A model generated the notes under the pieces. The model was given only the letters and a program-made list of their open reading frames with translations, did no database searches and was not told the DNA's origin. 38,694 bases of DNA from Methylophaga sp. (GTDB taxonomy: Bacteria > Pseudomonadota > Gammaproteobacteria > Nitrosococcales > Methylophagaceae): positions 1-38,694 of the forward strand of contig NZ_JAUSCC010000063.1 of the NCBI RefSeq assembly GCF_030651745.1. The letters are read 5' to 3'. The translations under genes were made by a program, and so were the position numbers. Within the stretch, counting starts at the first letter, position 1, and each line of letters begins with the position of its first letter. Shown piece after piece: positions 1 through 38,694 of this stretch.

Positions 1-17
1 GTCCGCCATGTTTAGTG

Positions 18-30
18 GGGCAAAATGCCC
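18..30 (+). promoter_or_regulatory. Small hairpin in the fliC leader
   Basis: GGGCA (18-22) pairs with TGCCC (26-30) around an AAA loop. It lies upstream of the fliC ribosome binding site AGGAG (41-45). It could modulate flagellin mRNA stability or translation, but that is inference. The fliC promoter itself lies outside the window. Confidence 0.35.
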
Positions 31-52
31 TTAAAAGCCTAGGAGAATTCTC

Positions 53-886
53 ATGGCGGTTATTGTTAACTCGAATCTGGCATCTTTAAATGCACAGCGT
101 AATCTTGAATCATCACAAAGCAGTCTGAATCAATCACTGCAGCGTTTATCATCTGGTCTGCGTATTAATAGCGCAAAAGATGATGCCGCAGGTCTGTTCA
201 TCGCTGAACAGCTGACTCGTGATATCCGTGGTACTAACCAAGCGGTTCGTAATGCATCAGATGGTATCTCTCTCGGTCAAACTGCTGAGGGTGCATTAGG
301 TGAAATTGGTAACAACTTACAACGTATTCGTGAACTGGCCGTACAGTCAGCTAACGCCACGACTGGTAACCGTACTGGTATCCAGGCTGAGGTGGATCAG
401 TTAACTCAGGAAATCTCACGTATTATCCAGACTACTGAATTCGCTGGCAATGGCTTGTTGAGTGCTGTGAATTCACTGACTTTCCAAGTTGGTGCTAGTG
501 GTGCTGCATCGAACCAGTTGTCTATTTCGACAGTAAGTATGACAGGTATTGCCGGTTATGCTTCAGCACTGGGTGCAACTGGTACAGTTGATGTAAGTAC
601 TGCAGGTGCAGCCTCAGCCGCACTATCTAATTTAAGTACTGCGCTGGACACTGTTAACCAATCACGTGCTACTTATGGTGCCCTGCAAAATCGTTTTGAA
701 GCGGTTATTTCTAACCTGCAAAACTATGCAGAAAACTTGACAGCTGCTCGTAGCCGTATCCAAGATGCTGACTTTGCTGCTGAAACTGCTAACCTGACTC
801 GTGCACAGATCTTGCAGCAGGCTGGTGTTTCAATCCTGGCGCAGGCGAATACTCTGCCTCAGACAGCACTTTCATTACTCGGATAA
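53..886 (+). CDS. fliC: Flagellin
   Basis: Structural subunit of the flagellar filament, exported through the flagellar type III apparatus. At 277 residues it is a short flagellin. The N-terminal D0/D1 region (about 1-140) carries the conserved stretch around [14 protein letters not shown]. The C-terminal D1/D0 region (about 190-277) contains [16 protein letters not shown] and ends in the usual hydrophobic helix. The variable surface domains D2/D3 are reduced to about 50 residues (140-190), rich in Gly, Ala, Ser and Thr. AGGAG at 41-45 is well spaced from the ATG. flaG and fliD follow, as is usual for filament and cap genes. Confidence 0.97.
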
Positions 887-890
887 GTTA

Positions 891-922
891 CCGGGAGGCC
901 TTCCCGGCAAATAGCCGGGAAG
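891..922 (+). terminator. Two mutually exclusive hairpins between fliC and flaG
   Basis: CTTCCCGGC (900-908) pairs perfectly with GCCGGGAAG (914-922) around an AAATA loop. CCGGGA (891-896) can instead pair with TCCCGG (902-907), so the central strand has two partners. No T-run follows, so this is more likely an mRNA 3'-end stabiliser or partial attenuator after the highly expressed flagellin than a classic terminator. Confidence 0.6.
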
Positions 923-953
923 CGCTTACCCGATATTCTTGGAGGATGAAGGA

Positions 954-1355
954 ATGACCACAAACGATTTCACAGTTAAAACTGATTCAGTGTCATTATC
1001 AACTTCTAGCAGTATTCAGCAGGGCAGTAATGTTCCTGCTGAAGTTGTTTCAGGGGTTGCCACTATGCAACGTGTTAATGTTGTTGCTCAGCCCAACGCG
1101 CTCGCCAAGCAATTGGAAGCAACGGATGAGCAATTAGCGGCGATTCAAGATCGCGTTGTCGAGCTTAATAGCTACATGCAGAGTATGAATCGTTCATTAC
1201 AATTTTCAGTGGATGATCAAAGCGGCGACACTATCATTAGAGTAATTGATTCTGAAACTGATGAAGTGATCAGGCAGATCCCTGCTGAAGAATTATTAGT
1301 GCTTCGCAGCTCTCTTGAAGAGTATCGCGGCATGTTGTTGGAAATGAGGGTTTGA
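954..1355 (+). CDS. flaG: FlaG family flagellar protein
   Basis: A FlaG-family protein of about 133 residues. The family influences filament length or flagellar assembly and is commonly encoded between fliC and fliD, as here. The N-terminal ~60 residues are low-complexity and Ser/Thr/Val-rich. The conserved C-terminal half has a helix (EQLAAIQDRVVELNSYMQ) followed by LQFSVDDQSGDTIIRVID and VIRQIPAEELLVLR, typical of FlaG. The ATG at 954 is chosen because GGAGG (941-945) lies 8 bases before it; the frame is open five codons further upstream, but a TTG start there would overlap the ribosome binding site. Confidence 0.9.
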   Translation: MTTNDFTVKTDSVSLSTSSSIQQGSNVPAEVVSGVATMQRVNVVAQPNALAKQLEATDEQLAAIQDRVVELNSYMQSMNRSLQFSVDDQSGDTIIRVIDSETDEVIRQIPAEELLVLRSSLEEYRGMLLEMRV

Positions 1356-1356
1356 T

Positions 1357-1372
1357 TGGCGTGTAATTTGCT
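1357..1372 (+). promoter_or_regulatory. Sigma-54 (-24/-12) promoter for fliD-fliS-fliT
   Basis: TGGCGTGTAATTTGCT matches the sigma-54 consensus TGGCAYRNNNNTTGCW at every fixed position but one, with the required 10-bp gap between GG (1358-1359) and GC (1370-1371). Transcription would begin near 1383, about 20 bases before the fliD ATG. FleQ- or FleR-class control of fliD is established in pseudomonads and vibrios; its use here is inferred. Confidence 0.7.
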
Positions 1373-1383
1373 TAAAATTACAC
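1361..1383 (+). repeat. Perfect inverted repeat overlapping the fliD promoter
   Basis: GTGTAATTT (1361-1369) and AAATTACAC (1375-1383) form a perfect 9-bp inverted repeat around GCTTA. It covers the -12 element and predicted start site of the fliD promoter. It could act as an operator or an intercistronic hairpin after flaG, or be coincidental. Confidence 0.5.
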
Positions 1384-1402
1384 ACTAATCGGGAGCATTA
1401 TC

Positions 1403-2770
1403 ATGGCTACAATACAAGCACCAGGCATCGGTTCAGGACTAGATGTCAATGACATTGTCACACAGCTGATGGCGATTGAACGTCGGCCAATCGATAACTT
1501 AACGACAAAAAAATCATTTGTTAATGCCCAGATCAGTGCTTATGGCTCTTTAAAAAGCAAAGTTGCTGCTTTTCAGACAGCAATGACAAATCTCAATTCG
1601 CCGCAGAAATTCCAGGTTTTTAAAGCATCAAGCGGCAACGATTCTATTATGAGTACTTCGGTATCGAGCAATGCTGTTGCCGGTAATTACAATATCGAAG
1701 TGGTTAGCCTAGCTGAACGAGATAAAATTGCCACCAAAGCCTATACCGATTCCAATACTATTGTCGGCGAAGGAACGATGAATATCAGTATTGGTGCAAA
1801 TAGTTTCGAATTGACCATCGATAGCAGCAATAACACACTTGCTGGTATACGTGACGCTATCAACAACGCAACTGATAATACAGGTGTTTCAGCGACCATT
1901 GTTACCGGTGATGATGGGGCTCGTTTGGTGCTATCTTCAAAAGAAACCGGTGTTGATAATGCATTGCGCATAAGTGTAACCGACGGCGATGGTAACAATA
2001 CCGACGAGGATGGTTTATCTGCTTTAGCGTATAACCCGGAAGGTGGCGTGCAATTTCGTGCACCAATTTCTTCTGCACAAAATGCTTTGATTAGAGTAGA
2101 TGGATTTGATGTTAGCAGTAACTCAAATACATTTACCGGAGCAATTGATGGGGTGACAATTAATGCCGCCTCAGTTGGAACAACTACATTAAGTGTTTCC
2201 CGCAACGACGAAAAAATTCTCGAATCGGTCCAGGCTTTTGCAACAGCATTTAATGCATTGCGTACTGAAATTAATAATCAGCGTAAAGGTCAGCTTGAGG
2301 CAGATAGCACTTTATTAACACTTGAGCGGCAAATATTTGATGTATTAAATGCCGGTACATCTATTGATGGATCATCATTTAGTTATCTGATTGAAGCGGG
2401 TGTATCAATCAATAAGCAAGGTGTAATGGAGGTCGATTCGGATCGTATCACTGAAATCATGAATAATGATTTTGATTCGTTTGTAAATTTATTTGCCTCT
2501 GAAAGCGGCGGTTTTGCCGCTAAATTGTCTACTCTTGCCAATGGTTGGTTAGCCACAAATGGGTTGATTGACTCCCGGGAAGAAGGTTTGAAGACTCAGG
2601 TCAAGGGGATGGATGAGCAAATTTTACGGATGGAAGATCGGATGATTTCCGTAGAGGCCAGAATTCGTGCACAATTCAGTGCATTGGATACGCTTGTGAG
2701 CAGCCTGAACAATACATCGAGCTTTTTAACGCAACAACTGGCTTCATTGAATAATAGTAGAAATAATTAA
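1403..2770 (+). CDS. fliD: Flagellar filament cap protein FliD (hook-associated protein 2)
   Basis: Caps the growing filament tip and promotes flagellin polymerisation. The protein has 455 residues, normal for the family. The N-terminal FliD_N region begins with APGIGSGLDVNDIVTQLMAIE, the family hallmark. The variable middle is rich in Asp, Asn, Thr and Gly, and the C-terminal FliD_C region (about 250-440) ends in a long coiled coil. The ATG follows a CGGGAGC ribosome binding site. It heads a fliD-fliS-fliT group; FliS and FliT are the export chaperones for flagellin and FliD respectively. Confidence 0.96.
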   Translation: MATIQAPGIGSGLDVNDIVTQLMAIERRPIDNLTTKKSFVNAQISAYGSLKSKVAAFQTAMTNLNSPQKFQVFKASSGNDSIMSTSVSSNAVAGNYNIEVVSLAERDKIATKAYTDSNTIVGEGTMNISIGANSFELTIDSSNNTLAGIRDAINNATDNTGVSATIVTGDDGARLVLSSKETGVDNALRISVTDGDGNNTDEDGLSALAYNPEGGVQFRAPISSAQNALIRVDGFDVSSNSNTFTGAIDGVTINAASVGTTTLSVSRNDEKILESVQAFATAFNALRTEINNQRKGQLEADSTLLTLERQIFDVLNAGTSIDGSSFSYLIEAGVSINKQGVMEVDSDRITEIMNNDFDSFVNLFASESGGFAAKLSTLANGWLATNGLIDSREEGLKTQVKGMDEQILRMEDRMISVEARIRAQFSALDTLVSSLNNTSSFLTQQLASLNNSRNN

Positions 2771-2788
2771 CACAGAGCTAAACTTAGG

Positions 2789-3190
2789 ATGATGCAAAAC
2801 ATGATCAATAAAAAAGCGCTGGAAGGTTATGGCCGAGGCGCGGTGGCGTCAGAGGTGAATTTCGCCTCCCCGCATCGTATTATTCAGATGTTGATGGAAG
2901 GTGCTTTATCAAAAATTGCAACCGCCAAAGGCTGTATTGCTCGTAATGATATTGCAGAAAAAAGCAGGCAGATTACTTGGGGCATGAATATTATCCAAGG
3001 CTTACGGACCAGTCTTGATGCTCAAAAGGGTGGTGAAGTTGCAGCAAATCTTGACTCACTTTATGAATATATGGGCCGACGTTTATTAGAAGCCAACGTG
3101 ACGAATGATGTTGCTATCCTCGATGAAGTCAGTAGCTTACTGATGGAAGTTAAAGCCGGTTGGGATAACATCCCTGCTGAATATCACTGA
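2789..3190 (+). CDS. fliS: Flagellin export chaperone FliS
   Basis: Binds the C-terminus of flagellin in the cytoplasm and delivers it to the export gate. The 133 residues match the family length. The conserved features are the start region ALEGYGRGAVASEVNFASPHR, the IIQMLMEGAL helix and YEYMGRRLLEANVTND in the C-terminal helices. It starts 18 bases after fliD. Further in-frame ATGs lie at 2792 and 2801, so the exact start is uncertain by a few residues. Confidence 0.94.
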   Translation: MMQNMINKKALEGYGRGAVASEVNFASPHRIIQMLMEGALSKIATAKGCIARNDIAEKSRQITWGMNIIQGLRTSLDAQKGGEVAANLDSLYEYMGRRLLEANVTNDVAILDEVSSLLMEVKAGWDNIPAEYH

Positions 3191-3196
3191 TTAACA

Positions 3197-3514
3197 ATGT
3201 CATCTCCACAAGAAAAACTTAAAACACTGAAACAGGCATCAGAGCTTACCCAAACGATGCTGGAGTTAGCCAAACAGCAAAAATGGGAAGACCTCGATCC
3301 AATAGAGAAACAGAGACAGCTTTTATTGCAGGCTGTATTTCCCCTTGCCGAGGATTTCTCAGAGATTGAGGGATTGACTACCGAGCTAGAGTCACTCATT
3401 GATATCAACAATCAACTTATTGCGCATTGCCAACAAGGGAAGCATTCCCTGCAATTACAATTGCGCGATGCCAAGTTCACTCAAAAAGCCGTAACTGCTT
3501 ATCAATCCAATTAG
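3197..3514 (+). CDS. fliT: FliT-like flagellar chaperone
   Basis: A small helical protein of 105 residues beginning 6 bases after fliS. Position and size fit FliT, the FliD-specific chaperone. The charged helix near residues 20-45 with WEDLDPIEKQRQ resembles the 'W..L..LE..R..LL' pattern seen in FliT proteins. FliT sequences diverge strongly, so the name rests mainly on context. It ends the fliD operon; an inverted repeat follows at 3520-3539. Confidence 0.7.
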   Translation: MSSPQEKLKTLKQASELTQTMLELAKQQKWEDLDPIEKQRQLLLQAVFPLAEDFSEIEGLTTELESLIDINNQLIAHCQQGKHSLQLQLRDAKFTQKAVTAYQSN

Positions 3515-3519
3515 TTAGC

Positions 3520-3539
3520 ACGTTTGCCTCGGTAAACGT
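3520..3539 (+). terminator. Hairpin after fliT
   Basis: ACGTTTGC (3520-3527) pairs with GTAAACGT (3532-3539) with one G-T pair and a CTCG loop. No T-run follows immediately; the T-stretch at 3557-3563 is 17 bases further on. Possibly a weak or Rho-assisted end of the fliDST transcript. Confidence 0.35.
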
Positions 3540-3552
3540 TCCAGAGCAGGGT

Positions 3553-3566
3553 GTCATTTTTTTGAC
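3553..3566. promoter_or_regulatory. Putative FleQ-binding box at its own promoter
   Basis: GTCATTTTTTTGAC has the GTCA-N6-TGAC architecture and 14-bp length of the FleQ box described in Pseudomonas (GTCAATAAATTGAC). It overlaps the TTGACA of the predicted fleQ promoter. The position suggests repression of fleQ by its own product, which is inference. Confidence 0.5.
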
Positions 3567-3590
3567 AACCTACTTTAAAGTGCTTAACTT
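3562..3590 (+). promoter_or_regulatory. Probable sigma-70 promoter of fleQ
   Basis: A perfect -35 hexamer TTGACA (3562-3567) is followed after 17 bases by TAACTT (3585-3590), a moderate -10. This fits the master regulator standing at the top of the hierarchy outside sigma-54 control, as in Pseudomonas. The leader to the ATG is about 55 bases. Confidence 0.5.
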
Positions 3591-3653
3591 GATTTAACAA
3601 ACCCTTACAGTTAGACCGGCGGGCTCAGAGTAGCCTTGTCTTCAGGAGCAGTT

Positions 3654-5141
3654 ATGAACGCGTGTAATATCTTGGTGATAGATATTGATCCACAACGCCG
3701 AGAAACACTTTCCACGCTTATAGCGTTTGTGAATTGCCACGCTGTGGTAGTGAAAAACATGGAAAGTTGGTTTGAGAATATTGGTGATTTAAATGATATC
3801 GCGATGGCACTGGTAGGAGATTGCGGCGGCGCTAGTCAGACCAAACAATTGCTCCGTGAACTGGTTAACCACGAGGCCAGAGTGCCGGTCTTTACCCTTG
3901 GCTATCCGCAAAATCCTGTAAGCGAGTTTCCGGGTACGATCGGTGCTCTAAGTTATCCTGTCAAATATCCTCAGTTAAATAATGCGTTACAGCAAGCAAA
4001 TGTTTATCGGAATCAGACTGATAACACGCTGGAAACCGAACCTCTGTTTCGTTCACTGGTTGGCAACAGTTTAAAGATGAAACGGGTTCAGAAAATGATT
4101 CAGCAAGTGTCAGATTCTGAAGCCAATGTGCTGATTTTAGGGGAGTCAGGAACGGGTAAGGAAGTGGTAGCGCGTAATCTGCATTATTTTTCTTCTCGAC
4201 GCGAAAAACCTTTTGTCCCGGTAAATTGTGGAGCCATTCCTGGTGAACTTCTTGAAAGCGAGTTATTCGGTCATGAAAAGGGCGCATTTACTGGAGCGAT
4301 AACGGCTCGTAAAGGGCGTTTTGAAATGGCTGAAGGTGGCACGCTGTTTCTTGATGAAATTGGCGATATGCCTCTACCGATGCAGGTTAAATTGTTAAGG
4401 GTACTGCAAGAAAGAACCTTTGAACGTGTGGGTAGCAATAAAACACAAAAAGCTAATGTCAGGGTCATTGCGGCTACTCACCGAAATTTAGAAACCCACA
4501 TCGATGATGGTCGTTTCCGGGAAGATCTGTTTTATCGTCTGAATGTTTTTCCTATTGAAATGCCCGCATTACGTGATCGTCCCGAGGATATTCCATTACT
4601 GATCCATGAGCTGACACAGCGTATTGAACATGAAAATCGTGGGGCTGTGCGATTTACTCCGGCCGCTATTGCTTCTTTATGTCGATATAGTTGGCCTGGC
4701 AATGTTCGCGAACTGGCGAATGTCGTCGAGCGCTTAGTTATTTTATATCCGTATGGCACGGTGGACTTTGATGATCTACCGGAAAAATATCAGATTGAAG
4801 GGGAGCCTCTGGCGGAGATTATCACTGATGCTATTTCTGCGCGTCCTGAAACAGCAAACGTATTAAAAGTAACCGCTAAGGCAGGATTTTCCGAGGCTGC
4901 ACATCAGATCAATGGTTACCACCCTGTAGATGAAAGTTTGACGAAGCTGGATACCCTTCCCGAAAATGGACTTGATTTACGGGAGCACTTGGCGAATCTG
5001 GAATATTTACTGATTAAACAGGCTTTGGATGAGGCGGCCGGGGTGGTCGCACATGCTGCCAGCCGTTTAAAAATGCGCCGTACAACGCTGGTTGAGAAAA
5101 TGCGAAAATACGGTATTCAGCGCGATATTGAAACAAGCTAA
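3654..5141 (+). CDS. fleQ: Flagellar master regulator FleQ/FlrA (sigma-54 activator)
   Basis: A bacterial enhancer-binding protein of 495 residues that switches on class II flagellar genes with sigma-54. Residues 1-120 form an atypical receiver-like FleQ domain. The AAA+ domain carries Walker A GESGTGKE (163-170), the sigma-54 contact loop GAFTGA (210-215) and Walker B LFLDEIGD (231-238). The C-terminal HTH has [23 protein letters not shown] (131-134) matches the motif through which Pseudomonas FleQ binds cyclic di-GMP. The ATG at 3654 is preceded by CAGGAGC; an earlier in-frame TTG at 3636 lacks a suitable site. fleSR follows. Confidence 0.95.
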
Positions 5142-5215
5142 GCAAAGCGCCTGAAATTTGACTCGGAAATTAAATTATTTAATTTAACCTGTTGATTTTT
5201 AATAAATAAAAAACA

Positions 5216-5231
5216 GGGCATACATTTTGCT
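5216..5231 (+). promoter_or_regulatory. Sigma-54 promoter of fleSR
   Basis: GGGCATACATTTTGCT matches the -24/-12 consensus except for its first base, with GG and GC 10 bp apart. Transcription would start near 5242, 26 bases before the fleS ATG. FleQ-dependent sigma-54 transcription of fleSR is established in Pseudomonas. Confidence 0.8.
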
Positions 5232-5267
5232 AAACCACTATTGAAACCCTTTAGTGGAGCAAACTAG

Positions 5268-6443
5268 ATGAATCTGCAATGGCCTGAATCCTCTCCGGCG
5301 AGTGAAAGCCCCTTATCGTTAAAAACCATTCAGCGCGCAGCTGCGTTTGTTGAAAATCGTCCAGTATGGACGCCACCTGTTACCCAGCCCAAAACATCGA
5401 CTTCAGAAAGTCGCATTGCTGATCGTCTTAGCAGTTTACTGGCAGTCATCCCAGGTGGTGTAGTGGTAATCGATGGTTCTGGTTTAGTTCAAGATTGTAA
5501 TCAGGTGGCTATTAATCTGTTGGGTGAGCCATTAACTGGACAACGCTGGATTGATGTCATCAAGCGTGCATTTAAACCCCGTGAAGATGATGGTCATGAT
5601 GTTTCACTGGCTGACGGACGTCTGGTCCATATTTCTACCAGCCCGCTGGATAAAGAACCAGGCCAGATTATCCTGCTTCAGGAAGTCACCGAAACCCGTC
5701 AACTACAACGTAAAGTTGCTCATTTGCAGCGATTATCGGCAATGGGGGAAATGGCAGCTCGTCTTGCCCATCAAATTCGTACACCGCTATCTTCTGCCAC
5801 CTTATATCTGGCACCGCTACTCAAACCTGAAACCGAACAGGCAACTCAACTAAAGTTTGCGCGCCGCTTACATGACAGTCTGAGTCATATGGAACAATTG
5901 GTTCGTAATATGTTGGCTTTTTCCCGCGGTGACATGAACAGTACGGCACCCGTCAATGTAAGCGAGTTATTAGATGAGCTGGTACAACAGTTTATTGCTC
6001 AACCCGAAAGCGAACCGCTCAATGTTCAAGTCATTAATCAGGTAAATGATGGTTATGTCTATGGCAGCCAGCCGGCGTTAGTCAGTGCGTTGAATAACTT
6101 ACTTAACAATGCCCGCCAGGCCTGTGGTGAGTCAGGAAAAATAACGATACACGCTGATTATGCCGAAGAAGAACAGCAGCAATTTATCGAAATCAGTATC
6201 GAAGATAATGGTGACGGTATTGCAGAGGCAGACTACGACAAGATCCTGCAACCTTTCTATACCACACGTTCAGCCGGAACCGGTCTTGGTTTAGCGGTTG
6301 TGCAATCTGTTGCCCGTGCACACAAAGGTATGTTGTGGCTGGATAGTGAACAAGGTGTGGGCAGTACCTTTTGTCTGCGGTTACCGGTTTATCGCCCAAT
6401 GAATATGGCTCAGGAATCAATGCAATCAGGAGTGAAGTCATGA
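5268..6443 (+). CDS. fleS: Flagellar sensor histidine kinase FleS/FlrB
   Basis: A cytoplasmic kinase of 391 residues with no membrane segments that phosphorylates FleR. A PAS domain spans about 50-140. The HisKA H-box MAARLAHQIRTPLSS holds the phosphorylated His168. The ATPase domain has its N-box near 274-285 (ALNNLLNNARQA), DNGDG (313-317) and GTGLGL (337-342). The ATG follows TAGTGGAGC. Its stop codon overlaps the fleR start as ATGA, implying translational coupling. The PAS domain could sense an intracellular cue; none is identifiable. Confidence 0.94.
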   Translation: MNLQWPESSPASESPLSLKTIQRAAAFVENRPVWTPPVTQPKTSTSESRIADRLSSLLAVIPGGVVVIDGSGLVQDCNQVAINLLGEPLTGQRWIDVIKRAFKPREDDGHDVSLADGRLVHISTSPLDKEPGQIILLQEVTETRQLQRKVAHLQRLSAMGEMAARLAHQIRTPLSSATLYLAPLLKPETEQATQLKFARRLHDSLSHMEQLVRNMLAFSRGDMNSTAPVNVSELLDELVQQFIAQPESEPLNVQVINQVNDGYVYGSQPALVSALNNLLNNARQACGESGKITIHADYAEEEQQQFIEISIEDNGDGIAEADYDKILQPFYTTRSAGTGLGLAVVQSVARAHKGMLWLDSEQGVGSTFCLRLPVYRPMNMAQESMQSGVKS

Positions 6444-7825
6444 CACAGTCAATGATTATGGTGGTGGAAGATGATGCAAATTTACGCATTGCCTTATGTG
6501 ACACACTTGAACTGGCGGGTTATCAAGTTACTGCAACCGATCATGGGCAGAAAGCCTTGGACAAACTGGCAAATGAACCGATTGGATTATTGTTGAGTGA
6601 TTTGCAAATGCAACCGATGGATGGGCATACCTTATTGAAAAAAGCCCGTGCCATGTTGCCTTCTTTGCCAGTGGTGATGATGACAGCATACGGTTCCGTG
6701 CAAAGTGCTGTGGAAGCAATGCATGAAGGCGCTTGCGACTATCTTATGAAGCCATTTGAAGCTGATGATTTGCTGCAGCGAGTACAACGTTATGTGCGTA
6801 CGCTGCCAGCCAGCGATGATATGGTGGCAGTTGCCAAATCATCAGTCGATTTGCAGTCATTGGCAAGACGTGTCGCCGAGACCGATGCCACCGTTTTAAT
6901 CAATGGTGAAAGTGGTACCGGTAAAGAAGTTCTGGCGCGTTTCATTCACCGTCATTCATCTCGCAAAGATGGCCCCTTTGTGGCCATTAACTGTGCCGCC
7001 ATTCCGGAATCGATGCTTGAAGCAACATTATTCGGTTATGAAAAAGGTGCATTTACCGGTGCTGCACAGGCCTATGCCGGTAAATTTGAACAGGCCAATC
7101 AAGGCACAATTTTGCTCGATGAAATTACCGAAATGGATATTTCATTGCAGGCTAAATTACTGCGGGTATTACAGGAGCGTGAAGTCGAACGCTTGGGTGG
7201 ACGTAAAACCTTAGCGCTGGATGTTCGTGTATTGGCAACAACCAATCGCACCTTAAGGGAAGAAGTCAAAGCCGGTCGGTTCCGCGAGGATTTATTCTAC
7301 CGTTTAAACGTTTTCCCACTGCAGCTGTTGCCATTGCGAGATAGATCAGAAGATATTGTGCCGTTGGCACAACAGCTATTGGAACGTCATTGTCAGCATA
7401 GCGGCAGAGTTGCTCCGCACTTTGATCATGAAGCCCAGATTAAGTTGGCCCAGCATAGCTGGCGGGGCAATGTCCGTGAATTAGATAACGTGATTCAACG
7501 TGCACTGATTTTACAGAGTGGATCACTTATCAAGGCTGACGATTTGGCTTATGAAGTGATGGGGGGCACACAACAAATGGATGATGTCGTAAAACCGGCA
7601 CCGATAATGCCAATTAATGAGCCGGAAACCTTGAAAGACAACACTGATGACTTACGCAGCCATGAACAGCGTCATATTCTCGACATATTGGCGAAACATC
7701 GTGGTAGTCGACGTGAGACAGCAAAAGAATTAGGCATCAGTGAACGTACGTTACGCTACAAGATTTCTCGCTTTCGTGAACAAGGCGTTGCTATTCCCGG
7801 AAAATTTGGCAAGAAGTCTGCATAA
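6440..7825 (+). CDS. fleR: Flagellar response regulator FleR/FlrC (sigma-54 activator)
   Basis: Activates later flagellar operons with sigma-54 after phosphorylation by FleS. From the ATG at 6440 it has 461 residues. The receiver domain carries Asp54 in LLSDLQM and Lys104 in YLMKPF. The AAA+ domain has Walker A GESGTGKE (156-163) and GAFTGA (203-208). The C-terminal Fis-type HTH includes ETAKELGISERTLRYKI. AGGAG (6428-6432) and the ATGA overlap with fleS support this start over an in-frame codon 69 bases upstream, which would lie inside fleS. Confidence 0.95.
   Translation: MTQSMIMVVEDDANLRIALCDTLELAGYQVTATDHGQKALDKLANEPIGLLLSDLQMQPMDGHTLLKKARAMLPSLPVVMMTAYGSVQSAVEAMHEGACDYLMKPFEADDLLQRVQRYVRTLPASDDMVAVAKSSVDLQSLARRVAETDATVLINGESGTGKEVLARFIHRHSSRKDGPFVAINCAAIPESMLEATLFGYEKGAFTGAAQAYAGKFEQANQGTILLDEITEMDISLQAKLLRVLQEREVERLGGRKTLALDVRVLATTNRTLREEVKAGRFREDLFYRLNVFPLQLLPLRDRSEDIVPLAQQLLERHCQHSGRVAPHFDHEAQIKLAQHSWRGNVRELDNVIQRALILQSGSLIKADDLAYEVMGGTQQMDDVVKPAPIMPINEPETLKDNTDDLRSHEQRHILDILAKHRGSRRETAKELGISERTLRYKISRFREQGVAIPGKFGKKSA
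7807..7822 (+). promoter_or_regulatory. Probable sigma-54 promoter of fliEFGHIJ, inside the fleR 3' end
   Basis: TGGCAAGAAGTCTGCA has the GG and GC doublets 10 bp apart and differs from the consensus at two positions. It ends immediately before the fleR stop codon. Transcription would begin near 7834, about 36 bases before the fliE ATG. Sigma-54 control of the fliE operon is known in pseudomonads and vibrios. Confidence 0.6.
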
Positions 7826-7869
7826 GCTATTTAAGTTCAACATAAGTATTACAAAGCGAGAACATACCC

Positions 7870-8202
7870 ATGATAAAAGCCATTGATCCGAACCAGTTGC
7901 TAACCCAAATGCGGGCCATGCAAACGCAGGCTAACCAAGCTGCGCCGATGCCGGCAGAGCAAAATTTGTCCAGTGGCCGGGTCGATTTTGCCAATCTGAT
8001 GAAAAATGCAGTGGATCAGGTAAATCAAACGCAACAAACGTCAAACCAGTTAAAAACCTCGTTTGAGTTAGGTGACCCAAGCGTTAATTTGACTGATGTG
8101 ATGATTGCTTCGCAAAAAGCCAGCGTAGCTTTTGATGCTACGGTTCAGGTACGTAATAAGCTGATCGAGGCTTATCAAGAAGTCATGAGAATGTCGATTT
8201 AA
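7870..8202 (+). CDS. fliE: Flagellar hook-basal body protein FliE
   Basis: An adaptor between the MS ring and the proximal rod, exported early by the flagellar apparatus. The 110 residues match the family length. The C-terminal half is conserved, with DPSVNLTDVMIASQKASVAF and VQVRNKLIEAYQEVMRMSI, the FliE signature. It heads the fliEFGHIJ operon in the usual order and is followed 29 bases later by fliF. Confidence 0.95.
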   Translation: MIKAIDPNQLLTQMRAMQTQANQAAPMPAEQNLSSGRVDFANLMKNAVDQVNQTQQTSNQLKTSFELGDPSVNLTDVMIASQKASVAFDATVQVRNKLIEAYQEVMRMSI

Positions 8203-8231
8203 TGGCGTTGGTTTAACTGAAGAGCTGAAAT

Positions 8232-9920
8232 ATGGAAAATGCACCCGCTACCAAAATAAACACATTTGCTGCCAACACACCGTTGGCGGTGATGCAGAAT
8301 AATATTTCCCGTCAGCCAATCACTAAACAGATCATGTTTTTACTGGCTATTGCTGCCAGTATCGCTGTGGGCGGGTATATTTTTATGTGGTCGCAAACAC
8401 CTTCATATCAGGTGTTGTTTTCAGGGATGGAAGCACAGGAATCCTCAGAGGTTGCTACTGTATTACAGCAGATGAAAATCAATTATAAACTGGACCCAAC
8501 TTCAGGAGCATTGCTGGTTCCAGCTGCGGATGTGCAAGGTTTACGCTTACGCCTGGCGGCAGAAGGATTGCCACGCAGCAGTGCTCAAGGCATGGAGATC
8601 CTCAGTCAGGAACAAGGTTTTGGCACCAGCCAGTTTATTGAGCAAGCACGTTATCAGCGGGCTATGGAACAGGAACTGGCCCGCTCTGTATCAGAATTAC
8701 AGAATGTCCGTAGCGCCCGCGTACATTTGGCCATTCCAAAACAATCTGTATTTGTTCGTGAACGTAAACCGCCTACAGCATCCGTTGTAGTTAATCTTTA
8801 CGCAGGCAGAACATTGGAGCGTGGGCATATCGCGGCAATTACCCATATGGTGGCTGCCAGCGTACCGAATATGAAAAGCTTGGATGTAACCGTAGTCGAT
8901 CAGCGCGGTAATTTGCTCAGTCAGCCAGAACGCAGCAGCAGTATGGCGTTAAGTGATACACAGCTTGAGTTTACCCAGAAGCTGGAACAGTTGTATATCA
9001 GTCGTATCGAAGATATTTTAACGCCTATCGTTGGTATGAACGGGGTGCGGGCACAGGTTGTGGCTGATGTAGACTTTACTGTTACCGAACAAACACAGGA
9101 AAGTTACAACCCGGATCTGGCAGCCTTACGCAGCGAACAACTGGCAGAAGAAGAACGTGTCGGTGGACTGGGGCCGATGGGCATACCAGGTGCATTAACC
9201 AATCAACCTCCTGGTGGTGGTATTGCTCCGGAGCAAGCTGTTCAGGAAAATGTTGGGGCTGATGGTGAGGTAGTAACTAATACAGTGACTCCTGGCTCAA
9301 GTGCCCGCCGTAGTACTCGTAATTTCGAATTGGATCGCACTATCAGTCATAGTCGTCTCGCTCCGGGGTCTATCCGTAAGCTGAGTGTTGCAGTGCTGGT
9401 TGATGAACCGACTTCGGCAGATGCTGAAGGTAACGTGATCACCACGCCTTTGAGCGATGCACAAATGGCACGTATTAATACATTGGTCATGGATGCCATC
9501 GGTTTTAATATGGCTCGTGGCGATAGTTTAAATGTGGTCAGTGCGCCTTTCGTGACTCCTATCGAAGCTGAGCCCCTGCCTGCTATTCCATTATGGGAGC
9601 AGCCATGGGTTTGGGAAATCGGTAAACAGGTATTAGGTGCGCTGGTAGTGTTATTCCTGATTTTTGGTTTGATTCGTCCAGCCTTCAGAGATTTAAATAA
9701 ATCACCTGACAAACAGCTAGCGAATCAATCCGGTGATGCCGATGGCATGACTGCAGAGCAAGTTTTGGCTGCAAGTAGTAAAAACGGTGAAGATATTGCT
9801 AAACTGACGACTGGTTCTGAGCGCGTTGAACAGCATTTGACTAATATTCGTAGCTTAGTACAACAGGACCCTGCGCTAGTGGCGCAAGTGGTTAAAAACT
9901 GGGCAGCGAGTGATGCATAA
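8232..9920 (+). CDS. fliF: Flagellar MS-ring protein FliF
   Basis: Forms the membrane-supramembrane ring that seeds the basal body. The 562 residues match the family. The first membrane segment lies near 35-53 and the second near 460-480, flanking the periplasmic ring-building motifs. These include ARYQRAMEQELARSV and VRSARVHLAIPKQS. The cytoplasmic C-terminus, which binds FliG, ends in DPALVAQVVKNWA. The stop codon overlaps the fliG ATG by one base (TAATG), so the two are probably translationally coupled. Confidence 0.96.
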   Translation: MENAPATKINTFAANTPLAVMQNNISRQPITKQIMFLLAIAASIAVGGYIFMWSQTPSYQVLFSGMEAQESSEVATVLQQMKINYKLDPTSGALLVPAADVQGLRLRLAAEGLPRSSAQGMEILSQEQGFGTSQFIEQARYQRAMEQELARSVSELQNVRSARVHLAIPKQSVFVRERKPPTASVVVNLYAGRTLERGHIAAITHMVAASVPNMKSLDVTVVDQRGNLLSQPERSSSMALSDTQLEFTQKLEQLYISRIEDILTPIVGMNGVRAQVVADVDFTVTEQTQESYNPDLAALRSEQLAEEERVGGLGPMGIPGALTNQPPGGGIAPEQAVQENVGADGEVVTNTVTPGSSARRSTRNFELDRTISHSRLAPGSIRKLSVAVLVDEPTSADAEGNVITTPLSDAQMARINTLVMDAIGFNMARGDSLNVVSAPFVTPIEAEPLPAIPLWEQPWVWEIGKQVLGALVVLFLIFGLIRPAFRDLNKSPDKQLANQSGDADGMTAEQVLAASSKNGEDIAKLTTGSERVEQHLTNIRSLVQQDPALVAQVVKNWAASDA

Positions 9921-10933
9921 TGGCCGAACAACCCCGTAAATTAACAGGTACTGAAAAAGCTGCTGTATTTCTCCGCTCTATCGGCGAGGAAGAGGCTGCC
10001 CAGGTGCTCAAGCATATGGGGCCCAAAGAAGTTCAGAAAATTGGTCAGGCTATGGCGACATTGACCAATGTAACGCGGGTTGAAGTTGAAACTGTTCTGG
10101 ACAACTTTGTCACTACCGTTGAACAAGAGACTGGCCTTGGAATAGGCTCCCATGATTATGTTCGTAAAATGCTGGTGGGGGCTTTGGGTGAAGAGCGTGC
10201 TGGGGGATTGCTGGACAGAATTCTTTCTGGTGGCAATACCAATGGCCTGGAACAGTTAAAATGGATGGATGCACGTGCTATCTATGAAGTGATCCGTCTG
10301 GAACATCCACAAATCATCGCGATAGTCTGTTCATTTCTGGATCCCGATCAAGCTGCTCAAGTATTGAGTATGTTCCCCGAACGTGATCAGGCAGCGATTC
10401 TGCTTCGCGTTGCAACTTTAGATGGTGTGCAACCCGCTGCCCTGAATGAACTCAATGAAATTCTCGAAAAACAATTCAGTGGCAACACCGGCGGGCAGAC
10501 AGCAACGGTTGGCGGACCTAAAACAGCAGCGGATATTCTCAACTTTGTTGAAGGCAGCCGTGAAGCCGCTATCATGGAAAAAATCAAAGAAGCAGAGCCG
10601 GATCTGGGGCAGAATATCGAAGATCTGATGTTTGTCTTTGATAATTTAATAGATGTTGATGATCGCGGTATGCAGACGTTGATGCGTGAGATTCAAACCG
10701 ATCAGTTACAACTGGCGCTCAAAGGTGCCGACGAAAATCTTAAAGAGAAATTTCTCAAAAATATGTCTCAACGTGCAGCAGAAATGCTACGTGATGATCT
10801 CGAGGCCATGGGACCCGTGCGTGTCAGCGATGTTGAAGCCGCACAAAAATCCATTTTGGCTACCGCACGGATGCTATCCGATAAAGGTGATATTGCTTTA
10901 GGAAGCGCTGGTGGCGGTGATGACTTCATCTGA
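9920..10933 (+). CDS. fliG: Flagellar motor switch protein FliG
   Basis: The rotor protein that interacts with the stator and, through FliM/FliN, with CheY-P. Length is 337 residues. The N-terminal FliF-binding part has EKAAVFLRSIGEEEAAQVL. The middle domain contains the EHPQ-type motif in LEHPQIIAIVCSFLDPD. The C-terminal charged torque helix lies in DLMFVFDNLIDVDDRGMQTL, with the motor residues spaced as expected. The protein ends in GGGDDFI. fliH begins inside its last codons. Confidence 0.96.
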   Translation: MAEQPRKLTGTEKAAVFLRSIGEEEAAQVLKHMGPKEVQKIGQAMATLTNVTRVEVETVLDNFVTTVEQETGLGIGSHDYVRKMLVGALGEERAGGLLDRILSGGNTNGLEQLKWMDARAIYEVIRLEHPQIIAIVCSFLDPDQAAQVLSMFPERDQAAILLRVATLDGVQPAALNELNEILEKQFSGNTGGQTATVGGPKTAADILNFVEGSREAAIMEKIKEAEPDLGQNIEDLMFVFDNLIDVDDRGMQTLMREIQTDQLQLALKGADENLKEKFLKNMSQRAAEMLRDDLEAMGPVRVSDVEAAQKSILATARMLSDKGDIALGSAGGGDDFI

Positions 10934-11606
10934 TGATCTTTTTACCACCCAGCATTCCAATGTTTTATCCGCCGAAGAATTAGCGAATGCCTATGAACGC
11001 TGGGAAGTCCCCCGCGTGGTATCTGTGTCAGATGTTGACGCTGAGAATGCTAATCCGTTAACGGTTGAAGCCATAGAAGCGGTTCAACAAGCCGCCCAGG
11101 AAGAAGGCTTTAAACTTGGCTATGATGAAGGCTTTCAACAAGGACAAGAGGCAGGATTGAAAGCCGGTGAAGCTGAGATTCTGCAACAAGCCCAACAATG
11201 GAAAGCGTTAATAGACAGTTTGCATACTCCACTTAAAGCAGTTGACACACTGGTTGAGCAGGATTTGCTCTCCATGCTCAGTCTGCTGGCGCGACAAATG
11301 ATTTATCAAGAAATTCGCCAGCGACCTGAGCTGGTGTTAACAGCAGTTCGTGAAGCGTTGGCAGTATTACCGGTCAGCGACCGTCAACTCAAGGTCTATC
11401 TGAATCCAGAAGATATGGAGCTGGTCAAAAACGGTTTGAAACTTGATGAGGATACCGGCTGGCAATGGTATGAAGATCCATTGGTTAGCCGCGGCGGTGC
11501 AAAATTAGTGACCGCAGATACTACCATTGATGCCACTGTAGAAACACGACTCAATAATTTGATATCTCGCTTATTGAGCCAAGAAAACCAGCATGAATCC
11601 AGCTGA
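10911..11606 (+). CDS. fliH: Flagellar export ATPase regulator FliH
   Basis: Binds FliI and docks it at the export gate. About 231 residues. The central segment has Gly-rich heptads ([21 protein letters not shown]), the GxxxG repeat pattern typical of FliH, followed by the conserved C-terminal domain with VRGGAKL-like residues ([18 protein letters not shown]). The start is uncertain: GTG at 10911 is 7 bases after AGGA (10900-10903), while ATG at 10920 lies further away. Both overlap the fliG end. It overlaps fliI by 14 bases. Confidence 0.9.
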
Positions 11607-13011
11607 CCCATATAACCGTTCTCTGGCTTTGCAACAACGTATGCAACAGCATCGGGAGCGCTTGGCGGCAGATCATGAAACCCCGATTACCGTTGAGGGT
11701 CGATTAACCCGGATGGTAGGACTGACTTTGGAAGCTGTAGGGTTTCAGGCTTCTGTTGGTAGTCGCTGTGAAATCTATTCCCCTGGCCGCGAACCGGTAG
11801 AAGCAGAAGTCGTCGGCTTTCATGATGAAACACTTTATCTGATGCCTACAGGCAATATACGTGGTTTGGTGCCAAATGCCCGAGTTAGACCTATTCGCAG
11901 TGACTCACAAGTACCAGTCGGCGAAGCTCTATTGGGGCGAGTTGTGGACGGTGCCGGAAAACCATTGGATGGCCGTGGCCCGCTCAAAGTAAAAGATAAA
12001 GTTCCGTTGCATGGAAACATCGTCAACCCTTTGTCACGAGCGCCGGTAAGGCAGCACCTTGATGTCGGAGTTCGGACAATTAACGCCTTAATGACGGTTG
12101 GGCGTGGTCAACGTATGGGATTGTTTGCTGGTAGTGGTGTGGGCAAGAGTGTTTTGCTGGGCATGATGACCCGGTTCACCGAAGCAGATGTGATCGTTGT
12201 GGGACTGATTGGCGAACGGGGTCGGGAAGTAAAAGAATTTATCGAAGAGATCCTTGGCGAGGAGGGATTAAAACGAGCGGTAGTCGTGGCTTCACCAGCT
12301 GATCACTCACCATTGATGCGGTTGCATGGGGCCATGTTAGCCACCAGTATTGCTGAATATTTCCGCGATCAAGGTAAACAGGTTTTGTTGTTAATGGACT
12401 CGTTAACACGGTTTGCTCAGGCGCAGCGTGAAATTGCCTTAGCCGTTGGCGAACCCCCTGCGACCAAAGGTTATCCTCCTTCAGTGTTTTCATTATTACC
12501 GCAATTGGTGGAGCGTGCAGGTAACGGTGAAGTCGGCGGCGGGGCTATAACGGCAATTTATACCGTGCTTACTGAAGGTGATGATCAGCAGGATCCTGTG
12601 GCAGATGCGGCTCGTGCCATTCTGGATGGACATATCGTGTTATCCCGGCAGTTAGCAGAAGCCGGTCATTATCCAGCCATTGACGTTGAAGCTTCTATCA
12701 GTAGGGTTATGCCGCAGGTGGTGGATGCCAAACACTTACAACTTGCGCAACAATTCAAACAAATTTATGCCACTTATCGACAGAATCAGGATCTGATTAC
12801 CATTGGGGCATATCAGACTGGCAGCGATCGCCATATTGATGAGGCGATTAATCGTTTTCCGGCATTATCAGCAATGTTGAAACAGAACATGGATGTGGCG
12901 CATGATTGGAACAGCAGTCTCCAGGCATTACAAAAACTGTCTTTTGGTCAGATGAGCCATCAACCGCAATTAACCGGACAGCTGATGGCGGCGGAGCAGC
13001 GTAATTTCTAA
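11593..13011 (+). CDS. fliI: Flagellar export ATPase FliI
   Basis: A hexameric ATPase of the flagellar type III export apparatus, related to F1 beta. It has 472 residues. The nucleotide-binding motif is [15 protein letters not shown], the Walker B-like strand is [18 protein letters not shown], and [20 protein letters not shown] matches the family signature. The C-terminal helices include [10 protein letters not shown]. It overlaps fliH and precedes fliJ by 37 bases, in the normal gene order. Confidence 0.97.
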
Positions 13012-13048
13012 CACGGTTTAATGTGTTTCAAGTGGACGATAAAGTGAT

Positions 13049-13492
13049 ATGACTCGGGCAACTAAACTGATTCCAGTAATCGAAATGGCCGGTCGAGAAA
13101 CAGATAAGGCCATGCAAAGCCTTGTTCAGGCCAATAACGTTTTAGAGCACGAACGCAATCAGCTCAACGATTTATTGCGCTATCGGGAAGAATATCTACA
13201 ACAATTTCGCCAAGGAGATGCGTTGCAGATGAGTGCACGCAAAGCCATTGACTTAAGATCATTTCTAGCTCAGTTAGATCACGCAATTCGTTTGCAGCAA
13301 AGTCATGTTGAACGCTGTTTTGTTCAAACCCAACAACAGCAGCAGTTATGGCTGAAAGCCCGCAACAAACAACGTTCAATTGAATCTCTCAAAGAGCGTT
13401 ATCAAACAGAAGACGAGCAACGCCAGCAAAAACAGGAACAACGACTGGCCGATGAACATACCGCCATGCTCTGGGCACGCAAACATAAATAA
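13049..13492 (+). CDS. fliJ: Flagellar export chaperone/stalk protein FliJ
   Basis: A small, highly charged coiled-coil protein (147 residues) that inserts into the FliI ring like the F1 gamma subunit. The sequence is rich in Gln, Glu, Arg and Leu, with heptad spacing throughout. Motifs such as RNQLNDLLRYREEYLQQF resemble known FliJ proteins. Identification relies on coiled-coil character, size and its position after fliI. It ends the fliE operon; a sigma-54 site begins 5 bases after its stop. Confidence 0.9.
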   Translation: MTRATKLIPVIEMAGRETDKAMQSLVQANNVLEHERNQLNDLLRYREEYLQQFRQGDALQMSARKAIDLRSFLAQLDHAIRLQQSHVERCFVQTQQQQQLWLKARNKQRSIESLKERYQTEDEQRQQKQEQRLADEHTAMLWARKHK

Positions 13493-13496
13493 ACAC

Positions 13497-13512
13497 TGGC
13501 ATAGTCTCTGCA
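13497..13512 (+). promoter_or_regulatory. Sigma-54 promoter of the chemosensory module
   Basis: TGGCATAGTCTCTGCA matches TGGCAYRNNNNTTGCW with one mismatch and correct 10-bp spacing between GG (13498-13499) and GC (13510-13511). Transcription would begin near 13523, giving a leader of about 95 bases. It would place the STAS-CheY-CheA-CheW-ParA-globin genes in the flagellar regulon. Confidence 0.65.
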
Positions 13513-13528
13513 TTACCCCATAAAAAGT

Positions 13529-13584
13529 GGACAATATTTGTATTACTGCGGTTTTATACCGTTAGCAAGCGGAGATATTTGTCC
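13529..13584 (+). promoter_or_regulatory. Structured leader before the STAS gene
   Basis: GGACAA (13529-13534) can pair with TTGTCC (13579-13584). Inside that arch, CGGT (13549-13552) pairs with ACCG (13558-13561). The whole lies between the predicted transcription start and the first gene. It could be a regulatory RNA fold or an operator; no known riboswitch class is recognised. Confidence 0.3.
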
Positions 13585-13616
13585 TTAACTGGGGGCTGAA
13601 CGGCAAAAATTGTTAT

Positions 13617-13949
13617 GTGAAAACCAAAATGATGAATAAAACCATGACGACATTGGATTGTGGACAGCAGCTAAGCATTATCCAGCTTGAGCAATGGTAT
13701 TTGCGTTGTTTGAAAATAGTGCTCGCAGAAGAAAGTGTCTTGATCGATGTCAGCCGTATCCAAAAAATTGATACGGCAGCACTGCAATTACTTTATCAGT
13801 TCCATATACAGGCACAGCAGGTGGGAATTCAGGTGCTCTGGTCCGACATCAGTGAACACTTTCAGGATGCCATCAGCCTATCCGGATTGGTTTTTACGAT
13901 GGAGCATCAGGCTTCGTCAACAGGCATAAATGCAATGGAGAAAAACTAG
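13617..13949 (+). CDS. STAS-domain protein (anti-sigma antagonist-like)
   Basis: A 110-residue single-domain protein. Residues 10-105 fit a STAS fold: alternating strands and helices with VLIDVSRIQKIDTAALQLL, where the Thr/Ala pair stands at the position of the phosphorylatable Ser/Thr of SpoIIAA-type proteins. No partner anti-sigma kinase is encoded nearby. It starts the chemosensory run and ends one base before the CheY-like ATG. The start is unsure: GTG 13617 and ATGs at 13629 and 13632 are possible, none with a strong ribosome binding site. It may act as a scaffold or a phosphorylation target of the adjacent kinase; this is inference. Confidence 0.75.
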   Translation: MKTKMMNKTMTTLDCGQQLSIIQLEQWYLRCLKIVLAEESVLIDVSRIQKIDTAALQLLYQFHIQAQQVGIQVLWSDISEHFQDAISLSGLVFTMEHQASSTGINAMEKN

Positions 13950-13950
13950 A

Positions 13951-14313
13951 ATGGCCAGGATTTTAGTCGTGGATGACTCGCCTTCATTGAGACAAATGCT
14001 GCAAATTATTTTGCAAAATTCGGGTCACGATGTGATGTGCGCTGAGGATGGGAAACAGGCTATTGAAATGGTCTCAGAAGCACAGTTTGACATGATCTTA
14101 AGTGACTTTAATATGCCACAGCTGACGGGGCCTGAATTCATTTCGAAACTTCGTCAATTACCCCAGTATCGATTTACACCAGTCTTGCTGTTAACCACCG
14201 AAACGGACGAAGAGAAAAAACAGCTTGGCCGAGATGCCGGAGCCAGCGGTTGGCTGAAAAAGCCTTTTGATCCGGAACAGTTGGTGGTCACGGTTAATTC
14301 ATTGCTGAATTAA
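13951..14313 (+). CDS. CheY-like single-domain response regulator
   Basis: A stand-alone receiver domain of 120 residues. The acidic pair is Asp8/Asp9, the phosphoacceptor is Asp52 (LSDFNMP), the switch threonine is near residue 82 and the conserved lysine is in LKKPF (104). There is no output domain, so it acts by protein contact, probably phosphorylated by the CheA encoded next. Whether it binds the flagellar switch or another target such as the STAS protein cannot be told. The ATG at 13951 follows GGAG (13937-13940); an in-frame ATG at 13930 lies within the preceding gene. Confidence 0.9.
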   Translation: MARILVVDDSPSLRQMLQIILQNSGHDVMCAEDGKQAIEMVSEAQFDMILSDFNMPQLTGPEFISKLRQLPQYRFTPVLLLTTETDEEKKQLGRDAGASGWLKKPFDPEQLVVTVNSLLN

Positions 14314-14324
14314 TCTGGATACTG

Positions 14325-16214
14325 ATGATTCCTTCCTTATCTTCTGCATCGGCGGCTTTTCATGAAGAAGCGCTGGAAACGTTACGGCAAATTGAAGCGT
14401 GGGTCTTAACGTCACTGGAGACACCGTCAGCAGGAATGGATCAGCAACTGGAAACCTTGAGACTTTTACATTCTTTAAAAGGGACTGCCGCCAGTTTTGG
14501 GGATGAATCAATCGCTCAGGTTTGTCATGCCATAGAAAATGTTTTAGCTAATAAAACTCAGCTAACCGCCAAAGACAGTGAAGCATTGTTTATGGCAGTT
14601 GATTTTTGTCGACTCAGATTAAGTAACCCTCGGTTAACTGATGATGTCCCTGATGAGCAGCTGGATGATTGTCTCGCTAGATTGGATAGTCTGGCTGAGC
14701 ATAAGCACGTTTCAGTTAATACCAATAAAGATCAGGAATTAATTGGATCGGTTTGGCAAATTGATTTTGCACCCTATCCAGAATTTTTTGAAAATGGCCA
14801 TGATCCTTTGCGTATTATCAGGGCGCTGCGTACTTTAGGCCCGATAAAAGTCTCGGTATTTACCGAAAAACTGCCGGAATTTGCAGATTTTGATCCGTTC
14901 CAGTGCTATTTACGTTGGCAGATCACACTTAAAGCAGAGCTTGAATATAAACAGTTGACGGCTCAATTCGACTGGGTGAAGCACATCTGTGACGTATCGA
15001 TAGATATTTTGGCATTGCCTCAGCCCAAGCGGGTTATTGAGCCAAACCGTTATAAATTGAACGAGGCTAATCTGGAAGCTTTGCTTACGGTATCCCAAAA
15101 CTTACAATCCCAGTTACAACAGTCAACCGCCATTGCTCACCAGCTAAATCAGACCGATAAAACTCGTTTACTGCGACGTAACCATGCGATGAAGCGTCAG
15201 CAACAGCTGTTACAACAGCAATTGCTGCACATTGCTATGTGTCCGCTTGCTGATGCGTTTGCCAGGCTTCCCAGAATGGCTTTTGACTTGGCTAACAGGA
15301 CCGCTAAACCAGTGCAGCTGAAAATGGATATTGCTCCCATTGAATTGGATAGTTTCATTGTCAATTCGCTGATAGATCCGTTGACACATTTACTGCGCAA
15401 TGCGGTAGCACATGGAATTGAATCTGCTGAGCAGCGCCAACAACAAGGTAAACCCGTTACCAGTCAAATTCATATTACAGCTGAGCAAGTTGATGACTGG
15501 TTAGTGATTCGCTTTAGTGATGACGGTGCAGGGTTGGCCGAAGATAAAATCCTGGCCAAAGCCAAACAAATGGGGCTTCATGTTCAGGATTTATCTGATA
15601 AACAAAAAATCAGTGAATGGATTTTTCAATCAGGTTTTTCGACCTCTCAAGCAGTCGATGCTGTTTCCGGGAGAGGGGTTGGCTTGGATGTTGTTAAGCA
15701 ACATGTGACCGATTTGGCGGGGAACATTGAATTGGTTTCTAACCCAGGCAAAGGCTGTTGTTTTAATATCCAGATCCCTGTGTTGCAATCATTGATCGAT
15801 GTGCAGCTGATCCGCATAGATGATCAGACGCTCGCATTACCACTGATTAATTTAATCAATAGTTATTTATGGGATGAGAACCGGGTCGTTTGGCAGCAGG
15901 GCAAACGCTGGTTTGTTAGCGATGAGAATTATCACGTCCCATTGGTTGATATACGCAAATTTCTGCAATTGCCATATATGGAACGTGACCAACAGTCAGA
16001 TTCTATCGTGCTGGTTAATGTTGAAAAACGTTTTTTTGCACTACAGGTGGATAGTTTGGCGGAGCAGGTACAGTTGTTGGTTAAATCCTTGCGTCCGCAT
16101 TATCACCATGTAAATGGCATTAAAGGTATTGCGATATTACCTGACGGTGATTTGGCGTTATTGCTTGAACCGAACAAATTATTGATGTTGTTTGAAATGG
16201 TCGGTGACAAGTAA
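14325..16214 (+). CDS. cheA: Chemotaxis histidine kinase CheA
   Basis: Autophosphorylates on a histidine-phosphotransfer domain and passes phosphate to CheY-type receivers. 629 residues. P1 (about 10-125) has the site LLHSLKGTAASFG with His49. A P2-like region follows at about 140-230 (DPLRIIRALRTLG). A dimerisation segment at about 245-310 is unusually Gln-rich. The ATPase domain has its N-box near 353-365 (LTHLLRNAVAHGIES), DDGAG (399-403) and GRGVGLD (449-455). A CheW-like P5 domain runs from about 487 to the end. cheW follows after 2 bases. Its distance from the typical che operon suggests a dedicated second pathway. Confidence 0.93.
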   Translation: MIPSLSSASAAFHEEALETLRQIEAWVLTSLETPSAGMDQQLETLRLLHSLKGTAASFGDESIAQVCHAIENVLANKTQLTAKDSEALFMAVDFCRLRLSNPRLTDDVPDEQLDDCLARLDSLAEHKHVSVNTNKDQELIGSVWQIDFAPYPEFFENGHDPLRIIRALRTLGPIKVSVFTEKLPEFADFDPFQCYLRWQITLKAELEYKQLTAQFDWVKHICDVSIDILALPQPKRVIEPNRYKLNEANLEALLTVSQNLQSQLQQSTAIAHQLNQTDKTRLLRRNHAMKRQQQLLQQQLLHIAMCPLADAFARLPRMAFDLANRTAKPVQLKMDIAPIELDSFIVNSLIDPLTHLLRNAVAHGIESAEQRQQQGKPVTSQIHITAEQVDDWLVIRFSDDGAGLAEDKILAKAKQMGLHVQDLSDKQKISEWIFQSGFSTSQAVDAVSGRGVGLDVVKQHVTDLAGNIELVSNPGKGCCFNIQIPVLQSLIDVQLIRIDDQTLALPLINLINSYLWDENRVVWQQGKRWFVSDENYHVPLVDIRKFLQLPYMERDQQSDSIVLVNVEKRFFALQVDSLAEQVQLLVKSLRPHYHHVNGIKGIAILPDGDLALLLEPNKLLMLFEMVGDK

Positions 16215-16216
16215 AA

Positions 16217-16675
16217 ATGGCTCTGGAATCAAATTCAAATCAAGATATTTACCAAGTGATGATCCTCAATCACCAGCATTTTGCCGTTCCAGTTCAGAGT
16301 ATTGTCAGTGTGTTGCCACTGGAAAAAACTCTCAGTTTGCCCGACACACCAGATTGGCTAACGGGAGTTGTACATATTCGCAATGCAATAGTGCCCGTGC
16401 TTAACTTAAATTTGTTATTGAAAATGGACTCGATAGCTGATGAATCCGGGCATCCGTTACTTGTTTTATTACACCATCCGCAGGACTCTCAGCGTTGGCT
16501 GGCACTGTGCGTAAGCGATATCACTCAACTGATTGACACAAAAGAGTTGGATGGAATTGATTTCAGCTCATCGTTAAATCCATTGGTTAAACATGTCGTA
16601 GATATTGATTCACAACAACTGTATTTGCTTGATATCAGTAATTTATTTGAGCACTTAATGAGGGATAAAGGTTAA
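16217..16675 (+). CDS. cheW: CheW-like coupling protein
   Basis: A single CheW-fold domain of 152 residues that links receptors to CheA. The N-terminal strands include DIYQVMILNHQHFAVPVQSI, and WLTGVVHIRNAIVPVLNLNL is the canonical 'P.W..G....RG..VPVLDL' region, with Asn where Gly is usual (IRNAIV for IRGxxx). It lies between cheA and the ParA-like gene with gaps of 2-3 bases, implying one transcript. Confidence 0.9.
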   Translation: MALESNSNQDIYQVMILNHQHFAVPVQSIVSVLPLEKTLSLPDTPDWLTGVVHIRNAIVPVLNLNLLLKMDSIADESGHPLLVLLHHPQDSQRWLALCVSDITQLIDTKELDGIDFSSSLNPLVKHVVDIDSQQLYLLDISNLFEHLMRDKG

Positions 16676-16678
16676 TTA

Positions 16679-17395
16679 ATGGCGATGGATGGAGCAACAC
16701 GCATTATCGCTGTCATGAACCAGACGCATGATGTTGGTAAAACCACTATTACAGCAAATTTAGGGGTGATTCTGGCAGAAATGGGCTACCGGGTACTGAT
16801 GCTGGATTTGGATCCTCAAGCGGATTTAAGCCGTCAGTTTGAGGTACCGGAAACACAACCTGGCATGGATTGCTTGCTTAACGAGACAAGTCAGGCAAAA
16901 GAATTATTGCTGCCTTTAACCGAACGCCTCTCACTCATTGCAGCAGGCCCTGAGCTTGGCGTATTCGAGCAGCAAAAACACTCTGTTAAGCCGGGGTCAA
17001 AGCTGAAGCAATTACTTACTTCGACAATACAATCAGATGCAGATATTATTCTGATAGATTGTGCTGCGATATCAGGTTTATTAGGAACCAATGCAGTATT
17101 GGCAGCCACCGATATGTTAATTCCGGTTTCTGCAGAACATGGGGCTTTACGCGGAATGATAAAAATGTTGCCGGTATTACAACGCGTTTCAATGTTGAGA
17201 ACACAATCCTTACGGTTGTGGCTGTGTTTAAATAAATTGCCGGACGGTACTGATTTTGCCTATCAGTTCGGTAGTTTACTTACCCGGTATTTTCCGAAGC
17301 GAGTATTAAAAACGGTGATATACGACAATGAGTCTGCTAATCCTGCCGATTATCAATCTTTGGCAAATGACTTGCTGATGGGAAGAGCTGACTAA
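16679..17395 (+). CDS. ParA/MinD-family ATPase with an altered P-loop
   Basis: A 238-residue ParA-like ATPase. The fold is recognised from the N-terminal P-loop, the DLDPQAD motif (43-49) and a Walker B-like DIILIDCAA. The P-loop reads THDVGKTT (16-23) where the family has KGGxGKTT: the catalytic Lys21 is kept, but the signature lysine is replaced by Thr16. There is no N-terminal HTH, so it is not a plasmid ParA. In Rhodobacter, a ParA homologue (PpfA) positions cytoplasmic chemoreceptor clusters; a comparable job for the soluble receptor encoded next is my inference. Its stop overlaps the next ATG by one base. Confidence 0.85.
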   Translation: MAMDGATRIIAVMNQTHDVGKTTITANLGVILAEMGYRVLMLDLDPQADLSRQFEVPETQPGMDCLLNETSQAKELLLPLTERLSLIAAGPELGVFEQQKHSVKPGSKLKQLLTSTIQSDADIILIDCAAISGLLGTNAVLAATDMLIPVSAEHGALRGMIKMLPVLQRVSMLRTQSLRLWLCLNKLPDGTDFAYQFGSLLTRYFPKRVLKTVIYDNESANPADYQSLANDLLMGRAD

Positions 17396-18741
17396 TGGCT
17401 AAAAATGCACTACGACACTATCAGTTAAACGAGGCGGTTGGGTTGCAAGAACACGATATCATGCTGGTAGAACAGAATTTTGCTGCATTGATGGAATTCA
17501 GCGACGCATTAGCGGAACGTTTTTATCAACGCTTGTTTACCGAATACCCTGAGATCATGCCGTTATTTAAATCGGTAACCATTGAGGGGCAGCATAAAAA
17601 GCTTTTGGCATCCATGGTGTTACTGATTCAGCATTTGCGTGATTCAGAAATGATTGAGGATTACCTGCAAGGTTTGGGAGCTCGTCATCAGCAGTACGGT
17701 GTTGAGGCATCTCATTATGAGGCGTTTATTGAAAACTGGTTGTCGGTAATTGCCGAATTTTCTGATCAAAAGTGGGATGAGCAATTACAGCAAGCCTGGC
17801 GGAATATACTTGAATATGTCGCTGAGTTGATGCAACGTCCAGTGCTTCAAGTCACTGAGAGCGGTGTTGAATATCAAACAAATAAAAACACTACACCAGA
17901 GTATGTACTTACATCATTAGCCGTTGCACAAACAGCCACCCCAATGCTGATAATCGATTCGACATTGGTGATCCGCTATCTTAATGCGGCCGCGGAAAGT
18001 CTGTTGACTGCTCATCAAACCGAACTTGAGCAGATGTTTCCCAATATAAACATCAACAGTTTGATTGGTTATCAAATGCAAAACGTCATGGACAAATTAC
18101 CCTTCTCTGGCGATTTGTTCAGCAATTTTGAACAACTACCACAAAGTTTTGATTTGCATAATGCGGTGATCGATCTGAGGTTAACCATTTCAGTTCTGTA
18201 TCAGCAAGATGAGGTAATGGGATTTTTGCTGGAATGTTATCCGCAGACTGCACCGCTGAATAATAAACCGCAAGCGGCGGCTGGTTCCGCGACCATCACT
18301 CCGTCTCCAAATGTTTTACCAGCACTTGAAAAAGCCTTATATGAAGTTCACTTGCACAATATCCATTTGACCAGCATGTTGCAGGAAATTGATGACGCGG
18401 TATTCGAAGCCAGTTTACTGGCATTAAATTGTTCTGTTGAAGCGGCAAAATTGGGTGAAGAAGCACGTCAGTTACGTGATTTTTCGATGGAAATTCGGGT
18501 ACTCAATCAACAGCTAAGTCAATTGCTGCAACCCTTAAAAATTCATTCTGGACAACAACAGCAACAACTCAAAAACAGTATTGAACTCGCCCAGCAATTG
18601 CAACGTGATTTGTTGCAGAATCAGCATTTACAAGAATCCCGAAGCTACTATTCCATCGAACAGATAAGCCAACAATTAATTCGACAAACAGAAGCTTTGA
18701 CTCAGCTTGCAAGTGTTATCAGCCAAAAGTCCTCACCGTGA
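17395..18741 (+). CDS. Soluble haem-globin/PAS sensor with degenerate MCP tip
   Basis: 448 residues with no membrane segment. Residues 18-150 form a globin with the flavohaemoglobin-type haem pocket: Tyr44 (ERFYQRLF) as B10, Gln66 as E7, His98 (ARHQQYGV) as the proximal ligand, and Tyr108. Residues 168-282 resemble a PAS domain (ATPMLIIDSTLVIRYLNAAA). Residues 311-380 resemble the receptor hairpin tip: LLALNCSVEAAKLGEEARQL parallels the canonical [20 protein letters not shown], but the second half of the motif is degenerate. A Gln-rich coiled coil ends the protein. I infer an oxygen- or NO-sensing cytoplasmic receptor for the neighbouring CheA/CheW. Confidence 0.82.
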   Translation: MAKNALRHYQLNEAVGLQEHDIMLVEQNFAALMEFSDALAERFYQRLFTEYPEIMPLFKSVTIEGQHKKLLASMVLLIQHLRDSEMIEDYLQGLGARHQQYGVEASHYEAFIENWLSVIAEFSDQKWDEQLQQAWRNILEYVAELMQRPVLQVTESGVEYQTNKNTTPEYVLTSLAVAQTATPMLIIDSTLVIRYLNAAAESLLTAHQTELEQMFPNININSLIGYQMQNVMDKLPFSGDLFSNFEQLPQSFDLHNAVIDLRLTISVLYQQDEVMGFLLECYPQTAPLNNKPQAAAGSATITPSPNVLPALEKALYEVHLHNIHLTSMLQEIDDAVFEASLLALNCSVEAAKLGEEARQLRDFSMEIRVLNQQLSQLLQPLKIHSGQQQQQLKNSIELAQQLQRDLLQNQHLQESRSYYSIEQISQQLIRQTEALTQLASVISQKSSP

Positions 18742-18752
18742 AAGCAGAAGTT

Positions 18753-18768
18753 TGGCACAGCCATTGCT
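18753..18768 (+). promoter_or_regulatory. Consensus-perfect sigma-54 promoter of fliK
   Basis: TGGCACAGCCATTGCT matches the -24/-12 consensus at every defined base, with GG (18754-18755) and GC (18766-18767) 10 bp apart. Transcription would start near 18779, about 45 bases before the fliK ATG. It would also serve the MCP gene downstream. Confidence 0.85.
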
Positions 18769-18823
18769 ATTCAATACTTAAACGGCCGTTTTTATGCGGC
18801 TCAACAGAGTTTAAGGAAATGAT

Positions 18824-20041
18824 ATGACCCAGTTGCTGAACCTTCCGGTAATTAATGCCCCCACCGGCAATAATGCTGATAAACCGGTTACCGCCACTAC
18901 AAACAGTAAGGATAATGAGGCTTTTGCATCTGAGTTAGACCGTCGCGTCAATGACACACAACCGCGTGGAAAGGATAAAACAGCCAAAGCGGATTCAACT
19001 CAGGAAGTGAAGACAGAAGATAAAGATAAAACGACCAAAGCGGAAAAAGCTGAAACGAAAGACGGCAAAAAGTTGCCGCCCGAAAAGTCTGATACCGACG
19101 CTGAAACAACGGATGGCGAGGCGGCAATAAAAATGACTGAACAAGCCAATCCACTACCGGTTTTATCCTTGGCAGATTCAAGTGAGACCGCTGTTGATAA
19201 AAAAATCTCTGATGTTGTTGCATCGGGCAACAAGACTGTCGTTCCTACTATTTCAACGGATACTGGCAAAGCGAATCAGACTGCTCAGGGACAAACAAAT
19301 ACTGCAGAGCTGTCGGCGACTTCAATTCGTGCGGACATCCTTCAGGCGTTGCAAAAACAAGGTACAGAGGGTGAATCTGTCGCGACAGAAAAATTCAAAT
19401 CAATGATGCAAAACGCGGGTAAAATTCCACAACAAAGCAATGTGGTCAGTGCAGAAGTGATTGCCTCAATGCGTCAGCTAGAGCCGCAAACGGAACGAAG
19501 CTCAGCCACAACATTGAGTAATCCTTTGGTGTTTTCAACAACAACGGGGACGGCCACACCACCCGTAGCAGCGGCCACTGTTGGCAGCCCGCCTGTCGCA
19601 TTGGATATTCAACCGCAATTGAATAATGCTGCCTGGGCTCGAGTAATGAGCAGTCGGGTAGTATGGATGGCGCGAGAAGGTGTGCAACAAGCTGAATTAA
19701 GACTGAATCCCGCCCATCTAGGGCCGGTAGAAGTTAGATTGAGCATGCAAAATGAACAGACAAGTGTCACTTTTATTGCTTCGAATGCGGCCGCAAGAGA
19801 TGCTTTAGAGCAGGCTCTGCCTCGCTTACGTGAAAGCTTTATCGAAAATGGTTTAGCACTCAATCATGCCGAAGTTAGTCATCAGGAGCAATCTTCACAA
19901 GGCTCTGAGCAAGATGAACAATTGGGTGAAGATAGTAATACAGCTCAAGTTATCGTTGAAGTGGACGATAATGATGATGAAAGTACACATTTATCAGACG
20001 TTTCAACAGATAATAGTGTTGGTGTCAGTGTATTTGCTTGA
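18824..20041 (+). CDS. fliK: Flagellar hook-length control protein FliK
   Basis: The ruler that sets hook length and switches export specificity. 405 residues. The N-terminal two thirds is a low-complexity, unfolded region rich in Lys, Asp, Thr and Glu (about 20-110) and then Ala/Thr/Gln. The conserved C-terminal domain (about 265-350) contains EGVQQAELRLNPAHLGPVEV and the substrate-switch region, followed by an acidic tail. AAGGAAATGAT precedes the ATG. Its normal companions fliLMNOPQR are not here; an MCP follows instead. Confidence 0.92.
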   Translation: MTQLLNLPVINAPTGNNADKPVTATTNSKDNEAFASELDRRVNDTQPRGKDKTAKADSTQEVKTEDKDKTTKAEKAETKDGKKLPPEKSDTDAETTDGEAAIKMTEQANPLPVLSLADSSETAVDKKISDVVASGNKTVVPTISTDTGKANQTAQGQTNTAELSATSIRADILQALQKQGTEGESVATEKFKSMMQNAGKIPQQSNVVSAEVIASMRQLEPQTERSSATTLSNPLVFSTTTGTATPPVAAATVGSPPVALDIQPQLNNAAWARVMSSRVVWMAREGVQQAELRLNPAHLGPVEVRLSMQNEQTSVTFIASNAAARDALEQALPRLRESFIENGLALNHAEVSHQEQSSQGSEQDEQLGEDSNTAQVIVEVDDNDDESTHLSDVSTDNSVGVSVFA

Positions 20042-20080
20042 TAATTATAATAATGATGGACTTAGATTGGAGAGTGCGGC

Positions 20081-21274
20081 GTGTTTAAGTTAGAGAATTA
20101 TTCGCTGAGAAAACGCATGTATATCGTAGCCGGGTTAGGCATTATCGCTTTGTTGCTGCTGGCTGGTTTGATGTTTTACATGGAGCTGAATGAATTCAGT
20201 TCGATGCAACAGCTTAAAGTCGTTGCTGGATTTGTTGTCATTGGTAGTATTTTTATCATGTTCATGGCCCACGTCATTGGGCGGTTTGGTGATAAACGGG
20301 CAACCACCCTAGTAAACGGTATCCAGAATATTAAAAAAGGTGATCTGACGCAAAAAATCGCCATCTCCGGCAAAAGTGATTTCAGCTGGATGGCATTTGA
20401 ACTGGACAGTGCCCGTAAAAATGTCGCCAATCTTGTACACACATTAATCGGTGGTGTGAGTCAGCTGAACACTGCGACACAAAATATGACGATTATCAGC
20501 AAGGAAACGGTGACTGGCGTATTAAAGCAACAGGAAGAAACCGATCAAGTGGCCACAGCCATGAACGAAATGACGGCTTCTGTTCAGGAAGTTGCACGAA
20601 CAGCGACCAATGCAGCCGAAGCAGCGCGCAATGCTGATAATGAAGCAAAAGCCGGTAAGCAGGTGGTATTGGAAACCATGCGCTCAATCGATACTTTAGC
20701 CAGCGAGGTTGAAAAAGCCGCCGTCACATTAAGTGAGCTTGAAGCGGATATCGGTAATATCGGTGCGATAGTTGATGTTATTCGCGGTATAACCGAACAA
20801 ACTAATTTATTGGCGCTGAATGCGGCCATTGAAGCTGCCCGTGCAGGTGAGCATGGTCGTGGCTTTGCGGTTGTTGCTGACGAAGTGCGTACCTTGGCCG
20901 CCAGAACGCAATCTTCAACTCACGAAATTGAAGAAATGGTGGAACGCTTGCAGCAAGGTGCCCGTGCTGCGGTGAAAGTGATGAATGAAAGCCGTGAAAG
21001 TGCCAAAACCAGTGTGCAAAAAGCGGCAAGTGCCGGTTCAGCACTTGATTCGATTACTGCGATGATCTCCACTATGGATGAAATGAGTACGCAGATCTCA
21101 AATGCAGCAAACGAACAAAGCTCAGTTGCCGAGGATATCAATCGCGGTATCGTGAATATCAGCCAGATCGCAGATCATACTGCAGATGGTGCCAGAGCGA
21201 CTTCCGAAGCAGTGGATACCTTGAGCAGTCTGTCAGCTCAATTGCAAGATGCTTCTTCCAAGTTCAAGGTTTAA
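20081..21274 (+). CDS. Membrane chemoreceptor (MCP) with almost no periplasmic domain
   Basis: 397 residues. Two membrane helices lie near 13-32 and 43-63, separated by only about 10 residues, so no periplasmic ligand pocket exists. A HAMP-like segment follows at about 64-120 (KKGDLTQKI), then a full cytoplasmic signalling domain with the conserved tip [20 protein letters not shown]. No CheR/CheB-binding pentapeptide ends the protein. The start is GTG at 20081, with GGAGA at 20069-20073. It probably responds to internal or membrane signals. It shares a transcript with fliK and is closed by the terminator at 21295. Confidence 0.92.
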
Positions 21275-21294
21275 CCGGACAAAATTGTGTAATC

Positions 21295-21322
21295 AAACCC
21301 GCTCATGTAGCGGGTTTTTTTT
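21295..21322 (+). terminator. Rho-independent terminator after the MCP gene
   Basis: AAACCCGCT (21295-21303) pairs with AGCGGGTTT (21309-21317) around CATGT, followed by a run of T to 21322. It ends the fliK-MCP transcript. The stop codon of the convergent pyrF lies inside the T-run. Confidence 0.9.
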
Positions 21323-22013
21323 AACGTAATTCGGTTTCAATCTCAATCAGCTTTTGCATCGGATCTGCCGCGCCAGTGATCGGGCGGCCTATAACAAGAT
21401 AATGACTACCCGCCTGAATGGCCTGAGCGGGTGTCATAATGCGATGTTGATCGCCTTTGGCGCTACCAGCAGGACGAATACCAGGAGTGACTAATTGAAA
21501 CTGGCTACCCAGTTCAGCTTTTAACATGGCGGTCTCATGTGCTGAACAAACCACACCGTCCAAACCATTATCAGCTGCCATCACGGCCAGTCTTAACACG
21601 GTTTCAGCAATGGTGCCCTGCAAGCCGATAGTCTCAAATGTCTCTTGATCCATGCTGGTGAGCAATGTGACACCAATTAGCAAGGGAGCATCATGATGAC
21701 TGCCAATCGCTTCACGTGCCGCAGACATCATTGCCGGGCCGCCCAAAGTGTGAACATTCATCATCCAAACACCAAGGTCGGCGGCTGCAGTACAGGCTTT
21801 GGCAACGGTATTTGGTATATCGTGATATTTCAAATCCAGAAAAATATCAAAACCTTTTTGCTGGAGATTTCTTACAATTTCCGGCCCGCTGATGGTAAAT
21901 AACTCTTTGCCGACTTTAAGCCGGCAACGTGTTGGATCTAATTGTTCCGCCATTGCGAGAGCGGCATTTGCATCGGAATAATCCAGTGCAACGATAATGT
22001 TTGATTGAGACAT
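21321..22013 (-). CDS. pyrF: Orotidine 5'-phosphate decarboxylase
   Basis: Converts OMP to UMP, the last step of de novo pyrimidine synthesis. From the ATG at 22013 it has 230 residues, normal for gammaproteobacteria. The catalytic motif [14 protein letters not shown] holds the Asp-Lys-Asp network. The phosphate-binding C-terminus has VTPGIRPAG and [14 protein letters not shown]. The frame is open six codons further upstream (TTG 22031, GTG 22025), but [11 protein letters not shown] is the usual family start. It is transcribed away from tgt. Confidence 0.95.
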
Positions 22014-22127
22014 GTGGGTTTCCACTAACAAAATTGAACGCTGATCCTACCTTAACTAATAGGGTTTTGCGTCTGAATTCACTGGAACGTCGGGGATAAT
22101 GCTATCCTGTGCGCCAATTTTTGATGA

Positions 22128-23243
<1,116 letters not shown>

Positions 23244-23317
23244 CGCAATTGGCTATCAGCCAGAAGTTGGCTGTGGCATAATCACTGTCTTTTATTTGTC
23301 AGTTTAGAGGAAACACG

Positions 23318-23650
23318 ATGGATTTTCTGATTTCACCTGCTTTTGCTGAAGCTGCGGCATCACAATCTGGCTCACCAGGCTTATTGGATTTCGCTTTTCC
23401 AATCATTTTGTTGGTTTTGTTTTATGTGATGTTGATTCGTCCTCAACAAAAACGTGCTAAAGCTCACCGCACCATGCAGCAAGCACTGGCCAAAGGTGAT
23501 GAAGTGGTTACCGATGGTGGTTTGATGGGAAAAATCAACGAGATCAACGACAATGCAATCAATCTACAAATCGCTGAAACGGTTGAAGTGAAAGTGCGTC
23601 GTGAATCAATCAGTTCAGTGCTTCCTAAAGGCACATTGAAAAAATTGTAA
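23318..23650 (+). CDS. yajC: Preprotein translocase subunit YajC
   Basis: Small inner-membrane partner of SecDF and YidC. 110 residues: a short N-terminal region, one membrane helix near 25-42 (FAFPIILLVLFYVMLIRPQQ) and a cytoplasmic domain with KGDEVVTDGGLMGKI and VEVKVRRESISSVLPKGTLKKL. AGAGGAAA precedes the ATG. It sits between tgt and secD, as in most gammaproteobacteria; a terminator-like hairpin separates it from secD. Confidence 0.95.
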   Translation: MDFLISPAFAEAAASQSGSPGLLDFAFPIILLVLFYVMLIRPQQKRAKAHRTMQQALAKGDEVVTDGGLMGKINEINDNAINLQIAETVEVKVRRESISSVLPKGTLKKL

Positions 23651-23658
23651 ATGAGAAG

Positions 23659-23682
23659 AGGCTGCCGGAGAGCAGCCTTTTT
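23659..23682 (+). terminator. Terminator-like hairpin between yajC and secD
   Basis: AGGCTGC (23659-23665) pairs with GCAGCCT (23672-23678) around CGGAGA and runs into five T residues. Because secD starts 18 bases later, it probably acts as partial termination or attenuation within the operon, lowering secDF relative to yajC. Confidence 0.75.
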
Positions 23683-23699
23683 GATATCTGGATCTTAAG

Positions 23700-25556
23700 A
23701 TGAACCGATACCCCCTCTGGAAAAACCTATTGGTCGTGGCAGTCATTGTCATTGCCATTATCTATGCCATGCCAAATCTTTTTGGCGATGATCCTGCGGT
23801 GCAGGTTTCCGCTAGCAGACAAAATACTGTTGATTTGCAACTTGCAAATGAAATTGAGTCAACATTGAAGCAAGCTGAAATTCCTTACAAAGGCGTTGTG
23901 CTTGAAGAAAATCGTTTATTGATTCGTTTTACGGATGCCAATGATCAACTTAAAGCTCGTGAACTTATTCAGCAAAGCCTGAGCGCAGATGATTATATTG
24001 TGGCATTGAATTTAGCGCCCAATACACCACAAATTTTGCGCTCGATGGGTGCCAAACCAATGAACCTTGGTTTGGATTTACGTGGTGGTGTGCATTTCCT
24101 GATGGAAGTGGACATGGACACAGTGTTGAAACAATCACTTGAAGGTTACGCCAGCGATATTCGAATTTTGCTTCGCGATAAGACGATTCGTTATACGCAG
24201 GTGAATGTGAATGGTGATGTCTTGACCTTCGGGTTTCGTGAAGAAGCCGATCGTGATGCAGCTATCCGTGAAATCAATCGTGAACATAACGAGATTACTG
24301 CTGTAGCAGATGAAAACGCTGACAGACCAACTGTGGCGATTCGATTAAGCGAAGCGACAGTGCGCGAAACGCAAAGTCTGGCTTTACAGCAAAACATCAC
24401 CACTTTACGTAATCGTATTAACGAACTGGGTGTTGCTGAGCCGACGGTTCAACAGCAGGGACAAGAACGGATTGTTGTTCAATTACCGGGGGTTCAGGAT
24501 ACGGCTCAAGCGAAAAAAATCCTAGGTGCGACGGCAACATTGGAATTTCGTTTAGTTGATTTTGAAAATGACGTTCAAGACGCTATAAATGGTCGAGTTC
24601 CAGCTAATTCCGAACTGTTCTACCATCGCGATGGCAGACCCTATCTGTTAAATAAACGCGTCATGTTGACTGGCGAACATGTTATCAATGCTGCTTCAAC
24701 CATTGATGGACAAACCGGCTCACCAGCAGTATCCGTAACATTGGATGGTAAGGGGGCCCGTATCTTCAGCAATATTACCCGCGACAATATCGGCAACCCG
24801 ATGGCAGTGGTATTTATTGAATCAAAAATTGAAACCCAGATTATCGATGGCGAAGAAGTCAGTGTAAGGCGTCAGCTACCTGAGATTATCAGTGTGGCGA
24901 CTATCCGTGATCAGTTGGGTAAGAAGTTCCAAATTACCGGTTTAGATGGCACCACCGAAGCACGTGATTTGGCATTGTTACTTCGAGCCGGTGCGTTGGC
25001 TGCACCAATCGATATCGTTGAAGAACGGACTGTCGGGCCGAGCCTTGGACAGGAAAACATCGATCAGGGCTTTGCGTCAGTAATGATTGGTTTTGCTCTG
25101 GTACTGGTGTTTATGATTATCTGGTATCGCGTGTTTGGGGCTGTAGCTAATTTGGCTCTTGCAGCTAACCTGGTATTGATTGTTGCTTTATTGTCGATGT
25201 TGCAAGCCACACTGACCATGCCTGGTATTGCCGGTATCGTTTTGACGGTGGGTATGGCGGTTGATGCCAACGTGCTTATTTTTGAACGTATTCGTGAAGA
25301 GTTGAGATCGGGCAACAGTCCACGTGCCAGTATTGATGCCGGTTATGCGAAGGCCTTCTCTACAATTGCCGATGCGAATATTACAACGCTGATTGCTGCA
25401 ATTGTACTGTTTGGCTTTGGCACCGGAACGATCAAAGGCTTTGCCGTTACGCTGACACTTGGCATCTTGACGTCAATGTTTACTGCTATTGTTGGCACTC
25501 GCATGGTTATTAACCTTATTTATGGTCGCCAACAACGACCTAAATTGTCTATTTAA
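23700..25556 (+). CDS. secD: Protein translocase subunit SecD
   Basis: With SecF uses the proton gradient to pull secreted proteins through SecYEG. 618 residues. An N-terminal membrane helix (about 8-26) is followed by a large periplasmic part with LGLDLRGGVHFLMEVD and the P1/head domains. Five further membrane helices lie at about 455-605, with GIAGIVLTVGMAVDANVLIFERIREEL, the family signature. secF follows after 14 bases. No strong ribosome binding site precedes the ATG. Confidence 0.97.
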   Translation: MNRYPLWKNLLVVAVIVIAIIYAMPNLFGDDPAVQVSASRQNTVDLQLANEIESTLKQAEIPYKGVVLEENRLLIRFTDANDQLKARELIQQSLSADDYIVALNLAPNTPQILRSMGAKPMNLGLDLRGGVHFLMEVDMDTVLKQSLEGYASDIRILLRDKTIRYTQVNVNGDVLTFGFREEADRDAAIREINREHNEITAVADENADRPTVAIRLSEATVRETQSLALQQNITTLRNRINELGVAEPTVQQQGQERIVVQLPGVQDTAQAKKILGATATLEFRLVDFENDVQDAINGRVPANSELFYHRDGRPYLLNKRVMLTGEHVINAASTIDGQTGSPAVSVTLDGKGARIFSNITRDNIGNPMAVVFIESKIETQIIDGEEVSVRRQLPEIISVATIRDQLGKKFQITGLDGTTEARDLALLLRAGALAAPIDIVEERTVGPSLGQENIDQGFASVMIGFALVLVFMIIWYRVFGAVANLALAANLVLIVALLSMLQATLTMPGIAGIVLTVGMAVDANVLIFERIREELRSGNSPRASIDAGYAKAFSTIADANITTLIAAIVLFGFGTGTIKGFAVTLTLGILTSMFTAIVGTRMVINLIYGRQQRPKLSI

Positions 25557-25570
25557 TTAAGGCTTGTGTC

Positions 25571-26521
25571 ATGCATTTATTGAGCAAAGAAACAAACATT
25601 AATTTCGTCGGAATTCGCAAGTACGCATTAGCGTTTTCGGCGATAATGCTACTGATATCGGTTTATTCAATCGTCACTAATAGTCTGAATTTTGGTATCG
25701 ACTTTACCGGTGGCACGATGATTGAAGTCGGCTATCCACAGCCTATCGATTTGGGTGAAATCCGAAGTACCTTGGAGCAAGGTGGTTTTGAAGATGCCTT
25801 GGTGCAGAATTTTGGTTCGTTAACTGAAGTATTGATCCGGCTTCCGGTCATTGAAACGGAAAACATGGCTGAAATCAGTAACCAGGTTGTAACTTTGTTA
25901 CAGTCAGAACAAACTGAAGCCATTGACGTTAGAAGGGTTGAATTCGTTGGACCACAAGTGGGTGAAGAGCTTGCTGAAGATGGTGGTCTGGCGATGGTCT
26001 ACGCCTTGATTGGTATTCTGATTTATGTGGCATTACGTTTTGAATATCGTTTTGCGATAGCATCGGTACTTGCTTTGATTCATGACGTGGTTATTACAGT
26101 CGGCTTTTTCTCCTTATTCCGTCTGGACTTTGATCTGACAGTTTTAGCTGCAATATTGGCGGTTATCGGTTATTCGCTTAATGACACCATCGTCGTATTC
26201 GACCGGATTCGTGAAAGCTTTCTGAAAATGCGCAAGGCCGAACCGTTGGAAGTCATCAATACTTCTATCAATGCAACATTAGGTCGGACCATCATGACAT
26301 CGATGACCACCTTGCTGGTTGTCTTGTCATTATTTATTTTTGGTGGTGAAGTTATCCATGCTTTTGCAACGGCGTTGATGATTGGGATTCTAGTGGGTAC
26401 TTATTCATCTATTTATGTTGCCGGTACGGCCGTATTGTTGATGGGAGTCACCAAAACTGATTTGATGCCGCCAGAGAAAGAGGGTGATGAAGAAGTTAAT
26501 CCTGATGGAAGTCAGGTGTGA
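25571..26521 (+). CDS. secF: Protein translocase subunit SecF
   Basis: Partner of SecD. 316 residues, six membrane helices. The first periplasmic motif is LNFGIDFTGGTMIEV. The C-terminal core contains VIGYSLNDTIVVFDRIRESF, the SecF counterpart of the SecD signature, and INATLGRTIMTSMTTLLVV. The acidic tail and stop run into the terminator stem at 26527. It completes the tgt-yajC-secD-secF group. Confidence 0.97.
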   Translation: MHLLSKETNINFVGIRKYALAFSAIMLLISVYSIVTNSLNFGIDFTGGTMIEVGYPQPIDLGEIRSTLEQGGFEDALVQNFGSLTEVLIRLPVIETENMAEISNQVVTLLQSEQTEAIDVRRVEFVGPQVGEELAEDGGLAMVYALIGILIYVALRFEYRFAIASVLALIHDVVITVGFFSLFRLDFDLTVLAAILAVIGYSLNDTIVVFDRIRESFLKMRKAEPLEVINTSINATLGRTIMTSMTTLLVVLSLFIFGGEVIHAFATALMIGILVGTYSSIYVAGTAVLLMGVTKTDLMPPEKEGDEEVNPDGSQV

Positions 26522-26526
26522 TGATT

Positions 26527-26551
26527 AAGGCCCGCGATGCGGGCCTTTTTT
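26527..26551 (+). terminator. Rho-independent terminator after secF
   Basis: AAGGCCCGC (26527-26535) pairs perfectly with GCGGGCCTT (26539-26547) around a GAT triloop, followed by T to 26551. The stop codon of the convergent small gene lies at its edge. Confidence 0.92.
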
Positions 26552-26786
26552 ATCGGTAGTGTTTGACTGGAATCGGTTCGACGCTATCAGCTCGATTGAG
26601 CCGGGCATTTTCTATCGACACCACATTATCTGGAGCCGGAGATTCGTCGCCATGTTGCGTTTCTACTTTTAAGATCCGTAAACCTTCATAGTTACTTTTA
26701 TAACTCATGAATGTGGCGAACTCCTCCAATCCTTGCCTGATTTGCCTTAGATCCAATTCCAATGCTTTATTTTTCATTAGATTCAC
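26550..26786 (-). CDS. Hypothetical 78-residue protein
   Basis: I do not recognise this protein. It is soluble, with no signal peptide or membrane helix. The first ~35 residues form a likely amphipathic helix with alternating charged and hydrophobic residues (ALELDLRQIRQGLEEFATFM). The rest is polar and probably loose, ending in KHYR. A start at ATG 26777 (MKNKALE) is as likely as the GTG at 26786. It is convergent with secF and divergent from the PQQ-associated pair, so it is probably transcribed alone. No functional inference is justified. Confidence 0.6.
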   Translation of the reverse strand: MNLMKNKALELDLRQIRQGLEEFATFMSYKSNYEGLRILKVETQHGDESPAPDNVVSIENARLNRADSVEPIPVKHYR

Positions 26787-27061
26787 TCTGTATTTAGTAA
26801 GACTTATAGCGGCCTTAATTGAGGATTCTTGAGTAGAAATAATGTTGTATGAGTATAAAAGTGGTTTATATCAACCATTTTTTATATTCGTACGAGTACT
26901 AGAGCGTTGTATAGTTGTTTAACGTATTGATATGTAAATAAAAAATAGTTTTTTGGTAACGCCGGTCAGGATAAATTCCTTAATTGTTAAGGATTTTTCT
27001 GATTATCAAAGTCATCTAAGTAAGTATCTTGGAGATGGTTTTGTAATGTAAGGAGAGATGA
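26787..27061. other. AT-rich intergenic region with an extended hairpin
   Basis: No gene is visible in this 275-base stretch between divergent genes. It is markedly AT-rich. TCCTTAA (26977-26983) and TTAAGGA (26987-26993) form a perfect stem around TTG, followed by five T residues. Flanking TCAG (26966-26969) and CTGA (26999-27002) extend the symmetry imperfectly. TGGTT/AACCA around TATATC near 26865-26880 is another inverted repeat. These could be operators or an attenuator for the downstream pair. No clear -35/-10 pair was found. Confidence 0.4.
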
Positions 27062-27859
27062 ATGAAATGCATAAAAAAATATGGCATATTCCTGGTTTTT
27101 GCCTGGCCGCAATGGTCAATGGCTAATGAAATTGATGTCACGATGCACTATGTCGGACCGACTGATGGTCAAGTCTGGCTCGGGATTCAGCAAGGAATTG
27201 AAGAAGCTAATTTACAAGGTGGCTTTTTAGGGCAGAAGTATCAAGTTAAAGTCGTTGAACCAAGTGAACTAGAGTCAACAGATGTTGATACCGTCGTATT
27301 ATTGGCAACCGATGATGATTACATTATGAAAGTTGCCCAATCTGATAAGTTTGCCGCAATACCGGTTATCAATCTTTCTTCCAGCTCCGATGAATTGCGG
27401 GATGCCTGTTTGCCGAATTTACTCCATGTAACGCCAAGTGACAGTATGCGCACAGATGCATTAGCGCAGTGGCAAGAGAAGAATCCAGACAAACCTGCTA
27501 AGGTCCAAAGCTGGCATAAAGATTTTGTTAAATTTGCGGCAAGCCAATTGAATAACCGTTTTGAGAAAAGCCAAGGCCAAGCGATGACTGATGAGGCATG
27601 GGCTGGTTGGGCTGGAACCAAGATGGTTGCAGATTCCGTTGTGCAAACTATGCAGTATGATGCTGCATTTATGTTGAATCATCTTAAAAACGATCTGGTG
27701 TTTGACGGTCAGAAGGGTGACAACACAAACTTCCGTGAAAACGGACAATTACGCCAGATCCTGTTGCTGGTTAATAACGATAATAAAATTGTTGCTGAAG
27801 CTCCACTACGTGGTTTTGATGGTGGCTTGGATAGTCTCGGCAAAGTAACATGCAAATAA
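27062..27859 (+). CDS. Periplasmic substrate-binding protein of the PQQ-dependent alcohol oxidation type (compact form)
   Basis: 265 residues with a Sec signal peptide (about 1-20, cleavage after SMA). The sequence resembles the ABC-type binding proteins that cluster with PQQ-dependent alcohol dehydrogenases: an N-terminal lobe with the family pattern (MHYVGPTDGQVWLGIQQGIEEAN), then FVKFAASQLNNRF and DEAWAGWAGTKMVAD. The expected middle lobe seems missing, since the sequence jumps from SDSMRTDALAQWQEK straight to the C-terminal part. The ligand is unknown; roles in alcohol oxidation or cofactor handling are proposed for the family. AAGGAG (27050-27055) is 6 bases before the ATG. No ABC permease or ATPase gene is adjacent. 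Confidence 0.75.
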   Translation: MKCIKKYGIFLVFAWPQWSMANEIDVTMHYVGPTDGQVWLGIQQGIEEANLQGGFLGQKYQVKVVEPSELESTDVDTVVLLATDDDYIMKVAQSDKFAAIPVINLSSSSDELRDACLPNLLHVTPSDSMRTDALAQWQEKNPDKPAKVQSWHKDFVKFAASQLNNRFEKSQGQAMTDEAWAGWAGTKMVADSVVQTMQYDAAFMLNHLKNDLVFDGQKGDNTNFRENGQLRQILLLVNNDNKIVAEAPLRGFDGGLDSLGKVTCK

Positions 27860-27886
27860 TGTGAGAAATATTAAGGAGAACGATGA

Positions 27887-28843
27887 ATGAAATTTAAAAC
27901 CCTTTTACTGAGTTCAATGATCTTGGCGAGCACCGCAGCAGTAGCTGAACCTACTCATCGTTTGTTTGCAACAAACGAAAGAGATAATACCGTCAGTGTT
28001 ATTGACACACGGACCAATACAGTTGAAGCCACTATTGATGTTGGTCAACGCCCACGTGGTATTGGCTTATCACCAGATCAAAAACACCTTTATGTCGCGA
28101 TCAGTGAGGATAATGCCATTGCTGTGGTCGACGTAAATACATTAGAAGTACTTAGAACATTAGATTCCGGTGATGATCCTGAAACATTTGGTGTCAATCC
28201 AGTGAGTGGCCATCTTGTTATATCCAACGAGGATGATGGTGAGGCCACTTTTCTTGATCCGAAAAGTAATGAAAAACTGGCAGTCGTGAAGGTCGGTATT
28301 GAGCCTGAGGGTGTTGCTGTTTCTCCCACTGGTAAATATGCTTTGGTGACCAGTGAATCCAGCAATATGGTGCATATCATTGATACCAGCAGTTACGAGC
28401 TGGTAGCCAATTTAGTGGTAGCTGCCCGTCCGCGTGGTCTAGCATTTAACAGTGACGGCAGTTTGGCTTATGCGACCAGTGAAATTGGTAATGAAGTTGC
28501 CATCATTGATATGGAAACATTCAAAATTACCAAAAAAGCCGCCATTGATGTGGAAGAATCCAAACCAATGGATATTAAAGTGAGCCCTGATGACAAAATG
28601 TTATATGTCACCACTGGCCGTGGTAATTCAGTTGCCTTTTTAGATGCCAAAACACTTGAATTAAAAGGTAATGTTCCTGTTGGTAATCGGGTCTGGGGTA
28701 TAGAGATATCTAAAGATGGCTCTTTGCTTTATACCGCTGATGGCGTGGATGGCACGATTTCAGTTGTCGATACTGCCAAGCAGGAGCGAATTGAAACCAT
28801 TAAAGTCGGCGCATTCCCATGGGGTGTTGTTCTGGACGACTAA
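27887..28843 (+). CDS. Periplasmic YVTN beta-propeller protein associated with PQQ catabolism
   Basis: 318 residues with a signal peptide (about 1-20, ending AAVAEP). At least six blade repeats follow, each with the pattern 'VIDT.T..V..TI.VG..P.G...SPDG..LYV', for example NTVSVIDTRTNTVEATIDVG and RPRGIGLSPDQKHLYVAISE. This fits the beta-propellers that accompany PQQ-dependent alcohol dehydrogenase systems. Propellers of this kind bind proteins or cofactors; the partner is not identifiable here. It lies 27 bases after the binding-protein gene, has AAGGAG at 27873-27878 and is closed by its own terminator, making a two-gene unit. Confidence 0.83.
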   Translation: MKFKTLLLSSMILASTAAVAEPTHRLFATNERDNTVSVIDTRTNTVEATIDVGQRPRGIGLSPDQKHLYVAISEDNAIAVVDVNTLEVLRTLDSGDDPETFGVNPVSGHLVISNEDDGEATFLDPKSNEKLAVVKVGIEPEGVAVSPTGKYALVTSESSNMVHIIDTSSYELVANLVVAARPRGLAFNSDGSLAYATSEIGNEVAIIDMETFKITKKAAIDVEESKPMDIKVSPDDKMLYVTTGRGNSVAFLDAKTLELKGNVPVGNRVWGIEISKDGSLLYTADGVDGTISVVDTAKQERIETIKVGAFPWGVVLDD

Positions 28844-28866
28844 CCTCTAAAACAAAGATTCATCTA

Positions 28867-28900
28867 AACCCGGCAGCGTTATGCGCTGTCGGGTTTTTTT
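28867..28900 (+). terminator. Rho-independent terminator after the beta-propeller gene
   Basis: AACCCGGCAGCG (28867-28878) pairs with CGCTGTCGGGTT (28884-28895), with one G-T pair and a TTATG loop, followed by T to 28900. Confidence 0.92.
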
Positions 28901-28956
28901 ATTTAACTGATGGCAACTATGACAAGAAAAATTTTGTGAACCATTGCTGACGCGCT

Positions 28957-29481
28957 ATGATGCCGCACATGAAATTGATACTGCGATTTACAGACATTTG
29001 CCTGTTCAGATCTGGACCAGATAGCCTTCCAGCAAATAATCAACTAATGCACTTAGTATTGTTGGCCTATTTTTGTGTCAGCGTATTAATAAACCAGATT
29101 GATATGTCGCTGCGGATCAGTTTGTGGTCGGCTGTCAGTGATTTGCTGATCTTGATGACTTTTCTGTATTTATTACTTCGATTAAACCATTTTGTACCGC
29201 GCTATCAACAGACTCTGATTGCAATGGCGGGAACGGGCAGTCTATTAGGATTGCTGGCCATGCCATTTTTATGGGCATTTCATAAGTATGCAGAGCAGTC
29301 AGACACAGCGAATTTTATTTTGTTTGCGCTGATGCTGGTGATGTTCTGGAGCCTGATGGTAACGGCACATATTATTCGTCGTACTCTCGAAATATCCGCA
29401 CCCAAAGCCGTTGCCTTAACCATTCTGTATGTAGTTGTGGCTATCATTTTTAATGGCTTGGTCATGTCGGGAGTTGCTTGA
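28957..29481 (+). CDS. Hypothetical membrane protein with four helices
   Basis: 174 residues with four predicted membrane helices near 30-48, 57-75, 88-108 and 120-138 and a fifth hydrophobic stretch at 150-170. I do not recognise the family, though small multi-helix proteins of this kind (Yip1-like in outline) occur before mpl in related genomes. Its stop codon abuts the mpl ATG exactly, so the two are probably co-translated. ATGs at 28957, 28960 and 28969 are all possible starts, and none has a strong ribosome binding site. Confidence 0.75.
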   Translation: MMPHMKLILRFTDICLFRSGPDSLPANNQLMHLVLLAYFCVSVLINQIDMSLRISLWSAVSDLLILMTFLYLLLRLNHFVPRYQQTLIAMAGTGSLLGLLAMPFLWAFHKYAEQSDTANFILFALMLVMFWSLMVTAHIIRRTLEISAPKAVALTILYVVVAIIFNGLVMSGVA

Positions 29482-30837
29482 ATGCATATTCATATCTTAG
29501 GGATCTGTGGCACGTTCATGGGGGGACTTGCTTTATTAGCTCGTGAACGAGGATTCACGGTTTCCGGATCGGATGCCAATGTCTATCCGCCAATGAGTGA
29601 CCAGCTGGCTGCTGCGGGTATCGAGGTTATGCAAGGATATTTAGCGGAACATCTGCAACCTGCACCTGATGTGGTGGTGATGGGCAATGCGATGTCGCGG
29701 GGAAACGCTGCCGTAGAGTATGTATTGAATCAGGGATTACCCTATATTTCTGGTCCACAGTGGCTGGCAGAAAATATTTTGGTTAATCGCTGGGTATTAG
29801 CAGTATCCGGTACCCATGGTAAAACTACTACTAGTAGTATGTTGGCCTGGATTCTTGAATATGCGGGAATGCAACCGGGCTTTTTGATCGGAGGGGTGCC
29901 AGGTAATTTTGGTCAATCTGCAGCTATTGGCGGCACGCCTTTTTTTGTAATTGAAGCCGATGAGTATGACACCGCGTTTTTTGACAAGCGCAGTAAATTT
30001 CTTCACTACCACCCACGCACATTGGTGATTAATAATCTGGAGTTTGATCATGCAGATATCTTTGCTGATTTAGCTGCAATACAAACCCAGTTCCATCATT
30101 TGATTCGCACCGTTCCTGCCGAAGGCCTGCTGATTACTCCGCATGCGATTCCGGCAATTGAACAGACTCTAGAGCGGGGCTGTTGGACGCCAAGACAGAC
30201 GCTGGATGGTGACCAGGCGGATTGGCAATTAACGGAAATGGCAGAAGATGGGCATAGTTTCACAGTGCAACATCAACAGCACACTGCAAAGGTGAACTGG
30301 TCATTACTGGGCAAGCATAATGTTCACAATGCTTTGGCAGCGATTGCTGCTGCCCACCATGTCGGTGTGACAGTAGAGCACGCCTGTGAAGCCCTGACTC
30401 AGTTTAAAGGCGTCAAACGCCGCCTCGAACTGCGAGGCGAATGCCGTGGCATAAAAGTTTATGATGATTTTGCTCATCACCCGACGGCGATTGCCACCAC
30501 ATTGCAAGGTTTGCGTGCCAATATTGGTCAGCAACGACTGATTGCGGTATTAGAACCGCGATCCAATACCATGAAAATGGGGGTGCATGAACAGACATTA
30601 GCCGCCTCACTACAAGCGGCTGATATCGTTATTCTGTACCAGGATCCACAATTAGCTTGGTCGTTAGACAGTATTCAACAGCAGTTGGGAGATAGATCGA
30701 CCTTGCATCGAAATATTGAGGATGTGGTCAGGCAGTTAGCTCAGCAGAGCAAAGACGGCGATCATATTGTTGTGATGAGCAACGGTGGTTTTGGCGGTAT
30801 ACATCAAAAAATTCTGGATGCATTAGCTAATGACTGA
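29482..30837 (+). CDS. mpl: UDP-N-acetylmuramate:L-alanyl-gamma-D-glutamyl-meso-diaminopimelate ligase
   Basis: Joins recycled murein tripeptide to UDP-MurNAc, saving cell-wall peptides. 451 residues, Mur ligase family. The N-terminal UDP-binding domain has HILGICGTFMGGLALLARE. The ATP loop is VSGTHGKTTTSSMLAW, and the central domain has EADEYDTAFFDKRSKF, the Mpl/MurC signature. The C-terminal domain contains YDDFAHHPTAIATTL and LEPRSNTMKMG. It overlaps ubiX by 8 bases. Confidence 0.96.
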   Translation: MHIHILGICGTFMGGLALLARERGFTVSGSDANVYPPMSDQLAAAGIEVMQGYLAEHLQPAPDVVVMGNAMSRGNAAVEYVLNQGLPYISGPQWLAENILVNRWVLAVSGTHGKTTTSSMLAWILEYAGMQPGFLIGGVPGNFGQSAAIGGTPFFVIEADEYDTAFFDKRSKFLHYHPRTLVINNLEFDHADIFADLAAIQTQFHHLIRTVPAEGLLITPHAIPAIEQTLERGCWTPRQTLDGDQADWQLTEMAEDGHSFTVQHQQHTAKVNWSLLGKHNVHNALAAIAAAHHVGVTVEHACEALTQFKGVKRRLELRGECRGIKVYDDFAHHPTAIATTLQGLRANIGQQRLIAVLEPRSNTMKMGVHEQTLAASLQAADIVILYQDPQLAWSLDSIQQQLGDRSTLHRNIEDVVRQLAQQSKDGDHIVVMSNGGFGGIHQKILDALAND

Positions 30838-31438
30838 TCCGCAACAAATTGCCCTGGCTATCACTGGCGCTTCGGGAGCGCCTTATGCCAAACGTCTACT
30901 GGAGCAATTACTGAATCAGGGAATAACTGTTCATCTGATGATTTCTGCTGCCGGACGGATTGTGTTAGCCGATGAACTGGACTGGAAACTACCGGCGCGT
31001 GCTGCCGATGCAACTAAAGTTCTAGAGGCACAATTTGCTTGCCAACCAGGACAGCTAAAGCTGTATGGCGAGCAACAATGGTCTTCCCCGCTGGCAAGCG
31101 GTTCTCACTCCGTCCCTACGATGATTGTCTGTCCATGCACTATGGGCACATTGTCCGCCATTGCCTGTGGGGCTAGTGATAACCTGATCAATCGTGCCGC
31201 TGATGTGATGATCAAGGAGCAACGTAAATTGATCCTAGTTCCAAGAGAAGCGCCATTTTCACCAATCCATTTGGAAAATATGCTGAAACTCTCCCGGCTC
31301 GGTGTATGCATCATGCCACCGAATCCCGGCTTTTATTTTCGGCCGCAGACTCTCGAAGATATAGTTGATTTTGTAGTGGCCAGAATTCTTGATCAAGCCT
31401 CTATCAAACACCAATTAATGCCACGTTGGGGCGAATAA
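30830..31438 (+). CDS. ubiX: Flavin prenyltransferase UbiX
   Basis: Makes prenylated FMN, the cofactor of the UbiD decarboxylase of ubiquinone synthesis. 202 residues. The flavin-binding start is ALAITGASGAPYAKRLLEQL, and the family hallmarks are PCTMGTLSAIACGASDNLI and LVPREAPFSPIHLENMLKL, ending with MPPNPGFYFRPQTLEDIV. Its start overlaps the end of mpl. A short GGCCC/GGGCC hairpin at 31444-31460 follows. Confidence 0.95.
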   Translation: MTDPQQIALAITGASGAPYAKRLLEQLLNQGITVHLMISAAGRIVLADELDWKLPARAADATKVLEAQFACQPGQLKLYGEQQWSSPLASGSHSVPTMIVCPCTMGTLSAIACGASDNLINRAADVMIKEQRKLILVPREAPFSPIHLENMLKLSRLGVCIMPPNPGFYFRPQTLEDIVDFVVARILDQASIKHQLMPRWGE

Positions 31439-31443
31439 TTATC

Positions 31444-31460
31444 GGCCCAGATACAGGGCC
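31444..31460 (+). terminator. Weak hairpin after ubiX
   Basis: GGCCC (31444-31448) pairs with GGGCC (31456-31460) around AGATACA. There is no T-run, so termination would be weak or Rho-assisted. Confidence 0.35.
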
Positions 31461-31475
31461 ATAAATTAACTCGCG

Positions 31476-31481
31476 TATAAT
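31476..31481 (+). promoter_or_regulatory. Possible -10 element of fhs
   Basis: A perfect TATAAT (31476-31481) stands 30 bases before the fhs ATG. No convincing -35 hexamer is found 16-18 bases upstream, so activation or another sigma arrangement may be needed. Confidence 0.35.
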
Positions 31482-31510
31482 GCCCGCAGAGCCAAAATTC
31501 GGAAAATAGC

Positions 31511-33178
31511 ATGTCAGATATTGAAATCGCCCAACACGCAACAATGCAGAATATTACCGAGATCGCTACGCAAAAATTAGGTTTGCAGGTAGATGATCTG
31601 GATAGCTATGGCCGCTATAAAGCCAAAGTTTCTCTGCAAGTAATGGACGATTTGGCAGCAAAACCAGATGGTAAATTGATTCTGGTTACCGCGATCAGCC
31701 CCACTCCAGCCGGAGAAGGTAAAACCACCACTACCATTGGATTAAGTGACGCGCTAAATCGTATTGGCAAAAAGGCCACGGTTTGTGTGCGTGAACCCTC
31801 AATGGGTCCATGCTTTGGTTTGAAAGGTGGAGCAGCTGGTGGCGGTTATTCGCAGGTGGTTCCGATGGAAGACATCAATCTGCATTTTACCGGTGATTTT
31901 CATGCTATCGCCGCTGCACATAATCTTTTGGCAGCAATGATTGATAACCATATACATCATGGCAATGCCTTGCAACTAGACACCCGCAAGATCACCTGGC
32001 AGCGGGTAGTGGATATGAATGATCGTGCTTTAAGGCAGATCACCATTGGAATGGGCGGGCCAGCCAATGGCTTTGTCCGTGAAGATCACTTTGATATCGT
32101 GGTTGCTTCGGAAGTGATGGCAATTTTCTGCCTGGCCGCCTCATTAAGTGAATTGAAACAGCGCCTTGGTAATATTTTGATTGGTTATTCGATAGATGGC
32201 ACACCAAGATATGCCAGTGATCTGAAAGCTCACGGAGCTATGACAGCCCTGCTGAAAGAAGCGATTAAGCCAAACTTGGTACAAACACTGGAAAATAACC
32301 CCGCATTTGTGCACGGCGGACCTTTTGCCAATATTGCCCACGGCTGCAATTCAGTTATCGCTACCAAAATGGCATTAAAACTGAGTGACTATGTAGTTAC
32401 TGAAGCCGGCTTTGGTGCAGATCTAGGCGCTGAGAAATTTATTAATATCAAATGCCGTAAAGCTGGTATTCGCCCGGACTTGGCGGTGGTGGTCGCGACA
32501 GTTAAAGCCTTGAAATACCATGGTGGGGTGAATGTAGCCGATCTCGCCGCTGAAAATTTATCTGCTCTTGAATTGGGGCTGACCAATCTGCGTAAGCATT
32601 TACATAATCTGCAAAATGAATTCGGCCTGCAATGCGTGGTCGCGATTAACCATTTCAGCCAGGACAGTGATGCAGAAATTGCATTGATTAAAAACGCTGT
32701 CGAAGCGATGGGAGCTACTGCAGTGATAGCTAAACATTGGGCAGAAGGTGGAGCGGGTGCCGAGTTGCTGGCAAAAACCGTGGTGGAAAAATTACAGCAA
32801 CCGGGTCAATGTGAATTACTGTATAGCGATCAGGAGTCCTTATGGGACAAAATCAATAACGTTGCCAAACGTTTATATGGTGCCAGCGAAGTGGTTGCTG
32901 ACAAAAAAGTCATGAATAAACTCAATGACTTTCAGGCAGAGCATGGTGAGTTGCCGGTTTGTATGGCTAAAACACCTTATTCATTCAGCAGTGATCCGAG
33001 TTTACGCGGTGCTCCTGACCAACATATCCTGATTATGAGGGATGTGCGTTTATCACGAGGCGCAGGCTTTATTGTCGTGCTCTGCGGCGATGTGATGACT
33101 ATGCCCGGTTTGCCGAAAACTCCAGCAGCAGAACGAATTGATATCGATGATAAAGGTGTAATCAGCGGTTTGTTCTGA
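31511..33178 (+). CDS. fhs: Formate-tetrahydrofolate ligase
   Basis: Makes 10-formyltetrahydrofolate from formate, tetrahydrofolate and ATP; a central enzyme of one-carbon metabolism in many methylotrophs. 555 residues, full length. The phosphate loop [15 protein letters not shown] and the family signatures [20 protein letters not shown] and [18 protein letters not shown] are intact. The C-terminal region has FVVLCGD-like residues ([20 protein letters not shown]). It stands alone after ubiX and ends with no gap against convergent ubiB. Confidence 0.97.
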
Positions 33179-34846
33179 TTAATCGGAACTGCGCAGGCTG
33201 AAATAAAGCATTAATCCGCCCCAAAGCCCCAGGACCCAGCTGAGCACTGGCATGCCGGCCAGCATATTTGATGAATAACCATCCAGACCTTTGATAACGG
33301 CTGCGCCAACAATAAAGGCAGCGCCACTGACAGCGGTTGCTGTTCGGTAACTGGAATGCCGAACTTCGCGGCGGATCTTTTCTAAATCTTGTGACGACAA
33401 TTGCATATGCAATTGCCCGGACTGAGCTTGTTTGGTTAAATCATGCAGCATTCTCGGCAGAGCTGGTAAGGTCTCTGCCCAGGTAGGCACTTCCTTCTGC
33501 AGCGATTTTACAGCTGCTTGCCAGCCAAGTTTTTCCTTCATCCATTGTTCGAGGATCGGTTTGGCGGTTTGCCATAAGTCCAGATCGGGATACAAGTCCC
33601 GTCCCAGGCCTTCAATATTCAACAATGTTTTTTGCAGTAAAACCAATTGTGGCTGGATCTGCATATTAAAACGGCGTGCAGTCTGAAACAGTCTTAACAA
33701 CAGCTGCCCAAATGAAATCTCTTTTAGCGGACGAGCAAATATGGGTTCGCAAACGCTGCGAATAGCTGATTCAAACTCATCCATTCGCGTTTCAGCAGGA
33801 ACCCAGCCGGATTGGATATGCAGCTCGGCAACCCGACGATAATCATGATTGAAGAAAGCCAGAAAGTTTTCGGCCAGATAACGCTGATCGTCAGGTGACA
33901 GCGTGCCCATAATGCCAAAATCAATGGCGATATAACGCGGTAACTGGGGATTACTGACATCGACCAGAATATTGCCGGGATGCATATCGGCATGGAAAAA
34001 ACTGTGCCTGAATACCTGGGTAAAAAAGATTTCTACTCCAATGGTGGCCAGCAGTTTTAAATCAATATTATGCTGTTTCAGCAACGCGATATTACTTATC
34101 GGTGCGCCGAATACCCGTTCCTGCACCAGTAGATTCGGTTTGGTCAAAGACCAGTAAACCTCAGGCACATACAATAACCGTTCGTCGGCAAAATGCCGTT
34201 TGAGTTGGGAAGCTGATGCGGCTTCACGCAACATATCCAACTCATCAAACAGATTTTTTTCAAGCTCGGCCACGACTTCACGAGGACGAAGGCGTTTGCC
34301 TTCCGACCAATATTTTTCAGCTAAACCAGCAAGGGTATAAAGCAGATCGACATCACGACGAATGACTTTCTCAATGCCTGGACGCACTAATTTAAGGATG
34401 ACCTGCTTGCCATCGGTCAAGGTGGCGGCATGGACTTGTGCAATCGATGCTGAAGCTAATGGTTCGGCATCGATATGACTGAAAATGCGTTCCGGTTCGC
34501 CTTCTTCATAGGCGGCGTGAATGAGTGCTAACGCAATATCGTTAGGGAAGGGGGCAACTTGATCCTGCAGTTTTGCCAACGAATCGGCGATATCTTCCGG
34601 TAATAAATCCCGGCGGGTGGAAAGAATTTGACCAAATTTGACAAAAATTGGTCCTAAATCCTGTAACGCCAGCCGAATCCTTTCCCCTCTGGGTAAGTCG
34701 GCTTTATGACGCCAGCGATAAGGAGAAAACCAGCTGAGAAAACGGTAGGGACGGAAAAAATGTATGGCAAGAATCAGTTCGTCGAGTCGATGACGGCCCA
34801 AAACATGGTTAATTTGCAATAAGCGTCCGAACTGACCGAGTTTCAT
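33179..34846 (-). CDS. ubiB: Ubiquinone biosynthesis accessory kinase-like protein UbiB
   Basis: A UbiB/ADCK-family atypical kinase or ATPase needed for ubiquinone synthesis. 555 residues. The KxGQ motif is in [16 protein letters not shown]. The Ala-rich nucleotide loop is [24 protein letters not shown] and DFGIMG are the catalytic and metal-binding motifs. Two membrane helices near 500-550 anchor the C-terminus. It overlaps ubiJ by 4 bases as ATGA and is the last gene of the hslV-ubiB run. Confidence 0.96.
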
Positions 34847-35445
34847 GATTTTCTCTCAATGGTGTTTTGCAGTCTTTTGATTCGGGCTTCCAACCTATCG
34901 GTATCGGCTCGAAGCAGATCTACTTTTTGCATAAATCGGTCTGTTTGCGATTTATCGGGCAAATATTGACTCTCCTCCCGGAGATATTCCGCCACACTTT
35001 GTTCGAATTCCAGACGATTGAAATTCAACCAGGCAAAACCGCGACGAACACTTTGAGCCAGAGGGTAGGCCAAAGTATCACCAGTGAATCTGGCGAGTTG
35101 CTGTTCCCAGTCAAAATCAAAGTGTTGCTGCCAATCCTGCAATTGTTTGGCGAACTGGACATCACCAAGGATCTTAATCTGATTGGAAAACAGGCTCTCC
35201 GGTTGCTGCAAAAGTTTCAGCAAGGCAAAACTATCTGCTTTTATCATCAAATCAGCAACCTGTTCACCAGCCGTTTCTAACAGAATTCGGTTGTCAGTAA
35301 ACTTGGCGATAACGGCAATATTCAGATCTGAAATATCAATACGGATACTGCGTTCTGCAAATTGCTGAAGCTGTTGATGGCTTTCCGTATCAAAGCGCAG
35401 CGCGTGATTCAGTGCCAGTTCCAGCGGCTTTAACAACAAACTCAT
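34843..35445 (-). CDS. ubiJ: Ubiquinone biosynthesis accessory factor UbiJ
   Basis: A lipid-binding scaffold of the cytosolic Ubi complex. 200 residues. The N-terminal SCP2-like domain (about 15-110) has [18 protein letters not shown] and [16 protein letters not shown]. The C-terminus is a coiled coil ([20 protein letters not shown]). It lies between ubiE and ubiB, as in Escherichia coli, 3 bases after ubiE. Confidence 0.92.
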
Positions 35446-35448
35446 AAG

Positions 35449-36195
35449 TTAGAATTTATAGCCGCTGTGTAAAGCGACAATACCGGCAGACATATTCATG
35501 AAGTCGACACGTTCAAAACCGGCTTCTTCCATCATTTTTTTCAGGCTGGGTTGATCCGGATGCATGCGAATTGATTCCGCCAGATAGCGATAACTTTCAG
35601 CATCGTTGGTAAACAGTTTGCCCAGAGCCGGTAATACTTTAAACGAATAGGTATCGTAAATAGACGTTAACCAGCTGGCTGGTTGGGAGAATTCCAATAC
35701 CAGTAACTTTCCACCCGGTTTGAGTACTCGTAGCATTGAGCGCAGGGCTTTGTCTTTATCGGTCACATTACGCAGGCCAAAAGCAATGGTAATGCAATCA
35801 AACGTATTATCAGGAAATGGAAGCGTTTCAGCATTGGCCTGAACATATTCAATATTGCCGGCTTTGCCCATATCAGTAAGTCGATCGCGACCAACGTTCA
35901 GCATTGAGGCATTGATATCAGCCAGCACCACTTTACCGGTCGGACCAACCATATCGGCAAACTTAGCCGTCAAATCGCCGGTTCCTCCGGCGATATCCAA
36001 CACCTTGGCACCACGACGAACATTGCTATTGTGCAAGGTAAAGCGTTTCCAAATCCGATGGATCCCCATCGACATCAGATCGTTCATCAAGTCATAGCGA
36101 CCGGCGACAGAATGAAATACTTCAGCAACATGTTTGGCTTTTTCACCGGTAGGAACTTGCTTGAAGCCGAAGTGCGTAGTGTTTTTATCTTCCAT
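35449..36195 (-). CDS. ubiE: Ubiquinone/menaquinone methyltransferase UbiE
   Basis: An S-adenosylmethionine-dependent C-methyltransferase of ubiquinone (and, where present, menaquinone) synthesis. 248 residues from the ATG at 36195. Motif I is [18 protein letters not shown]. The family signatures [19 protein letters not shown] and [19 protein letters not shown] are intact. The ATG at 36195 is chosen because AGGA lies 5 bases before it and [10 protein letters not shown] is the normal beginning; an ATG at 36213 would extend into the preceding gene. Confidence 0.96.
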
Positions 36196-36202
36196 AAATT
36201 CC

Positions 36203-36568
36203 TCAGGCATCACGCTGACGTTCGTAACCTTCCGCCATCAATTTTTCCAGATAAGTTTGCCAGTATTCGTTTTGATGAATGGAAAGTTCATAAAGATAAT
36301 CCCAACTGAACAAACCACTATCATGGCCGTCATCGAAATAAATTTTGATGGCGTAATGGCCGACCGGCTCAATATTGCTGATACCGACATTTTCTTTGTG
36401 AACCTGTAACACTTCCTGTCCTGGACCATGACCCTGAACCTCAGCGGAAGGAGAGTGCACGCGCAGAAATTCGGCAGACAGCAAATAATGTTGATCGCCG
36501 TAAACCAGTTCAAGTTTACGAGATTGCTTGTGCAGCTGAATTTCGCTTGGCAATGGTGCCTGACTCAT
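36203..36568 (-). CDS. DUF971 / gamma-butyrobetaine hydroxylase-like N-terminal domain protein
   Basis: 121 residues forming a single DUF971 (GBBH-like_N) domain. The core reads [39 protein letters not shown] and [20 protein letters not shown]. Family members stand alone or fuse to hydroxylases, and some relate to iron-sulfur proteins. Function is unassigned. It lies between hslU and ubiE, 8 bases after hslU, and its stop is just inside the sequence before the ubiE start, so translation is probably coupled. Confidence 0.85.
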
Positions 36569-36576
36569 AAAAATCC

Positions 36577-37902
36577 TTAAAGAATGTAGCGCGACAAGTC
36601 TTCGTCTTGAACCAGCTCTGACAGCTGTTGACTCACATAATTTTCATCAATAACAAATTTTTGTTCAGCTTCTTCACCGGCTTGATAGGAAATATCTTCC
36701 AACAGTTTTTCGAGCAAAGTATGTAAACGACGTGCGCCGATGTTTTCGGTCTTTTCATTCACTTGCCAGGCCAGTTCAGCAATCCGTTTGATACCATCAG
36801 GGGTAAAGCTTAAATCAACCGACTCAGTACCCAGTAAGGCTGAATATTGTTCAGTAAGCGAGGCATCCGGTTCGGTCAGAATTCTGACAAAATCGTCTGT
36901 TGTTAGCGCATTAAGTTCCACCCGGATCGGTAAACGACCCTGTAGCTCAGGGATCAGATCGGATGGTTTGCTTAAATGAAATGCACCGGAAGCAATAAAC
37001 AATATGTGATCAGTTTTCAGCATGCCGTATTTGGTTGAAACAGTGCTGCCTTCAACCAACGGTAATAAATCACGTTGTACTCCGGCACGCGAGACATCAG
37101 CACCACTGCCACCGCCTTCTCCACGGTGGGTGATTTTGTCAATCTCGTCGAGAAATACGATACCTGTTTGTTCAACCCGGTGAATAACTTCAGCTTTTAA
37201 GTCTTCCTCGTTAATCAGTTTGGCGGCTTCTTCTTCACTTATGAGACGCATCGCTTTTGCAACCGTCAGTTTGCGGGTGGATTTGCGTTGATTACCCATG
37301 CTTTGAAACATGTCCTGTAACTGGCTGGTCAGTTCTTCCATACCTGGCGGTGTCATGATCTCGACACCCATCTGATGTTGAGCCAATTCCAGTTCGATTT
37401 CACGCTCATCCAGTTTGCCCTCTCGCAACATTTTGCGGAATTTCTGCCGGGTATTGGATTCTTCTTCGGTTAATGTGCCGCGAGCTGGTGTCAGTAGTGC
37501 ATCCAGAATACGTTCTTCAGCAGCATCCAAAGCGCGGGGTTTGGCGTCACTGATGGCGTTTTCACGCAGCATTTTCATTGCGCTTTCAGCGAGGTCACGA
37601 ATAATCGATTCAACATCACGTCCTACATAACCCACCTCAGTGAATTTAGTGGCTTCAACTTTAATAAACGGCGCATTAACCAATGAAGCCAGACGTCGGG
37701 CAATTTCTGTTTTGCCTACGCCGGTTGGACCAATCATCAAAATATTTTTTGGGGTCACTTCCTGTTGTAAGGTGGCGTCGAGTTGCTGACGGCGCCAGCG
37801 GTTACGCAACGCTATGGCAACAGCTTTTTTAGCTTCATGTTGTCCGATGATATGTTTGTCTAATTCGTGGACGATTTGTTTGGGCGTAAGTGATTGATTC
37901 AT
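36577..37902 (-). CDS. hslU: ATP-dependent protease ATPase subunit HslU
   Basis: AAA+ unfoldase that feeds substrates to HslV. 441 residues. The Walker A is [16 protein letters not shown], Walker B is [12 protein letters not shown], and the pore GYVGRD loop is in [12 protein letters not shown]. The C-terminal [21 protein letters not shown] and the final residues LSRYIL, which insert into HslV, are intact. hslV precedes it by 2 bases. Confidence 0.97.
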
Positions 37903-37904
37903 GA

Positions 37905-38450
37905 TTATTTGTTGTAATCCAATGTTTCAATGGTCAGGTTATGATTGGTGTAAATGCAGATATCAGCTGCGATATTCAAGCCTTTTTCAACAATCTCACG
38001 GGCCGATAAATCGGTGTTCTGTAGTAATGCAGTAGCAGCTGCCTGGGCGAATGGTCCGCCAGAGCCAATAGCAATCAGACCATTTTCCGGTTCGATAACA
38101 TCCCCGTTACCTGAAATAATCAAAGAAGCCTCAGCATCGGCAACCGCTAATAACGCTTCAAGGCGACGCATCATTCTGTCGGTACGCCAATCTTTTGCGA
38201 GTTCTAAAGCGCTTCTGGTCAAGTTGCCTTGATGTTTTTCCAGTTTAGCTTCAAAGCGCTCAAACAGAGTAAATGCATCGGCAGTACCGCCGGCAAACCC
38301 AGCAATGACTTGGTTATGATACAAACGTCTGACCTTGCGGGCGTTGCCTTTCATGATGGTATTGCCAAGACTGACCTGACCGTCGCCACCAATGACTACC
38401 TGGCCGTCACGACGATATGAAAGGATCGTGGTGCCACGGTATTGCTCCAT
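37905..38450 (-). CDS. hslV: ATP-dependent protease subunit HslV
   Basis: Threonine peptidase of the HslUV complex. 181 residues from the ATG at 38450. The N-terminal Thr-Thr pair follows GT in [16 protein letters not shown]; a six-residue leader, typical of many non-enteric HslV proteins, would be removed to expose the catalytic Thr. [15 protein letters not shown] and [13 protein letters not shown] are conserved. GGAG lies 6 bases upstream. The frame is open four codons further, but a TTG there would overlap the ribosome binding site. Confidence 0.96.
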
Positions 38451-38574
38451 AAAAAACTCCAATGCGAAATATAAAAATAGCCAAGCAGTATACTATGCCG
38501 CCAGTTCAGATGCAGTTGGTAATCCGTTTTGCTGTGCCTCGAAAGACTTTTGTCATTTAAAAGTGAGATAGTGG

Positions 38575-38603
38575 TTGACAGCGAGCGGGGATTTCCGGAA
38601 AAT
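38575..38603 (+). promoter_or_regulatory. Promoter of tRNA-Tyr with GC-rich discriminator
   Basis: A perfect -35 TTGACA (38575-38580), a 17-base spacer and GAAAAT (38598-38603) as -10. GCGACC follows, a GC-rich discriminator of the kind found at stringently controlled stable-RNA promoters. Transcription would begin about 38610, shortly before the tRNA. Confidence 0.7.
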
Positions 38604-38617
38604 GCGACCTCTTTAGT

Positions 38618-38694
38618 GGAGGGGTTCCCGAGCGGCCAAAGGGATCAGACTGTAAATCTGACGGTTCTACCTTCGGAGGTTCGAATCCTCCCCC
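38618..38694 (+). tRNA. tRNA-Tyr (GUA), truncated by the window end
   Basis: The acceptor strand begins GGAGGGG. The D-loop contains GAGCGGCCAAAGG, the anticodon arm CAGACTGTAAATCTG carries GTA, and a long variable arm follows as in bacterial tRNA-Tyr. The T-arm GGAGGTTCGAATCCTCC ends with three C residues at the edge, so the last four acceptor bases, the discriminator base and any CCA lie outside. GUA anticodon makes it a target of tgt. Confidence 0.95.

Follow-up and report, generated by a model that had tools for sequence, protein, structure and literature searches.

Within the window, by which the whole analyzed stretch of 38,694 nucleotides from a Methylophaga contig is meant, an open reading frame of 448 amino acids joins a globin and a PAS domain to a sequence resembling the tip of a chemoreceptor. 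It lies in a flagellar run with the gene order fliJ, STAS, CheY, CheA, CheW, ParA-like, receptor, fliK, MCP, and its ATG overlaps the stop of the ParA-like gene (Table 1). The locus raises the question of what kind of receptor this short protein, putatively soluble from a reading of its sequence, represents, and what it may still do for the CheA encoded beside it. The frame is a real gene; it is conserved among Methylophaga and evolves under purifying selection. A total of 27 homologous proteins were found, 13 of which are 448-453 amino acids long and 64-91% identical, and a contig scan for relatives returned five loci, four from Methylophaga and one from a gammaproteobacterial MAG. The window, L001-L005, and L085 are referred to below as the seven Methylophaga-type loci. 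No CheA dimerisation domain was reported by Pfam in the window's CheA.

Table 1. Coordinates of the receptor gene, its parts, and its neighbors in the window
Feature	Position	Strand	Basis
fliJ, upstream border	13049..13492	+	follows fliI; homologous across loci
STAS protein (anti-sigma antagonist type)	13617..13949	+	place and homology to STAS ORFs of relatives; label by sequence reading
CheY-type receiver	13930..14313	+	PF00072 E 3.1e-28; VVDDS, SD(59)F, KKPF motifs
CheA (Hpt, ATPase, CheW-like domains)	14325..16214	+	Pfam; P1 His, N, G1, G2 boxes kept
CheW	16217..16675	+	PF01584 E 2.8e-18
ParA-like ATPase	16679..17395	+	AAA_31 E 1.2e-26; Walker A QTHDVGKT, not QKGGVGKT
Globin-PAS-receptor-tip protein (reduced Aer2-type receptor)	17395..18741	+	ORF, 448 aa
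Globin domain, residues 18-152	17446..17850	+	PF00042 E 2.4e-16 at 42-143; domain limits set by the authors
Aer2-type PAS, residues 171-284	17905..18246	+	6ceq E 4.7e-5; Foldseek 4hi4
Linker, residues 285-306	18247..18312	+	pLDDT <50 at 286-304; HAMP and methylation bundle here in longer forms
Single predicted helix, residues 307-445	18313..18729	+	AlphaFold2 second model, block pLDDT 52-76
Former receptor tip, residues 334-374	18394..18516	+	R358, E366, R368 = Tsr R394, E402, R404; inside lowest-dN/dS region (309-395)
fliK, downstream border	18824..20041	+	PF02120 E 1e-26

Globin and PAS domains of the receptor

The globin was placed with the flavohaemoglobin or single-domain type and not with HemAT, as the sequence-only reading of this locus had proposed. 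The pocket named in that reading, Tyr44, Gln66, His98, and Tyr108, aligned with Y, Q, H, and Y of 3s1i (E 6e-13), at helix positions that we take to be B10, E7, F8, and G5, respectively. Among 47 aligned receptors, H98 was present in 47, Q66 in 46, Y44 in 45, and Y108 in 39, and a haem site in the globin is predicted from this conservation. The Globin profile PF00042 scored 60.7 bits, while Protoglobin, presumably the profile of the HemAT family, scored 24.0 bits, below its cut-off of 25. The nearest globin by sequence was 3wfw, a globin fused to Roadblock/LC7, followed by 3s1i/3ubc. By fold, 3s1i and neuroglobins were the nearest, with a Foldseek TM-score of 0.93 by target length between 3s1i and the globin of the second of two AlphaFold2 models. 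No Pfam match to a FAD/NAD reductase domain, as in flavohaemoglobin, was found in the receptor, and the NCBIfam flavohaemoprotein model covered only residues 17-146.

The two profile scores and the fold neighbors ruled out a relation to HemAT, which carries a globin of another family and has no PAS domain. Like HemAT, a globin-coupled aerotaxis receptor (accessible text of PMC13401364), the window protein couples a globin to the signalling part of a receptor, and this likeness, together with the Protoglobin score, would speak for a HemAT-like globin-coupled sensor that acquired a PAS domain. Such an origin is scarcely probable in view of the higher PF00042 score, the nearest folds, and the longer relatives described below, which combine an Aer2 PAS with the F7 gene order.

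The second domain is a PAS of the Aer2 type, for which the Pfam PAS match was weak; the best Foldseek match of the second model was 4hi4, the Aer2 PAS (target TM 0.82). The haem histidine of this domain, which we take to be H234 of PaAer2 and the first histidine of FHxNPxHQ as judged from the chain offset, is replaced by M232 in the window protein, and the conserved tryptophan by C281. The histidine is missing from this column in all 11 aligned short forms, with M here in the window protein and any of M, I, A, S, and G in the other 10, while the 36 other receptors showed H in 23 cases, a gap in eight, and another residue in five.

Several parts of a full receptor are missing beyond the PAS domain. 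No HAMP match was found in the window protein up to E 1; in longer relatives, HAMP_2 scored 23.3 bits in L066 (cut-off 24.3) and 61.3 bits in L109. The protein ends in ISQKSSP, and the C-terminal CheR-binding pentapeptide is absent. The long methylation helices are indeed lacking, as first read from the sequence, and a linker predicted to be disordered replaces the HAMP domain and bundle of the longer forms.

Comparison with F7 clusters and longer receptors

The order-level survey covered 63 genomes, 52 of which matched at E <= 0.001, some of them through other globins or receptors only. The short form was present in seven of the 63 (G001-G005, G043, and G052). The loci compared at this level numbered 40, with 35 from the wider set and five from the contig scan. 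Seven encode the short form, and the other 33 comprise 32 receptors of 583-1039 amino acids, some cut by contig ends, and L091 with 361 amino acids. Among the 40 are 20 loci with cheR or cheB, where a receptor of 670-1039 amino acids is found at the same place and typically includes a globin, an Aer2-type PAS, a full bundle, and a WDEF or WEEF end. In these loci, CheR or CheB comes after the receptor and before fliK, usually with CheD and a second MCP and in some cases with a second STAS; the Pfam check of these additional genes was made at one locus, L066.

The gene order of these relatives is that given for F7 stage 1 in the accessible text of Ortega et al. (2020; PMC7184735), except that ParA replaces the second cheW-like gene. 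The window retains the core of this order, with STAS, cheY, cheA, cheW, and an aer2-like receptor in succession and ParA between cheW and the receptor. In contrast, the stretch from the receptor to fliK contains no cheR, cheD, cheB, McpA-like receptor, or STAS2, either in the window or in any of the six other Methylophaga-type loci. The P1 His, N, G1, and G2 boxes of CheA were kept in all seven. We identify the protein, with high confidence, as a reduced F7 receptor of the stage-1 type. The published F7 gene set and parsimony indicate a loss of parts rather than a gain, which the unrooted tree alone cannot tell. The earlier description of a stripped-down haem chemoreceptor fits these comparisons, as longer forms occupy the same place and the missing parts match the missing cluster genes; the haem itself is predicted.

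Compared with the Aer2/McpB-type F7 receptors of P. aeruginosa and V. cholerae (accessible text of PMC7184735), the window protein is alike in its Aer2-type PAS, its tip, and its place in the STAS-cheY-cheA-cheW-receptor series. It differs in having an N-terminal globin and in lacking HAMP, the methylation bundle, the pentapeptide, and the PAS haem histidine, while its cluster lacks cheR, cheD, and cheB. The longer globin-Aer2 receptors (L066-L100 in the order and L109-L148 in the class) have the same neighbors and a globin, or globin and PAS, that is 28-50% identical over the matched part. Except for L091 and those cut by contig ends, they are 583-1192 amino acids long; they carry the full tip consensus, the pentapeptide if cheR is present, and a DPLAW motif in most of those following a KGG-type ParA. 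The words globin, STAS, and Methylophaga have no occurrence in the main text of PMC7184735. No description of globin-bearing F7 receptors was found in the literature as far as its texts were accessible, and no publication was found that combines globin, chemotaxis, and Methylophaga. Judging by titles and the openings of abstracts, the literature on receptors without methylation sites includes none on such a receptor. The short form is a variant of a receptor kind, the F7/Aer2 type, that is already known.

Additional chemotaxis genes occur elsewhere in the genomes with the short form. Methylophaga muralis (G002) has a further cluster, L102, of F6 or another class, with CheY, CheA, CheB, a ParA with KGGVGKT, and CheW. 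A CheR of any class was matched once or twice outside the cluster in each of the seven short-form genomes, and the cells are therefore not devoid of CheR.

Sequence, constraint, and predicted shape of the tip

Near the C-terminus, the motifs LLALN (341-345) and VEAA (348-351) were found as first read, while a third motif, read as GEE..R, was corrected to GEEAR (354-358), with a single residue from GEE to R. Taking N345 to be Tsr N381, E366, R368, and L370 stand in register with Tsr E402, R404, and L406 as proposed, and R358 corresponds to R394. The hairpin glycines had been described as lost, which holds for two of three (A357 and Q359), but G354 is kept at the place of Tsr G390. Positions F396 and V398 (Tsr numbering) are L and D in the window protein. 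The tip matched those of its relatives over 41 residues without a gap (z 12.3 relative to 2000 shuffled versions of residues 300-448), with 16-17 of 41 residues identical to each of six relatives shown of the 16 in the profile, and the nearest tip by sequence was that of Tsr (1qu7). The match to PF00015 (E 2.8e-6, 27.7 bits) was below the curated cut-off of 34.6; of four orthologues, two scored over the cut-off (37.3 and 34.6) and two did not (33.2 and 31.2).

In simulations, the E. coli core unit showed strong contacts of Tsr R394, E402, and R404 with CheW (accessible text of PMC6954272). The equivalents of all three were kept in the seven Methylophaga-type loci. They are S/E/Q in L084 and P0017 and S/E/K in P0018. 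L091, which has a CheW and a truncated CheA, keeps all three, and so does L072, which has no cheA or cheW at the locus and a second F7 cluster in the genome. At the CheW position facing E402 (R40 in E. coli), the Methylophaga-type proteins have L or F and most relatives K.

Selection was estimated by region with NG86. The dN/dS of residues 309-395, which include the tip, was 0.00-0.04 (the six of seven pairs with usable dS), followed by 0.05-0.13 in the globin, 0.04-0.17 in the PAS, 0.05-0.42 in the tail (six pairs), and 0.28-1.6 in the linker (285-308). For the three pairs closest to the window, globin, PAS, and tip gave a dS of 0.5-0.9; in parts of L003-L004 it was unusable. Estimates by YN00, for the pairs that gave them, were higher but ranked the same, with 0.05-0.09 in the tip and 0.10-0.23 in the globin. 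Over the whole gene, the receptor had a dN/dS of 0.10-0.16 (four pairs), and between the window and L001/L002 the values were 0.08-0.09 for ParA, 0.06-0.07 for CheY, 0.12 for CheA, 0.19-0.23 for CheW, 0.14 for STAS, and 0.025 for FliI. The tip had been called degenerate; although it diverges from the MCP consensus, no other part of the protein is as constrained. A remnant in decay, without a function today, would agree with the PF00015 score below cut-off and with the several parts of the longer forms that are missing, but the dN/dS of gene and tip and the frame that is open in all seven Methylophaga-type loci make it highly improbable, and a pseudogene was rejected on the dN/dS values.

An antiparallel hairpin, which the sequence-only reading had expected at residues 334-375, did not appear in the predicted structures, an outcome that the reading itself had named as its refutation. 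Both AlphaFold2 monomers, each with a pTM of 0.34 and without a canonical-receptor control, showed a continuous helix there. The first model (18 rows, pLDDT 53) had helices at 307-408 and 414-444, and the second (45 rows, pLDDT 69.6) a single helix at 307-445. The pLDDT at 334-375 was about 58-69 in the first model and 72-76 in the second; elsewhere in the second model it was about 74-89 in the globin from residue 21, about 69-80 in the PAS, and below 50 in the linker. A shift in heptad phase (at 102.9 degrees per residue) amounted to -62 degrees in the Methylophaga-type rows and -8 in 16 longer relatives, which favors neither hairpin nor straight helix. Among known short receptors, B. subtilis YfmS is soluble and works with CheW. 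The YfmS-CheW model 9a72 gave a weak, helix-only fold match (rmsd 44), and no common sensor part was seen.

The C-terminal part could instead form one long straight coiled coil, and the protein would then work as a haem-controlled coiled-coil scaffold or switch instead of as an array receptor. This reading draws on the single helix in both models, which the second showed even with 28 of its 45 alignment rows not of the short form, and on the change of two tip glycines to A and Q. It is rather doubtful, as the models are monomeric and of moderate confidence with no canonical-receptor control, while the tip aligns without gaps to the hairpin family and keeps the CheW-contact residues. It is unlikely, further, that the tip was rebuilt from an array hairpin into a straight, constrained coiled coil and that a lone globin haem sets CheA with no arrays and no adaptation; if this were true, a chemotaxis kinase would have turned into an ordinary gas-level sensor, free of methylation, pentapeptide tethering, and ParA docking.

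The explanation favored overall, and held to be fairly probable, is that of a reduced F7 receptor, stripped together with its cluster, which still signals gas to CheA; taken by itself, we infer the gas-to-CheA signalling at evenly balanced confidence. O2 or NO would be bound solely at the globin haem, and the PAS, devoid of its haem histidine, would pass on or stabilize the change. The signal would probably consist in altered dimerization or in uncovering of the C-terminal helix, rather than in a twist along a coiled coil, because a disordered linker replaces the HAMP domain and bundle of the longer forms. The kept surface of the tip would raise or lower CheA activity via CheW, and CheA would phosphorylate the CheY encoded next to it; STAS is the likely partner at the output. 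As there is no methylation, the output would be expected to follow the gas level of the moment rather than its change over time. This explanation is supported by the F7 gene order of relatives, the joint absence of pentapeptide and cheR described below, the constraint on the tip, the kept CheA boxes and CheW contacts, the conservation of H98, and the two predicted domain folds. Against it stand the missing hairpin in the models, the changed CheW residue facing E402, the altered tip positions and glycines, the PF00015 score, the ParA and receptor of L084 without cheA or cheW at the locus, the long arm of L087, the CheR matches elsewhere in the short-form genomes, and the sign test on pairs. Evidence for a role of F7 systems in stress response is mentioned in the abstract of PMC7184735, and Shewanella Che1, called F7, may act on RpoS (accessible text of PMC9855816). 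The locus makes testable the control of CheA by a receptor without HAMP or methylation helices.

Matched losses of receptor parts and cluster genes

The pentapeptide was found at the receptor end in all 20 order-level loci with cheR or cheB, and in one of the 16 that reach fliK without either gene, the window included (Fisher 2.9e-9 for the association of cheR and pentapeptide, kinship ignored). The exception, L072, belongs to the genome with a second F7 cluster, which includes a CheR. The count leaves out the loci at contig ends (L067, L073, L074, L086, and L097), of which L074 has a pentapeptide; L088, which ends in FFEFGRE and is pattern-positive, was recoded as without one, and L092 and L093 carry cheR. 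In P. aeruginosa, CheR2 and CheB2 of the F7 pathway alone bind the pentapeptide (accessible text of PMC7698151). At the class level (40 loci), the pentapeptide was present in 33 of 33 loci with cheR and in three of seven without cheR in the stretch read (L132, L136, and L148, as opposed to L115, L131, L144, and L147), where L115, L147, and L148 are near contig ends. On an unrooted tree of 40 rows, in which L080 is not included, the cheR state changed six times, at least five of them on supported branches. Random pairings yielded five supported independent pairs, of which 4.0 changed together, 0 in opposite directions, and 1.0 showed no difference (sign test p 0.125, the number of pairs being too small to reach 0.05).

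The arm following the tip Asn showed a similar pattern. In the 20 loci that have cheR or cheB it is 179-200 residues long. The window has 103, and of the 15 fetched loci lacking these genes, 13 have 99-156; the other two are L072 (184) and L087 (177), the latter with a long arm yet no cheR, cheD, or cheB at its locus. Together, these loci are a natural experiment on which chemoreceptor parts serve which partner. In several lineages, absence of cheR, cheD, and cheB is accompanied by loss of the pentapeptide and, mostly, by a shorter arm; one lineage that has neither cheA nor cheW at the locus retains a single one of the three CheW-contact residues.

The latter is a sister lineage, L084, where ParA and the receptor are found side by side and cheA, cheW, cheY, and STAS are missing; part of the use of the receptor may therefore not need cheA or cheW. 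Only two CheAs were found elsewhere in the assembly, which is possibly incomplete, and both are about as distant as the other two CheAs of M. muralis. Both observations would suit a protein that mainly partners ParA in positioning, or binds gas, with a vestigial link to CheA and CheW. That role is considered improbable for the window protein: purifying selection preserves CheA, CheW, and CheY in Methylophaga, the DPLAW motif and the ParA lysine that are paired in fuller systems are both absent here, and two CheW-contact residues are missing from the L084 tip, which agrees with a tip that serves CheW wherever CheW is retained. The reduced receptor signalling to CheA remains the preferred reading.

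In fuller systems, the receptor often starts with a motif such as MGDDPLAWL. A ParA Walker A and a receptor start could both be read in 39 order-level loci, one of them the window. Of these, 23 have both KGG and the motif, 14 have neither, two have KGG without the motif (L069 and L074), and none has the motif without KGG. In the window, the receptor has no DPLAW motif and the ParA no signature lysine (QTHDVGKT). Random pairings gave three independent pairs, of which 1.9 changed together, 0 in opposite directions, and 1.1 showed no difference, and this test has little power because of the number of pairs. A basic N-terminus was rejected as a ParA contact in the window protein, with a net charge before the globin of 0 to -3 in the seven Methylophaga-type loci and L084 and of +10 to -7 in the others.

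Receptors beside ParA are known from other bacteria. Among 206 species, 77 have PpfA homologues in their che operons (accessible text of PMC2829493). In R. sphaeroides, TlpT and TlpC act with PpfA, and a cytoplasmic receptor is encoded beside ParA as in the window; TlpC is likewise without HAMP and methylation region, and no globin is reported for either in the accessible text (PMC3964821). Unlike that system, the window lacks the ParA lysine and the N-terminal motif. Judging by titles, no chemotaxis paper on DPLAW was found.

The class-level search used the N-terminus, globin, and PAS of the L075 receptor as the query, which matched at least 120 of 369 genomes at E <= 1e-10, and 40 loci in 38 genomes (L109-L148) were chosen from rows spanning globin to PAS. 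The motif was absent from all 21 loci without ParA, several of which are cut by contig ends and four of which (L131, L132, L136, and L144) show no che genes nearby. With ParA, DPL[AS]W[LMI] was found in 18 of 19 loci (exception L138), near the start of the protein directly 3' of ParA (Fisher 1.7e-10, kinship ignored). These 18 proteins include 13 receptors, two proteins of 313-315 amino acids with a globin match, and three of 182-187 amino acids with a STAS match; Pfam checks identified one of the former as globin plus STAS and confirmed two of the latter. The motif goes with ParA and not with the receptor, because it is borne by whichever protein follows ParA, and it may be a ParA-docking peptide for the positioning of F7 arrays.

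A motif adjacent to ParA

Among the class-level loci compared (L109-L148), the motif DPL[AS]W[LMI] was found near the N-terminus of the protein encoded immediately 3' of ParA in 18 of the 19 loci with ParA, and in none of the 21 loci without it. The carriers differed in kind, and included receptors, globin-STAS proteins, and STAS proteins. The motif is a candidate ParA-docking peptide.

Coordinates of features in the window and compared loci
Feature	Location	Remarks
DPL[AS]W[LMI] protein downstream of ParA (example)	L122:13278-13835	
CheA/CheW/ParA/receptor stretch	L091:7924-11202	
MCP	window 20081-21274	two hydrophobic stretches close to N-terminus

Variation among F7 clusters

In the loci L070, L078, L083, and L088, the P1 His, N box, and G2 box were all missing from the aligned CheA, the ORFs of which (539-588 aa) were still open in frame. 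These loci also lacked cheR, cheD, and cheB, and their sequences apparently represent kinase-dead remnants of the F7 chemosensory cluster. In L091, CheA was reduced to a middle piece and the CheW-like end (about 301 aa). Its neighbors were CheW, ParA, and a receptor of the globin-MCP kind, which was 361 aa long, lacked PAS, and kept DPLAWL.

A second F7 cluster was found in genome G046 (L101, G046:C11), encoding STAS, CheY, CheA, CheW, an Aer2-like receptor ending in WEEF, CheR, CheB, and CheD; cheA, cheW, cheR, cheD, and cheB were all missing from the fliJ-fliK copy of this genome. In both reduced and fuller clusters, fliK was followed by an MCP like that at 20081-21274 of the window, in which little sequence separates the two hydrophobic stretches.

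Irregular receptor sequences

The receptor ORF of L067 terminates at a contig end that is doubtful, because the C-terminus of the ORF resembles translated sequencing adapter. The short receptors P0015 and P0008 were almost identical except for 21 residues absent from P0015; this gap spans the tip, and may be either a true deletion or an assembly fault.
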